A DNA stretch of 64,000 nt from Comamonadaceae bacterium (lineage in GTDB: Bacteria; Pseudomonadota; Gammaproteobacteria; Burkholderiales; Burkholderiaceae_C). Position numbers and translations under genes: made by a program. This document shows, in pieces, positions 1 to 64,000 of the stretch; position 1 is the stretch's first letter, and every line of letters starts with the position of its first letter. The DNA is taken from NCBI GenBank assembly GCA_013297985.1, contig JAAFIY010000004.1:16620-80619 (forward strand), given 5' to 3'. The notes under the pieces were generated by a model. The model was not told the DNA's origin. It searched no databases and saw only the letters and a program-made list of their open reading frames with translations.

Positions 1-247
1 GCATGTGCTGCGCCACGGCGATAAAAGGGCGGCAATCTTCGTGCTCAGGTGGCGCGTCCATGACCACCAGCGTGCCGTGGGTGCGGCTGGGCAGGCGCAG
101 GTAGCGGCGAAAACTGGCGTCGGCGCTGGCCAAGTGCAAGCCCCCGAAATCCAGGCCATGTGCGGGCGCCACACTGCCAAGCCAAGCCAGGCATGCGGAT
201 TCGCGTTCAGTGCTGGGCCAGGTCAAGGAAGCGGGGGGTGGGTTCAT
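1..247 (-). CDS. amgK: Phosphotransferase, AmgK-like (N-terminal part only; runs off left edge)
   Basis: Reverse-strand translation from ATG at 247 gives MNPPPASLTWPSTERESACLAWL...ASFRRYLRLPSRTHGTLVVMDAPPEHEDCRPFIAVAQHM, typical of the AmgK/aminoglycoside phosphotransferase family; divergent from lptD. Confidence 0.75.
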   Translation of the reverse strand, partial: MNPPPASLTWPSTERESACLAWLGSVAPAHGLDFGGLHLASADASFRRYLRLPSRTHGTLVVMDAPPEHEDCRPFIAVAQHM

Positions 248-329
248 GCAGGGCGTGAGCTAGGGCTGACGACAACGTGGTCGCCACAGTGAATCTGGAT
301 AATGAAACGATTGTAGAAACCGCCTTCCA

Positions 330-2723
330 ATGACGCCGCCTTTTCGTTTGCTTCCTTTGGCTCATGCCTGCATCTGGTTGGGCCTTGCGGCAACGCAAAT
401 GGCCACGGCCGAATCGCCGACACCCGAGCCGCCGGACTGGCGGGGGCAGCCAGGCGGTGAACCGCTGCCCCCGCCAAGCTTGCGCATCACGCCCCGGTTG
501 TCAGAAAACATCACCCCTGTGCAGCGCGGTGAAGCGCCCACCTTTATTCAGGCCGACCGCGCCATGGGCCGCCCTGATCTGGATGTGCAGCTCGAAGGCA
601 ATGTCGAACTGCGCCGCAACGACACCGTCATCCGCGCTGACCGCATCGACTACTACCAACCCGATGACCTGGCCAAGGCGCGCGGCAATGTGCGGGTGAA
701 CCGTGCAGGCAATGTGTTTGAAGGGCCTGAACTACAGCTCAAGCTGGATTCGTTTGAAGGCTTTTTTATCGAGCCGCGCTATCAGTTTTTGCGCAACGGC
801 GCCCACGGCACCGCCGCCCGGGCCGATTTTTTAGACGCTGACCGCGCGGTGGTGCGCCAAGCCACCTACACCACCTGCGAACGTCGCCCGGGGCCGTCAT
901 GGCTGCCAGACTGGGTCTTGTCTGCCACGGTGCTGCGCATCGACAACGAAACCCAAACTGGCGAAGCCGAAGGCGGCGTGCTGCGCTTTAAAAACGTGCC
1001 GGTGTTGGCGTTTCCCAGCATCAGTTTTCCCTTGGGCGACGCGCGCAAGTCGGGTTGGCTGCCGCCCACCATCGGGCTGGACAACTTGAACGGGCTTGAG
1101 CTGAGCCTGCCGTACTACTGGAACATTGCCCCGCAGCGCGACGCCACGATCACCCCCACGGTGATGGCCAAGCGGGGCTTGGATTTGGGCGGCGAGTTTC
1201 GCTATTTGGACCCCGCCTACAACGGCACCCTGCGCGGCAATTTCATGGCCAATGACCGCTTGCGCGAGCGCAACCGTTGGGGCTTTCACGCGCAGCACAT
1301 TGGTGCGGTGGGTGTGCCGGGTGTGGGCCCCGTGGGCGTGGCCTTGAACCTGAACCGGGTGAGCGACGACAACTACTGGCGTGACTTCTCCCGCGCCCAG
1401 CCCTCACTTACCCAGCGCTTGCTGCCCAACGACATCAACTTGGCGTGGTCGCAGGGGCCGTTTACCTTGATCGGCCGCTCGCTCACTTGGCAAACGCTGC
1501 AAGACGCGGCGGCGCCCATCGTGCCGCCGTACGACCGCAGCCCACAGCTGCTGGGGCGCTGGCAGCGGCTGGATCTCGCGGGTTTTGAAGCATTGGTAGA
1601 AGTCGACAGCACCCACTTTGAAGGCGACCGCCAACGCACCTTGCAGCCCAATGCGCACCGGCGCTATGCCATGGCCACGCTGGCGCGGCCGTGGATATGG
1701 CCCGGCGCGTTCATCACGCCCCGGGTGCGGCTGCACACCACGCAGTACACCTTTGATGCGCCACTGGCCAGCACGGGCCAGCGCACTGCCCAGCGTTCGG
1801 TGCCCACCTTCAGCCTAGACAGCGGCTTGATCTTTGAGCGCGACACCCAGCTGTTTGGCCGCGCCTGGCGCCAAACGCTGGAGCCGCGTGCCCTGTATGT
1901 GTATACGCCGTTCAAAGACCAAAACTTTTTGCCCAACTACGACAGCGCGGCCAATGACTTCAACTTTGGCACTGTCTTTACCGACAACGCGTTTGGCGGC
2001 AATGACCGCATCTCTGATAACAACCTGCTCACCTTGGGCGTCACCAGCCGCTTGTATGACCCCGACAGTGGCGCCGAAACCCTGCGCGTGGGCGTAGCGC
2101 AGCGCTTGCGGTTTGCCGATCAACGCGTGACCTTGCCTGGCGGGGCACCGGTGTCTGACCGCTTGAGCGACATCTTGCTTGGCGCTGCAGTCAATTTGAC
2201 GCGGCGCTGGTCGGTCGACAGCACCTTGCAGTTCAACCCCGACACGCGCCGTTCGATTCGCAACACAGCAGGTGTGCGCTACCAGCCGGGGCCCTATCGG
2301 GTGGTGAATGCCGCGTATCGCTTGCAGCGTGGATCTAGCGAACAACTGGATGTGTCGTGGCAGTGGCCCCTGGCCGAAGTGTTCAGCCCCAGCACCCTGC
2401 TGGGCGCCGTGCCCGGTCAGGCCCTGGGTGCGGGCCAGTGGTACACCGTGGGTCGCACCAACTACAGCATGCGCGAGCGCAAACTCGTCGATGCCGTCGT
2501 CGGTCTGGAATATGACGCAGGCTGCTGGCTCGGCCGCGTGGTGTTTGAGCGCCTGCAGCGCAGCAACGCCACCGCCAACCAACGACTGCTGTTTCAATTG
2601 GAGTTTGTAGGCTTTTCGCGCCTGGGCACCAATACCTTGCGCAGCCTGCGCGAAAACATTCCGCGCTATCAGTTGCTGCGCGAAAGCAGCACCGAACCCG
2701 GCCGATTCACCCGCTACGATTGA
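330..2723 (+). CDS. lptD: LPS-assembly protein LptD
   Basis: 797 aa; N-terminal OstA-like region and C-terminal beta-barrel; followed by surA and rsmA in the usual order. Confidence 0.95.
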   Translation: MTPPFRLLPLAHACIWLGLAATQMATAESPTPEPPDWRGQPGGEPLPPPSLRITPRLSENITPVQRGEAPTFIQADRAMGRPDLDVQLEGNVELRRNDTVIRADRIDYYQPDDLAKARGNVRVNRAGNVFEGPELQLKLDSFEGFFIEPRYQFLRNGAHGTAARADFLDADRAVVRQATYTTCERRPGPSWLPDWVLSATVLRIDNETQTGEAEGGVLRFKNVPVLAFPSISFPLGDARKSGWLPPTIGLDNLNGLELSLPYYWNIAPQRDATITPTVMAKRGLDLGGEFRYLDPAYNGTLRGNFMANDRLRERNRWGFHAQHIGAVGVPGVGPVGVALNLNRVSDDNYWRDFSRAQPSLTQRLLPNDINLAWSQGPFTLIGRSLTWQTLQDAAAPIVPPYDRSPQLLGRWQRLDLAGFEALVEVDSTHFEGDRQRTLQPNAHRRYAMATLARPWIWPGAFITPRVRLHTTQYTFDAPLASTGQRTAQRSVPTFSLDSGLIFERDTQLFGRAWRQTLEPRALYVYTPFKDQNFLPNYDSAANDFNFGTVFTDNAFGGNDRISDNNLLTLGVTSRLYDPDSGAETLRVGVAQRLRFADQRVTLPGGAPVSDRLSDILLGAAVNLTRRWSVDSTLQFNPDTRRSIRNTAGVRYQPGPYRVVNAAYRLQRGSSEQLDVSWQWPLAEVFSPSTLLGAVPGQALGAGQWYTVGRTNYSMRERKLVDAVVGLEYDAGCWLGRVVFERLQRSNATANQRLLFQLEFVGFSRLGTNTLRSLRENIPRYQLLRESSTEPGRFTRYD

Positions 2724-2809
2724 CCGTTTGCCTGCACCCACCGTGCAGGCCTGCGAGGAGACCCGAACTTTTCGTGTGTTGCCTCGTCCACTCGTGCCAA
2801 GGAGCACGC

Positions 2810-4270
2810 ATGCCTGAATCTTCTGCTTCGAAGTCGCTGACGGCCACCCTCGCCACCGCTGTTGCCACCGCGCTGGCCGCCGTGTTGGTGGCCGCGCCAG
2901 TTGTGGCGCAAGTCGCGCCCACCCCGGCCGCAAGTGGCAGCGCACCGACACCCGCCGGCGGCGCCGCACCTTCACTGCGGGTGACACCCTCCACCCAAAC
3001 CGTCACGCGCGCCGCGCGGCGCACCGACACCCGCGCCCCGCAAGCGGGCGACTACATCGTGGCCTTGGTCAATTCAGACCCGATTACCAACCACGAAGTG
3101 CGCACCCGCCTGGCTCGCGCCGAGCGCCAACTAGACGCCCAAGGCGATACCTCTTCACGCGACGACCGCCTGCGCCGCGTGCTTGATTTGCTGATTGAAG
3201 AGCGCGCCCAGGTGGCGCTGGCCAAAGAGCAGGGCATGCGCATTGAGGATTCATTGGTAGAGCAAGCCGAGCAAACTGTGGCCGCGCAGAACCAGATGAC
3301 GGTGCCCACTTTGCATGAGCGGCTGCGAGCTGACGGCATGCCGCTAGCCATCTTTCGCGACAACCTGCGCAACCAGCTCATGGTGCAGCGCTTGCGCGAA
3401 CGCGAGCTAGAAAGCCGAGTGCGCATGACAGAGGCCGAGGTAGATCAGGCCGTGCTCGATATGCGCAGCCAGCGTGTGGTGGTGGAGCCCGCCCAGGGCG
3501 AGCTGGCGCAGGTGCTGATTGAGGTACCCGAAAACGCCACCGCCGCCCAGCGCAACGCGCTGCGTGAGCGCGCCGAAACCGTGGCGCGCCGCGCCCGCTC
3601 GGGCGAAGACTTTGCGGCCTTGGTGCGCGAATTTTCCGACGGCGATCGCAGCAACGGCGGCAGCCTGGGCTTGCGCCCTGCGGAGCGTTTGCCCGAGCTG
3701 TTTGTGCGCGCAACCGATCAAACGCCTGCGGGTGGCGTGGCCGGGCCCGTGCAGTCGGGTGCGGGCTGGCACATCATCAAAGTGCTGCAGCGGGTTGAAG
3801 AAAAAACCGAAAGCGTGGGCACCACCGTGGCCCAAACCCGGGCGCGACACATCTTGCTGCGCGCCAGCCCCCGTTTGAGCGAAGCCGCTGCCCGCGAAAG
3901 GCTGGCCGACTTGCGCCGCCGCATCGACCGCGGAGAAGACTTCGCCGCGCTGGCCCGTGAGCTCAGCCAAGACCCGAGCGCAGCCAGTGGCGGCGAGCTC
4001 GGCTGGGTGAGTCCTGGGCAGTTTGTGCCTGAGTTTGAGGCGGTGATGGACACCTTGGACATCAACCAGATCAGCCCGCCAGTGGCATCGCGCTTTGGCC
4101 TGCACCTCATCCAAGTGCTAGAGCGCCGCGACGCCCCGCTGAGCGAACGTGAACAACGCAATTTGGCCCGCGCCGCGCTGCGCGAACGCAAGATTGAGCA
4201 GGCCTATACCGCTTGGGCGCAAGAGGTGCGCGGGCGGGCTTGGGTGGAACTGCGCGAGCCGCCGCAGTGA
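2810..4270 (+). CDS. surA: Periplasmic peptidyl-prolyl isomerase SurA
   Basis: Signal peptide, SurA N domain and two rotamase domains (ARHILLRAS..., [16 protein letters not shown]). ATG at 2810 preferred over the longer ORF start at 2720. Confidence 0.95.
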
Positions 4271-5145
4271 CGGCTGCGCGCAAGGCCGGGGACTCGCGAG
4301 CTGCCACAGTTACGGCTGCGCGCAAGAGCGGGGACGCGCGAGCCGCCCCTGTGCGCACCGGCTGGGCTGCCCTGGGCGCCCGCCACCTGGCACGCAAGCG
4401 CTTCGGCCAGCATTTTTTAAGCGACCCCGGCGTGCTGGACGACATCGTGCGCGCCATTGACCCCCGCCCGGGCGACGCCATGCTTGAGATTGGCCCTGGT
4501 CTGGGCGCGATGACGCAGCCCTTGGCCGAGCGCCTGGGCCGCTTGGTGGTGGTGGAACTTGATCGAGATCTGGCCGGGCGACTGGCCGCCCATGCCCAAC
4601 TCACCGTGCTTGAAACCGATGTACTGAAACTGCCGCTTGCGGCCGTCCTATCAGCCTGTGGCGCTACAAAAATAAGAGTAGTGGGCAATCTGCCCTACAA
4701 CATCTCCACTCCCATCTTGTTTCACTTGCTGGACTGGGCGCCGCAAGTGATTGATCAGCATTTCATGCTGCAAAGGGAAGTGGTGCAGCGCATGGTGGCC
4801 GCGCCCAGCACCGCCGCCTATGGGCGCTTGTCGGTGATGCTGCAGTGGCGCTATGCGATGGATTCGGTGCTGGACGTACCGCCTACCGCCTTTGACCCGC
4901 CGCCCCGTGTCATGAGTGCTGTGGTGCGGATGGTGCCGCGCCCAGAGCCTGCGCCGGTAGCGCCCAACATGCTTGAAGAGGTGGTGCGCGTGGCCTTCAG
5001 CCAGCGGCGCAAACTATTGCGCCACACACTGGGGCCCTGGTTGGCCCAGCATGCGCCGCAGCTTGCGTTTGACTTGCAGCGCCGCGCCGAGGAGGTATCG
5101 GTGGCCGACTACGTCGAGCTGGCGCAGTCGGTACCAAGCGCCTAA
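4267..5145 (+). CDS. rsmA: 16S rRNA (adenine1518-N6/adenine1519-N6)-dimethyltransferase
   Basis: [19 protein letters not shown] and [12 protein letters not shown] motifs. In-frame GTG at 4267 overlaps the surA stop (GTGA). Confidence 0.93.
4641..4682 (-). repeat. Copy of the dispersed GCTAY-N7-RTAGC element, inside rsmA (degenerate)
   Basis: Minus strand CTACTCTTATTTTTGTAGCGCCACAGGCTGATAGGACGGCC. Confidence 0.5.
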
Positions 5146-5386
5146 GGCCGCGCACACCGCAACCCATGCCGAACGGCGAGTCCGGCGCGGTGCTCAAGTG
5201 ACACTCAGGCCGCGTCTAGCCAGTAGCCTGCGTTGAAAGGGCTGCTCATGCGCAGCGCCTGGGGGCTCACATCAGTGAGCAAGCCGCCGGTAATTTTTTC
5301 GCCGTTGTCGGCGGGTGCCTCATCAGCACCACCGTCGGGGTTAGCCTCATTGGCCCGTTCTGCTTGGCTGGCTTGTGCAGAACGGG

Positions 5387-5941
5387 CTACAGAAAAGAAT
5401 AGAAGCACCTGAAGGCGATGCGCCGGTCGCCCCAAAAGTCAGCGGCGTCGCGGAAGATGTCCAACAACTGCTCGCGCGCTTCTTTATCGAACTTGGCATT
5501 GGCCGGAATCTGCTCGAGTACCACCACAAAGCCGGGCTGGGGGCCAGACTTGTGCAGCGGATCGGTCATGCAGTCGTACAGCGCGTCCAGGTTCTTGCCG
5601 AAGTGGGCGGGGAAGGTGAACTGCGCGGCAATCATGTCCAGCACGTCTTGTTTGCTCTGCGCGCTGGCCAGATTCGCATACAAAAAGTGATGGCCGTGAA
5701 ACTGCGCGGCCGCTTGCAAGTCGTGCACGCGGAAAGCGCGAATCGACTGCACCAAATTGCTGCGCACCGTTTTGAAGAGCTGATCAACCGGAATGTGGGA
5801 GTTGGGCATGTCCGTCGGCATGGAAGTCGCAGAGGCGTTTAGTTCGCGCATCACGGTGCGCACGGCAGGCCGTTGGCCAACGGCCAAATCGGCGCCCGCG
5901 TGCGAACCAGTAAGTGCACCGTTTCGGTCCGAGAAGTTCAT
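5387..5941 (-). CDS. Barstar-family ribonuclease inhibitor
   Basis: C-terminal half (FHGHHFLYANLASAQSKQDVLDMIAAQFTFPAHFGKNLDALYDCMTD...FWGDRRIAFRCFYSFL) is barstar-like; ATGA overlap with the upstream RNase gene. Confidence 0.88.
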   Translation of the reverse strand: MNFSDRNGALTGSHAGADLAVGQRPAVRTVMRELNASATSMPTDMPNSHIPVDQLFKTVRSNLVQSIRAFRVHDLQAAAQFHGHHFLYANLASAQSKQDVLDMIAAQFTFPAHFGKNLDALYDCMTDPLHKSGPQPGFVVVLEQIPANAKFDKEAREQLLDIFRDAADFWGDRRIAFRCFYSFL

Positions 5942-6378
5942 TCAATCACCTTGCGAAAGCTCGCGTAATGGTCTTCGGTGTAGTAACAAGCGTCTGGCGC
6001 AGTGGGGCGCTGTCCGCCGCACACCAAGCGCCTGGCCCCACGATCTCGTGATCCGGGCGTGCGCACGGTGTATTCGCGGTAATAGCCTCGGGGCTGGCGC
6101 GTAAGCAAGCGCTCACGATTGCCAAACACCGTGCCATCCTTTTCATAAGGAAACGGCCCACCCTCGTGAATCAACCGGTAGGTATCGCGCGCCTGTCGGG
6201 GCAGGTCTTGGAGCTGTACCGTCCGCGCATCGGCCGACGCCGCGCCGTCTGGTCCGCGGGCGCTGACATCAGCCGCACCGCCCCAAAACCCGCAGGTCGC
6301 CAGCACCGCAGCCAACGCCCAGTGCCGCACTGCAGCGCCCGCTTGGCGCTGGGCCAACTGTCCGGCTGTCCCCCACAT
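5938..6378 (-). CDS. Secreted guanyl-specific ribonuclease (barnase / RNase Sa-like)
   Basis: N-terminal hydrophobic signal; YREYTVRTPGSRDRGARRLVCGGQ...YYTEDHYASFRKV resembles the microbial RNase catalytic region. Confidence 0.87.
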   Translation of the reverse strand: MWGTAGQLAQRQAGAAVRHWALAAVLATCGFWGGAADVSARGPDGAASADARTVQLQDLPRQARDTYRLIHEGGPFPYEKDGTVFGNRERLLTRQPRGYYREYTVRTPGSRDRGARRLVCGGQRPTAPDACYYTEDHYASFRKVIE

Positions 6379-6626
6379 ACACGTTCAATCTACGGGTTAA
6401 CCCGCCAAATCCAAAGATGTAGTGTGCCTTCGCGCGGCAAGAAAATCAAGGCTTGACAGCGCTTGAAAATAGGGTTTGCGCTCTGGTTTCCAGTGGCGAG
6501 TCTGCGATTTTTAGGGTCATTGGCTGTAAGCAAACGCTCACATCATGGCACTTTAGGGGTAGGTTTCGGGCCTATATCGGCCAATCGCCATGCGAGTGAC
6601 TACCAACTTCGGCACTCGGCCAGAGC

Positions 6627-8984
6627 TCACCGCCCCGCGTTTGCATCGGCAACGGTCAGGGCGGTCATGTTGACGATGCGCCGCACGGTGGCGCTGGGCG
6701 TCAAGATGTGCACCGGCTGAGCCGCCCCGAGCAACACGGGGCCAATGGCGATGTTGCCGCCAGCCGCAGTTTTGAGCAGGTTGTAGGCGATGTTGGCCGA
6801 ATCCAAATTGGGCAGCACCAGCAAGTTGGCGTCGCCCTCAAGTGGGCTGCGCGGCATCAAGGCACGACGGGCGGCGCCGTCCAAGGCGACGTCGCCATGC
6901 ATTTCGCCGTCCACTTCTAGCCAGGGCGCTTCTGTCTGTAGCAACTCCAACACCCGCCGCATCTTGACGGCGCTGGGCGCATTGCTGCTGCCAAAGCTGC
7001 TGTGCGACAGCAGTGCGGCCTTGGGCCGCAGGCCAAAGCGCACCATTTCTTCGGCGGCCATCACCGTGATTTCGGCCAACTCTTCGGGGCTGGGGTCCAA
7101 ATTGACGTGGGTATCCACCAAGAACACTTGGCGGTTTGGCAAAAGCAGCCCGTTCATGCAGGCGTAGACCTGCACGTCTTGCGGGGTGCTGGGACTGCCG
7201 CCCCGGCGCTTGCCGATCACCTGATCGATGTAATGCAGGTGCATCGCGGTGGTGCCCCAGGTGCCGCAGATCATGCCGTCGGCGTCGCCCTTGTGCACCA
7301 ACATGGCGCCGATCAGCGTCAGACGGCGGCGCATTTCTATCTTGGCCATCTGGGCGGTGACGCCCTTGCGCTCGGTCATGTGGTGGTAGGTTTGCCAGAA
7401 GTCGCGATAGCGGCTGTCTTGCTCCACGTTCACGACGTCGTAGTCCACGCCTTCGCGCAGACGCAGGCCGAATTTTTCAACCCGCTGGGCAATCACTGCG
7501 GGGCGCCCGATCAGGGTAGGGCGCGCCAAGCCTTCGTCCACCACGATCTGGGCGGCGCGCAAGACGCGCTCTTCTTCGCCCTCGGCGTAAGCCACGCGCT
7601 TTTTGGCGGCGTGCTTGGCCGCGTTGTAGATGGGCTTCATGGTGGTGCCCGACGCGTACACAAAGCTTTGCAGCCGCTCGCGATAAGCAGCCATGTCGGC
7701 CACCGGGCGCAAGGCCACGCCGCTGTCGGCCGCTGCCTGCGCCACGGCGGGCGCAATCTTCATCATCAGCCGCGGGTCAAAGGGTTTGGGGATCAGGTAT
7801 TCCGGCCCAAACGCCAACTGATGCCCTGCGTAGGCGGCCGCCACCACTTCGTTTTGCTCGGCTTGCGCCAACTCAGCGATGGCGTGCACCGCCGCAATTT
7901 CCATCTCAATGGTGATGGTGGTGGCGCCGCTGTCGAGCGCGCCGCGAAAAATGTACGGAAAACACAGGACGTTGTTGACCTGGTTGGCGTAGTCGGTACG
8001 GCCGGTGGCAATGATGCAATCGGGGCGCGCAGCCTTGGCTTGCTCCGGCATGATTTCTGGGTTGGGGTTGGCCAGTGCCAAGATGATGGGCTTTTCGCCC
8101 ATCGAGGCCACCATATCGGGCTTGAGCACGCCGCCGGCTGACAAGCCCAAAAACACGTCTGCGCCCTTGATCACCTCGGCCAAAGTGCGCTGATCGGTGG
8201 GTTGGGCAAACTGAATTTTGTCCTCGTCCATCAGCTCGGTGCGGCCTTGGTAGACCACGCCTGCCAAGTCAGTCACCCAGATGTTTTCGCGCGGAATGCC
8301 CAGCTTCAAGAGCAGCCCCAAGCAGGCCAAGGCCGCTGCTCCCGCACCGCTGGTGACGAGCTTGATCTTCTTCAGGTCTTTGCCCGTGACTTTCAAGGCA
8401 TTGAGCACCGCCGCACCCACCACGATGGCCGTGCCATGTTGGTCGTCGTGGAACACCGGAATCTTCATGCGTTCGCGCAGCTTGCGCTCGACATAAAAGC
8501 AGTCGGGCGCCTTGATGTCTTCTAAGTTGATGCCGCCAAAGGTGGGTTCGAGCGACGCAATGATGTCCACCAGTTTGTCGAGGTCGTGCTTTTCATCGAT
8601 TTCGATGTCAAACACGTCGATGCCGGCAAACTTCTTAAACAGCACGCCCTTGCCTTCCATCACCGGCTTGGCCGCCAGCGGGCCAATGTCGCCCAGGCCC
8701 AGCACGGCGGTGCCGTTGGTGATAACAGCCACCAAATTGCCCCGGCTCGTGTACTTGAAGGCGTTGGCCGGGTCTTTGACGATTTCTTCGCACGGCGCGG
8801 CCACCCCGGGCGAATAGGCCAGCGCCAAGTCGTGCTGATTCACCAACTGCTTGGTGGCCGCGATGGCCACTTTGCCGGGTGTGGGGAACTCGTGATAGTC
8901 CAGCGCGGCGCGGCGCAGCTCTTCGCGTTTGTCATGCGCCGTGGGTTGCGTGGGGCTGGTGGCGCTGCTCGAAGTGCTGGGCAT
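6627..8984 (-). CDS. maeB: NADP-dependent malic enzyme with C-terminal phosphotransacetylase-like domain
   Basis: Malic enzyme motifs ([26 protein letters not shown]) and a C-terminal PTA domain. Internal ATG at 8984 preferred. Confidence 0.93.
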
Positions 8985-9136
8985 CAAGCCATCTCCGGTT
9001 GTTCTTGGAATTGGGGAGCGGATTCTAGGCTTGGTGGGCGTTGGTGCGAGCTCATGCGCGGCCCACTTCGATGCTGTAGGGGCATGGCGGCGCGCCAAGC
9101 TGGTTCAAAAGGGTCTGCACCCAAAGAAGCCGCGTT

Positions 9137-10204
9137 TTGCTGCGGGCCTTGTCATTGAATCGTTTGGCCAAGACCCAGCGCCCGCTATCGTGCATCAACA
9201 AAAAGCTTGTTTGGAGACACCACTTGATAGCCAAAGTGCGCCGACGTCATTTCCTTCTGAGCGTAGCCAGCGGTGCTGCGCTGGCCTCGCCTTGGGCTGT
9301 GCAAGCCCAGGCTTGGCCTGCGAGCCCAGTGCGGCTGGTGGTGCCATTCCCACCCGGCGGGCTGATCGACAACATGGCGCGCTTGATTGGCCCGCGCCTG
9401 GCCGTCGAGTTGGGCCAAGCGGTTGTCATTGAAAACAAGCCCGGCGTGGGCGGCAGCCTGGGTGCGGCAGAGGTCGCCCGCGCAGCGCCCGACGGCTATA
9501 CCTTGCTGATGGCTTCCCCGCCCCTGACCATTGCTCCCGCGCTTTTTAACAACCTGCCCTACCGCCCTGAGCAAATCGCACCGGTGGCGCTGATTGGCCG
9601 CGTGCCCAATGTGCTGCTGGTGAACCCGGCTAGCAACATCCAGAACGTGGCCGATCTGCTGGCCCGGGCCAAGGCCGCGCCAGGGCGATTGAACTACGCG
9701 TCCAACGGCAACGGCACATCGCTTCACCTCAGCGCCGAACTGCTCAAAGTCAGCAGCGGGGTCTTCATTACCCACATTCCCTATCGCGGCGCGGCGGCGG
9801 CCATTCGAGCGCTGATCGCGGGCGAGGTGGACATGACGTTCGAGAACCTGCCATCGGTCATGGGCCAGATCAGCGGTGGCCGCGTGAAAGCGCTGGCCGT
9901 CACCACACGTCAGCGCAGCAAGTCACTGCCGGAGGTGCCCACTTTGGCCGAATCGGGGTTTGCTGACTTTGACGTCAGCGCCTACTACGGCATCGCGGCA
10001 CCCGCCAACTTGCCCGGCCCCATCAGCAGCCGACTCGAAGCTGCGCTGGCCAAGGTGGCAGCGGACCCGGCCGTGATCACCCCCATGGAACGCGCTGGCG
10101 CCACGGTGAATTTTGTCGATGGCCGCGCGGCCGCCCGGTTCATGGCCGCCGATCTGGCCACCTGGAAGCGCGTCATTGCGCAAGCCGGAATCAAGGCGGA
10201 CTAG
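9137..10204 (+). CDS. Tripartite tricarboxylate transporter substrate-binding protein (Bug family)
   Basis: WPASPVRLVVPFPPGGLIDNMARLIGPRL...NNLPYRP; signal peptide. Real start may be a downstream TTG/GTG. Confidence 0.88.
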   Translation: MLRALSLNRLAKTQRPLSCINKKLVWRHHLIAKVRRRHFLLSVASGAALASPWAVQAQAWPASPVRLVVPFPPGGLIDNMARLIGPRLAVELGQAVVIENKPGVGGSLGAAEVARAAPDGYTLLMASPPLTIAPALFNNLPYRPEQIAPVALIGRVPNVLLVNPASNIQNVADLLARAKAAPGRLNYASNGNGTSLHLSAELLKVSSGVFITHIPYRGAAAAIRALIAGEVDMTFENLPSVMGQISGGRVKALAVTTRQRSKSLPEVPTLAESGFADFDVSAYYGIAAPANLPGPISSRLEAALAKVAADPAVITPMERAGATVNFVDGRAAARFMAADLATWKRVIAQAGIKAD

Positions 10205-10206
10205 CC

Positions 10207-11121
10207 ATGGCGTTTGAATCTATCAAAGTAGGCGTGATCGGCCTTGGGGCCATGGGCCTAGGGATGGCAAGCTCGCTGCGGCGTGCCGGGCAGACGGTGC
10301 AGGTGTTTGATTTGCGGGAAGGTGTGGCGCAGACCTTTGCTGCTGGCGGTGGCCACGCCGCAGAATCGGCGGCGGCGCTGGCCTCAGCTTGCAGCGTGGT
10401 GATCTCTGTGGTGGTAAGCGCTGCGCAAACTGAAGACCTCTTGTTTGGCAGCGGCCAAGTGGCGGCATCGATGCGCCCGGGCAGCGTGTTTGTGATGTGC
10501 TCCACCGTGGATCCCGCAGCGTCAATCGGCTTCGAGCAGCGGCTTGCACCCCTGGGGGTGCACTACCTGGACGCCCCCATCTCAGGGGGTGCAGCCCGCG
10601 CGGCCACAGGCCAGATCACCATGATGACTGCCGGTCAGCCGGCCGCCTATGCCGCCTGCGGCACCGTGCTGGAATCCATGGCAGCTAAGGTGTACCGGCT
10701 CGGCGAGCGCGCGGGTGCTGGCAGCAAAGTGAAGGTCATTAACCAACTGCTGGCGGGTGTGCATATCGCCGCCGCCGCCGAGGCCATGGCCCTGGGCCTG
10801 CGCGAAGGGGTAGATCCAGCGGCGCTCTACGAAGTCATCACCCACAGCGCGGGCAACAGTTGGATGTTTGAAAACCGCATGGCGCACGTGCTGGCGGGTG
10901 ACTACACGCCGCTGTCGGCCGTGGACATCTTTGTGAAAGACCTCGGCCTCGTGCTGGACATGGCGCGCGCCAGCAAGTTTCCGCTGCCGCTTTCAAGCAC
11001 CGCGCACCAAATGTTCATGCAGGCCTCCAGTGCAGGATTTGCCAAGGAAGACGACAGCGCGGTGATCAAGATCTTTCCCGGCATCACGCTGCCCAAGCCC
11101 GAAACGCCGGGCTCCGCCTAA
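10207..11121 (+). CDS. NAD(P)-dependent oxidoreductase, beta-hydroxyacid dehydrogenase family (LtnD-like)
   Basis: VGVIGLGAMGLGMASSLRRAG, APISGGAARAATGQITMM, GAGSKVKVINQLL motifs. Confidence 0.88.
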   Translation: MAFESIKVGVIGLGAMGLGMASSLRRAGQTVQVFDLREGVAQTFAAGGGHAAESAAALASACSVVISVVVSAAQTEDLLFGSGQVAASMRPGSVFVMCSTVDPAASIGFEQRLAPLGVHYLDAPISGGAARAATGQITMMTAGQPAAYAACGTVLESMAAKVYRLGERAGAGSKVKVINQLLAGVHIAAAAEAMALGLREGVDPAALYEVITHSAGNSWMFENRMAHVLAGDYTPLSAVDIFVKDLGLVLDMARASKFPLPLSSTAHQMFMQASSAGFAKEDDSAVIKIFPGITLPKPETPGSA

Positions 11122-11150
11122 GCCCCTGGCCCCACAGCGCGCGGGCCCGG

Positions 11151-12356
11151 TTATGGCGCCTGCTCGACCCCGGTCGGTACCCGCTGGCCCAGCGCCGCCA
11201 GTGCCTTGGCCCGCGTGGCCGTGGCCGCGCCGGGCAGTGCGAAACCGCGCACTGTGCCTTGGGCATCCGCCCATTGCCAAACGCCGGGTGCGCTTGGGGC
11301 CTGCCATTGGCCCAACGCACCCGGGGCGGGCGGCAAGACCAGCAAAGGCAGTGCGGGTGTTTTGACAGCCACCGGCATCGGCGCAAATCGCAAGGGCGTA
11401 GGCGCGCTGCCAGCTTCCGTGAAAGCCAAATGCGCCGCCAGCGCTTTGGCGGCCGCCATGATGGGCATCACATAGGGCAGCGGGCGGCTGGCGGTGCCGT
11501 CCAAGGATTCACTGGCGTACTGCGCCACGTCACCCAGTGCATACACATCGGGGGCGCTGGTTTGCAGGTGCTCGTTGACCAGCACACCGCGCTCAGTGCG
11601 CAGGCCGACCGCCTGGGCCAGCGCCACGTCGGGTCGCAGGCCAATGGCCGACAACACTACGTCGTGCTCAGCCGCTAGCGGGGCCGAGGCCGTTTGCCCC
11701 CACAACCACTGCACGCCCAGGGCCGCCAATGCGTCGGCCAGTTGTTGTGAAGCAGCCAACGGGAGCAAGGCCGCCAGTGGGCGCTGGCCAGGGTCCACCA
11801 CGGTGACGGGGTGGCCCTTGACGGCCAAGTCATTGGCAAATTCGCAACCGATCAAGCCCGCGCCTACGATCAGCACACGGGCGCGCTGGCCGGTGCGCTG
11901 CTGCGTCGCCTCCAAGGCCTGGCGCAGCGCGGCGTAGTCCTCGAGCCCGTTGACCGACAGCACCGGCACCGGGCTGTCGGGCAGCGCCAGGGGGATGGGC
12001 AGCGCGCCGGTGGCCAGCACCAAGCGGGCATAGGGCCACACACGGCCGTCAGCCGATTGCACCGTGCGGGCAGCAGTGTCGATGGCGCTGATGCGGGTGT
12101 GCGGCACCACATCCACCGCCAGTTGCGCCGCCATGGTGGCCACCGGCGTCGTCACCAACTGATCAGCGCCTTTGCCCTGCGCGAGTGCGTTGCTTAGGGC
12201 GGGCTTGGCGTAGAAGTCACCGTTGCGCTCGGTGATCAGGCTGACGGGCGTGCTGCGGTGCAAGCGGCGCAGCTCGCGCACCGCGCTCCAGGCCGCCAGG
12301 CCCGAGCCCAGCACCACCACTGGAGTTATCGCATCGACTGCAGCAGGGGCAGCCAT
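11151..12356 (-). CDS. FAD-dependent oxidoreductase, rubredoxin-NAD+ reductase-like
   Basis: Two dinucleotide-binding motifs (VVLGSGLAAWSAVREL, VLIVGAGLIGCEFANDL); directly downstream of a rubredoxin gene. Confidence 0.85.
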   Translation of the reverse strand: MAAPAAVDAITPVVVLGSGLAAWSAVRELRRLHRSTPVSLITERNGDFYAKPALSNALAQGKGADQLVTTPVATMAAQLAVDVVPHTRISAIDTAARTVQSADGRVWPYARLVLATGALPIPLALPDSPVPVLSVNGLEDYAALRQALEATQQRTGQRARVLIVGAGLIGCEFANDLAVKGHPVTVVDPGQRPLAALLPLAASQQLADALAALGVQWLWGQTASAPLAAEHDVVLSAIGLRPDVALAQAVGLRTERGVLVNEHLQTSAPDVYALGDVAQYASESLDGTASRPLPYVMPIMAAAKALAAHLAFTEAGSAPTPLRFAPMPVAVKTPALPLLVLPPAPGALGQWQAPSAPGVWQWADAQGTVRGFALPGAATATRAKALAALGQRVPTGVEQAP

Positions 12357-12358
12357 GG

Positions 12359-12523
12359 TTAGACCGCCACCATTTCAAAGTCAGCCTTGGCCACGCCACA
12401 GTCGGGGCAGGCCCAGCTGTCGGGTACGTCGGCCCAGCGGGTGCCTGCGGCAATGCCGTCTTCGGGGCGGCCAGCGGCCTCGTCATACACAAAGCCGCAA
12501 ACGATGCAGAGGTAGGTGGTCAT
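12359..12523 (-). CDS. Rubredoxin (54 aa)
   Basis: Not in the ORF track. Reverse strand reads [54 protein letters not shown] with two CxxC metal sites. Confidence 0.95.
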
Positions 12524-12559
12524 GGTGTGCTCTTTAGGAAAGGTTTGGAAGTTTTGTGA

Positions 12560-12605
12560 CTGCTGCGCCCTAAAACAGGGCGTAAGCAGCTATTAACTTG
12601 ATAGC
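12560..12605 (-). repeat. Copy of the dispersed element, rubredoxin-rubrerythrin intergenic
   Basis: Minus strand GCTATCAAGTTAATAGCTGCTTACGCCCTGTTTTAGGGCGCAGCAG. Confidence 0.8.
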
Positions 12606-12607
12606 AA

Positions 12608-13108
12608 TCAGGCCGTTGCAGCTTCAGCGGCACGTACCGCGTCCAACTGCTTTTGATAGTGGGCAGCGTGGCGCTCTTCGACTTTGGCCAGCGCGGCAAA
12701 GCGCTTTTGCGCCTTGGCCAGCGTGTCTTTGAAGCGCTGGGCGTGCTCTTTGGATTCGGCAATTTGCTCGTTCATCTCAGCCACGGCGGCGGCGTTGCCT
12801 TCAGCCTCGGCCGTCTTGCGAAAACCGGGGTACATCTCGGTGTATTCGTAGGTTTCGCCATCAATGGCGATCTGCAGGGCGCGCGCCGGGCTCATCTCGG
12901 CCTTGGGGTACAGCAAATCCAGGTGGCCAAAGGCGTGCTGCACTTCTTGGTCAGCGGTTTCTTCAAAGGTGCGGGCGGTGGCCTCGTCACCCATCTCGCG
13001 GGCCAGCTTGGCGAAGTAGCGGTATTTGATGTGCGCCATGGATTCGCCGGCAAAGGCGGCTTCGAGGTTGGCGATGGTTTTGATTTCGGGGCGCTGGGCG
13101 GTGGTCAT
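12608..13108 (-). CDS. Rubrerythrin family protein
   Basis: TIANLEAAFAGESMAHIKYRYFAKLAREMGDEATARTFEETADQEVQHAFGHLDLL diiron motifs. ATG at 13108 preferred. Confidence 0.92.
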   Translation of the reverse strand: MTTAQRPEIKTIANLEAAFAGESMAHIKYRYFAKLAREMGDEATARTFEETADQEVQHAFGHLDLLYPKAEMSPARALQIAIDGETYEYTEMYPGFRKTAEAEGNAAAVAEMNEQIAESKEHAQRFKDTLAKAQKRFAALAKVEERHAAHYQKQLDAVRAAEAATA

Positions 13109-13300
13109 GGTGGGCTCCTGGGGTGATCGGGCGGCTTGGGCATTGATCGAATCGATCAGCACGAGACGAATGGTAGGGATTGGCAATCAATAAGGCCAAT
13201 CGGAAGTTTCTTGGTCATTGATAGGGGCTATCGATGAGCGGGCCGTGATTACGTCGATGGGCGGCGACAAATGTCGGCGCCCTGACTAGCATCCGGGCCT

Positions 13301-15466
13301 ATGGAGCACGCCAACACCGCCGAGGCACCCGCCGCAGCAACTGCAACCGCAAGCGCCACAGCCGCATCAGCCGCGGTGCTGCCCCTTGCACTGAGCGCCC
13401 TGTCGGCAGCCTGCGGTGGCGGCGACGCCGAAGTGCCCCAGGCCTTGGCGGACGGCCGCTCGGCCCCCTACCGCCCCGACTTGCTGCCGCACGACCGCGC
13501 AAGCGACTTGCAGCCTCACCACCGCGCCGCGCTGGCCGGCGCACCTGCGGGGCGGCTGGCAGCCAGGGCCATCCGCTCGCCCACCGCCGACGAGTTTTTT
13601 GAATGGGCCGAGCGCACCTTTCCCCAGTTCTTCCCCGGCCCCGCGCAGACCTTGCCCGGCGCCAATGGCTTGCTGGTGCGCTTTTATCCCGGCACGCAGA
13701 TTTACCTGTCGGTGTCCAACGACGCGCGGCTGGCCATATCGGGCATGGGGCCCGTCACCAACAACCAGGCCGTCAGCCTGGGCCGCGTGGCCGACTTTGC
13801 CGACGCAGTGCTTGCGCCCACGCCCGCCGCCGCGCCGCTCACCGACGAAGACGCCGCCCGCTTTTTGCAGCAGGCGCAGTTCTCAAGCACCTTGGCGCAA
13901 ATTGCCGCCGTGCGCGCCAAAGGCTATGCCGGTTGGTTGGATGAGCAATTGGCGCTGCCCATGGGCCAAACCGGGTGGGATTGGTTGATTGAGAAAGGCT
14001 ACTCAGTCGTCAATGAATGGAAGCACTACAACAACGGAGAAACCACCCGATACATGACGTGGTACCAGTTGATGTCGCTGCCCGACCAGGTGCGCCGGCG
14101 TTGGGCGCTGGCGTTGTCGGAAACCTTTGTGGTGTCCATGCGGGGACTGGGCGACTCTTCTTTTTGGCCCGGCTTCATGATGACCGCGTACTGGGACATC
14201 TTGTGCAAACACGGCTTTGGCAACTACCGGGATTTGCTGCATGACCTGACCCTGAACCCCGCCATGGGGGCATTCCTCAACACCAAGGGCAACGAGAAAG
14301 AAGACGCGACCATCGGCCGCTTTCCCGATGAGAACTACGCCCGCGAGGTGATGCAGCTCTTTTCCATCGGGCTGTATGAGCTGAACCTGGACGGCAGCCC
14401 CAAGCTCAACGCCCAAGGCAAGCCGATTGAGACCTACACCGCGTCAGACGTGAGCAACTTGGCGCGCGTTTTCACCGGCTATGACCACGATTTTTCAGTA
14501 GGGCGAGTACCCGAAGGTCCGCCACATTTCGCGTGGAAGTTGCCCTATGCGCGCAACCCCATGCCGCTGAACCCGGCTAAGCATTCCGCGCTAGAGAAGA
14601 AGTTTTTGGGCGTCACCATCCCGCCCAATACATCGGGCCCTGAGTCGCTCAAGATCGCGCTGGACACCTTGTTCAACCACCCCAACGTGGGCCCCTTTTT
14701 GGGCCGCCAGTTCATTCAACGGCTGGTGACCAGCAACCCCAGTGCTGGGTACGTGGCCCGAGTGGCCACGGTGTTCAACAGCAACGGCGCAGGGGTGCGC
14801 GGCGACTTGAAAGCCGTGTTGCGCGCCATCCTTTTGGACCCAGAAGCACGCGGCGCAGCGAGCTTGGCGTCCACCACCTTTGGCAAGCTGCGTGAGCCTG
14901 CGGTGCGTATTGCCCAGTGGGGGCAAAGCTTCAAGGTGCGTTCAATCTTCAACACCTGGAAGCCAGTGATCAAGGCGTGGCGCCAAGGTATTGATGTCAA
15001 CCAATACCCGCTAGATGCGCCGTCGGTCTTCAACTTCTTTCGCCCCGGCTACATCCCGCCCGGCACTGAGATGGCGCGCATTGGCGCCACGGCGCCCGAG
15101 TTTCAGATCATGAACGAGAGCACAGTTCCGTCGTGGTCCAACTTCATTGCCACGTATTTTCAGAATGGCATCCGTGTCACTGGGCCAGACGTGCCTCAGA
15201 ACATCAGCACCGCCGCTGATGGGCAGGACGTGGTGCCTGACTACAGCTACGAAATGTCCCTCGTCGGGGACTTGGACGCCCTGGTGCGCCACTTGAACTT
15301 GGTGCTGTGCGCCGGAACCCTGTCCGCCGCCAGCGTCAACACAATAGTGGCCGCGCTGCGCGCGCTGCACCCACGCCCCACGGAATCCGACGAGCGCCGC
15401 CAAGGCCATGTGGCCCGCGCATTGATGTTCGTGATGTCGGCGCCTGAATACATCGTGCAACGCTGA
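13301..15466 (+). CDS. DUF1800 domain-containing protein
   Basis: MQLFSIGLYELN, ARVFTGYDHDF, VASVFNFFRPGY-type DUF1800 signatures; paired with a DUF1501 gene. Confidence 0.88.
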   Translation: MEHANTAEAPAAATATASATAASAAVLPLALSALSAACGGGDAEVPQALADGRSAPYRPDLLPHDRASDLQPHHRAALAGAPAGRLAARAIRSPTADEFFEWAERTFPQFFPGPAQTLPGANGLLVRFYPGTQIYLSVSNDARLAISGMGPVTNNQAVSLGRVADFADAVLAPTPAAAPLTDEDAARFLQQAQFSSTLAQIAAVRAKGYAGWLDEQLALPMGQTGWDWLIEKGYSVVNEWKHYNNGETTRYMTWYQLMSLPDQVRRRWALALSETFVVSMRGLGDSSFWPGFMMTAYWDILCKHGFGNYRDLLHDLTLNPAMGAFLNTKGNEKEDATIGRFPDENYAREVMQLFSIGLYELNLDGSPKLNAQGKPIETYTASDVSNLARVFTGYDHDFSVGRVPEGPPHFAWKLPYARNPMPLNPAKHSALEKKFLGVTIPPNTSGPESLKIALDTLFNHPNVGPFLGRQFIQRLVTSNPSAGYVARVATVFNSNGAGVRGDLKAVLRAILLDPEARGAASLASTTFGKLREPAVRIAQWGQSFKVRSIFNTWKPVIKAWRQGIDVNQYPLDAPSVFNFFRPGYIPPGTEMARIGATAPEFQIMNESTVPSWSNFIATYFQNGIRVTGPDVPQNISTAADGQDVVPDYSYEMSLVGDLDALVRHLNLVLCAGTLSAASVNTIVAALRALHPRPTESDERRQGHVARALMFVMSAPEYIVQR

Positions 15467-15477
15467 AGGGGATAACC

Positions 15478-16920
15478 ATGCATCCAATGGACCCTTCACG
15501 CCGAAGCTTTCTGCAGCAAACCGGGCTGGCACTCACGGGCGTGGCCGCCCCGCTGGCCGTGAACCTGGCCGCCATGGGCGAGGCCGCAGCCCAGTCGGCC
15601 ACCGACTACAAGGCGCTGGTGTGCGTGTTCCTGTTCGGCGGCAACGACCACGCCAACACGGTGGTGGCCTTTGACGATGCCAACCACGCGCGCTACACCA
15701 CCCTTCGCGGTGCCGTGCTGGCCACGCCCAAGTCGCAGTTGGCCGCCACTGAACTGATACCCACCCGTCCGCTGGCCAACGGCGTGAAGTACGCCTTGGC
15801 CCCTGAGATGCCCGAGCTGGCCGCGCTGTTCAACGCGGGCCAAGCGGCCGTGATGCTGAATGTGGGTCCGCTGGTGGTACCCCTGACCCGCCAGCAGTAT
15901 CAGGCGGGTGTGCTGGCCCAACCGCCCAAGCTTTTCTCTCACAACGACCAACAGTCGGTGTGGCAGGCGCAAGGAGCCGAAGGCACCACCCGTGGCTGGG
16001 GTGGCCGCATTGCAGACCTGACGCTGTCAGCCAACGGCAACCCGCTGTACACCTGCGTGCAAGTGGCCAGTGACGACGGCTTTGCGGGCGATGCGGTGTT
16101 TTTGTCGGGCAACACGGCGCAGCAGTACCAGTGCACCACGGCGGGTGCGGTGCCTTTTGAGCCCACCTTGGCCACCGGCAACTTTTTCTACAACAACCCC
16201 GCCGTCAACGCGATGTTTTCGGAGTTTTTGGTCAAGCCGCAAACGCATGTGCTGGCCGAGGAATACGCCCGCATCGTGCGACGCAGCATTGCGGCAGAGA
16301 TCGATGTGCGCGCTGCTTTGAATGCGGGCGTGGTGCAAACGCCGTTTCCGCAGGGCAACGGTTTGGCTTCGCAACTGCGCATCGTGGCCAAGATGATTGC
16401 GGGTCGTTCGGTGCTGGGTGCCAAGCGGCAGGTGTTCATGGTGTCGCTGGGCGGCTTTGACACCCACGACAACCAGCCCAACCGCCACCCGGGGCTGGTG
16501 CGCAAGGTCAGCCAAGCGCTGGATGCGTTCTACAAAGCCACGGTGGAGATTGGCATGGCCAATCAGGTCACCGCATTCACCGCGTCGGACTTTGGTCGCA
16601 CGCTCACCAGCAATGGCGACGGCACCGACCACGGCTGGGGCGGCCACCACTTCATGGTGGGCGGCGCGGTGCGCGGCAGGGCGCTCTATGGCACACCGCC
16701 GCCGATTGCGGCAGGCAACACCAGCGCGGCAGAAGACCAATGGCATGTGGGCCAAGGCCGCTTGCTGCCCAGCACTTCGGTGGACCAATTGGCAGCCACC
16801 CTGGGGCGCTGGTTTGGGTTGTCAGACGCTGACCTGTACCGCACCTTGCCCAACCTGAACCACTTTGGCGACGTGGCGGGGCGGCCCGACTATCCGGTGA
16901 ACCTGGGCTTCATGGGCTAG
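15478..16920 (+). CDS. DUF1501 domain-containing protein (Tat-exported)
   Basis: Twin-arginine signal (SRRSFLQQTGLALTGVAAPL), KALVCVFLFGGNDHANTVV, TSNGDGTDHGWGGHHFMVGGAV. Confidence 0.9.
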   Translation: MHPMDPSRRSFLQQTGLALTGVAAPLAVNLAAMGEAAAQSATDYKALVCVFLFGGNDHANTVVAFDDANHARYTTLRGAVLATPKSQLAATELIPTRPLANGVKYALAPEMPELAALFNAGQAAVMLNVGPLVVPLTRQQYQAGVLAQPPKLFSHNDQQSVWQAQGAEGTTRGWGGRIADLTLSANGNPLYTCVQVASDDGFAGDAVFLSGNTAQQYQCTTAGAVPFEPTLATGNFFYNNPAVNAMFSEFLVKPQTHVLAEEYARIVRRSIAAEIDVRAALNAGVVQTPFPQGNGLASQLRIVAKMIAGRSVLGAKRQVFMVSLGGFDTHDNQPNRHPGLVRKVSQALDAFYKATVEIGMANQVTAFTASDFGRTLTSNGDGTDHGWGGHHFMVGGAVRGRALYGTPPPIAAGNTSAAEDQWHVGQGRLLPSTSVDQLAATLGRWFGLSDADLYRTLPNLNHFGDVAGRPDYPVNLGFMG

Positions 16921-17001
16921 CGTGTTGGCAGCATGCGCGTGCTTGACGCAGCTTCACGGTTTGTGCGTATGCTCCTATCCCATGTTGTCTAGGAGGTTGC
17001 T

Positions 17002-18078
17002 ATGGCCCTGATGGATTTCATCAAGAAGCAGTTCATTGACATCATTCAATGGACCGAAGACAGCGACGGCACGCTGGCTTGGCGCTTTCCCATGGCGGAC
17101 ATGGAGATTCAGTACGGCGCTTCGCTCACCGTGCGTGAATCGCAAATGGCGGTGTTTGTGAACGAGGGCAAAGTGGCCGATGTGTTCGGCCCCGGCATGT
17201 ACAAGCTCACCACCCAGACGATTCCGGTACTGACGTACCTGAAGAACTGGGACAAGCTGTTTGAGTCACCGTTCAAGAGCGAGGTGTACTTCTTCAGCAC
17301 CCGCCAGCAGGTCGACCAAAAGTGGGGCACGCCGCAGCCCATCACCGTGCGCGACAAAGACTTTGGCGCGGTGCGCCTGCGGGCCTTTGGCAACTATGCC
17401 TTCAAGCTGGTGGACCCCAAGCTGTTTCACACCGAGGTGTCGGGCACACGGGCCAGCTACACCGTGGCCGAAATTGACGGCCAATTGCGCGGGCTGGTGT
17501 TGCAAAACATCAGCGTGGCCATTGCCTCCAGCGGCATTCCGTTTTTGGACCTGGCAGCCAACCAGATCTTGTTTGCCGAGGCGCTGCGCAAGCAGCTTGA
17601 CCCCGAATTTGCCAAGCTGGGCCTGAAGGTCGAGCAGCTCACGGTGCAAAGCTTGTCACTGCCCGAAGAGCTGCAAAAAATCTTGGACCAAAAAATTGGC
17701 ATGGGCATGGTGGGCAACGACATGGCCAAGTTCATGCAATACCAAACCGCGCAGGCCATTCCCAAGATGGCAGAGGGCGCAGCAGGCGCGGGCGGTGGCG
17801 GCTCGGTCGTTGGCGACGCAATGGGGCTGGGCGCGGGTGTGGCCATGGGCCAAGTGCTGGCGCAAAGCCTGCAGGCAGGCTTGGGTGGCATGAACCAGCC
17901 CGCTATGAGTTCTGTAGCAGCTTCCGCAGGAATGGCGGGCGCTGCAGCCGCATCAGGCATCAAACCTGATGAAGTGATGGCCACGCTAGAAAAGCTGGCT
18001 GAGCTCAAAAGCAAAGGCATCCTGACGGAAGAAGAGTTCGCCACCAAGAAGGCTGAGCTGCTCAAGAAACTGGTGTAG
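17002..18078 (+). CDS. SPFH domain-containing protein (YdjI/virion core-like) with C-terminal SHOCT-like segment
   Basis: LAWRFPMADMEIQYGASLTVRESQMAVFVNEGKVADVFGPGMYKL; C-terminus LEKLAELKSKGILTEEEFATKKAELLKKL. Confidence 0.88.
   Translation: MALMDFIKKQFIDIIQWTEDSDGTLAWRFPMADMEIQYGASLTVRESQMAVFVNEGKVADVFGPGMYKLTTQTIPVLTYLKNWDKLFESPFKSEVYFFSTRQQVDQKWGTPQPITVRDKDFGAVRLRAFGNYAFKLVDPKLFHTEVSGTRASYTVAEIDGQLRGLVLQNISVAIASSGIPFLDLAANQILFAEALRKQLDPEFAKLGLKVEQLTVQSLSLPEELQKILDQKIGMGMVGNDMAKFMQYQTAQAIPKMAEGAAGAGGGGSVVGDAMGLGAGVAMGQVLAQSLQAGLGGMNQPAMSSVAASAGMAGAAAASGIKPDEVMATLEKLAELKSKGILTEEEFATKKAELLKKLV
17902..17949 (+). repeat. Copy of the dispersed element, inside the SPFH gene linker
   Basis: GCTATGAGTTCTGTAGCAGCTTCCGCAGGAATGGCGGGCGCTGCAGCC. 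Confidence 0.55.
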
Positions 18079-18126
18079 TCACGCTCTGGCTTGGTCGTCC
18101 TTCCTTGACTGAATCCACCGCGCCCG

Positions 18127-19653
18127 GTGGCTGAAAGCGCTTCCCCCCAACGCGCCTGGCGTGCGGCCTGCCCGGGTTGCGGCGCGCCGGTGGAGTTCAA
18201 GTTTGCGCAGAGCACCCATGCGGTGTGCGGCTACTGCCAAAGCACCGTGGTGCGCAGCGGTGAGGTGCTCAAACGCATCGGCAAGATGGCCGAGCTGTTT
18301 GATGACCACAGCCCGCTTCAGTTAGGCGCATCCGGCACCTACAAAGGCCGCGCCTTCACTTTGGTGGGGCGGCTGCAGTTCAAGGGCTCCACCGGCGTTT
18401 GGGCCGAGTGGGAAGCCCTGTGCACCGACGGTACCCTGCTCAATTTGGCCGAGGACAACGGCGCCTATGTGATGGCGCGGGCGCTGGACACGGCGCGTGA
18501 AGCCCCCGCCGCCGAGCACTTTCGTTTAGGCGCCACCACGGCAGTCAACGGCAAGCCCGCCACCGTCACCCTCAATGATTCGGTGGCGCTGATCAGCGCC
18601 CAAGGCGAGCTGCCCAAGCTGCCGCCGCTGGGCCAGCCCTTTGCGGTGGTGGAGCTGCGCACCCAAGAGCAGCAAGTCATCAGCATTGAATACAGCAGCA
18701 CCCCGCCGCGCTGGAGCGTGGGCGAAGCGGTGGCGTTGGCCGACTTGGCCATGAGCGGCCTCAAGACCGAGCTGGCCAGCGAAAGCAAAGGCCGCCAGTT
18801 CAGTTGCCCCAACTGCGGCGCCAGCGTGGGCGTGTCGCTGGCCAGCAGCAAGAGCGTGGTGTGCGGCAGTTGCGACAGCATCATCGACCTGAACACCGGC
18901 ATTGGCGGCGAGCTCACCGCTGTGAAGCAAGACGAGCACATCGAGCCGCTCATTCCCATGGGCTCATCTGGCAAGCTGCAAAACACCCAATGGCAGGTGG
19001 TGGGCTTTCAGCATCGGCTGGGGGTAGAGCCCGGCTCTGACGAGCACTTTGGCTGGGACGAATACCTGCTGTTTGAAGCCAAGCGCGGCTTTGTGTTTTT
19101 GGTGGACTCCACCGAGGGCTGGAGCTTGGTGAAACCCACCACCGGCGTGCCCAAGCTCAGTGCCAATGGCAGCCAGGCCACGTATCTGGGCGGCTCCTAC
19201 ATGCTCACCAGCACCTACAAGGCCGAGACCACTTATGTCTGCGGCGAGTTTTACTGGCCCGTGTTTCGCGGCCAAGTCACGCAAAACCGCGACTTTGCCC
19301 GTGGCCGTGATTTGCTGAGCCTGGAGCAAAGCGACAAAGAACTCAATTGGTCAGCCGGCTCCAAGCTCGACGCCAACACCGTGGTGCAAGCCTTTGGCCT
19401 CAAGGGCCAAGAGGCCGCTTTCAAACGTTCTGACGTGACGCCAGTGAGCTTCTCAGGCGGCAACGGGATGAGTTTTTCAACACTGCTGACGATCTTTGTG
19501 ATTCTGATCATTCTGGCCAGCATCATGAACGCATGCGGCCCGCGCTGTGACCCGTCACGCGAGGATTGCAGCGCCTACACCAGCTCCAGCGGGCGCAGCA
19601 GCGGCGGCTCGTGGGGCGGCGGGGGCTCGATTGGCGGCGGTGGCCACAAGTAG
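18127..19653 (+). CDS. DUF4178 domain-containing zinc-ribbon membrane protein
   Basis: Two zinc ribbons (CPGCGAPVEF...CGYC, CPNCGASV...CGSC), DUF4178-like repeats, C-terminal TM helix and Ser/Gly-rich tail. Confidence 0.85.
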   Translation: MAESASPQRAWRAACPGCGAPVEFKFAQSTHAVCGYCQSTVVRSGEVLKRIGKMAELFDDHSPLQLGASGTYKGRAFTLVGRLQFKGSTGVWAEWEALCTDGTLLNLAEDNGAYVMARALDTAREAPAAEHFRLGATTAVNGKPATVTLNDSVALISAQGELPKLPPLGQPFAVVELRTQEQQVISIEYSSTPPRWSVGEAVALADLAMSGLKTELASESKGRQFSCPNCGASVGVSLASSKSVVCGSCDSIIDLNTGIGGELTAVKQDEHIEPLIPMGSSGKLQNTQWQVVGFQHRLGVEPGSDEHFGWDEYLLFEAKRGFVFLVDSTEGWSLVKPTTGVPKLSANGSQATYLGGSYMLTSTYKAETTYVCGEFYWPVFRGQVTQNRDFARGRDLLSLEQSDKELNWSAGSKLDANTVVQAFGLKGQEAAFKRSDVTPVSFSGGNGMSFSTLLTIFVILIILASIMNACGPRCDPSREDCSAYTSSSGRSSGGSWGGGGSIGGGGHK

Positions 19654-19699
19654 CTGGTTGGTGTTTTGACGGTTGGTTGTTCACCCAAGGAGAAACCAA

Positions 19700-19924
19700 A
19701 TGATGTGGGGCCTTGAATACTTAAAACCCGGCGCGTTTTTGTCGGCGCTGCTGTTCGCCATCATTGGTGTGGTGATCTTTTGGATCTGCTTCATCATCAT
19801 CGACAAGCTCACGCCCTACGACCTGTGGCTGGAGATTGTCGAAAAGCAAAACGTGGCCTTAGGGCTGGTGGTCGCAGCCATGAGCCTGGGTATTTGCATC
19901 ATCGTGGCCGCGGCCATCCACTAG
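19700..19924 (+). CDS. DUF350 domain-containing membrane protein
   Basis: MMWGLEYLKPGAFLSALLFAIIGVVIFWICFIIIDKLTPYDLWLEIVEKQNVALGLVVAAMSLGICIIVAAAIH. ATG at 19700 preceded by AAGGAG. Confidence 0.88.
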   Translation: MMWGLEYLKPGAFLSALLFAIIGVVIFWICFIIIDKLTPYDLWLEIVEKQNVALGLVVAAMSLGICIIVAAAIH

Positions 19925-19928
19925 ACCG

Positions 19929-21620
19929 GTGCCCAGCCCAGCGGTGCCGGTGCCAAGCGCTCCGGCCGCAGCAGACACCGCAGCAGACTTGGCCACGGCC
20001 CGGTCGCGCTGGCCTGCGCCTGGGTCGGCTGAACCGGGCGCGGAGCCCGCCACCGAGGCCACGCCACCCCCCGCGTCGAATGACCCGGTGCCGCCAGGCC
20101 CGCGGCCAATGGAAGTGGCGCTGCTGGCCAGCGTGTTCGTCATCGCCGCCTGCGGGCTGGTGTACGAACTCGCTGCGGGCGCCTTGGCCAGCTATGTGCT
20201 GGGTGATTCGGTTCTGCAGTTCTCCACCATCATCGGCACTTACTTGTTTGCAATGGGCGTGGGCTCGTGGTTGTCGCGCTTTATTGATCGGCAATTGCCC
20301 GCGCACTTCTTGCGCATTGAGCTGCTGATTGCCTTGGTGGGCGGCCTCATGCCCGCTGCCTTGTTTTTGCTGCACGCGCACCAGCCGCTGGCTTTCAGAG
20401 AGGTGCTGTACGGCCTGGTGCTGTTGATCGGCACGCTGGTGGGGCTGGAAATTCCGCTGGTGATGCGGCTGCTTAAACGCAATGTGGCGCTCAAGGATTT
20501 GGTGTCACAGGTGCTGACCTTTGACTACCTGGGCGCGCTGGCGGTGTCGCTGGCGTTTCCCTTGCTGCTGCTGCCGCAGCTCGGCCTGGTGCGCACCGGG
20601 CTGCTGTTTGGGCTGCTCAATGCCGGGGTGGCGCTGTGGGCGCTGTGGCTTTTCAGGCACGAGCTGCGCGGCCTGCTGTGGCATGTGGGCGCCGCACTGG
20701 GCACGGCAGGGGTGCTGGCGCTGGCTTTTGCCCAAGCCGACCGCATCACCACCTGGGCCGAAGACCGCTTTTATCAAGACAAAGTGGTGTACGCCGAATC
20801 ATCACCCTGGCAGCGGGTGGTGGTGACCCACGGCCGCGAAGGCCACAAGCTGTACTTGAACGGCAACCTGCAGTTTGCCGAGCGCGATGAATACCGCTAC
20901 CACGAAGCGCTGGTGCACCCCGCCGCAGCGGCCTTCAACGCTGCGGGCACAGGGCCGCGCCGGGTGGCCGTGCTGGGCGGGGGCGATGGCTTGGCAGTGC
21001 GCGAGATCTTGCGCTATCCGGCGGTGGAGTCCATCACCCTGGTGGAGCTGGATCCACACATGACGCGGCTGTTTTCCACCCACGCCGCGCTGCAGCGCAT
21101 CAATGGTGATTCCTTGCGCTCACCCAAGGTCAAGGTGCTCAATGCCGACGCTTTCACCTGGTTGGAAGACAGCCGCGAGATGTTTGATTTGATCGTGGTG
21201 GATTTTCCTGACCCCACCAATTTCTCGATTGGCAAGCTCTACACCGACAGCTTTTACCGCCTGCTGGCCGCGCGCTTGTCGGCCAGTGGTTTTGCGGTGG
21301 TGCAAAGCACCTCACCGCTGGTGGCGCGGCAAAGTTTTTGGACGGTAGTGCAAACCATTGAATCGGTAGGCCTGCACACCAGCGCTTACCACGCCTTGGT
21401 GCCCAGCTTTGGCGAATGGGGCTTCATCATCGCCAGCCGCAGGCCTTGGGCGCCGCCTACGCAGGTGCCGGATGGCCTGCGCTACGCCAGCCCGCCCATC
21501 ATCAGCGCCATGACACAGTTCCCGCCCGACATGGCACGGGTGGATGCGGATGTGAACCGTCTGTACAACCAAGTGCTGGTGACGACGTTTGAGCGCGAAT
21601 GGGGCCAGGTACGCCGTTAG
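19929..21620 (+). CDS. Membrane-bound polyamine aminopropyltransferase (spermidine synthase-like)
   Basis: Multi-TM N-terminus, then YHEALVHPA...VAVLGGGDGLAVREILRY...VELDPHMT...VVDFPDP spermidine synthase signatures. Confidence 0.88.
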   Translation: MPSPAVPVPSAPAAADTAADLATARSRWPAPGSAEPGAEPATEATPPPASNDPVPPGPRPMEVALLASVFVIAACGLVYELAAGALASYVLGDSVLQFSTIIGTYLFAMGVGSWLSRFIDRQLPAHFLRIELLIALVGGLMPAALFLLHAHQPLAFREVLYGLVLLIGTLVGLEIPLVMRLLKRNVALKDLVSQVLTFDYLGALAVSLAFPLLLLPQLGLVRTGLLFGLLNAGVALWALWLFRHELRGLLWHVGAALGTAGVLALAFAQADRITTWAEDRFYQDKVVYAESSPWQRVVVTHGREGHKLYLNGNLQFAERDEYRYHEALVHPAAAAFNAAGTGPRRVAVLGGGDGLAVREILRYPAVESITLVELDPHMTRLFSTHAALQRINGDSLRSPKVKVLNADAFTWLEDSREMFDLIVVDFPDPTNFSIGKLYTDSFYRLLAARLSASGFAVVQSTSPLVARQSFWTVVQTIESVGLHTSAYHALVPSFGEWGFIIASRRPWAPPTQVPDGLRYASPPIISAMTQFPPDMARVDADVNRLYNQVLVTTFEREWGQVRR

Positions 21621-23428
21621 TGCCTGCCCCTGGCGTGTCCCGGCGCGCTGCGCTGGGCGGCCTGGGTGCGGCCACTGCAGTGGGCTTGGGGCTTGGCTCT
21701 TGTACGCCTGGTGGTGCGCCCGGGGGTGCGCCCGCAGGTGCGCCGCTCGCGTCGGCCGATGTGCTGGCCCTGGACAGCGCTGCGGTGCGCGAGGCCTTGG
21801 CCCACACCCAGGGCCTGCCCGTGCAATGGCTGGCAGACCACGGTGCGGTCGCGCATGCCGCCCTGGGCGTACAAGGCGCTGGCGCGGTACCTGCACACGG
21901 CGCGGCCACACCGCAACGCGCGGATGTGCTGGTGTTGGGGGCGGGCGTGGCTGGCTTGGCTGCTGCGCGGGCCTTGATCAGCCGCGGCGTGCAAAACGTC
22001 GTGGTGCTGGACCTGCAAGACCAGGCAGGCGGGCATGCTCAGGGCTTGACGCTGGATCTGCCCGGTGGCGGTCGCACCTCCGTCCCGCTGGCAGCGCACT
22101 ACCTGCCTGTGCCGGGGCCCCACGCTGAGCGCGACGCGCCCGGCCTGGTGGAGCTGCTGGCCGACTTCGGCCTGCTGCAGCGCGACTCAGCCGGGCGCTG
22201 GCAGCCCGAGGCGCGCCACCTGTGTCACAGCCCGCAGGAGCGCTTGTTTGCCCAAGGCCAATGGCACCCCGGCTTGCTGCTGCTGGACGACGCCACGGCG
22301 CAGGCGCAAGCGCGCCAGTTAGCCGAGCGCATCCGCACGTTACAGGCCGGTGGTGGCTGGGGCATTCTGGCACCTGCTTGGCACAGCTTTCAGCAAGGAA
22401 AAAGGCCTCTTGCGCCCGAATGGTGGGCGCTAGACGCTATTACTTTTGAAGCATGGCTGCAGCAAGAAGGCATCACCCACGCGAGCTTGCTCAGCTATTT
22501 GGACTACTGCTGCCGAGACGACTACGGCGCGGGCGTGGGCGTGGTGTCGGCTTGGGCCGGCGTGCATTACTTTGCCGCCCGCCACGGTTTTGCCGCGCCC
22601 GATGCAGCCACCGCTCCAGTCGACGCCGCCTGGCCGGTTTTTACCTGGCCCCAGGGCAATGGCTGGCTCACCCAGCGCCTGGCCGCTCCCTTGGGGCCTC
22701 GTCGGCTGTTGCTGGGCCGCGCGGCTGTCTCTGTGCAGGAGCAGCGCCAAGGGGTGTTGGCGCAGGTGCTGCGCTTGGCAGATGGCACGGTAGAGCGCTG
22801 GCAGGCCAAGGCAGTGGTGTTGGCGCTACCTGCGCATGTGCTCCGACGCGTTTGGCCGGATGCCCCAGCGCCCTTGCGCCAGTGGCCTAGCGCGCAAGCC
22901 CACTGGCAGCTGGCCCACCTGGTGCTAGACAAACCGCCGCGCGATCAGCGCGGCCCGGCGCTGGCTTGGGACAACGTGGTGCGGGGCGGCCATGGCCTGG
23001 GCGTGGTGCATGGCGGCCATCAGCGCACCGACCCACGCCCCGGTCCCACCGTGTGGACCTGGTATCACGCTGGCGGTATTGACCCACGCGAGCGTCTCGC
23101 TTTGCTGCGCCAGGCGCCGGGTGAGGGCCTAGCGCCCTTGTGGGCCGATCTGTTAAGCGCCCACCCCGACTTGCCCGAGCGTGTGCAGGCCATTGCCCGA
23201 GTGCGACACGGCCATGGCATGCCTTGCCCCCTGCCTGGTTTGCAGCAAAGCCTGCAGCGCGCCAGCACCTTGCCGGGCTGGCCGGTGCCCACGTCGGCCA
23301 GCGGGCGCGTTCGCTGGGCCCACAGCGACTGCGCTGGCTATGCCATTTTTGAAGAAGCTTTTTGCCGCGGTCACCTAGCGGGGCACCAAACCGCCCAGCG
23401 CTTGAGCACAATGGGTGCCTATGGATGA
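21620..23428 (+). CDS. FAD/NAD(P)-binding oxidoreductase (amine-oxidase-like) with Tat/lipoprotein-like N-terminus
   Basis: ADVLVLGAGVAGLAAARALISRG; CCRDDYGAGVGVVSAWAGVHYFAARHG. GTG at 21620 (TAGTG overlap) gives MPAPGVSRRAALGGLGAATAVGLGLGSC. ORF track start is 21599. Confidence 0.83.
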   Translation: MPAPGVSRRAALGGLGAATAVGLGLGSCTPGGAPGGAPAGAPLASADVLALDSAAVREALAHTQGLPVQWLADHGAVAHAALGVQGAGAVPAHGAATPQRADVLVLGAGVAGLAAARALISRGVQNVVVLDLQDQAGGHAQGLTLDLPGGGRTSVPLAAHYLPVPGPHAERDAPGLVELLADFGLLQRDSAGRWQPEARHLCHSPQERLFAQGQWHPGLLLLDDATAQAQARQLAERIRTLQAGGGWGILAPAWHSFQQGKRPLAPEWWALDAITFEAWLQQEGITHASLLSYLDYCCRDDYGAGVGVVSAWAGVHYFAARHGFAAPDAATAPVDAAWPVFTWPQGNGWLTQRLAAPLGPRRLLLGRAAVSVQEQRQGVLAQVLRLADGTVERWQAKAVVLALPAHVLRRVWPDAPAPLRQWPSAQAHWQLAHLVLDKPPRDQRGPALAWDNVVRGGHGLGVVHGGHQRTDPRPGPTVWTWYHAGGIDPRERLALLRQAPGEGLAPLWADLLSAHPDLPERVQAIARVRHGHGMPCPLPGLQQSLQRASTLPGWPVPTSASGRVRWAHSDCAGYAIFEEAFCRGHLAGHQTAQRLSTMGAYG

Positions 23429-26400
23429 GTCTGCATCTGCACCTGCAGTGGCTTTGGGGCACGCCGACGACGAGTTGCGTCGCCTGCGTGCTGCGCTAGA
23501 GCGCCAGCGCGACCTGCTGGGCCTGGCGGGCCGCCTGGGCGGCACGGGTGCCTGGATCTGGGAATGCGGGGGTGACGGCAGCCTGACGATTTCCGAGACG
23601 CTGGCCGAGATTCTGGACATTGACCCCGCCGCCGAAATCACCTTTGAAGGCATGCGCCGGCTGATCGCGCCAGAGTTTCGCCAGGGGGGGGTAGAAAGCA
23701 CCATGGCAGCCACGCGCGCCGGGGTGCGGTTTTCCTATGACGCACAGATCGTGCGGCCAATGGCGTCGCGCCTGTGGATTCGGTCCACGGGTGAAGCCAC
23801 CCTAGACGACAACGGCCGCCCGCTGCGGCTGATGGGCGCGGTTCAGCTGATTGAGACCGAACGCCAGCGCAGCCTAGAGATGAGCGCCAGCGAAGCACGC
23901 TTTCGCATGGTGGCCGAGGCCACCACCGATGCCGTGTGGGACTGGGATTTGCGCACCGACGCCATGTGGTGGAGCGAAGGCATCGGCACCTTGTTTGGCT
24001 ATACCCCTGAAACACTTGAGCCCGACAGCCGTTCTTGGACGCTGCGCCTGCACCCTGACGACTACCAGCGGGTGGTAGACGGCATCCATGCCGTCATCGA
24101 CGGCACCCACAGCACTTGGCAAGACCGATATCGTTTTATGCGCGCAGACGGGCAGGTGGCCCATGTGCACGACCGCGGCTTTGTGTTTCGCGACGAAGAC
24201 GGGCGGCCGATTCGCATGGTGGGCGGCATGGCCGACCGCACCGCTGAACACGAAGCCCAACTGGCCGCGCAGCGCGAAGCCGCTATTCGCAGCTCGATCA
24301 CCCGGGTGCAGCAGGAGCTGGCCAACCTGGACAACGGCACCCATTTGTCGCTGGTTTTGCAGCGCATGGCACAAGCTGCGCTGGACTTCACCAGCGCTAC
24401 CAGTGCCACCATTGAGTTGGTCGAAGGCGCCTTGCTGCGCACCAGTGCCAGCGTGGGTGATCTGGCGTCGCCCTTGGGCTCGGTACAGCCGCTGGCCAAT
24501 ACCTTGTCGGGCCGCTCCATTCGGCGCGGCAGGGTGATGGCTTCTAGCGATCAGCGCAGCGACAGCCGCTACATCGAGTCGCACATGCCCAACCGCGCCG
24601 CTGCCGCCGCCATGGCCGCACCCCTGCGCACGGGCAACCAGGTGGTGGGCGTGCTCAAGCTGCTTGCGCCGCCAGAGCATGCGTTTACAGAAGCCGATTC
24701 ATTTCACTTGCAAGTGTTGGTGGAAACTTTGGGTTCCACCATTGAGCGCAGGCAGTTCACCGAGCGCCTGAAAGCGTCTGAGCAGCAGTACCGCGCTCTG
24801 TTTGGCGACAGTGTGTTGCCGATGTGGGTGTATGACCAAAACTCATTGCGCTTGCTGGAAGTCAACGACGCGGCGGTGGAGCACTACGGCTACAGCCGCC
24901 TTGAGTTCTTGAACATGTCGGTGCGCGACTTGTGGGTTGATCGCATACCCGAGCGCGAGGCGCACTTGCGTGACCTCATCGCCCGAGGCGAGCACGCCAG
25001 CAGCGTGACCACCCAGCACCGCTGCAAGGATGGGCGTGTCATTGATGTGGACGTGCGCGCCACCAGCAACGTGTTCAATGGCATTGCCTGCCGGCTGGTG
25101 GTGGTGGTAGACATCTCTGAGCGCCTGCGCACCGAACGCGAGCTGGCCCGCATCAGCCGCGCGCAGGCCATGCGCTCGGGCTTTAACGAAGTGCTGGCCC
25201 GGGCGCAAGACGAATCGGGCTTGCTGCAAGAGGTTTGCCAAATCGCCACTGAGCTCGGTGGCTATCGGGTGGCCACCATTGGCTTTGCGCGGCACGATGC
25301 GGACAAAAGCATTGAGGTGATCGCCCACTCTGGCGTGGGCGAGAAGGTGCTGCTGACGCTCCCGTTGAGCTGGGACGAGCACTCCCCCAACGGGCAAGGG
25401 CCGTCGGCGCGCTGCATTCGTTCCAGCCAACCGGTGCTGATCACAGACACCCTGAATGATCCCGCCTACGCCCAATGGCGCGATAAAGCGACTAGGTTCA
25501 ATCTTCGCAGTGCGGTGTGCCTGCCTCTTAAGCACCAACAAACTGCTTTTGGATTCTTGTACTTGTTCTCAGCTGAGCCGCTGGACCTCAGTGGGGATGA
25601 GTATCAGCTGCTGCTGCAACTGTGCGATGACATCGCATTTGGCGTAGAAAGCCTGCGCGCTCGCGCCGCTGAGCGCGCCTTGCAAGAAAGCATGCTGCGC
25701 ATTGCCCAGGCGGTATCGGCGCGCAGTGGTCGGTCGTTCTTTCAGATCTTGGCGCAAGACCTGGCGCAATGCATGGGCGTTGAGGCAGTGCTGATAGGCA
25801 CCTTAGCTTCTGACACCGCCGTGCTGGGCGTTTTGGGCTCGACGGTGCGGGGTGCTACGCAAGACACCCAGTTGCTTGAGCTGCAAGGCCTGCCGCTCGA
25901 TTTGTCGACAGACAAGTGGCACTGTGCGACTGCTTTTTCCCAACACGCCAGCGAATGGCCGTGGGCTGCGCTCAACCCGGGCTTTCAAAGCGCCTTGGCG
26001 TTGCGGCTGGACGACGGCAATGGCAAAGCGCTTGGGCTGTTGCTGGCCTTGAGCGAAAGGGCGCTTGCGTTTTCGCCCTTGGCTATTTCATCGATTCGCA
26101 TCTTTGCCAGTCGCGCCGCTGCTGAACTGGAGCGACTGGCCTCTGACGACCGCATCCGAGACCAAGCGCAACTGCTGGACCAAGCCTACGACGCCATCTT
26201 TGAGCGATCGCTCGACGGTCGCATTTTGTACTGGAACAAAGGCGCAGAGCGCCTGTATGGTTACGCGCTTCATGAGATCCAGGGCCGGTCAATCTTGACC
26301 GATGTCTACCAAGACTTGGCGCCCTATCGGACTGCGATGCAAGCGGTGCTGCGCGACGGTCAGTGGCAAGGCGAATTTGAGCAGCGCAATCGCGCTGGCA

Positions 26401-27839
26401 AGCCGCTAATCGTAGAGGCGCGCTGGACGCTGGTTCGTGATGCTTCAGGCAACCCCCGCAGCATTTTTGCCATCAACAAAGACATCTCTGACCGCAAAGC
26501 CACCGAGCGGCAAATCGAGCGGCTGGCTTTTTATGACGGCTTGACAGGCTTGCCCAACCGGGCGCTGCTGCTGGACAGGCTCACCCTGGCCATGGCGCAT
26601 AGCACGCGCCATGGCCACCAAGGCGCACTGTTGTTCATTGATCTGGATAACTTCAAAACCTTGAACGATACCCTGGGGCACGATATGGGCGATTTGCTTT
26701 TGCAGCAAATTGCCACGCGTCTGCAAGAGTCGGTTCGTGTGACTGACACGGTAGGGCGTTTGGGCGGCGATGAGTTTGTGGTGCTGCTCGAGGACATCTC
26801 AACGGACAGCGAACAAGCCACCGTCATCACCCGCAACGTGGCTGAAAAAGTGTTGCTGGCCTTAAGTCAGCCGTATTTGCTGGGCACCCATCAACACCTG
26901 AGCTCTGCCAGCATTGGGGTGGCACCTTTTCAAGGCCGTGCCACCAGCGTCAACGACCTGCTCAAGCAAGCCGATTTGGCCATGTACCAGGCCAAGGCGG
27001 CCGGGCGCAACACGGTGCGCTTCTTTGACCCTGTCATGCAGCGCCAGATCACCGAGCGGGTGGCGCTGGAATACGACATGCGGCTGGGGCTAGAGCGGCA
27101 AGAGTTTTTGCTGCACTACCAGCCTCAAGTGGGCGCTGACGGGCGGGTATCCGGCGTGGAGGCTCTGGTACGCTGGCAACACCCAGTGCGCGGCATGGTG
27201 TCACCGGCCCTGTTTATTCCTTTGGCTGAAGAAAGTGCCCACATCATGGCGCTAGGCCACCAGGTGCTGCTGCAAGCCTGCAGCTTGTTGGCTTCTTGGC
27301 GAGATCAACCTGGCCGTAGGCATTTAAGCATGTCGGTCAATGTCAGCCCGCGGCAGTTCAGGCACCCGGACTTCGTTCAGCAGGTGCTTCAGGTACTCAA
27401 CCACACGGGCGCCCCCAGCGACCTGTTGAAGCTCGAACTGACCGAAGGGCTGCTGCTGGATGACACCCAAAACGCCATTGCGCGGATGCGCGAACTGTTG
27501 GCACACGGCATTGGCTTTTCCTTGGATGACTTTGGCACCGGTTACTCGTCGCTGTCGTATCTGCGTCGCCTGCCCTTGCACCAACTCAAGATCGACCAAT
27601 CATTTGTCCGCGATCTGCTGGCCAATGCCAATGACCGAGCCATTGCCGGCACGATCGTGGCTCTTGGAAAGGCCTTGCAGCTCAATGTGATCGCAGAAGG
27701 CGTCGAAACGCTCGATCAGCGCGATGCTTTGCAACATTTGGGTTGCGAATGTTTTCAGGGCTACCTGTTCAGCAAGCCTTTGGCTGCTCCTGCGCTGGAG
27801 GCTTTTTTGTCTCAACTGGCGAACGGGGACAACCCGTAA
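23415..27839 (+). CDS. PAS/GAF-GGDEF-EAL cyclic-di-GMP signalling protein (1474 aa)
   Basis: Several PAS and GAF segments; GGDEF (LGGDEFVVLLED) and EAL (VEALVRWQHPVRGMVSP) domains. Confidence 0.95.
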   Translation: MPMDESASAPAVALGHADDELRRLRAALERQRDLLGLAGRLGGTGAWIWECGGDGSLTISETLAEILDIDPAAEITFEGMRRLIAPEFRQGGVESTMAATRAGVRFSYDAQIVRPMASRLWIRSTGEATLDDNGRPLRLMGAVQLIETERQRSLEMSASEARFRMVAEATTDAVWDWDLRTDAMWWSEGIGTLFGYTPETLEPDSRSWTLRLHPDDYQRVVDGIHAVIDGTHSTWQDRYRFMRADGQVAHVHDRGFVFRDEDGRPIRMVGGMADRTAEHEAQLAAQREAAIRSSITRVQQELANLDNGTHLSLVLQRMAQAALDFTSATSATIELVEGALLRTSASVGDLASPLGSVQPLANTLSGRSIRRGRVMASSDQRSDSRYIESHMPNRAAAAAMAAPLRTGNQVVGVLKLLAPPEHAFTEADSFHLQVLVETLGSTIERRQFTERLKASEQQYRALFGDSVLPMWVYDQNSLRLLEVNDAAVEHYGYSRLEFLNMSVRDLWVDRIPEREAHLRDLIARGEHASSVTTQHRCKDGRVIDVDVRATSNVFNGIACRLVVVVDISERLRTERELARISRAQAMRSGFNEVLARAQDESGLLQEVCQIATELGGYRVATIGFARHDADKSIEVIAHSGVGEKVLLTLPLSWDEHSPNGQGPSARCIRSSQPVLITDTLNDPAYAQWRDKATRFNLRSAVCLPLKHQQTAFGFLYLFSAEPLDLSGDEYQLLLQLCDDIAFGVESLRARAAERALQESMLRIAQAVSARSGRSFFQILAQDLAQCMGVEAVLIGTLASDTAVLGVLGSTVRGATQDTQLLELQGLPLDLSTDKWHCATAFSQHASEWPWAALNPGFQSALALRLDDGNGKALGLLLALSERALAFSPLAISSIRIFASRAAAELERLASDDRIRDQAQLLDQAYDAIFERSLDGRILYWNKGAERLYGYALHEIQGRSILTDVYQDLAPYRTAMQAVLRDGQWQGEFEQRNRAGKPLIVEARWTLVRDASGNPRSIFAINKDISDRKATERQIERLAFYDGLTGLPNRALLLDRLTLAMAHSTRHGHQGALLFIDLDNFKTLNDTLGHDMGDLLLQQIATRLQESVRVTDTVGRLGGDEFVVLLEDISTDSEQATVITRNVAEKVLLALSQPYLLGTHQHLSSASIGVAPFQGRATSVNDLLKQADLAMYQAKAAGRNTVRFFDPVMQRQITERVALEYDMRLGLERQEFLLHYQPQVGADGRVSGVEALVRWQHPVRGMVSPALFIPLAEESAHIMALGHQVLLQACSLLASWRDQPGRRHLSMSVNVSPRQFRHPDFVQQVLQVLNHTGAPSDLLKLELTEGLLLDDTQNAIARMRELLAHGIGFSLDDFGTGYSSLSYLRRLPLHQLKIDQSFVRDLLANANDRAIAGTIVALGKALQLNVIAEGVETLDQRDALQHLGCECFQGYLFSKPLAAPALEAFLSQLANGDNP

Positions 27840-28152
27840 TAAAACAAGTATTTGAATCTAGTCATAGTAGTAAGGGGAGGGCCACCCTGGGGACAAAGGC
27901 TAAAAACCCAAGGCAGACAAGCCTTTACGCGATGTTGAACCCTGTGCACCGGCAGGCACTTCGCTGTACGCGGCAATGAACAAGAGCCAGCAGTCGATCA
28001 GGGGGTGTGGACAACTGGGTCAGTTACCCACGTCTCATCCTCATTCGCTCCCCACCTGGTCCCCATCCGGTCCCCATTCAGCACGTATTGAAATCTCTAG
28101 GCAGCTCCAAGCCTTTTTCGGCAACGGGGCCACCCGTGCCGCGCCATCCACG

Positions 28153-28683
28153 CTAGCTGCGTGGTCCTCGGCCAGCGCCTGGGAGCAAGGCCAAGGTAGC
28201 GGCATCAAAGCGCTGTTGTTGATCGGGGCGAAGCTGGGCGTACAGCTGCAAGGTGGCGGCTCGAACGCGCTCCATGTGCGCCTGTCTGAGTTGCCCTATG
28301 GCCTGCATTTGCTCCATACGCTGGGGCGTGGTCATGGATGGCGCCTGCTGGCGAAACTGCCGCAGGGTGTCTTGCATCGCCGTGTGGTCGGGGGCCAGTG
28401 CGGTGGTCCACGCGGTCCACGCGCTTTCTTGACTGGCGTCCAGCATCAGGGCGGTTTTCAATTCAGACGAGTGCGATTGCAGTTGCGAGACGCCGCCGGG
28501 CCCCATGTGGGTGCGCTCTAACCGAGGCGATGCGGCGTGGGGCTGACCCGCCAGCTGAGCGGGTGGTGACGTTTGTGCCTGTGCGGCTGCTGAGACAGCC
28601 AGCCCAAGGGCTAGCAGTACTGACGTGACGGGAAAAGCCCCTGATGTGGCACGGGCCTGCTGCGGTGACGATGCAAAAGACAT
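28153..28683 (-). CDS. Spy/CpxP-like periplasmic protein
   Basis: Signal peptide, then LRQFRQQAPSMTTPQRMEQMQAIGQLRQAHMERV...YAQLRPDQQQRFD (LTxxQ-like). ATG at 28683 preferred. Confidence 0.7.
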   Translation of the reverse strand: MSFASSPQQARATSGAFPVTSVLLALGLAVSAAAQAQTSPPAQLAGQPHAASPRLERTHMGPGGVSQLQSHSSELKTALMLDASQESAWTAWTTALAPDHTAMQDTLRQFRQQAPSMTTPQRMEQMQAIGQLRQAHMERVRAATLQLYAQLRPDQQQRFDAATLALLPGAGRGPRS

Positions 28684-28817
28684 GTTGAGCTCCTGTTGGC
28701 TGCGGAGCAAAGCCCAGTCACTGCGGTGGGCGGGGCATGCTCCGATGCGTACTGTGCGCAGTCCCCACAACTGGCACATATCGCCTAGCCAAAGTTGTGT
28801 AAAGCCAGCTAGCCGCG

Positions 28818-29579
28818 CTACCAACCAGGCGGGAAAGGGCGCGTCAGGCGCCATTGGCGAGGCGCCGGGTTTTGCAAGTAGCCGCCACTGCGCAGGCCGC
28901 TCAATAGGCGACCGACCATTTCACGGCTGGTACCAATGCGTTGAGCCATTTCTTTTTGGGTGAGCCCGGCCACGTGTCGCGGCCACGGAGCTTGGCTGCC
29001 TTCGGGCTGGGATTGCTCTACCAATAAAGCAGTCAGGCGCCCGTAGACGTCGCTGAGCGCCAGATTGCGCGCATCGCGCGTGGCCCGCCTTGCGCGGCCG
29101 ATGACACGCACCAGCAAGTCAATTGAAAACTCAGGCTCTGCCGCAATGAACTGAAGCAAGGTGGGCCGAGCGATGACCGAGCACACCGCGGCGTCAAGCG
29201 TGACCACGCTGGCTGAGCGCGGTTGGCCGTCCAGCGACATTTCTCCGACAAATTCGCCTGGACCATAAACGCCAAAGGTGATTTCGCGTCCACTGCGGGC
29301 ATCCGAGCTAAATGCCCTGAGCCGCCCAGAGCGCACCACATACAGGGTGGTGCCGACATCACCCTCCTGAATCAGGACGGTGTTGCGACGAAACCGCCGT
29401 TCGGTACCAAGTGCTGCGAGGCGGGCTAAGCGTTCTTGCGCCGCGTGGCTTGTCGAAAAAGAGGAGTCAACAGAATCGGACACGTCGGCACTGTAGCGTG
29501 CCAGCCGCCGATATCCACGCGCGCCCATGCGCTGTGGCCAAGCCTCAACACAAGCGTGACCAAGAACCGGCAGGCTCAA
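28818..29579 (-). CDS. Crp/Fnr-family transcriptional regulator
   Basis: cNMP-binding domain (FRRNTVLIQEGDVGTTLYVVRSGRLRAFSSDARSGREITFGVYGPGEFVGEMSLDGQPRSASV) and HTH (LTQKEMAQRIGTSREMVGRLL). GTG at 29483 may be the real start. Confidence 0.92.
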   Translation of the reverse strand: MSLPVLGHACVEAWPQRMGARGYRRLARYSADVSDSVDSSFSTSHAAQERLARLAALGTERRFRRNTVLIQEGDVGTTLYVVRSGRLRAFSSDARSGREITFGVYGPGEFVGEMSLDGQPRSASVVTLDAAVCSVIARPTLLQFIAAEPEFSIDLLVRVIGRARRATRDARNLALSDVYGRLTALLVEQSQPEGSQAPWPRHVAGLTQKEMAQRIGTSREMVGRLLSGLRSGGYLQNPAPRQWRLTRPFPPGW

Positions 29580-30360
29580 TACAAGGCAGTGCCGATACCC
29601 ACTGGGCCAAGCTGCGCAGCGAGCGGCAGCCCGTCTTGGCGCGAATGGATGCTATCTGGGTGGTGATGGTCGATAGCGCGACCTGATGCTGCTGCGCGAT
29701 CTGCCTCGGGCTGTCGCCTCGGCACACCTGCTTGAGGACGCGGGATTCGGTCTCTGTCAGCCGATGCTGGCTCACGAACAGTTGAAAAGACAAATCACCC
29801 GGCCAAGCGCAAGCGGCCAGCAGCACCAGCACGCAGCCAGCATCGGAGGCGGTCGCAGGCGCTTGTCCGCCCCAGCTGCTAATGGGCAGCACCATCGCGT
29901 GGGACGGCGCGTGGGAAGGCGCGTTGGATGGTTCGGCGGGCAGCGCGGGGCGGGTCCGGGCCTCGGGCTCTGAGGGTGTGGCGCTTTGGGTGAGCAAGCT
30001 GCATTTCTGCGAGACAACCGCCTGCCGAAGGGCCTGGCGCCAATGTTTGTGCTGGGCCGCATCTGCCAGGGCCAAGGTTTGCTGTGGCGTGATGTGCCAC
30101 TGAAGACCCGGCGCCGCTTTATTCACGGCAGCGATGCGGTGCTCGGCCTGTTGGCCAAGCAGCCGCGTGGCGCTGCGGTTGGTGTGGAGCATGCGGCCTT
30201 CGGCGTCCACCACCACCAGCGGCAGGCCAATGACATCCAGTGCGGTCAGCACACACCAATGCAGTGTGGCGGTGCCAATCGGGGCGGGCACAGCCGGGAG
30301 GGGCATGGAGGTCTGGCCAGCGGCGACCAAGGGCTGGTGAGGCGTGTCGGGTTGCCACAT
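29545..30360 (-). CDS. LuxR-type transcriptional regulator with PAS-like N-terminus
   Basis: C-terminal HTH RLTETESRVLKQVCRGDSPRQIAQQHQVALSTITTQIASIRAKTGC. ATG at 30360 (MWQPDTPHQ) preferred. Confidence 0.82.
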   Translation of the reverse strand: MWQPDTPHQPLVAAGQTSMPLPAVPAPIGTATLHWCVLTALDVIGLPLVVVDAEGRMLHTNRSATRLLGQQAEHRIAAVNKAAPGLQWHITPQQTLALADAAQHKHWRQALRQAVVSQKCSLLTQSATPSEPEARTRPALPAEPSNAPSHAPSHAMVLPISSWGGQAPATASDAGCVLVLLAACAWPGDLSFQLFVSQHRLTETESRVLKQVCRGDSPRQIAQQHQVALSTITTQIASIRAKTGCRSLRSLAQWVSALPCIEPAGSWSRLC

Positions 30361-30478
30361 GGTGCAGACTCCAGCGTTGCAAGGGTAAGCGCCAGTGTTG
30401 GCGCCTCCCGGCTTTTGGGGATGCATCTGTGGGCGAGCAAAAAGTGCGACCCTGTTCTCTTGATGAAAAGGCGAAGGT

Positions 30479-31591
<1,113 letters not shown>

Positions 31592-31597
31592 ACTAAA

Positions 31598-31619
31598 AAT
31601 AGGCCGCTAGCGGCCTATT
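31598..31619 (-). terminator. 22-bp perfect palindrome followed by a T-tract on the minus strand
   Basis: AATAGGCCGCTAGCGGCCTATT; on the minus strand it continues as TATTTTTAG, between convergent genes. Confidence 0.65.
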
Positions 31620-31650
31620 GGTGAGGGTAGGCAGCTATAAAAACACTAGC
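31598..31650 (-). repeat. Copy of the dispersed element; its second hairpin is the 31598-31619 palindrome
   Basis: Minus strand GCTAGTGTTTTTATAGCTGCCTACCCTCACCAATAGGCCGCTAGCGGCCTATT. Confidence 0.65.
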
Positions 31651-31651
31651 G

Positions 31652-32038
31652 CTAGTCCACCCGATCGGGTGCGCGCTTGACCACCAGCGCAATCGGCCCG
31701 AGCACAACACCCAAGATCAGCACCACCCACAGGCTGGCGCTGGGTCCGGCGCCCGCGCCGACGCTGGGCAGCAAGCCAATGGCGCGGCCGACCAGCGCCA
31801 CCAAGGCGGCCATGGCCAGCGCCAACAGCAGTGCGGCGCTGGCGGTGGAAACGCTGCGAATCAGTGGGCCTTGGGCACCGATGACAAACAGTGTGTAGCC
31901 CACCGCGATCAGGGTGGGAAACAGCAGCCACAGCACCAAGCCCGAGGCCTGGGCCATGAACCCAAAGCCGGTGGCCAGCAGCACGCCGCCGCAGGCAAAA
32001 CCCAAAGCCAAGGTGACCAAACCGAAGATGGCGAGCAT
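31652..32038 (-). CDS. Four-TM-like hypothetical membrane protein
   Basis: MLAIFGLVTLALGFACGGVLLATGFGFMAQASGLVLWLLFPTLIAVGYTLFVIG; strongly hydrophobic. ATG at 32038 chosen. Confidence 0.65.
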   Translation of the reverse strand: MLAIFGLVTLALGFACGGVLLATGFGFMAQASGLVLWLLFPTLIAVGYTLFVIGAQGPLIRSVSTASAALLLALAMAALVALVGRAIGLLPSVGAGAGPSASLWVVLILGVVLGPIALVVKRAPDRVD

Positions 32039-32105
32039 GTGGGCCTCTGTGATGAAGTGAACCAATCGAGCTGGCAGGGTAGCAAAATCCACCCACCTTG
32101 GCGGT

Positions 32106-32153
32106 GCTATCAAAAACATAGCTGCTTAGGCCGATAAACAGGGCGCTGGCAGC
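32106..32153 (+). repeat. Copy of the dispersed element, upstream of mnmG
   Basis: GCTATCAAAAACATAGCTGCTTAGGCCGATAAACAGGGCGCTGGCAGC. Confidence 0.8.
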
Positions 32154-32292
32154 GCATGGGATGCGCGGCAGCGGCTAGCGTAAACCCGTGGAGGCTCGTA
32201 AAATCAGCCCCCTTTCGATGATGCGGGCGCTGCGGTGGCGCCCTGCGCCTGGACACCCCGTGCCAGCCGCTCAACGCAGGAGGCGTTGACTG

Positions 32293-34356
32293 ATGCAGTT
32301 CCCCCAAGTGTTTGATGTGATCGTGGTGGGCGGCGGCCACGCCGGTACAGAGGCGGCCTTAGGCGCCGCTCGCATGGGCGCGCGCACGCTGCTGCTGACG
32401 CACAACATTGAAACCCTGGGGCAAATGAGCTGCAACCCCAGCATCGGCGGCATCGGCAAGGGCCATTTGGTGAAAGAGGTTGATGCGCTCGGCGGCGCGA
32501 TGGCCTTGGCCACCGATGAGGCGGGCATTCAGTTTCGGATTCTGAACGGCTCCAAAGGCCCTGCGGTGCGCGCGACGCGGGCGCAGGCCGACCGGGTGTT
32601 GTACAAAGCCGCCATTCGCCACCGGCTAGAAAACCAGCCCAACCTGTGGCTGTTTCAGCAGGCGGTGGATGACCTGGTGGTGCAAAGCGACGGTGTGCGC
32701 GAAAGGGTGACAGGTGCCGTCACCCAGGTGGGCATCACCTTTAAGGCCCACACCGTGGTGCTGACGGCGGGCACGTTTCTAGACGGCAAGATTCATGTCG
32801 GCTTGCAGAACTACAGCGCGGGCAGGGCGGGTGACCCACCGGCGGTGTCGCTGTCGGCACGGCTGAAAGAGCTGGCCTTGCCGCAAGGGCGGCTGAAAAC
32901 CGGCACACCGCCACGGCTGGATGGTCGCAGCATTGACTGGGCCCGATGCACCGAGCAGCCCGGCGACGGCATGGGCGTAGGCGGCGTGGTCACCGGCCCG
33001 ATTCCCGTGGCCAGCTTTATGGGCCGGGCCGACATGCACCCGCGCCAAGTGCCGTGCTGGATCACCCACACCACCGCGCAAACGCACGACATCATCCGCA
33101 GCGGCTTTGACCGCAGCCCCATGTTCACCGGCAAGATCGAAGGCGTGGGCCCGCGCTATTGCCCCAGTGTCGAAGACAAGATCAACCGATTTGCGGGCAA
33201 AGACAGCCACCAGATTTTTCTGGAGCCCGAAGGCCTGAGCACCCACGAGGTGTACCCCAACGGCATCAGCACCAGCTTGCCGTTTGACATTCAGTACGCG
33301 CTGGTGCGCAGCATTCCGGGCCTGGAAAACGCCCACATCCTGCGGCCTGGCTACGCGATTGAGTACGACTACTTTGACCCGCGCAGCCTGCGCAGCAACT
33401 TCGAGACGCGGCAGATTGACGGCTTGTTTTTTGCCGGTCAGATCAACGGCACCACCGGTTATGAAGAAGCAGCGGCGCAAGGTTTGTTTGCAGGCATCAA
33501 TGCCGCGCTGCAGGTGAGGGCGCTCGCGCCAAACGGGGCTGCCGGTGTGGCCGAGATGGCGTCGCGCAGCGCGGCGGGGAGCATCCAATTTGACGGTGAC
33601 CGCTGGCTGCCCGGCCGTGACCAAGCCTATCTAGGCGTGCTGGTGGACGACCTCATCACCAAAGGCGTGAGCGAGCCCTACCGCATGTTCACCAGTCGGG
33701 CCGAGTACCGCCTGCAACTGCGCGAAGACAACGCCGACGCACGCCTGACGGAGGTGGGCCGCCAATTGGGCTTGGTGGACGACGCCCGCTGGGACGCCTT
33801 CACCGCCAAGCGTGACGCCGTTTCACGTGAAACAGCGCGCCTAAAAGCCACCTGGGTCACGCCCCGCACCCTGGATGCGACACAAGCCGAAGCCGTGCTG
33901 GGCAAGGCCATTGAGCACGAATACAGCCTGTTTGACCTGCTGCGCCGCCCAGGCGTCACCCACGCGGCCTTAGATAAGCTGGGCGGTGGCCAATGGGCGG
34001 CGCCGGCAGACATGGCCGATACGGTGCGCGAGCAAGTGGAAATTGCGGCCAAGTACGCGGGCTATATCAACCGCCAGCACGACGAAGTGGCCCGCGCGGC
34101 GCATTACGAAAATCTGGCGTTGCCCGACGAATTGGACTACGCCCAAGTGAGTGCGCTGTCGATAGAGGTGCGCCAAAAGCTGCAGCGTCACCGGCCCGAA
34201 ACCCTGGGCCAAGCCAGTCGCGTGTCGGGTGTCACCCCGGCGGCGATCAGTTTGCTTTTGATACATCTGCGCCGTCACGGTGGGCTACAGTGGAAACAAT
34301 TGTCTAGCGAAGAGGGCGACGGTGATGGTGCGCAACAGCAGTTGGCAAGGGCCTAA
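32293..34356 (+). CDS. mnmG: tRNA uridine-5-carboxymethylaminomethyl(34) synthesis enzyme MnmG
   Basis: [62 protein letters not shown]. Confidence 0.98.
33819..33834. promoter_or_regulatory. parS-like site inside mnmG
   Basis: CGTTTCACGTGAAACA; 15/16 match to the TGTTNCACGTGAAACA parS consensus (from memory). Confidence 0.85.
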
Positions 34357-35110
34357 ACCTGTCGGCGGGCGATTAGGAAACGCCAGGCTGCGCAGGGGCG
34401 GGCGCGCCGCCGGGCGCAGCGCACAGCGGGGTGAATTCACCATCGGCCGCATCATTGCGCTCACGGGCATCTTGATCTTGATGCTGATGGTGCCGCTGTA
34501 CTTCTTGAAGAACCGTGACGCAGAAGCCACCAAAAAAGAGGCGCAGGAAATAGCTGCCGCAAACCAAGTGCTTCCGGTGGTTGCCGCGCCCGGAGCATCG
34601 GCTCCGCCCAGCGCGACAAACCCGTCAGCCACCCCCTTCATTGGCAACGGACTGACTTACGGCATCATGCCCGGCCCGCCGGATCAGCCTGCTCAGGTGG
34701 TGCACGTGGGCTGCCACGGTGAACCCAAGCCGGGCTTTGATGAACCCCATCGGGGCTCGTGCAACCCCTACCGCGGCGACACCACGTGCCGCACGGTGTT
34801 GCCGTTGCTGTGCTTTAAGCCCGGTGGGCAGCCCAAGCCCGACAATTTGCGCTCGGGCTTTTATGACGGCTGGAACAACGGCGAATTGGGCCAGACGCAG
34901 CCAGTCATGGGCGCGGTACTTGAAAGCCGAACGGCGGCCGACGCCCGGTGTGGCGCCGAGTTGGGTGAGGGCTGGGCGATGGCCGACTTTCACGGCGGTG
35001 GCGGGGGTTGGGGTCAGTCGGGCTGGCGCCACCCCAGCTTGCGGGAGGGTTCACGCTTTTGGGTTCACGTGACGGATCAGCCGGGCAACTGCTGGGACAA
35101 AAAGCCGTGA
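34325..35110 (+). CDS. Hypothetical membrane-anchored protein with six-Cys C-terminal domain
   Basis: One TM helix ([22 protein letters not shown]) then a Cys-rich domain; ATG at 34325 overlaps the mnmG end, and the stop overlaps rsmG GTG. Confidence 0.75.
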
Positions 35111-35820
35111 CGTCGGGCGGCGGTTCGCGTGCGCCCAGCCCGGACAGTCCCAGTTCCGGATCTGGCCATGCGGGTGAGGTGCTCAGCACCGCCGCATCTA
35201 CCTTGGGTCTTCGGCTGTCGGGCGCCCAAGTGGATCAATTGCTGCGCTACCGGGATCAATTGGCCAAGTGGAATGGGGTTTACAACCTCACCGCGCTGCG
35301 GGACCCGGGCGACATGCTCACCCACCACATTGTGGACAGCATGGCCGCCTTGCCTGCGCTGTTGCGTCAACGGTCTGCGGTGGCGCGGGTGCTGGATGCG
35401 GGCTCAGGTGGCGGGCTGCCGGGTGTGGTCTGGGCCATCTGCCACCCGGCACTGCAGGTGGTGTGTGTGGACGCGGTGGGTAAGAAGGCTGCCTTTGTTC
35501 AGCAAGCGGCAATTGCTTTGGGGCTGCGGCACTTGCAAGGCGTGCATGCGCGGGTGGAGGCTTTGCCGCCACAGATTCGGCACACCGGTTTTGAAGTCAT
35601 CACCAGCCGCGCCTTTGCCAGTTTGGCCGACTTCTGCGCCTTAAGCCGTGACGCCCTGTCGGTGGGCGGCTTGTGGATGGCGCTGAAGGGCAAAGTGCCT
35701 GACGACGAAATCTCGGTGCTGCCCGACGCCGTCCAAGTGTTTCACGTGGAACCGCTCACGGTGCCGGGCTTGGACGCCCAGCGCTGTGTGATTTGGCTGC
35801 GCCCCCGCCCATCGGCCTGA
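35107..35820 (+). CDS. rsmG: 16S rRNA (guanine527-N7)-methyltransferase
   Basis: YNLTALRDPGDMLTHHIVDSMAAL...VLDAGSGGGLPGVVWAI; GTG at 35107 overlaps the upstream stop. Confidence 0.95.
   Translation: MTSGGGSRAPSPDSPSSGSGHAGEVLSTAASTLGLRLSGAQVDQLLRYRDQLAKWNGVYNLTALRDPGDMLTHHIVDSMAALPALLRQRSAVARVLDAGSGGGLPGVVWAICHPALQVVCVDAVGKKAAFVQQAAIALGLRHLQGVHARVEALPPQIRHTGFEVITSRAFASLADFCALSRDALSVGGLWMALKGKVPDDEISVLPDAVQVFHVEPLTVPGLDAQRCVIWLRPRPSA
35738..35753. promoter_or_regulatory. Second parS-like site inside rsmG
   Basis: TGTTTCACGTGGAACC; 14/16 match to the same consensus, about 250 bp before parA. Confidence 0.7.
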
Positions 35821-35991
35821 ACCGCGCCCGTCGCGCACCCGAAGCGGGCTCCAATAGGCGCAATGCCTTGAAATGCCCGCGCAATGCTTGCGTTAAGCGC
35901 GGATTGCCCGCAGGCGGCGCTCACGTACACTGACTGCGCAATTGCGTGCCGCCATCGGTGGCGCGCCCCATGATTGACTCGAAGGAATCGC

Positions 35992-36873
35992 TTGGTCACC
36001 CCACCGCCACCCAACCCCAACGCCGTCGCTCGCGTGTTTTGCGTGGCCAACCAAAAGGGCGGCGTGGGCAAAACAACGACCACGGTCAACCTGGCCGCAG
36101 GTCTGGGCAAGATCGGCCAGCGCGTGCTGCTGATTGACTTAGACCCCCAAGGCAACGCCACCATGGGCAGCGCCATCGACAAGCGCGCGCTCACCCACAC
36201 GGTGTACGACGTGCTGGTGGACGACGTGCCCATCGCCCAAGCCCGCCAGCGCCCTGAGCGCTTGTGGGAAACCGGCTGCGGCTACGACGTGCTGGGCGCC
36301 AACCGCGAACTCGCCGGTGCCGAGGTGGAGTTGGTGGATTTAGAGGCCCGCCAGTCGCGCCTGAAATGGGCCATCGACGCGGTGGCGCATGAGTACGACT
36401 TTGTACTGATTGACTGCCCGCCTTCGCTCAGCCTGCTCACCCTCAACGGCCTGTGCGCCGCCCATGGTGTGGTGGTGCCGATGCAGTGCGAATACTTCGC
36501 GCTGGAGGGCTTGAGCGACCTGGTGGCCACCATTCGCCAAGTGCACGGCAACCTGAATCCGCAGCTCACCCTGATTGGTTTGCTGCGGGTGATGTATGAC
36601 CCGCGCATTACCTTGCAGCAGCAAGTGAGCGATCAACTCAAGGCGCATTTTGGCGACAAGGTGTTTGATTCGGTCATCCCGCGCAATGTGCGTTTGGCCG
36701 AAGCGCCCAGCTACGGCTTGCCCGGCGTGGCCTTTGATGCCGCCAGCAAGGGGGCGCAGTCTTATGTGGCCTTCGCCCAAGAAATGGTGGAGCGGCTCGG
36801 GCCCAACGCGGATGCTGGCGCTGAAGCCGTAGCCGCCGATGGTCCGCCCAGCGAAGCGACCGATGCGCATTGA
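35992..36873 (+). CDS. parA: Chromosome-partitioning ATPase ParA
   Basis: VFCVANQKGGVGKTTTTVNLAAGL; DYDFVLIDCPPSLSLLTLN. In-frame TTG at 35992 follows GAAGGA. Confidence 0.96.
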   Translation: MVTPPPPNPNAVARVFCVANQKGGVGKTTTTVNLAAGLGKIGQRVLLIDLDPQGNATMGSAIDKRALTHTVYDVLVDDVPIAQARQRPERLWETGCGYDVLGANRELAGAEVELVDLEARQSRLKWAIDAVAHEYDFVLIDCPPSLSLLTLNGLCAAHGVVVPMQCEYFALEGLSDLVATIRQVHGNLNPQLTLIGLLRVMYDPRITLQQQVSDQLKAHFGDKVFDSVIPRNVRLAEAPSYGLPGVAFDAASKGAQSYVAFAQEMVERLGPNADAGAEAVAADGPPSEATDAH

Positions 36874-36907
36874 TCGGCGCGCCCGCTCACTCGGCCCGGC
36901 GCCAAGC

Positions 36908-36955
36908 GCTACCAAAAAGATAGCTACTTGCGCTTTGTTTTAGGCTGCTAGAGCC
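36908..36955 (+). repeat. Copy of the dispersed element, parA-parB intergenic
   Basis: GCTACCAAAAAGATAGCTACTTGCGCTTTGTTTTAGGCTGCTAGAGCC. Confidence 0.8.
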
Positions 36956-37019
36956 GGATTTGCCACTTGGCACCACGCGCGGGCGGCCAACACACCCCTT
37001 CAACCCTGAACCTACTCCG

Positions 37020-38015
37020 ATGTCGCCCACCTCAGCCACCAAACGACTCAAAGGCCTGGGCCGCGGGCTCGAAGCCCTGCTGGGCCCCAGCATTGACGAG
37101 CCGCCGGCCCACGGCGCCGAGGCCCGCCCCGACGGCGAACCCAGCGAGCTTGACCTGATCGACCTGCTGCCCGGCCAATACCAGCCGCGCACCCGGATGG
37201 ACGAAGGCGCGCTGTACGAGCTGGCTGAAAGCATCAAGGCCCAAGGCATCATGCAGCCGATCTTGGTGCGCAGGCTGGATCCGGCCACCGCCACCGAGCG
37301 CCGCGCCCAGTTAGGCCGTGCCGGTGAGGCGCCGCAGGGCAGGCCCACGTTTGAGATCATCGCGGGCGAGCGCCGGGTGCGCGCCGCTGCACTGGCTGGT
37401 TTGGGCCGGGTGCCGGTGTTGGTAAAAAATGTGCCCAACGAGGCCGCAGCGGCGATGTCGCTGATTGAAAACATCCAGCGCGAAGACCTCAACCCGCTGG
37501 AAGAAGCCCAAGGCCTGCACCGATTGGTGCGTGAATTCGGCCTGACGCACGAGCAAGCCGCCCAAGCCGTGGGCCGCAGCCGCAGCGCGGCCAGCAACCT
37601 GCTGCGCCTGCTGCAACTGGCCGAGCCGGTGCAACTGGCCTTGATGGCCGGTGACATCGACATGGGCCACGCCCGCGCATTGCTGCCGCTGGACAAAGCC
37701 ACGCAAATCATGGCTGCCACCCAAGTCGCGGCCAAGCGCTTGTCGGTGCGTGAAACCGAAAACCTGGCCAAGCGGCTGGCGGCTGAATTCACCCTGACGG
37801 CACCCAAGCCCAAAAAAGAAAAATCCCGCGACACCCGGCGGGTCGAAGAAGAGCTGGCTGATTTGCTCACGGCCGCTGTGGAGGTGCGCATCAAAAAGCG
37901 CGTCAAGCGCAACGGCCGGGTGGAAGAGCAGGGCGAAGTGGCGATTCAGTTTGGCTCGGTGGAAGAGCTCAATGGCTTGATCGACCGCCTGCGCGGCGTG
38001 GGCCACAGCGGCTGA
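37020..38015 (+). CDS. parB: Chromosome-partitioning protein ParB
   Basis: KRLKGLGRGLEALLG; IIAGERRVRAAALAGL; ENIQREDLNPLEEAQGLHRLV. Confidence 0.97.
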   Translation: MSPTSATKRLKGLGRGLEALLGPSIDEPPAHGAEARPDGEPSELDLIDLLPGQYQPRTRMDEGALYELAESIKAQGIMQPILVRRLDPATATERRAQLGRAGEAPQGRPTFEIIAGERRVRAAALAGLGRVPVLVKNVPNEAAAAMSLIENIQREDLNPLEEAQGLHRLVREFGLTHEQAAQAVGRSRSAASNLLRLLQLAEPVQLALMAGDIDMGHARALLPLDKATQIMAATQVAAKRLSVRETENLAKRLAAEFTLTAPKPKKEKSRDTRRVEEELADLLTAAVEVRIKKRVKRNGRVEEQGEVAIQFGSVEELNGLIDRLRGVGHSG

Positions 38016-38083
38016 AGTGCCCGCACGGCCCCTGTGCCTAGTTGGGCTAGCGTGCTGTTCAGCCCGTTACCACGCCACAGTCA

Positions 38084-38118
38084 GCTACATAAAGCATAGC
38101 GTTTCGGCGCTGCGAGCC
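38084..38118 (+). repeat. Short copy of the dispersed element, upstream of the methyltransferase gene
   Basis: GCTACATAAAGCATAGCGTTTCGGCGCTGCGAGCC. Confidence 0.5.
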
Positions 38119-38135
38119 AACCCCAGAATCTCCCT

Positions 38136-38969
38136 ATGCGCCTGCCTTGGCCGCTGCCTGCCTTGTTGACTTGGGTGCTGGCCTGGGGGGTGGCGCTGGC
38201 CTTGCAGCGCACGCCGCTGGCGGGCGGTTGGGCTTTGCTCTTGGGCACCGGTGTCGGGGTGCTGTGCGCGTTGGCGGGCACCACCGCCTGGCGGCGCTTG
38301 TGGATGGCCGCAGGCTTTCCTTTGTCGGTGGCCGCCGTGCTGGTGGCCGGGGGCGGCGGCAGCGCGCTCAGCCCCTGGCTGTGGCTGGTGATGGCTGCGT
38401 GCGTACTCTTGGTGTACCCGCTGGGCGCGTGGAAAGACGCGCCGCTGTTTCCCACCCCCCCGGATGCGCTCGCTGACTTGACCCACACCGCGCCGCTGCC
38501 GGCGCTGCGTACCGACGGCCGCCCACCCCAAGTGCTAGACGCTGGCTGTGGCTTGGGCGACGGCCTCATCGCCTTGCGCCAAGCCTACCTACATGCTGAT
38601 CTGCACGGCACCGAACACAGCCGCCTCTTGGCCGCGCTGGCCCGCTTGCGCTTGGCCCGGCGCCAAGTGAGCGCCCGCTTGCGTGTGGGTGACCTGTGGG
38701 CCCAAGCCTGGGCTGACTTTGATGTCGTGTACTTGTTTCAGCGCCCTGAGACCATGCCCCGCGCCGCCGCCAAAGCGGGGGCTGAGCTCGCGCCCGGCGC
38801 CTGGCTGATCAGCCTCGAATTTGCCGTGCCCGACGACGACGCGCAGGCCGCTGGCCTAGCGCTGATTGCGGCGCCTGGGCAGGCCGCCCCATCAGCCCAG
38901 GCCTACCGCACAGGTGATTCAGCCACTTCGCTTCGGCGGCCATGGGTCTATCGCAAGCAGCCCGGCTGA
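38136..38969 (+). CDS. Class I SAM-dependent methyltransferase with N-terminal TM helices
   Basis: VLDAGCGLGDGLIALRQAYLHADLHGTEHS; hydrophobic N-terminus. Confidence 0.82.
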   Translation: MRLPWPLPALLTWVLAWGVALALQRTPLAGGWALLLGTGVGVLCALAGTTAWRRLWMAAGFPLSVAAVLVAGGGGSALSPWLWLVMAACVLLVYPLGAWKDAPLFPTPPDALADLTHTAPLPALRTDGRPPQVLDAGCGLGDGLIALRQAYLHADLHGTEHSRLLAALARLRLARRQVSARLRVGDLWAQAWADFDVVYLFQRPETMPRAAAKAGAELAPGAWLISLEFAVPDDDAQAAGLALIAAPGQAAPSAQAYRTGDSATSLRRPWVYRKQPG

Positions 38970-39004
38970 CCAGTGCCCGCACCCGGTGGGCGCCGCCGGA
39001 GGCT

Positions 39005-39802
39005 TCAGCCATCTCCCAACGCCAAGGCAACCCTGGGGCGGCCGTGGGCGTCGGTGTCGAACTCAATGGCGTGGCCAAACACGCGGCCAAGCGCAGCCTG
39101 CACGCCCAAGTCGGCCGGGGGGCCATCGGCTTGAATCTGCCCGGCATCTAGCACCAGCAGGCGGTCAGCGCGCAGGGCAATCGGCAGGTCGTGCAGCACA
39201 GTGAGCACGGCACGAGGCGCGGCGGTGTCGTGCGCCAGGCGGCGCAGCAGCCGCGCCAGGGTCACCTGATGCGGCGCGTCCAGGTGCGTGGTGGGTTCGT
39301 CCAGCAAAAGCAGCGGTGCTTCGGTGGCCAGCACGCGCGCCAGCAGCACCCGCTGGCGCTCGCCGCCCGACAGCTGATGCAGGCGCCGCTGTTGCCACGC
39401 GCTGCATTCAGTCAGGGCCATGGCTTGGTCTACAGCGGCTTGGTCGGCCGCGTCGGGGGTGCCCAGCAGGCCCCGGCGCGCAATGCGACCCAGCTCGACC
39501 GTTTCGCGCACCGTGAGCTCGCCCGTCACTTCGCCTTGCTGCGCCAGCCAGGCCAGGCGCTGCGCCCGGTCGGCCGCCAGCGTGCGGGCCATGGGGCGCC
39601 CGTCTAGCAGCACCTGCCCAGCTGAGCTGGCTTGCAGGCCCGCCAAGGCCCGCAAAAGCGTGGATTTGCCCGCACCGTTGGGGCCGACCAAGGCCGTCCA
39701 GCCAGGGCCGATCTGCACGTCAATGCCGCGCAGCACCTCGCTGGTGCCCAAGCGCACGCGCAGTTGTTCGGCTTGCAGCAGGCCGTGGCCAGGCCCGTTC
39801 AT
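39005..39802 (-). CDS. btuD: Cobalamin-type ABC transporter ATP-binding protein (BtuD-like)
   Basis: ALVGPNGAGKSTLLRALAG; LSGGERQRVLLARVLATEAPLLLLDEPTTHLDAPHQ; ATGA overlap with the permease gene. Confidence 0.9.
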   Translation of the reverse strand: MNGPGHGLLQAEQLRVRLGTSEVLRGIDVQIGPGWTALVGPNGAGKSTLLRALAGLQASSAGQVLLDGRPMARTLAADRAQRLAWLAQQGEVTGELTVRETVELGRIARRGLLGTPDAADQAAVDQAMALTECSAWQQRRLHQLSGGERQRVLLARVLATEAPLLLLDEPTTHLDAPHQVTLARLLRRLAHDTAAPRAVLTVLHDLPIALRADRLLVLDAGQIQADGPPADLGVQAALGRVFGHAIEFDTDAHGRPRVALALGDG

Positions 39803-40854
39803 GGAGCCGTCCTTTGCTTGAGCAGCCACACCAGGTACACCCCGCCCAACACGCCGGTGACCACGCCCACGGGCAGCTCTTGTGGCGCAATCACCGCACG
39901 AGAAATGACATCGGCCACCACCAGCAAGGCCGCGCCCATAGCGGCGCTGGCGCTCAGTAGCCATCGGTGTGGCCCGGGTGCTGCTCGGCGCACCAGGTGC
40001 GGCGCCACCAAGCCCACAAACGCCACCAGCCCAGCTTGCGACACCGCCAGGGCCGTGCCCGCGCTGAGCAGCAGCACCAACCACAAGCGCACCCGGCTGA
40101 GGTTCAGGCCCAGGCTGGCGGCGCTGTCTTCACCCAGAGTGAGCGCGTCCAGTGCCCGCGCGTACCGGCTGGCCGCTGCCAGCAGTGCCACCAGGCCAGC
40201 CGCAAGCCAGGCGATGCCAGGCCAGCCCACAAAGCTAGTGCTGCCCAGCATGAAGGCCTGCTTGCCCCGCAGGGCGTCGGGCGACGCCACGGTGATCAAG
40301 TCGCTCACCGCGCCCATCATCACGCCCACCACCACGCCGGCCAGCAGCAGCCGCAAGGTGTGCGCCGCGCCACGGGCCAGCAGCAAGGTCAGGCCCACAC
40401 CTGCCAGGGCCCCCACAAAGGCGGCGCTGATCAGGCCCACGCGCTCAATCCAGGCCACGGTGGCCAAGCTGATAGACGCGCCGCCCAGGGCCGCAGCAGC
40501 CAGCACCAACACCACGCCCAAGCCCGCCCCGGCGGCGCTGCCCAGCAGGTATGGGTCTGCCAGCGGGTTGCGAAACAAGCCTTGGGCCAGCGCGCCTGAA
40601 AGCCCCAGCAAAGCGCCCACCAGCGCCGCGCCCAGCGTGCGTGGTGCTCGGATCTGGCCCAACAGCAGCATCGCATCGGGCCCCTGCGCATCAGCCCACA
40701 GCCCGCGCAGCGACAAACCGTTGGACCCGGTCGCCAAGCCCGCCAACGCAGTCACCACCAAGATGAAGACCAGGCAAAACGCCAAGCGCCGCCGCCTTTG
40801 CGCGTCGCTCAACGATGCAGTCGAAGACGGCGCGGGCGCCATGTCGCCGCTCAA
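39799..40854 (-). CDS. btuC: FecCD-family ABC transporter permease (BtuC-like)
   Basis: RAPRTLGAALVGALLGLSGALAQGLFRNPLADPYLLGSAAGAGLG. Confidence 0.92.
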   Translation of the reverse strand: MSGDMAPAPSSTASLSDAQRRRRLAFCLVFILVVTALAGLATGSNGLSLRGLWADAQGPDAMLLLGQIRAPRTLGAALVGALLGLSGALAQGLFRNPLADPYLLGSAAGAGLGVVLVLAAAALGGASISLATVAWIERVGLISAAFVGALAGVGLTLLLARGAAHTLRLLLAGVVVGVMMGAVSDLITVASPDALRGKQAFMLGSTSFVGWPGIAWLAAGLVALLAAASRYARALDALTLGEDSAASLGLNLSRVRLWLVLLLSAGTALAVSQAGLVAFVGLVAPHLVRRAAPGPHRWLLSASAAMGAALLVVADVISRAVIAPQELPVGVVTGVLGGVYLVWLLKQRTAP

Positions 40855-41756
40855 CGCAGGCCCTGCGGGCCCAGCCGCTGCAGGCAGTCGGCCAGCAAGC
40901 TGGCGGCATCGCCTAAGCGCGGGCCGGGTCGCACCAGGGTGTCGTAGGCGGTGGATTCAAAGCCGCACACCCGGCGATCGCGCACAGCAGGCACCGTCTG
41001 CCAGCCCGGCCGCGCCAGTAGGGCGGCCTGTTCGCGTTGCACGCCCATGATCAGATCGGGCCGCGCCCGCACCACGTACTCGGGGTTCAGCTTAGGAAAA
41101 GGGCCCAGCTCGGGCGACACGATATTGGCCATGCCCAAGCGCGTCAGCGTCTCGCCGATGAACGACGAGGTGCCCGCCGCATACGGCCCGCCGCCAATCT
41201 CAAAGTACACCCGTTGGCCACGCAGGGCCGCGGGCACACGCGCGGCGGCTTGCGCGATTTGGGCGTCTAGCCGGGCCCAAGCACGCTCGCCTTCACTCGG
41301 GTCGCCCAGCAACTGCGCCACCAGGCCCAGGGTGCGCCGCAGGTCGGCGTGGGTGTCGCTTTTCAGGCGCAGCACCCGAAAGCCCAGGGCATCGAGCCGG
41401 TCTAGCGAGCGCGCCGAGGTAGAGGCCAGCACCACGTCAGGCTTCAAGCGCGCAATGGCTTCAATCTGCGCGTCGTCCATGCCGCCCAGGCGCGGCAATG
41501 CAGCGATTTCGGGCGGCCAGTTAGAAGAGCGGTCCACCCCCACCAAGCGCGCGCCCACACCCAAAACCCAGGCCACTTCAGTCAGCGAGGGCAGCAAGGT
41601 GACGATGCGCTGGGGCGGCGTGTCAAAGCGGTGCTCGGTGCCGCGGTCATCGCGCAGCACCAGCGCTTGCGCCATGGCTGCGCTGGCCCCTAGGCTCAGC
41701 CAGGCCCACAGCAGGCCGTGGCGCACACAGCGCCACAGGGGCACCAGATGCTTCAT
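40851..41756 (-). CDS. btuF: Cobalamin-type ABC transporter substrate-binding protein (BtuF-like)
   Basis: RIVTLLPSLTEVAWVLGVGARLVGVDRSSNWPPEIAALPRLGGM; downstream of a cobalamin riboswitch. Confidence 0.9.
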   Translation of the reverse strand: MKHLVPLWRCVRHGLLWAWLSLGASAAMAQALVLRDDRGTEHRFDTPPQRIVTLLPSLTEVAWVLGVGARLVGVDRSSNWPPEIAALPRLGGMDDAQIEAIARLKPDVVLASTSARSLDRLDALGFRVLRLKSDTHADLRRTLGLVAQLLGDPSEGERAWARLDAQIAQAAARVPAALRGQRVYFEIGGGPYAAGTSSFIGETLTRLGMANIVSPELGPFPKLNPEYVVRARPDLIMGVQREQAALLARPGWQTVPAVRDRRVCGFESTAYDTLVRPGPRLGDAASLLADCLQRLGPQGLR

Positions 41757-41839
41757 GGAGAAGACCCATCACGATCCGCGCCGGATGGCTTCCCCGCCAT
41801 CGTGCGCCGCACAGTGCAGGGCTTGCGCGCCGCACCACT

Positions 41840-42055
41840 TTGTTGGCCGGTATCCGGGCTGGCGGAGACAACCCATGACGCCTTCCCAGCACACAGCGCG
41901 CCGATGCGCGGCAGTGCCAGTGGCAATGAGTCACAGGTGGGCAAGCCTTATTGGGCTCGCCGTCCGCTTCACCGTTGCGGGGGCAGCTCAGGCCAGGCGC
42001 GGATCGGGCAGATCCTTGCCTTTCTGATTCCCGTTGAACTGTCTCGGCCGAACGC
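41840..42055 (-). ncRNA. Cobalamin riboswitch upstream of btuFCD
   Basis: Minus-strand motifs in order: AACGGGAAT, CTGCCCCCGCAACGGTGA, GTGACTCATTGCCACTGGCACTGCCGCG, GGGAAGGCG, CCGCCAGCCCGGATACCGGCC, as in the Rfam cobalamin aptamer. Ends approximate. Confidence 0.9.
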
Positions 42056-43499
42056 CTTGACGAGCACCAACCCGGCCATGATAGCGAGCCAGACCCGCCC
42101 CGCCCCAAGCTACCAGCGCCAGCCCCGCGCTAACGGCAGCCAGCACGCCCAACCCCGCGTGGGCAGCCATGGCGCCCAGGGGCCCCCACTGCCCCACGGC
42201 CAGGCCCAAGAGCAGCACCGCAGCGCAAAGAGCCAGTGGCGACAGCGACAAGCCCAGTGGCCAAACTAAGGGTGGCCTGCTCGCCCCGGTCCCCACCGCC
42301 ACCCGGGTGCTGCACAGCGCCCAAGCCAAGCCCCAGGCCAGTGCGTGCAGCACGCCGGCGGCCATCAGCCCGCGCAGATCGGGCCACAGCCACAGCAGCG
42401 CGCTACCGCCGCCCAAGGCCAGCGCGCACAGCGGTGCAACCGTGCGCCGACGCCATCGCACCACACCCACGCCCAGCGAGGCCCCCGCCCCCATGGCGGC
42501 GGCATGCAGGGCCAGCACGGCGCCAGGGCTGAAACCCAGTGCCGCGCACCACTGCGCCATGTGGGGCAAGGTGGCCATCATGGGCACCATCGACACCTGC
42601 GCGGCCCACAGCGGCGCCGCGCCCAGCTGCTGGCTCAAAGTCACCCCACGTGCGCTTGCGCTGGGGAGGGCGGCATCGGCACCCACTACGCCGTCAAACA
42701 AACGCCGCCGACAGGCCGTGACGGGCGCCAGCGGCAGCCGATGAGCGCCCCAGCGCGCCACACCCAGAGCCCACAGCAGGGCGAGGCCAGTGGCGGCCAT
42801 CGCAACGCCAGATGCTCCTAATTTAAGAGCATCGTCGGGAGATGAATAGAGCGCTGCAGCCGGATTGGCTATAAAGGCCTCCGACCCACCAGCCGTGGCC
42901 GACGCCACCACCAGCGCGCCCAACAGCGCACCCACCAAAGGGTGGTGCCACCAGCTTGGCGCGGCCGACGCACGGCTCGCCGCCAGCCGAGCGGCCCGCA
43001 CCTGCAATGAAGCGCCCACCAGCGCGGCCGCCGCCCAAACAGCCAACGCGGGTGCCACCGCCGCCCATTGGCCCGGGCTGGGCACCGGCCCCTGCCAGCC
43101 CCCCATCGAAACGGCCCAGGCAGCGGTCAGCGCATACACCGCCAGCGCGGCCACGCTGATTCGCGCGGCCCAACGACACAGCCAAGCCACAGGCTCTGCC
43201 AACCGGTGCTGCAAACCTCGCAGCTGCCGCAGTGCGGGGCGTGATTTGGCAGCCGCAGGCGGCGACACCGCCCACAGCCCCACGGCCGTCGCGCCCAGCC
43301 ACCAGGCCAGCGGCGCCATGCCGCCCAGCGCCGCACCGCTGTGCACACCCACAAAACCCAGTCCCAACCAAGCGCCCAGCCAGGTGCCCCAGGCCAAGGC
43401 GCGGCTGGCCAGCACGCGCCGAGCGGCGGCGGCTTCAGCGGCGCTGGTGCGGCTAGCGGGGCGCATAGGCCTGCAACTGCGCACTGCGGCCATCGGCAT
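41988..43499 (-). CDS. Hypothetical multi-TM (MFS-like) protein
   Basis: 503 aa, many hydrophobic helices; no family recognised with certainty. C-terminus overlaps the riboswitch 5' part. Confidence 0.6.
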   Translation of the reverse strand: MPMAAVRSCRPMRPASRTSAAEAAAARRVLASRALAWGTWLGAWLGLGFVGVHSGAALGGMAPLAWWLGATAVGLWAVSPPAAAKSRPALRQLRGLQHRLAEPVAWLCRWAARISVAALAVYALTAAWAVSMGGWQGPVPSPGQWAAVAPALAVWAAAALVGASLQVRAARLAASRASAAPSWWHHPLVGALLGALVVASATAGGSEAFIANPAAALYSSPDDALKLGASGVAMAATGLALLWALGVARWGAHRLPLAPVTACRRRLFDGVVGADAALPSASARGVTLSQQLGAAPLWAAQVSMVPMMATLPHMAQWCAALGFSPGAVLALHAAAMGAGASLGVGVVRWRRRTVAPLCALALGGGSALLWLWPDLRGLMAAGVLHALAWGLAWALCSTRVAVGTGASRPPLVWPLGLSLSPLALCAAVLLLGLAVGQWGPLGAMAAHAGLGVLAAVSAGLALVAWGGAGLARYHGRVGARQGVRPRQFNGNQKGKDLPDPRLA

Positions 43500-44178
43500 G
43501 CTGCACGCTGGCGTTAAAGGAAATGATCACCCGCTCCAAGGCGCCGTCATAGGGCAGCGCCTGGTGCGCCAGCCAACTGGGAAACAGCAGCAACTGCCCA
43601 GGCAGGGGCGGCACATCCACATGCGGCGGCAGCAAGTAGGCGTTGCCCAAATCCATGTGCGCGCCGCCCAGGTGGGCAAAGGGCGGGCCGTACAGGCGAG
43701 TCACGCCATTGGCTGGCCCCCAAGTGGGGTGCTGCACGCGATCGTTTTCAGCATCGGCTTGCAGCACATACACGCCCGACCAACTGCAGTTGCCATGGGT
43801 GTGCACATCATGAAACGCGCCGCCGTGGCTGAACTGGCACCACAGGCCTTCCAGCCGCAGCGCCAAGGGCAGGCCTTGGCGGGCGCTGTCTTGCGGCCAG
43901 GCTGCCGCATTGGCTTGGGTGACGGTGGCGGTGAGCGAGCGCACGATGAACTGCACCAGCGCCTGAAACTCCGGCAGCTTGATGCGGGTGTGCAAATCGT
44001 CGGGGCTGGCCCAAAACGGCGCTTTGACCGCGTCACCCAACTGCGCCCCCAGCGTGGCGCGCAAGGCGCCCAGCACCCGCACCAACAGCGGGTTGTGCTC
44101 AGCCGCCAAGTCCCATTGGTGCAGCCCCACGGGCGTGGGCCACAGGCTGTGAAAACCCTTCTGGTCAAACATGGGCAA
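43453..44178 (-). CDS. Putative 2OG-Fe(II) oxygenase (TIGR02466-like)
   Basis: WCQFSHGGAFHDVHTHGNCSWSGVYVLQAD; GQLLLFPSWLAHQALPYDGALERVIISFNA. Confidence 0.85.
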   Translation of the reverse strand: MPMFDQKGFHSLWPTPVGLHQWDLAAEHNPLLVRVLGALRATLGAQLGDAVKAPFWASPDDLHTRIKLPEFQALVQFIVRSLTATVTQANAAAWPQDSARQGLPLALRLEGLWCQFSHGGAFHDVHTHGNCSWSGVYVLQADAENDRVQHPTWGPANGVTRLYGPPFAHLGGAHMDLGNAYLLPPHVDVPPLPGQLLLFPSWLAHQALPYDGALERVIISFNASVQHADGRSAQLQAYAPR

Positions 44179-44205
44179 GGCTTGCCGCGTGATGGCCGCA
44201 GGCCA

Positions 44206-44895
44206 CTAGGCTGATGCCAAGGCAGCAGGCCACTTCAGCACGTGGCCGGTGTCGCGCTCAAAACGGGCCAGGTCGTCGGGCGTGTCGACGTCGATGGCGT
44301 AGCGCAAGTTGTCGGTGGGCCAGGCCAGCACTTGGCTGGCATGCGCGGCCTGCCATTGGCGGCAGCCCACGTTGGCGTCGCTTTGCAAAATGCGCTGGCA
44401 CACCTCGGCGCTGAAGATGACCGGGTTGCCGCGTTGCTCGCCTTGCGGGGTGCTCACCAGCGGATACACCACCTCAACGCCCTCGGGCCGTTTTTTGTAC
44501 GCGGCAATCAGCGCGGTGATGTCTTGCGCGTTGAGCATGGGCTGGTCGGCCAGTGCCACGATGACGGCGTCCAACTTGCCGGCCAGCGCGCCCAAGCCCA
44601 CCCGCTGCGACGACACCTGGCCCTCTTGCGGCTGCGGGTTGCGCACCAGGGTGACGGGAAACTCTTGCACCACGGGCTCAATGGCCTGGGCATGGTGGCC
44701 GGTGACCACCACCACCTCATCCACCCCGGCGCCCGACAGCGCAATCAAAGCCCGTCGAATCAGCGGGACGCCGCCCAGCTCCAATAGCGCCTTGGGGCGG
44801 TGCCCCATGCGCGAGGCCGAGCCCGCAGCCAGCAACACCGCGCCCACCACCAACCGGCTGTACAAACCGCCGCCACCTTTGAGCAAACAACCCAT
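44206..44895 (-). CDS. mocA: MobA-like nucleotidyltransferase (molybdenum cofactor cytidylyltransferase type)
   Basis: VVGAVLLAAGSASRMGHRPKALLELGGVPLIRRALIAL; last gene of the cox block. ORF track start 44955. Confidence 0.82.
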   Translation of the reverse strand: MGCLLKGGGGLYSRLVVGAVLLAAGSASRMGHRPKALLELGGVPLIRRALIALSGAGVDEVVVVTGHHAQAIEPVVQEFPVTLVRNPQPQEGQVSSQRVGLGALAGKLDAVIVALADQPMLNAQDITALIAAYKKRPEGVEVVYPLVSTPQGEQRGNPVIFSAEVCQRILQSDANVGCRQWQAAHASQVLAWPTDNLRYAIDVDTPDDLARFERDTGHVLKWPAALASA

Positions 44896-44902
44896 GATCG
44901 GC

Positions 44903-45796
44903 TCAGCCTGCGCAGCAAGAACGGGCGGCCGGTGCGGCAGCGGCTTGTGTGCCAAAACCGGCTGTTACGCCCTGTTTTACTGCCGAAACAGCTACAAAAT
45001 CAGTAGCAATGGCCTGTTCTGGCGGCGGTGCAGCGCGCCGCGCCTGCACCACGGCGGCCAAGATGCTCAAGGCCACCTCAGCCGGCGTGCGCGCCCCAAT
45101 GTCCAAACCCGCCGGGGCGGTGATGGCGTGCACCGCGTCGGCGCTCAGGCCGTCGGCAATCAGCCCCCGCTTGAGCACCATGGCCTTGCGCGCACTGGCC
45201 ACCAGCCAGATGTGGCGCGCACCGCTGGCCAGTGCTGTGCGCAGCGCTGCGGCGTCGCCCTGGCCTTGGGTGGCCACGACACACCAGCCGCCCTGCGGGA
45301 GGCGGCTGGCATCAGCCGCCACGGGCGTGACTGCCAAATCGATGTGGGGCGACAGGGCGGCCAGCGCTTGCGCCACCGGTGAATCACCCAGCACTACCAA
45401 TTGGGCGGCGGGCAGATAGGGCTCCACAAACAGCTCGGTGCTGCCGCCCGAGGGGCAGGTGGAATTGAACTGTGTCAGCTCATCGGCATCGGGCACATCG
45501 GGCTGCACGCGAATCACGCGGGGCACGCCGTCGGCCAAGGCTTGTTGAGCGCTTTTGAGCACCGCGCCGTGGGCGCAGCCGCCGCCGATCCAGCCGTGCA
45601 AAGTGCCGTCAGCCACCACCAGCGCTTTGTCGCCGGGCTTGGCGGCGGTGGGCGCTGAAGTGCGCAGCACCGTGACCATGGCAAAGGCGCGTTGCTCGCG
45701 CTGCCATTGGGCGGCCAGGGCCAGCAGGTCGTGGGCGCTTGGCTGGGCGCTAGGCTGGGCACTGGTAGGGCTCAGGGGCAGATCAGACAGGTTCAT
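44903..45796 (-). CDS. coxF: XdhC/CoxF-family maturation protein
   Basis: XdhC signatures GDKALVVADGTLHGWIGGGCAHGAVLKSA and LVVLGDSPVAQALAAL; position in cox cluster. Confidence 0.87.
   Translation of the reverse strand: MNLSDLPLSPTSAQPSAQPSAHDLLALAAQWQREQRAFAMVTVLRTSAPTAAKPGDKALVVADGTLHGWIGGGCAHGAVLKSAQQALADGVPRVIRVQPDVPDADELTQFNSTCPSGGSTELFVEPYLPAAQLVVLGDSPVAQALAALSPHIDLAVTPVAADASRLPQGGWCVVATQGQGDAAALRTALASGARHIWLVASARKAMVLKRGLIADGLSADAVHAITAPAGLDIGARTPAEVALSILAAVVQARRAAPPPEQAIATDFVAVSAVKQGVTAGFGTQAAAAPAARSCCAG
44959..45007 (-). repeat. Copy of the dispersed element, inside the 3' end of coxF/xdhC
   Basis: Minus strand GCTACTGATTTTGTAGCTGTTTCGGCAGTAAAACAGGGCGTAACAGCCGG. Confidence 0.75.
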
Positions 45797-45817
45797 CGCA
45801 ATGGCCTCCGCGGGCAT

Positions 45818-47137
45818 TCAGTTCAAGTAGCGCCCGGCTTCCGCCAGGTCGCTCAGTCGATTCAGCCGGACAAAACGCTGCACGCTGTCGTCGCGCCGCA
45901 CCGCTTGCATGGCTTGGGATTGGGGCGCCTCGTCGCTGGGGTGAAACCAGGTGATGCGCGCGCCACGCCCGCGCACGGCGGCCAACGCCGGGGCCAACTC
46001 GTCGGGCGGGTCGGCGTCAAAGCCATCAGACAGCACCCACACCCGCGCGCCCCGGCGCAACTGGCCGCGGGCATGGGTTTGCACAAAGTCGCGCAGCGCG
46101 GTGGCAATGCGGGTGCCGCCGCCAAACCCGGCGGTGACGGCGTTGACCTTTTCTTGCACCGCTGCGCTGTCGCTTTTGAGCAGCGGGGTGACTTCGGCCA
46201 GCCGAGTGTGAAAGATGAACACCCTCGCAAAGCCGCCGCCGCCAGTGCCTTGATGCAGCCGTGCGGTGACAAAGGCACGGGCAATGCGCAAAAACAGTTG
46301 CGCATGGGTTTCCATTGATCGGCTCACATCCACCAGCACAAACAAGCGCGGCGGCTCCGTGCGGGTGCGCACCCAGGCCGGGTGCAGCGGTACGCCGCCG
46401 GTGCGCAAACTGGCGCGCAAGGTGCGGCGCAAGTCCAGCCGGTGGCCGTCGGCCGCTGCATGCCAGCGCCGGGTGGGGCGCGGCCGCAGGCGCTGGGCGA
46501 TGCGCTCGGCCAACTGCTGCAGGCGGCTTAGGTCTTGTGGCAACCATTCATTAAAGCGTTTGTCGTGCAGCGCTTCGGTGCGGCTGGCGCCGCCTTGGGC
46601 GCGCGGGGCGCCTGCTTCATCGGCATCGGCGGCGTCAGGGGGCGGGGCGTCAAGGGCGGTGTCTAGGCCCGGGCGGGGCTGATCAGGCGCGGCTTGCGGG
46701 CCCGCAGCACCCAGTTGTTGCTGTAGGTGCTGCACCAGTTGGCGCATGTCGCGGGTGGGGCGAGCGAGGCCGCTGACGCGCACCGTGCCGCGCACCCGCT
46801 GGGGGTGCCAAAAGCGGTCAAACACATCGTCCCACTGCCGCCAGTCGCGCGCGCTGTGGCAAGCCACCGCCCGCCACGCGGCGCGCAAGGCCTGCGATTG
46901 GCTGGGCGGCAACAGGCAAGCAGCTTGTACCAAGGCTTGTTGTTCGGCCACGCCCACGGTAAAGCCGTGCTGGCGCAAGAGGTCGGCGAAACGGGCGACG
47001 GTGTGCAGCGGCTCGGCCAGCGTGGCCTCTGCCTGCGAGCCAGCACTTACATCAGCAGGTGCTGTGCGGTCGCAATGGCCGCCCGATGTAGGGGATGCGC
47101 TCAGCTCAGCGCGGCGGGGGTGCGGTCGGGCCTGCAT
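45818..47137 (-). CDS. coxE: CoxE-like VWA domain protein
   Basis: RLFVLVDVSRSMETHAQLFLRIARAF; RRGARVWVLSDGFDADPPDELAPAL. Confidence 0.9.
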   Translation of the reverse strand: MQARPHPRRAELSASPTSGGHCDRTAPADVSAGSQAEATLAEPLHTVARFADLLRQHGFTVGVAEQQALVQAACLLPPSQSQALRAAWRAVACHSARDWRQWDDVFDRFWHPQRVRGTVRVSGLARPTRDMRQLVQHLQQQLGAAGPQAAPDQPRPGLDTALDAPPPDAADADEAGAPRAQGGASRTEALHDKRFNEWLPQDLSRLQQLAERIAQRLRPRPTRRWHAAADGHRLDLRRTLRASLRTGGVPLHPAWVRTRTEPPRLFVLVDVSRSMETHAQLFLRIARAFVTARLHQGTGGGGFARVFIFHTRLAEVTPLLKSDSAAVQEKVNAVTAGFGGGTRIATALRDFVQTHARGQLRRGARVWVLSDGFDADPPDELAPALAAVRGRGARITWFHPSDEAPQSQAMQAVRRDDSVQRFVRLNRLSDLAEAGRYLN

Positions 47138-47164
47138 GGGAGCGCCGATCTGGGGCGTGGGGGC

Positions 47165-48175
47165 TCAGGCGCGGCTGGGCGGCGCGACCCGGGCGCCGCC
47201 CGACATGGCCGAAGGTGCCGCATCGGACGCCGCATCGGACGCCGCATCGGACGCCGAAGTGGATTGCACGCCCTTGATGGCCACGCCCTCGTGGCGGCGG
47301 CCTTCCAGCACCTGGCGCAGTTTGTCGGGGCCAAACTGAAAGCGGTCTTCGCGGGTTTTGAGCAGGCAGGCCAGGGTGTGGGTGAGAGCGTTGGGGTCGT
47401 CAGGCAGCTGCCGGAAGGCCAGCGCGTGCAGGGCCCGAATCCAGTCCAAGGTTTCGGCCACGCCCGGGGTTTTGCCCAAGTCTTCGCGGCGCAGGCGCTG
47501 CACAAAGGCCACGGCTTGCTCGACCAGCACGCTTTCGGCCTCGGGCAGCGTGGCCCGCACAATGGCTACCTCGCGCGCCAGCGTGGGGTAGTCCAGCCAG
47601 TGATACAAGGCGCGGCGACGCAGTGCGTCGCTCAGTTCACGGGTGCCGTTGCTGGTGAGCACGCACACCGGCACATGCTGGGCGCGCAGGGTGCCCAGCT
47701 CAGGCACGCTGATCTGCCAATCGGCCAGCAGCTCTAGCAAGTAGGCTTCAAAGCCTTCGTCAGCGCGGTCAATTTCGTCAATCAGCAGCACGCAGGGCTC
47801 GGGGCTGGTGATGGCGGCCAGCAGCGGGCGGGCCAGCAAATAGTCAGCGCCAAACAGGTCGGCCTCTTTCACCCGACCGGCGGGGTCGTTTTCACGCAGG
47901 CGGATGGCCATCAACTGGCGGCCGTAATTCCATTCATAAGCGGCCTGACTCAGGTCCAGCCCCTCGTGGCATTGCAGCCGCACCAGCTTGCGGCCGGTGG
48001 CTTGCGCCATGGCCACCGCCAGCGCGGTTTTGCCCACGCCCGCGTCGCCCTCCAACAGCAGCGGGCGCTTCAATTCGCCCGCCAGCCACAGCGTGGTGGC
48101 CAGCGCTTCATCAGCGATGTAGCCCGCCAGATGCAGCTGCTGGCGCAGGGCTTGGTCGGGGCTGGGGCTTGTCAT
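47165..48175 (-). CDS. coxD: CoxD-like MoxR AAA+ ATPase
   Basis: PLLLEGDAGVGKTALAVAMA; CVLLIDEIDRADEGFEAYLLELL. Confidence 0.9.
   Translation of the reverse strand: MTSPSPDQALRQQLHLAGYIADEALATTLWLAGELKRPLLLEGDAGVGKTALAVAMAQATGRKLVRLQCHEGLDLSQAAYEWNYGRQLMAIRLRENDPAGRVKEADLFGADYLLARPLLAAITSPEPCVLLIDEIDRADEGFEAYLLELLADWQISVPELGTLRAQHVPVCVLTSNGTRELSDALRRRALYHWLDYPTLAREVAIVRATLPEAESVLVEQAVAFVQRLRREDLGKTPGVAETLDWIRALHALAFRQLPDDPNALTHTLACLLKTREDRFQFGPDKLRQVLEGRRHEGVAIKGVQSTSASDAASDAASDAAPSAMSGGARVAPPSRA
47220..47255 (-). repeat. Three exact tandem 12-bp repeats in the coxD 3' end
   Basis: GCATCGGACGCC x3, encoding a (SDAA)n-type tail. Confidence 0.95.
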
Positions 48176-48189
48176 GTCAGCGCGCCGGA

Positions 48190-48843
48190 CTAGCTGGCCT
48201 TCTTGCCAAACAGGTTGGCAAACCAGCCCTTGATGACGATCCAGGCAATGGCCAGCACGTTGAGCTCTTTGACCGGCTGGGGCGCGGCTGGCGCCATCGC
48301 GCTGGGCGTAGCCGCTACGATTTCTGTAGCTGCTTGGGGCGTTAAATCGCCGGAAGCGGCCGATTCGGCACTTGCACTTTGGGGCGCAGGCACCGCGGCG
48401 GCGGCGGCGCGAAAGTTATCGGCAAACTGCGCCAGCATGGCGTCGCTCACCGGCACCAGCAGCCGGCTGCCAAATTGCGCCAGCTTGCCGCTCACCGTGA
48501 TGGTGGCCACACCCACCAGGGCGCAGGCGGTGGGGCCGGTGGGCTCCAGGTGCGCGGTGAGTTGCATGCTCGCGGAAGACCCACCTTTGTCGGCGCCCTT
48601 GCCCAGCATCATCAATTGCTTGGTGGCCACGTCTATGCCTTGCACCTCGATGTCGCCGGCAAACTGCATCACCGCTGGGCCCACTTTGCTTTTGACCGTG
48701 CCTTTGTAGTGGGTGTCGTCCACCTGCTCGGTGATCTGGGCACCGGGCATGCAGGCGGCGGTGGCGCGAATGTCTTGCAGCACCACCCAGCACTGCTCAG
48801 CACTGGCGGCGATGTCATAGCGTTTGTCGAGTTTGACTTCCAT
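48190..48843 (-). CDS. coxG: CoxG, SRPBCC-family carbon monoxide dehydrogenase subunit G
   Basis: CWVVLQDIRATAACMPGAQITEQVDDTHYKGTVKSKVGPAVMQFAGDIEV; C-terminal hydrophobic anchor. Confidence 0.92.
   Translation of the reverse strand: MEVKLDKRYDIAASAEQCWVVLQDIRATAACMPGAQITEQVDDTHYKGTVKSKVGPAVMQFAGDIEVQGIDVATKQLMMLGKGADKGGSSASMQLTAHLEPTGPTACALVGVATITVSGKLAQFGSRLLVPVSDAMLAQFADNFRAAAAAVPAPQSASAESAASGDLTPQAATEIVAATPSAMAPAAPQPVKELNVLAIAWIVIKGWFANLFGKKAS
48314..48360 (+). repeat. Copy of the dispersed element, inside the coxG linker
   Basis: GCTACGATTTCTGTAGCTGCTTGGGGCGTTAAATCGCCGGAAGCGGC. Confidence 0.7.
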
Positions 48844-48933
48844 GGGGCACAGGTTCGGTAAATCAGTGCGGGGCGACGCATGGTGCGCCGCCCCGGTTCA
48901 GGGCACAAGGCAGTGAGCGGATCAGCAGGCCAA

Positions 48934-51351
48934 TCAGCTCAGCGCCACGCCCGAGGCCTTCAATTGCTTCCACACATTCCAGGCGCTGTGCGGCATGGTC
49001 ATGTGCTTGACGCCCAGGTGGGCAAAGGCATCCACCACGGCGGAGGTGAAGGTGGGAATGCTGCCCACGTGCGGTGATTCGGCCACGCCCTTGGCACCAA
49101 TGGGGTGGTGCGGGCTGGGGGTGACGGTGTGGTCAGTCTCCCAGTGCGGCGTTTCCACAAAGGTGGGCAAAAAGTAGTCCATCAGCGTGTTGCCCAGCAG
49201 GTTGCCCTGCTTGTCAAACGGCATTTGCTGGCCCATGGCCACGGCGTAGCCTTCGGTCAGGCCGCCGTGGATCTGGCCTTCAATGATCATGGGGTTGATG
49301 CGGGTGCCGCAGTCATCCAAGGCATAAAAGCGCCGCACCTTGGTTTCACCCGTGCCACGGTCAATGTCCACCACGCACAAATAGATGCCAAAGGGGTAGG
49401 TGAAGTTGGGCGGGTCGTAGTAGTGCACCGCTTCCAGCCCCGGCTCCATGCCAGCGGGCAGGTTGTTGTAGCTGGCCCAGGCGATGTCTTTCATCGTCTT
49501 GTGCCGGCTGGCGTCACCCTTGACCTTGAAGCGGTCAATTTCCCAGTCCAGATCGTTCTCACCCACTTCCAAGAGGTGCGCCGCAATCTTGCGCGCCTTG
49601 GCGTGAATCTTCCGCGCTGCCAGCGCGATGGCCGCACCCGCCACCGGCGTGCTGCGGCTGCCATAGGTGCCCAGGCCATAGGGCGCGGTAGAGGTGTCGC
49701 CTTCTTCCACCTGAATCACTTCAGACGGAATGCCGATTTCGGTGGCGATGATCTGCGCGTAAGTGGTCTGGTGGCCCTGGCCTTGGGTGATGGTGCCCAT
49801 GCGCGCAATGGCACTGCCGGTGGGGTGCACGCGGATTTCGCAGCTATCAAACATGCCCACGCCCAAGATGTCGCACATCTTGCTGGGGCCTGCGCCCACC
49901 ACTTCGGTGAACGTCACCAGGCCAATGCCCATCAGCGTGGGGCTGTTGGGGTCGGCCCGCTTGGCGGCTTGCTCGGCGCGCAGGGCTTTGTAGTCACAGG
50001 CGTCCAGCACTTTTTGCAAGGCGGTGTGGTAGTCGCCGCTGTCGTACTCAAAGCCAAAGGCGCTCTTGTAGGGGAACTGTTCTTTTTTGATGAAGTTCTT
50101 GGCGCGAATCTCGGCCTTGTCCATACCCAACTTTTGCGCCAGCACGTCCACCATGCGCTCAATCAAATACACCGCTTCAGTCACCCGAAAGCTGCAGCGA
50201 TAGGCCACGCCACCCGGCGCTTTGTTGGTGTAGACGCCTTTGACGCTGGCATAGGCCGCCGCAATGTCATAGCTGCCGCTGACGATGTGAAACAGCCCGG
50301 CGGGGAACTTGGTGGGGTCGGCGCAGGCGTCAAAGGCGCCGTGGTCGGCGATCACATTTGTGCGCAGGGCCAAGATCTTGCCGTCAGCGGTGGCGGCGAT
50401 TTCGCCGTCCATGTGGTAGTCCCGCGCAAAGGCGGTGGAGCTGATGTTCTCAATGCGGTCTTCGACCCATTTCACCGGCTTGCCCAGCACGATGCTGGCC
50501 ACGATGGCGCACACATAGCCCGGGTAGATGCCCACTTTGTTACCAAAGCCGCCGCCAATGTCGGGGCTGACGATGCGCACTTTGCTCTCAGGAATGCCCG
50601 ACAACAAACTCACTACCGTGCGCACCACGTGGGGCGCCTGGCTGGTGATGTAAGTGGTGAGCTCGCCGCGCACCGGATCAAAGCTGGCCACGCAGCCGCA
50701 GGTTTCTAGCGGGCAGGGGTGCACGCGGGGATAGAAGATGCGCTCTTTCACCGTCACGGGGGCGGTGGCAAACACCGCGTCGGTGGCGGCCTTGTCGCCT
50801 GCATCCCAGGTGAAGATGTGGTTGTGGTGGTCGCGCGCGCCGTGGGCGCCGCTGGTTTTGCCAGCGAGGTCGTCGCGGATGACTGGGGCGTTAGGCTCAA
50901 GCGCCTCAAACGGGTCCATCACCACCGGCAGCTCTTCGACTTCAACAATGACCGCTTCCACGCCGTCGGCGGCGGCGTAGCGGTCAGTGGCAATCACCAC
51001 CGCCACTTCTTGCATCTGGAAGTGAATCTTCTCGTCGGCCAGCACCGCAGCCACGTCACCGGCCAGGGTGGGCATCCAGTGCAGCTTGAGGGGCTTTAAG
51101 TCATCCGCCGTCAGCACCGCGATGACGCCGGGCACTTTCAGCGCTTCGGACTTGTCGATCTTTTTGATGCGACCGTGCGCCACCTGGGCGCGCACGATGT
51201 CCATGTGCAGCATGCCGGGCATCTTGATGTCATCGACATAGTTGCCCTTGCCCTGAATAAAGCGGGCGTCTTCTTTGCGCAGGCGCGAATCGCCCATGCC
51301 TTGCAGCGCGGCTGTGCGCTCCAGCACTGAGGGATCAATCGGTGCATTCAT
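48934..51351 (-). CDS. coxL: Aerobic CO dehydrogenase large subunit, form I
   Basis: Molybdopterin-binding subunit with the form I active-site motif AYRCSFR (codons at 50185-50205). ATG at 51351; the longer ORF start at 51579 is unlikely. Confidence 0.93.
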   Translation of the reverse strand: MNAPIDPSVLERTAALQGMGDSRLRKEDARFIQGKGNYVDDIKMPGMLHMDIVRAQVAHGRIKKIDKSEALKVPGVIAVLTADDLKPLKLHWMPTLAGDVAAVLADEKIHFQMQEVAVVIATDRYAAADGVEAVIVEVEELPVVMDPFEALEPNAPVIRDDLAGKTSGAHGARDHHNHIFTWDAGDKAATDAVFATAPVTVKERIFYPRVHPCPLETCGCVASFDPVRGELTTYITSQAPHVVRTVVSLLSGIPESKVRIVSPDIGGGFGNKVGIYPGYVCAIVASIVLGKPVKWVEDRIENISSTAFARDYHMDGEIAATADGKILALRTNVIADHGAFDACADPTKFPAGLFHIVSGSYDIAAAYASVKGVYTNKAPGGVAYRCSFRVTEAVYLIERMVDVLAQKLGMDKAEIRAKNFIKKEQFPYKSAFGFEYDSGDYHTALQKVLDACDYKALRAEQAAKRADPNSPTLMGIGLVTFTEVVGAGPSKMCDILGVGMFDSCEIRVHPTGSAIARMGTITQGQGHQTTYAQIIATEIGIPSEVIQVEEGDTSTAPYGLGTYGSRSTPVAGAAIALAARKIHAKARKIAAHLLEVGENDLDWEIDRFKVKGDASRHKTMKDIAWASYNNLPAGMEPGLEAVHYYDPPNFTYPFGIYLCVVDIDRGTGETKVRRFYALDDCGTRINPMIIEGQIHGGLTEGYAVAMGQQMPFDKQGNLLGNTLMDYFLPTFVETPHWETDHTVTPSPHHPIGAKGVAESPHVGSIPTFTSAVVDAFAHLGVKHMTMPHSAWNVWKQLKASGVALS

Positions 51352-51392
51352 GCGAGCTGTCTCCGTCGGGTTTTTGTGGGGCTGTGCGCGAA

Positions 51393-51878
51393 TCAGGCCG
51401 CGACGGGCTCGCGCAGCTTGGCGGCGGCGTACTGCACCGCTTTGACGATGTTTTGGTAGCCGGTGCAGCGGCACAAATTGCCCGCCATGCCGTGGCGGAT
51501 TTCTGATTCGGTGGGGTTGGGGTTGTCTTGCAAAAAGCGGTAGGCGCGCATCAGCATGCCGGGCGTGCAAAAGCCGCACTGCAGGCCGTGCTCTTTGTAA
51601 AAACCTTCTTGCACCGCATGCAGCACACCCGCGTTGGCCAGGCCTTCCACAGTCAGCACTTCAGAGCCTTCGCATTGCACCGCCAAGTGAGTGCATGCTT
51701 TCACTGATTGCCCGTCCACATCCACGGTGCAGGCACCGCAGTGGCTGGTTTCACAGCCGATGTGGGCACCGGTCAGGTTCATTTTTTCGCGCAGAAAATG
51801 AATCAGCAGGGTGCGCGGCTCTACCGCTTCTTCTACCGCTGCGCCATTGACTTTGAGGTTGACGATCTTCTTGGCCAT
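51393..51878 (-). CDS. coxS: Aerobic CO dehydrogenase small [2Fe-2S] subunit
   Basis: [21 protein letters not shown] and [11 protein letters not shown]...[13 protein letters not shown]. Confidence 0.95.
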
Positions 51879-51908
51879 TTGGGTGTCTCCGTATTCGTGT
51901 GGGAGGTT

Positions 51909-52772
51909 TCAGGCGCAGCGCGCGGCTGCGGCTTTGATGGCGCGTTGCACCATCTGCCCGGCCATCGCGGTTTTGTATTCAATGTCGCCCCGCAGGTCTT
52001 CGGCGGGGTCGCACACTGCCATGGCGGCAGCGGCGGCGGCCTTGACGGATGCGTCAGTCACCGCTTGGCCGATCAAGGCTTTTTCAGCATCGGCGGCGCG
52101 GATGGCGGTGGGCGCCAGGTTGGTGAGTGCAATGCGGCACTCAGTGACTTTGCCGCCACTCATGCGCATGACCACTGCGGCGCCCGCCGTGGCCCAGTCG
52201 CCGGTTTTGCGCTTGAGTTTTTCATACGCCCAGCCGGTGCCGGGGGCGAAAAAGGGCACGCGGATGGCGGCCAGAATTTCGTCTTCAGCCAGCGCCGTGG
52301 CGTACAGACCCAGATAGAAACTGTCAGCCACCACATTGCGCCGCCCGCCGGGGCCCACCAGATCGAAGCTGGCATTGAGGGCAAGGGTCAAGGCGGGGTG
52401 GTCGTTGCCCGGGTCACCGTGGGCGATGTCGCCGCCAATCGTGCCGCGGTTGCGCACTTGCGGGTCAGCGATCAGTTTCGGCGCTTCGGCCAGCAACGGC
52501 ACGCGTTCGCGCAGGATGGATGACGCGATCAGGTCGTTTTCACTCGTCATGGCGCCAATCACCACCTGGGTGCCTTCTTCCCTGATGCCGCGCAGTTCGG
52601 CAATGCGGTTGAGGTCAATCAAATGCGCGGGCTGGGCAAAGCGCAGCTTCATCATGGGCAGCAGGCTGTGGCCGCCGGCCAGCCATTTGGCGTCGCTGCC
52701 CAGTTTGCCCATCAGCGCCAGTGCGTCGTTGACGCTGGTGGGGGCGTGGTAGTCGAAGGCGGGTGGGATCAT
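51909..52772 (-). CDS. coxM: Aerobic CO dehydrogenase medium FAD-binding subunit
   Basis: AKWLAGGHSLLPMMKLRFAQPAHLIDL; GTIGGDIAHGDPGNDHPAL. Confidence 0.94.
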   Translation of the reverse strand: MIPPAFDYHAPTSVNDALALMGKLGSDAKWLAGGHSLLPMMKLRFAQPAHLIDLNRIAELRGIREEGTQVVIGAMTSENDLIASSILRERVPLLAEAPKLIADPQVRNRGTIGGDIAHGDPGNDHPALTLALNASFDLVGPGGRRNVVADSFYLGLYATALAEDEILAAIRVPFFAPGTGWAYEKLKRKTGDWATAGAAVVMRMSGGKVTECRIALTNLAPTAIRAADAEKALIGQAVTDASVKAAAAAAMAVCDPAEDLRGDIEYKTAMAGQMVQRAIKAAAARCA

Positions 52773-52924
52773 CGGTGTCGCTCCTCGTTTTGGGGGTGTC
52801 GTGCGGTCTTTGGACGGGCTGGTCCAGACCGCATCGTGAGCCGATTGTGGGTAGGCCTTGCCAAGCGTGCTGAATGCGGGAATTGGCCGTGCCCGGCGCC
52901 GATGCAGGCCATCGGCACAAACCG

Positions 52925-52974
52925 TTCACGAATCGCCAAAGCGCTGCACGAACGGTAGAGTCACTGCACGAACT
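52925..52974 (-). promoter_or_regulatory. Three TTCGTG direct repeats at 20-bp intervals (candidate RcoM operator)
   Basis: CACGAA on the plus strand at 52927, 52947 and 52967 = TTCGTG on the minus strand, upstream of coxM. Confidence 0.75.
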
Positions 52975-53071
52975 GCTTGGTCGCGCAATGTCTGGGCGGT
53001 CATGCCGCGTAAACCCTTAAGGGAAAAACTGAGGCGGCGCCGCGTCTGCCGCGTCGGTAGCGCCCAACTCC

Positions 53072-53087
53072 GGCCGGAATTCCGGCC
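53072..53087. other. 16-bp perfect palindrome just after the rcoM stop
   Basis: GGCCGGAATTCCGGCC; minus-strand rcoM ends at 53093. Confidence 0.85.
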
Positions 53088-53092
53088 CCAAC

Positions 53093-53863
53093 CTAGGCCG
53101 TCACCGAAGGCCCGCTGCGCAGCCGATCCGTCACGGCCGATTGGCTGGTGCGCGACACCGGCACGCGCTCATCGCAGCCGTCCACCACCAGCCAGGTGCG
53201 CCCGGCTTCGCGCACCAATTGGCGCACCCGGCCCAAGTCCACCACCCAGGTGCGGTGCACCCGCATGAAGCGCTGGGCGTCGAGGCGCTTTTCCAGGTCG
53301 CCAATGCTGAGGTTGCAAAAGCGCGGGCCGTCGGGCGTCATCACCCGGCTGTAGTGGCCGTCGGAGTGAATGGCGCGGATGTCGGCCGCCTCCACAAACA
53401 CAATCGCGCCGCCGCTGCTGGTGGGAATGCGTTGCAACTGGCGCGGCTGGGCCTGGTCGGGCAGTGGCGCGCCGATGGATGCCGCGCCGCCGTCGGCGGC
53501 CACCACGTCGGTAATGTCATAGAACACCAGCACATAGCCCATCGGCTGGCGCTGGGCGTCGCTGCTGCGGGTGACCTTGATCAACAGCACCCGCTCGGGG
53601 ATGTTGATGATCATCGTCATGGGCGGCGGGTTGGTCACCGGGCACACGGCGGCTTGGTCCAGCATGAAAGCCACTTTGGGCTGGCTGCGCTCGGGGTGAA
53701 AGTTCAGCACCATCTGGCCAAAAGGCTGCTTGGCGTCCACCGGGAGCACCCGGCGGGCAAAGTCGTTCATGCTGACCACATTGCGCGCTTCGTCCAGCGT
53801 GACCACGCCGACTTCAAAGCGCTCCAGCAAATACAGCGGTGAAACCGGTTGCGCAGCGTTCAT
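53093..53863 (-). CDS. rcoM: RcoM-like CO-sensing regulator: PAS (heme) plus LytTR domain
   Basis: N-terminal PAS (EVGVVTLDEARNVVSMNDFARRVL...NFHPERSQPKVAFML) and C-terminal LytTR (IVFVEAADIRAIHSDGHYSRVMTPDG...RFMRVHRTWVVDLGRVRQL); adjacent to coxMSL. Confidence 0.87.
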   Translation of the reverse strand: MNAAQPVSPLYLLERFEVGVVTLDEARNVVSMNDFARRVLPVDAKQPFGQMVLNFHPERSQPKVAFMLDQAAVCPVTNPPPMTMIINIPERVLLIKVTRSSDAQRQPMGYVLVFYDITDVVAADGGAASIGAPLPDQAQPRQLQRIPTSSGGAIVFVEAADIRAIHSDGHYSRVMTPDGPRFCNLSIGDLEKRLDAQRFMRVHRTWVVDLGRVRQLVREAGRTWLVVDGCDERVPVSRTSQSAVTDRLRSGPSVTA

Positions 53864-53871
53864 GCGTAAAT

Positions 53872-53919
53872 GCTATCTTTTTTGAAGTGCTTGCGCCCTA
53901 TTTGAGGGCGCTGCAGCCC
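53872..53919 (+). repeat. Copy of the dispersed element, upstream of rcoM
   Basis: GCTATCTTTTTTGAAGTGCTTGCGCCCTATTTGAGGGCGCTGCAGCCC; second hairpin GCGCCC-TATTTGA-GGGCGC. Confidence 0.65.
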
Positions 53920-53948
53920 GATTTGTGGCCCGACTTGGGGGCAAGACC

Positions 53949-54302
53949 TCAGCCCACCACGACGGCGGTGCCGCTGACGGCCACCATCATCATGCCGTTG
54001 GTCTCGCCCAGCACTTCGTAGTCAAAGTCCAGGCCGATCACGCCATTGGCGCCGCGCTCAAGGGCGGCGGTTTTCATGTCGTCCACTGCGGCATCGCGGG
54101 CGCCCGCCAGGGCGCGCTCATAGCCGCCGGCGCGGCCGCCCACCACATCGCGCACCGAAGAAAACATGTCGCGAAAAATGTTGGCGCCGATGATGGCTTC
54201 GCCATGCACCACGCCCAGCACCTTTTGCACCTGCTGCCCCGGGGCGGCGCTGGCCAGCGTCGACAAGAAAAAGCTTTCGTCTGACTTGGAAAACCAGCCC
54301 AT
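53949..54302 (-). CDS. YbjQ/UPF0145 family protein
   Basis: VVHGEAIIGANIFRDMFSSVRDVVGGRAGGYERALAGARDAAVDDMKTAALERGANGVIGLDFDYEVLG. Confidence 0.88.
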   Translation of the reverse strand: MGWFSKSDESFFLSTLASAAPGQQVQKVLGVVHGEAIIGANIFRDMFSSVRDVVGGRAGGYERALAGARDAAVDDMKTAALERGANGVIGLDFDYEVLGETNGMMMVAVSGTAVVVG

Positions 54303-54524
54303 GACAGTGCTCCGTGGCGCCCCCAGAAGGGCCAAGACAAGGCTGCGCACCCGTGCGCGCAGATCAGGTGGCGAGTGTAGGGACGCTGCGCGGCGCTTGA
54401 AGCATCGCGGCTAAAATGGCCCCCAAGTCCTTGTAAGGACACGGTTAACCCGGCCAGCGCCTCGCGCGGGTTGGCGTCAATAGCTCTGACAGGCCCCCCA
54501 AAGGGCGCTCAAAGGATTCGCACC

Positions 54525-54668
54525 ATGGCAAACCACGGCCACCACGACACCCCGGCGCAGTCTGACGACGCGATTGAGGCCATCGTCCCCATGATCCCGG
54601 TGGTGCTGCCGGTGGTGGGCGGTTTGCTGATGTTCTTGCTGGCCTTTATTGCCATCTACGTGGCCTGA
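54525..54668 (+). CDS. 47-aa single-TM small protein
   Basis: MANHGHHDTPAQSDDAIEAIVPMIPVVLPVVGGLLMFLLAFIAIYVA; in-frame ATG inside the 54471..54668 ORF. Confidence 0.6.
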   Translation: MANHGHHDTPAQSDDAIEAIVPMIPVVLPVVGGLLMFLLAFIAIYVA

Positions 54669-54701
54669 TGGCCCGGCTGCCGCCGCGCATACGTGGCGGC
54701 G

Positions 54702-55787
54702 CTAGCGGTTGTCGCCTGCGCAATCAGCCGCAGGCCGTGCGCCGCTCATGCACTGGGCCCACTGCACGGCCTTGTTGACCATTGCGGCGCTGCGGTCGTG
54801 CCCCACCGCAGGGTCCACAAAGGTGTAGAAAGCCGCCGGGCGGCGTGCCACATCGGCAATGCCGCCCAAGATGCGGGCGCGTGCGGCATTGGGGCCATAG
54901 CCCGACGAACCCAAACCATTGGGCGCATACAAGGTGTCGGTTGCCCCCGTCATGGCGCCCACCGAAATAGCCACCCCATTCACCCGAAAGTCATTGGGCT
55001 GCGCCCAGGTGGTGCCCAGCATCTGGCAGCTGAAGTCACACCCACCCGCAATGGCAATGGCGCCGCGCAGCCGAAACTGCGTGGCTACGGTGTAGATCAA
55101 GTTGCTGCTGAACGAGGTGCCGGTGACCACCACGCGGTTGGTGTCCACCGGCAGGTTTTGTGCGGCCACCGCGTTGCGGATGGCCGCCAGGGCCAAGCCG
55201 AAATCGGCCGTGGCCACGTCAAAGCTTTCGTCGGCATTGGTGCGGGCAATCAGCGGGCTTGACCAGTTGTCACAGCCCCGGTATTCCATGCTGGCAGCGG
55301 CCATGCCACCGGCCACCAGGGGGTCCAACATGCCCACGTCTTGCGGCACTGGCAAAGGTGGGTTGCCGCTGGGCGCCCAGCCTGCTAGGTTGATGACCAA
55401 GGGCACGCGGTTGGCTGCCGTGGCACCGGCGGGAATCTTCAGCGTGATGCCCGCCTGCGGCAAGTTGCTGCAAGTGGCCAGCAGGCGCTGGTTGCCGTTG
55501 TACCAATAATGAAAATTGGTCTGCGGCGCGTAGCTGAGGTTGAGGGTGCGGGCCTGCGCCGGCGGCGTGGCGTTGGGGTTGGGCAGGGGGCCGTCGGCGC
55601 GGATCAGGGTGAAGCGGTTGTCGTTGTCATGGCGCAGCTCCACGTTGTTGAAGATGCTGTCGCCCACAGTGACCGGCCCGCTGATGCGCAAGATGCGCTC
55701 GGGCGTGCTGTACACCGCTTGTGCGTTGGCCGTGCCAACGCCCAAGGCCGCCGCGACAGCTATCAAGGCAAATGCTACAAATTTCAT
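54702..55787 (-). CDS. Secreted alpha/beta-hydrolase-like protein
   Basis: Signal peptide; VVVTGTSFSSNLIYTVATQFRL nucleophile-like motif; PAVGHDRSAAMVNKAV near the C-terminus. Confidence 0.65.
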   Translation of the reverse strand: MKFVAFALIAVAAALGVGTANAQAVYSTPERILRISGPVTVGDSIFNNVELRHDNDNRFTLIRADGPLPNPNATPPAQARTLNLSYAPQTNFHYWYNGNQRLLATCSNLPQAGITLKIPAGATAANRVPLVINLAGWAPSGNPPLPVPQDVGMLDPLVAGGMAAASMEYRGCDNWSSPLIARTNADESFDVATADFGLALAAIRNAVAAQNLPVDTNRVVVTGTSFSSNLIYTVATQFRLRGAIAIAGGCDFSCQMLGTTWAQPNDFRVNGVAISVGAMTGATDTLYAPNGLGSSGYGPNAARARILGGIADVARRPAAFYTFVDPAVGHDRSAAMVNKAVQWAQCMSGARPAADCAGDNR

Positions 55788-55822
55788 AGCGCACTCCGCT
55801 TATTTCTAGGGCGCAACAGCCG
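55774..55822 (+). repeat. Copy of the dispersed element spanning the start codon of the secreted hydrolase gene
   Basis: GCTACAAATTTCATAGCGCACTCCGCTTATTTCTAGGGCGCAACAGCC. Confidence 0.7.
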
Positions 55823-55879
55823 GTTTGGGCAAAACACTTGTGCGCCACCTGCCGTGCGTGTGCGGCGCCAGCCAAATTG

Positions 55880-57631
55880 TCAGCTTGGGGCCCCGCCGCG
55901 CACAAGCCGCCCTGGGCGCGCAGGTGTGATCTGCGTATCACTTTGCACGCATTGCCCGGCCACCCAGGTGTGCACATAGCCCTTGGCCGTCTGCACAAAG
56001 CGCTGACCGCCTGCGGGCAGGTCGCGCACCAGCTGGGGCTTGGGCAGGTTCAGGCGGCTGAGGTCGATCAGATTCAAATCCGCCCGTTGGCCCACGGCCA
56101 CGCGCCCGCGATCACGCAGACCCAGGTAGTCGGCGTTGCGGGCGCTGAGCTGGTGCACTGCTTGCTGCAAGCTAAACAAGCCCTGTTGCTGCACCCAATG
56201 CGTGAGCATGAAGGTGGAAAAACTCGCGTCGCACACCGTGCCCACATGCGCGCCTGCGTCGCCCAAGCTCAAAAGAGCGCGTGGGTGCTGCAGCATCTGC
56301 GCCACCGCATCCAGGTTGCCCGCGTTGTAGTTGAAGATGGGGAAATACAGCAGGGCCGAACCATCGCCCGCAGTCAGCAAGTCATAAATCACCTGCAGCG
56401 GCGGCTGATTGCTAGCGCGGGCGCGGGCCAGCACGCTGTCGGCCAAGGTGGGCGCGTAGTTGGGCACATCGCCCACCGGGAACATGCGGGCGCTGATCAT
56501 GTCGATGCGCGCCAGCAGCACATCCACAATCGGCGGCACGCTGGAGCCATCGCCCGCCAGCCGCTCGCTGCGCTCGGCCAAGATGCGCGCGCGCCGCTCG
56601 GGCTGGCGCAGTGCAGCGGCCCGCTCAGCCAGCGGCAGCGCGGCCACTTCTTTGTAGCCCGGAAACCCCATGAAAGGGTGAAAGCTGGCCGCCAGCCCCG
56701 TCAGCACGCCAATGCCGCGGGCGGCGGTTTGCAGATACAGCGGCAGGCCTTGGGCCACGGCGGCTTCCACTCGGCGCGCCATGGCCAGGTATTGCTCGCC
56801 GCCCGGGTCGCGCTGCAGCCAGGTCATCGACAGGTTGCGGCCGCAGGCGCGGGCCAAGGTTTCGACCAGATCAAATTCGGCGTCAAAGCGCTCGGCGCTG
56901 CGCAGCACATCAAAGTCACTCACCAACTGCACCACGCCGTGGTCCAAGCCCGCGAAGGCATGGCCCAGGGCGGTGAGCTCGGCCGCGTCGGCATCAGCGC
57001 TGGGGGTTTCCAAACCACGGCTGGTGCGGTGGTTGTCGGTGCGGCCGGTGCTAAAGCCCAAGGCACCGGCTTGCAGCGCTTGGCGCAGCAGGCTTTGCAT
57101 GGTGGCACGGTCAGCGGGGGTGGCGGCTTCGCGCCGGGCGGCGCGCTCGCCCATCACATACAGGCGCAGCGGGTCGTGCGGCACCAGGCAGGCAAAGTCC
57201 AGGCTGTGGGGCTGGCTGTCCAACGCGGCCATGTAGTCGGCGAAGCTCTCCCAGGCGAAGTCAATGCCTTCGGCCAGCACCGGGCCGGGGATGTCTTCCA
57301 CCCCTTCCATCAGGCTGATGAGTTCAGCCTGCGTGCCGGGCTTCAAGGGCGCAAAGCCCACGCCGCAATTGCCCATCACCAGCGTGGTGGTGCCGTGATA
57401 GATGCTGGGCGCAAAGGTGGCGTCCCAACGGGCTTGACCGTCGTAGTGGGTGTGGATATCGACAAAGCCAGGCGTGAGCCACGCGCCATCAGCGTTGACG
57501 CGCTGGTGTGCGGCTTCGGTAATGCGGCCTATGGCGGTGATGCAACCATCTTTGACGGCCACGTCAGCGGTGAATGGCTCGGCCCCGGTGCCGTCCACCA
57601 CGGTGGCGGCTTTGATCAACAAATCATGCAT
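55880..57631 (-). CDS. Amidohydrolase family, N-acyl-D-amino-acid deacylase-like
   Basis: [66 protein letters not shown]. Confidence 0.87.
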
Positions 57632-58508
57632 GTGTGCGTGCTCCCAAGCGGTCTACGCGGCGCCACCACAAAGCGCAGCCCATGCCGCTGACGATGTGCC
57701 AAATGCCCCACAAGCTGGCCACGATCACCATGCCTAAGTCGCTGTTGAACTGCACCGCGATGATGCCCAGGGCCAAGCCCGAGTTCTGCATGCCGCCTTC
57801 AATCATCACTGCCCGCCGGTCGGGCGCTGACAGCTTGAAAGCGTGGCTGGTGAGATAGCCAAATAAGAGCCCGCTGGCGTTGTGCGCCACCACCAGCGCC
57901 AGCGTGGGCAGCAGCGCGAGCGTGAGCAACTGCCTTTCACGCAGCAGCCCCAACACGATGAACAGCAACAGCAGCCCCACGCTCAAGTTGGCCAGTGGCT
58001 TGGTGATGCGGGCGGTGAGGGTGGGGAATCGGTGCGCCACCGTGAGCCCAACTGCCATTGGCAGCGCCAGAATCAAGGCCAGGCTGATCCAGATGTCCGA
58101 CGCATCGATGTCCAGCGTTTTCAGCCAGCCCGCCGTCTCGGGGTTGTTGGCCACCATCCAGGCAAAGTTAAACGGCGTGAGCACCAGCGCCAGGATGGCC
58201 GCCACCGCTGACACGCTCACGCTCAGGGCGGTGTTGCCGCGCCCAAAGTGCGTCACCACGTTGGACAAACTGCCGCCCGGGCAAGCAGCCACCAAGATCA
58301 TGGCGGCCTCGATGTTGGGCGGTAAATCCAGCGCCAAAGTGGCTGCCCAAGTGCCCACCGGCAGCAAGATGAACTGCGGAATCAGGCCCGCCACCACCGC
58401 ACGGGGCATTTGCGCCACGCGGGCGAAGTCGGCCACGCGCAGTTCCAGCGCGACTGAAAACACCATCAGGGCCAATACGGCACTCAGCACGATTTGAGCA
58501 GTGGTCAT
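57624..58508 (-). CDS. Bile acid:sodium symporter (BASS) family transporter
   Basis: ALELRVADFARVAQMPRAVVAGLIPQFILLPVGTWA; VAACPGGSLSNVVTHFGRGNTALSVSVSA. Start approximate. Confidence 0.88.
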   Translation of the reverse strand: MTTAQIVLSAVLALMVFSVALELRVADFARVAQMPRAVVAGLIPQFILLPVGTWAATLALDLPPNIEAAMILVAACPGGSLSNVVTHFGRGNTALSVSVSAVAAILALVLTPFNFAWMVANNPETAGWLKTLDIDASDIWISLALILALPMAVGLTVAHRFPTLTARITKPLANLSVGLLLLFIVLGLLRERQLLTLALLPTLALVVAHNASGLLFGYLTSHAFKLSAPDRRAVMIEGGMQNSGLALGIIAVQFNSDLGMVIVASLWGIWHIVSGMGCALWWRRVDRLGARTHA

Positions 58509-58575
58509 GCGGGCCATTGTGCGCAAGGGCCAAGGCGCCGCAGCCCGTTGCAAACCCTGCCCCACAATGCCGCCG

Positions 58576-59394
58576 ATGAACGCCGCCCACGCCCACTTGC
58601 CTGTTGCCATCGTCACCGGCGCCGCCCGCGGGATTGGGGCGGCGGTTGCGCTATGGTTTTTAGAGCATCACCACCGCGTGGCGCTGTGGGACATCGATGG
58701 CGCCACCTTGGCCGCTACGCAGGCACGCTTGAGCCAAGCCTATGGCGCTGACGGCGTGATGGCCACCTCGGTGGACGTGTCGCAAAGCGCCGCCGTGTCG
58801 GCTGCGGTGCAAGGCCTTGACCAGGCCTGGGGCCGCGTGGATGTGCTGGTTAACAACGCGGGCATCGCCGTCTTCAAGCCCACCCTGCAGACCCGCCTGG
58901 ACGAGTGGCGTTCGGTGATGGCCACCAATTTGGATGGCCCTTTCATCTGCACCCAAGCCGTGGCGCCGTTCATGTTGCGCAACGCCCCGCACCCGCAGGG
59001 CGGGCAGCGCGGCGCGGTGGTCAACATCGCCAGCATCAGTGGGCTTCGCGCCAGCACTTTGCGCGTGGCTTATGGCACCAGCAAAGCGGCCCTGATCCAC
59101 CTGACGCGCCAGCATGCGGTGGAGTTGGGCGCGCAAGGCATCCGCGTGAATGCGGTGGCCCCAGGACCGGTGGACACCGCCATGGCCAAGGCGGTGCACA
59201 CGCCTGAAATCCGGCGCGATTACCACGACACCATTCCCCTCAACCGCTACGGCACAGAGGAAGAAATCGCCCAGGCGGTGGGCTTTTTGTGCAGCCCGGT
59301 GGCCAGCTACATCAACGGCCAGGTGTTGGCGGCCGATGGTGGGTTTGATGCGGCGGGCGTGGGTTTGCCTACCTTGCGCCGGGACTTCGGCTAG
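58576..59394 (+). CDS. SDR family oxidoreductase
   Basis: AIVTGAARGIGAAVALWFLE; VDVLVNNAGIAVF; VAYGTSKAALIHLTRQHAVELGAQGIRVNAVAPG. Confidence 0.92.
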   Translation: MNAAHAHLPVAIVTGAARGIGAAVALWFLEHHHRVALWDIDGATLAATQARLSQAYGADGVMATSVDVSQSAAVSAAVQGLDQAWGRVDVLVNNAGIAVFKPTLQTRLDEWRSVMATNLDGPFICTQAVAPFMLRNAPHPQGGQRGAVVNIASISGLRASTLRVAYGTSKAALIHLTRQHAVELGAQGIRVNAVAPGPVDTAMAKAVHTPEIRRDYHDTIPLNRYGTEEEIAQAVGFLCSPVASYINGQVLAADGGFDAAGVGLPTLRRDFG

Positions 59395-59403
59395 GCCTAG
59401 CGC

Positions 59404-60234
59404 TCAATCAGCCAATGCGGGCCGTTCGCCAGCGGCAAGGCGGGCGTTGATCGCGTCGATCACTGGCATCAGGTCTGCCACAGAGTCAATCACGTAGTCG
59501 CACCCTGCGGCATACAGCTCGGCCGTCACCCGGCCGCGGTGCGCCGCTTGGGTGGCCGCATCCAAGGCCAGCCATTCAGGGTGCTTCAGGCCTACGCCGT
59601 TGCCGCTGATGCTCACGCCCACCGTCCAGCAAGCGGCCGCGCGGCCTTCCGCAATGCCGGGCACGGTGTCGTCCACCTTGACCACGCAGCGGGCAGGCCA
59701 CACGCCCAGCTCCGCGAAGGTGCGGTACATCATCAGCGGGCTGGGGCGGCCTTCGGCCAGGTCATCGGCGCCGAATACGGTGTCAGGCGAATAGCCAGCA
59801 GCGGCGGCCGCGCGCACCAGCACATCCAGAATCTGGCGGTTGTAGCCGGTGGTGGAGCCAATCTTCAAGCCGCGCGCGCGCAACGCCGCCACGGTGTCCA
59901 GCGCCCCGGGCACCAAATCCAGGTGATCGAGCACGCTTTTGGCATTCATGGGGGTGAAGGCCTCATAGAGCTCGTCAATGTCGGCGTTGGTGCAGGGCTT
60001 GCCGTGCGCGGTCGCCCAAGCGGCCGCTACGCGCGGCAGTTGGGTGATGGCGTGGATGTGGTCCCACTTGGCCAAGCCCATGGGAATGCGGGCCTCTGCA
60101 ATGCTGATGGCCACGCCGTGGGCCGCCAACAGCTCCACAAAGGCGCCCATGGGGGCGCAGCTGCCAAAGTCGATGATGGTGCCGGCCCAATCAAAGACGA
60201 CGGCTTTTAGCGGTTTGTGCATGGGGTTCACCAA
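59404..60234 (-). CDS. phnX: Phosphonoacetaldehyde hydrolase
   Basis: KAVVFDWAGTIIDFGSCAPMGAFVE; GLKIGSTTGYNRQILDVL; VVKVDDTVPGIAEGRAAACWTVGVSISGNGVGL. Confidence 0.93.
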   Translation of the reverse strand: MVNPMHKPLKAVVFDWAGTIIDFGSCAPMGAFVELLAAHGVAISIAEARIPMGLAKWDHIHAITQLPRVAAAWATAHGKPCTNADIDELYEAFTPMNAKSVLDHLDLVPGALDTVAALRARGLKIGSTTGYNRQILDVLVRAAAAAGYSPDTVFGADDLAEGRPSPLMMYRTFAELGVWPARCVVKVDDTVPGIAEGRAAACWTVGVSISGNGVGLKHPEWLALDAATQAAHRGRVTAELYAAGCDYVIDSVADLMPVIDAINARLAAGERPALAD

Positions 60235-61382
60235 GTTGAAAACACATCGTGCGCGAGGCCAAAGGCGGTGCTGGCCCCGGTGCCGCTGGTGACCACCACG
60301 GCACGCACGTTGGGCGCGGGAGATTCAATCAGCGCGGGTTGGCTGGGGTGGGTGGGATAGACGCCCGTCCAACGCTCGAGCACGTCCACCTGATCGAGCC
60401 GCAAGGTGTCGCGCAGATGGCCCAAGATGAGCGTGTCCACCGCCTCTAGCGCAAAGGGATCGGGAGCGCCGCCCAGCACGTCGGTGTAGTGGTGCGAGTC
60501 CCCCACCACCAAAGAACCATCGGCGCTTTGCACCACGATCAGGTGGATGCCGTGTCGCAGGCTTTCGGCGGCATCACGCTCTAGCACTTGGCGCAGCGCG
60601 GCAGCCGCGGGCAGCACGGCATAACCCAGGTAGCGCACCAGGCTCAGATCAGCCATGACGGCCGCGCCAAGTTGGAAGCCCGTTGGGGAGCGCACGCGAA
60701 GCATGTTCAGGCTGCAGTGCTTGAGCACGTCCAGGTGCGCCCGCAAGGCGGGGCGGGCAATGCCGGTGACGTCCGCGCCGGTGCAGATCACCACGCGCTC
60801 GGCGCGCAGGCGGTGTTCAGGTGTGTCAACCTGCACGTCTTGACCCACGGGCTCAACCGACAGCACCGCCTGGGCGAAGTAGAACTGCACCCCATGGGCC
60901 GACGCCAGCCAGCGGGCCAGCAGCGGTAGTGCGGTGCGGCTTTCGACTCGCAGCTCGTGCGGGCTGTACAGCGCCGCGCAGGCGCCTTCGGTGCGCAGGG
61001 CCGGTATGCGTTGGGCGGCATCGGCTGGGGTGTGCAGCGAGCAGCCCTCGCCCATCTCGGTGGCGGCGAACTGTTCCAGCACGGCTTGCGCCTCGCGCCG
61101 GTGGGCCTGCACCCAAAGGCCCCGGTGCACCACGTCAATCCCGGCCTGCGGGGCCACGCGGGCCCACACCTCGCGTGCGTGGCGGGCGCGCCGCCAGGTG
61201 TCTCCTGCCGGTTGGCCGGTGACAGTGACAAAGCCGAAATTGCGAATGGAGGCGCCCACACAGCGAGCATCGCGGTCCACCACGGCCACGCTCAGTCCGC
61301 GTTCGGCAGCCTCCAGCGCATGGGCCAAGCCGACGATGCCGGCGCCCACCACGATCACGTCAAAGTGCAAAGGCGTCGGCAT
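60228..61382 (-). CDS. FAD-dependent oxidoreductase, TIGR03364-like (phosphonate-associated)
   Basis: FDVIVVGAGIVGLAHALEAAERGLSVAVVDRDARCVGASIRNFGFVTVTGQPAGDTW; overlaps phnX. Confidence 0.85.
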   Translation of the reverse strand: MPTPLHFDVIVVGAGIVGLAHALEAAERGLSVAVVDRDARCVGASIRNFGFVTVTGQPAGDTWRRARHAREVWARVAPQAGIDVVHRGLWVQAHRREAQAVLEQFAATEMGEGCSLHTPADAAQRIPALRTEGACAALYSPHELRVESRTALPLLARWLASAHGVQFYFAQAVLSVEPVGQDVQVDTPEHRLRAERVVICTGADVTGIARPALRAHLDVLKHCSLNMLRVRSPTGFQLGAAVMADLSLVRYLGYAVLPAAAALRQVLERDAAESLRHGIHLIVVQSADGSLVVGDSHHYTDVLGGAPDPFALEAVDTLILGHLRDTLRLDQVDVLERWTGVYPTHPSQPALIESPAPNVRAVVVTSGTGASTAFGLAHDVFSTW

Positions 61383-61389
61383 GAGGGCT

Positions 61390-63093
61390 TTAGCGATGGC
61401 GCCAGACCTGGGTGCGCGCCACCAGGCTGCGGCTGGCCCCCGCAAAACCCAAGCGCACGACAGCGGCGGTGACGAAGATCAACACCGCCATGGCGGCGGC
61501 GGGGGCAATATCACCCGCATCGTCCATGTTCAGCACCGCCACCGAAGCCAATTGGGTGCTGGGGGCGTACAAGAAGACCACGGCTGACACGGTGGTCATG
61601 GCGTTGACAAAGAAGTACCCGGACACCTCCAGCACCGTGACCATGCACACAGGGCCATGCACTTGCAGCGCGGTGCGCCAAAACGGCACACCCAGGGATT
61701 CACCCACCACTTCGTACTCGCGATCCAGTTGCCGCAGCGCGGTGAGTTGGGTGAGGTGGGCCACTGAAAAGAAATGCGCCACGGTGCACAACACCAAGAT
61801 GGCCATGGTGCCGTAAAGCCCCCCCATAGGGTTGCCCGGCGCGTTGAAAAACAAGATGTAGCCCAGTCCTAGCACCAGGCCGGGCACGGCCAGCGGCAGG
61901 GTGGCGATCAGGTTCAGTGCCTGCCGCGCCTGCACATGGTGGCGGGGCTTATCCACCAGATACGCGCTGACAAAGCTGGCCGCCGCGCCGATCACCGCAG
62001 TGGCGGTGGCCAAGATGAGGGAGTTGAAGTAACTGGCCCAGCCGCCGCCGTCCATGTTGTTGAAGTCGTAGTGCGCCAGCGTCAGCGACAGGTTGTAGGG
62101 CCAGTAGGTGGCCACTGAGGCGAACACCGCCACGCCAATCGCGGCCAGCAGCGCAAATGCCACCACAGCGCAAAAAGCAGCAAAGGCCCAATCGGTGGGC
62201 GCATGCGGCTTGGGGTTGTAGGGCGTGGAGCGCACCCCCAGGGCGGCCGACTGGCGCGCCCGTACCCGGCCTTCCACCACAAAAGCCAGTGCAGCGGGCA
62301 AGAGCAGAATCAAGCCCACCACTGCGCCCATCTGGAAGTTTTGCTGGCCCACCACCTGTTTGTAGATGTCAGTGGCCAGCACGCTGGCTTGGCCCCCCAC
62401 CACTTTGGGCACACCAAAGTCCGTAATCACCAGCACAAACACCACCACCAAGGCCATCAGCAGGCCATAACGGCTGGCCGGTAGGGTGACGCTGCAAAAC
62501 ACCCGCCAACGGCTGGCGCCCAAGGTCTCGGCGGCCTCGTACAGCCGCCCGTCGGTGGTGGCAAGCGCGGTGCTTAGCACCAACAGGGCATGGGGGAATG
62601 TCCACAAGATCGAGCCCAGCACGATGCCAAATTCGCCATACAGGCTGTCCACCCCGATCCACGGCAGCAGGCCCTTGAGCAGGCCCTGGTTGCCAAACAA
62701 ATAAACCAAGCTGATGGCCATCAACAGCGACGGCGCCAACAGCGGCACCAGTGCAATGCCGCGAAACACGCCTTTGGCTGGCATGCAGGTTGAGGTCAGG
62801 CCATAAGCAAAGGCAAAGGCCAGCGCCGTGGTGATGGCAGCGCTGATGGTTGCTAGCCGCACGCTGCGCCAAGCCGAGTCCAGCAGGGCGGGGGTTTGAA
62901 AGTAGCTAATCAGGTGGGTCGGGCCCGCAAAGCTGCCGTCGGCGTTGAACACCGACTCGATCAGCAAAGCGCCCACCGGCAACACGATGAAGCACAGGCC
63001 CAAGGCCAGGGTGCACCAGGTGGCCACACCCTGCAAGGTGCTGTCTGCCGCCCGCGACGGTGCCGCGGCGCCGGGCCAGACCGCGTGGTTCAT
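61390..63093 (-). CDS. 2-aminoethylphosphonate-type ABC transporter permease (two permease domains)
   Basis: Two binding-protein-dependent permease modules; DYGVPK-like LVITDFGVPKVVGG; context with phnX and a PhnT-like ATPase. Confidence 0.85.
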   Translation of the reverse strand: MNHAVWPGAAAPSRAADSTLQGVATWCTLALGLCFIVLPVGALLIESVFNADGSFAGPTHLISYFQTPALLDSAWRSVRLATISAAITTALAFAFAYGLTSTCMPAKGVFRGIALVPLLAPSLLMAISLVYLFGNQGLLKGLLPWIGVDSLYGEFGIVLGSILWTFPHALLVLSTALATTDGRLYEAAETLGASRWRVFCSVTLPASRYGLLMALVVVFVLVITDFGVPKVVGGQASVLATDIYKQVVGQQNFQMGAVVGLILLLPAALAFVVEGRVRARQSAALGVRSTPYNPKPHAPTDWAFAAFCAVVAFALLAAIGVAVFASVATYWPYNLSLTLAHYDFNNMDGGGWASYFNSLILATATAVIGAAASFVSAYLVDKPRHHVQARQALNLIATLPLAVPGLVLGLGYILFFNAPGNPMGGLYGTMAILVLCTVAHFFSVAHLTQLTALRQLDREYEVVGESLGVPFWRTALQVHGPVCMVTVLEVSGYFFVNAMTTVSAVVFLYAPSTQLASVAVLNMDDAGDIAPAAAMAVLIFVTAAVVRLGFAGASRSLVARTQVWRHR

Positions 63094-64000
63094 GTGCTGA
63101 GCACCGTCAGGGCGCTGGGCGGCATTTGCACTTGCACCGGTGCGCCCACCTGCCAGGCGGCGTCGGTGCCAGGTGGCGTGGTCAGTGCCACTTCGATGGG
63201 TGCATCCATGGCGTGACTGTGCAGCCACAGGCTGGTGAATGCGCCGTGAAAGGCGCTTTGGCGAATTTCAGCCAGCACCGTGTTGGCTGGCAGCGCCGAC
63301 GCGCCTTGGGCGCGGCGCGGGATGTCAGGCGTTACGCGCAATTGCTCGGGGCGGGCGCCAATTTGTACATCGGGGCGCACGGCGCTGGCCGCGCTGCCAT
63401 GGGTGTGAATCGCGAAATCAGCGTGACCGATGCGCGCCACGTCTGGCGCCACCAGGGCCGCTCGCCACAGATTCATCCGTCCCACAAACTGGGCCACGAA
63501 CTCGTTGCGCGGCCGGGCGTACAACTCGCGTGGCGTGCCCGCTTGCTCAATACGGCCTTGGTGCATGAGCACCACCCGGTCGGCCATCGACATGGCTTCG
63601 TCCTGGTCATGGGTGACCATGATGGTGGGAATGCCCAAGCGTTGTTGCAGCGCGCGCACTTCGCCGCGCAAGCTGGCCCGTACCTGGGCATCCAAGGCCG
63701 AAAGCGGCTCGTCCAGCAGCAGCAAGCGCGGGTTGGGGGCGAGTGCGCGCGCCAGGGCAATGCGTTGCTGCTGGCCGCCCGAGAGCTGCGCCGGGTACTT
63801 CTGGGCGTGGGCGGCCAAGCCCACCAGGTCCAGCATTTCATTGATGCGCGCCCGCCGCCGGCCAGCGTCCTGACCGCGCAGCCCGTAGCCCACGTTGTCG
63901 GCCGCGCTCAGGTTGGGAAACAGCGCGTAGCTCTGAAACACCACCCCAAAGTGGCGCTGTGCGGTGCTCAGGCCAGAGATGTCCACGCCCTGCAGCAAGA
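63090..64000 (-). CDS. 2-aminoethylphosphonate-type ABC transporter ATP-binding protein (truncated at right edge)
   Basis: LSGGQQQRIALARALAPNPRLLLLDEPLSALDAQVRASLRGEVRALQ; C-terminal TOBE-like region; ORF runs off the window. Confidence 0.88.
   Translation of the reverse strand, partial: LLQGVDISGLSTAQRHFGVVFQSYALFPNLSAADNVGYGLRGQDAGRRRARINEMLDLVGLAAHAQKYPAQLSGGQQQRIALARALAPNPRLLLLDEPLSALDAQVRASLRGEVRALQQRLGIPTIMVTHDQDEAMSMADRVVLMHQGRIEQAGTPRELYARPRNEFVAQFVGRMNLWRAALVAPDVARIGHADFAIHTHGSAASAVRPDVQIGARPEQLRVTPDIPRRAQGASALPANTVLAEIRQSAFHGAFTSLWLHSHAMDAPIEVALTTPPGTDAAWQVGAPVQVQMPPSALTVLST

Follow-up and report, generated by a model that had tools for sequence, protein, structure and literature searches.

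From the sequence, we are confident in predicting that three TTCGTG boxes upstream of coxM form the operator of the CO sensor-regulator RcoM, which is encoded immediately upstream. RcoM very probably switches on the CO-oxidation (cox) genes here. By analogy with published work on Paraburkholderia xenovorans, binding and activation would depend on CO. The boxes lie in the window (the whole 64-kb stretch of DNA that was analyzed), and they are a strong, well-conserved natural instance of an operator type that has already been described, rather than a new type. What carries the case is the full identity of the three TTCGTG boxes together with the comparative data.

The cox gene cluster and its regulator

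The genes of interest are on the minus strand, in the order rcoM, a 320-bp gap, coxM, coxS, coxL, coxG, coxD, and coxE:

53093..53863, minus strand: rcoM, PAS and LytTR CO sensor-regulator of 256 amino acids (Pfam PF04397, 9.3e-17; PAS_4, 8.3e-06; homolog alignment)
51909..52772, minus strand: coxM, FAD subunit of aerobic CO dehydrogenase (PF00941, PF03450)
51393..51878, minus strand: coxS, 2Fe-2S subunit (PF01799, PF00111)
48934..51351, minus strand: coxL, form I large subunit (TIGR02416, 1535.6 bits with a cutoff of 991; AYRCSFR motif in the translation)
48190..48843, minus strand: coxG (PF06240)
47165..48175, minus strand: coxD-like AAA ATPase (PF07728)
45818..47137, minus strand: coxE, VWA protein (PF05762)

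Judged by its family match and motif, CoxL is a true aerobic CO dehydrogenase large subunit. Genes for a MocA-like cytidylyltransferase (44206-44955) and an XdhC-like maturation protein (44903-45817) come after coxE on the same strand; they probably serve in assembling the cofactor of the CO dehydrogenase.

As its domains and its alignment show, the window protein is a member of the RcoM family. It has a PAS domain at the N terminus (PF08448/PF13596) and a LytTR domain at the C terminus (PF04397), with no MHYT match. In an alignment of 32 homologs, the signature residues H56 and M84 do not vary, and C74 is nearly invariant. The heme ligands of P. xenovorans RcoM are numbered His74, Cys94, and Met104, and in a Paraburkholderia-like homolog (L003), the corresponding offsets from the His are 20 (Cys) and 30 (Met), as in 74/94/104. 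(Titles in the reference list of PMC9670170 mention ligation by Met104 and Cys in P. xenovorans RcoM.) A search of PDB sequences with RcoM gave no match. In the organism's own genome, we found one RcoM and two other LytTR proteins.

Three TTCGTG boxes in the rcoM-coxM gap

A first-pass annotation of this DNA had reported CACGAA on the plus strand at 52927, 52947, and 52967, upstream of coxM. Both a reading of the sequence and a pattern scan confirmed these copies (52927-52932, 52947-52952, and 52967-52972), so that the minus strand has TTCGTG three times in 20-bp steps, within the gap between rcoM and coxM. We divide the site as follows:

52965..52972, minus strand: operator box 1 (promoter-distal), TTCGTGCA (from the sequence; leave-relatives-out score of 15.3 bits)
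52945..52952, minus strand: operator box 2, TTCGTGCA (from the sequence; leave-relatives-out score of 17.5 bits)
52925..52932, minus strand: operator box 3 (promoter-proximal), TTCGTGAA (from the sequence; leave-relatives-out score of 12.1 bits)
52925..52978, minus strand: proposed RcoM operator, three direct repeats in 20-bp steps, with the 5' half-motif of box 1 counted in

Along the coding strand of the gap, the boxes and the bases before them read AAGCAG-TTCGTGCA, CTACCG-TTCGTGCA, and TGGCGA-TTCGTGAA, with successive steps of 20 bp. The sequence CTGCACGAAC is indeed common to copies 2 and 3, as the annotation had noted. Two of its other claims need to be qualified. The spacing of 20 bp is exact in the window but is not fixed, as relatives have 20 or 21 bp. 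Similarly, the boxes are nearly on one face of the DNA but not exactly on the same side, as a step of 20 bp makes 1.9 turns (10.5 bp each).

The boxes have the features described for RcoM operators: three direct TTnnnG or TTCnnGCA repeats (TTCGTGCA, TTCGTGCA, and TTCGTGAA), steps of 20-21 bp (here 20 and 20), and a location near rcoM and upstream of a CO-metabolism gene (here between rcoM and coxM). The proposal that TTCGTG fits the TTnnnG direct repeats of RcoM sites therefore stands, with all three TTnnnG cores intact. Kerby and Roberts reportedly gave an extended RcoM motif in 2012, CnnC(C/A)(G/A)TTCAnG, and the three boxes together match it at 21 of the 27 specified positions. After TTC, each window box has G where the extended motif has A.

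Could such a triplet arise by chance? The exact spaced TTCGTG pattern matches the 64 kb once, and 100 shuffles gave no match. When the 320-bp gap was shuffled 5000 times, any hexamer occurring three times at an equal spacing of 18-24 bp was seen in 6 shuffles, and the looser TTnnnG triplet with 20- or 21-bp steps was seen in 38. TTnnnG alone is weak evidence because the window contains three such triplets and its shuffles contain 0-3. Given the exact pattern and the chance rates in the gap, the window by itself is suggestive, and it is the comparison with relatives that decides. Apart from the cox site, no TTCnnG triplet in the organism's genome consists of three identical TTCGTG boxes. TTCnnG triplets are at background genome-wide (4, vs. 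9 in a reversed-pattern control), so we rejected the others as operators; only the cox site is convincing.

Conservation among rcoM-coxM loci

We detected rcoM in 36 of 400 genomes of the family and also in 80 named loci, including Rubrivivax, Azohydromonas, Piscinibacter, Variovorax, Limnohabitans, and Hydrogenophaga. Of 113 loci that matched rcoM, 108 have coxM in tandem with it (a count that includes duplicates). After removing duplicates, we compared 90 distinct rcoM-coxM gaps, mostly from Burkholderiales. TTC(A/G)TG is present on the coxM-ward strand in 89 of the 90 gaps and on the other strand in 9. The distances between pairs of TTC(A/G)TG are 21 bp (48 pairs), 20 bp (35 pairs), and 40-42 bp (16 pairs), and no other distance was seen more than twice; relatives use steps of 20 and 21 bp interchangeably. 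The strict TTnnnG triplet with 20- or 21-bp steps was found in 37 gaps in the forward orientation and in none in reverse, with a shuffle mean of 0.4.

We also scored each locus with a weight matrix that was built without that locus and its near relatives, and compared each locus to its own 20 shuffles. On the coxM-ward strand, all 90 gaps outscored their shuffles (median score of 30.2, vs. a median shuffle maximum of −0.8), and the window locus ranked 7th of 90 (score of 44.9). The first-pass annotation had proposed that its reading would fail if the repeats were not conserved upstream of coxM in relatives, and the reading survives this test. The third box scored above 8 in only 43 of the 90 loci and is weak in many relatives, which means that not every locus has three strong boxes.

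The triplet probably does not autoregulate rcoM, because rcoM lies upstream of it in a tandem arrangement and is not itself preceded by an operator. Searching upstream of rcoM with the operator model gave nothing strong, except for two divergent loci where this region is the coxM promoter. Just before rcoM in the window is a dispersed repeat of about 55 bp (53866-53935, with 22 genome matches at E ≤ 0.001) that makes an accidental TTnnnG triplet. We rejected this triplet (53876, plus strand) as an operator, as it lies inside the repeat and its model score was only −2.6.

The triplet associates with rcoM

The triplet associates with rcoM and not with coxM alone. There is no triplet upstream of coxM in form I cox loci from genomes without detected rcoM (G315, G536, and G416), where the scores (3.1, −17.4, and −7.2) were within or close to the range of the shuffles; this control set is three loci only, two of which are on short draft contigs. 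When RcoM is encoded beside other CO genes, the triplet is present in two of four loci. One of these is in an order-level relative (L004), where the boxes TTCGTGCA, TTCATGCA, and TTGGTGCA, with steps of 20 and 20 bp, lie between rcoM and cowN (NF033689, 89.7 bits). These two genes are divergent, the triplet between them (L004:2233-2280) is near-perfect, and CAGAAT is found 39 bp past box 3. The other is in a phylum-level relative (L161), which has TTCGGGTA, TTCGTGCG, and TTCGTGAA, also with steps of 20 and 20 bp, between rcoM and a cooF-cooS-like pair, with no cox genes. (The triplet is around position 3970 on the minus strand; the pair corresponds to an anaerobic CO dehydrogenase, and its gene names were assigned by reading the translations.) The remaining two loci (L160 and L162) are distant and have no strict TTnnnG triplet near a CO gene, so the rule that RcoM comes with a triplet is not universal at that distance. 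The RcoM homolog adjoins an anaerobic CO dehydrogenase in L160 and a CowN-like gene in L162.

On Paraburkholderia and Caballeronia plasmids, rcoM and coxM are divergent, and the region between them holds two separate triplets:

L152, 2859 and 3857, minus strand: two triplets, with an OmpW-family gene in between
L153, 3772 and 3919, minus strand: two triplets

Promoter geometry and proposed mechanism

We did not find a sigma-70 consensus promoter in the 320-bp gap. Close relatives have (A/C)A(G/C)AAT in common downstream of the triplet, and the window counterpart is CACAAT:

52844..52849, minus strand: weak −10 candidate CACAAT, aligned with the hexamer of the relatives and located 83 bp past box 3

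Because no consensus promoter was found, this assignment is tentative. Box 3 is 160 bp from the start of coxM. Across relatives, the −10 candidates are 37-83 bp downstream of box 3, and the 83 bp of the window is unusually long. In 57 representatives, the best −10-like hexamer is mostly 37-39 or 53-55 bp past box 3 (as in L014, L017, L021, and L028), and the single-position peaks are 12 and 8, vs. 5 for the largest peak in shuffles. An activator would be expected to bind upstream of the −35 region, and box 3 does lie there at these distances. Helical phasing of the box-to-promoter distance is suggestive only. For distances of at least 45 bp, the phasing is unlike shuffles (0 of 300), but we do not claim it, because the period does not resolve while the 53-55 bp cluster dominates and because the 37 class is out of phase. 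A tentative idea, which we think is somewhat unlikely, is that certain distances between the triplet and the coxM −10 are preferred (37-39 bp or 53-55 bp, and further ones around 64, 75, and 83) and that a single LytTR activator can work interchangeably in two geometries resembling class II and class I activation by CRP.

We propose that, as in the P. xenovorans system, CO would bind the PAS heme of RcoM. Cooperative binding of the LytTR domain to the three repeats, on roughly one face of the DNA, would follow. Bound upstream of a poor coxM promoter, RcoM would recruit RNA polymerase, leading to transcription of coxMSL and the accessory cox genes.

Comparison with known LytTR operators

P. xenovorans LB400 reportedly has two protected regions, and the RcoM-1 step is said to be 21 on center. 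To our knowledge, the only footprinted RcoM regions are those of P. xenovorans. The window differs from RcoM-1 in that rcoM and coxM are in tandem with a single triplet between them; the divergent arrangement with two triplets was seen here in the Paraburkholderia and Caballeronia plasmids, not in the window. Also, the window step is exactly 20 bp twice, instead of the 21 given for RcoM-1. Otherwise, the systems are alike: both have three TTCnnGCA direct repeats with 12-13 bp gaps, a LytTR regulator for CO, and cox targets. The RcoM-1 operator of LB400 consists of three direct repeats of TTCNNGCA (TTCnnGCA) with gaps of 12-13 bp, or steps of 20-21 bp (PMC11347149, citing Kerby and Roberts 2012; Dent et al. 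2022). The comparison with published RcoM operators that the first-pass annotation had called for thus comes out in its favor, as the boxes match the RcoM-1 consensus in both sequence and spacing.

In Afipia carboxidovorans OM5, the CoxC operator at PcoxB has three TTNNNGCN direct repeats with 18-21 bp steps, and CoxC is a membrane MHYT-LytTR repressor whose triplet overlaps the −35 box (PMC11347149). The window shares the three direct repeats, the steps of two helical turns, and the cox target with this system, which responds to CO. Unlike CoxC, the window regulator is PAS-LytTR, without an MHYT match, and the boxes are upstream of the promoter candidate (83 bp above the tentative −10) and not over the −35. 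Canonical LytTR sites, such as those of AgrA and AlgR, are also direct repeats about two turns apart that are read by LytTR domains, but they are pairs, whereas RcoM-type operators have three boxes.

Alternative explanations

That the boxes are a predicted RcoM operator, as the first-pass annotation had it, is supported by the PAS and LytTR neighbor, the consensus match, the conservation, and the association with rcoM. The boxes might instead be bound by one of the two other LytTR regulators in the genome or by some other factor. The genome does encode two further LytTR domains, and LytTR sites are broadly similar, but the triplet accompanies an adjacent rcoM in about 90 loci, is missing from the three cox loci in genomes without detected rcoM, and is present at two rcoM-adjacent loci without coxM nearby, which makes another regulator very unlikely. 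We give hardly any credence to a chance repeat or a piece of a repeat element: TTnnnG triplets do arise by chance (three in the window) and the neighboring dispersed repeat makes one of them, but exact TTCGTG triplets are rare, and the conserved orientation and spacing in relatives refute this explanation.

RcoM could also bind these same boxes and repress cox until it binds CO, as the MHYT-LytTR protein CoxC does at PcoxB. CoxC does repress with a similar LytTR triplet (PMC11347149), but that triplet overlaps the −35, whereas here box 3 is 160 bp from the coxM start and 37-83 bp above the −10 candidates in relatives. Also, the gap has no consensus promoter, as expected for dependence on an activator, and RcoM1 is described in PMC11347149 as binding upstream of the −35 and activating. 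We consider repression by RcoM to be highly improbable and favor activation by RcoM.

Significance

The window adds a clean natural example of a predicted RcoM operator, with three identical TTCGTG cores. The roughly 90 orthologous predicted operators, mostly from Burkholderiales, lead to a tighter consensus, GC..TTCGTGCA, and these approximately 90 promoters could be used to test activation from a LytTR triplet at varied distances from the −10.
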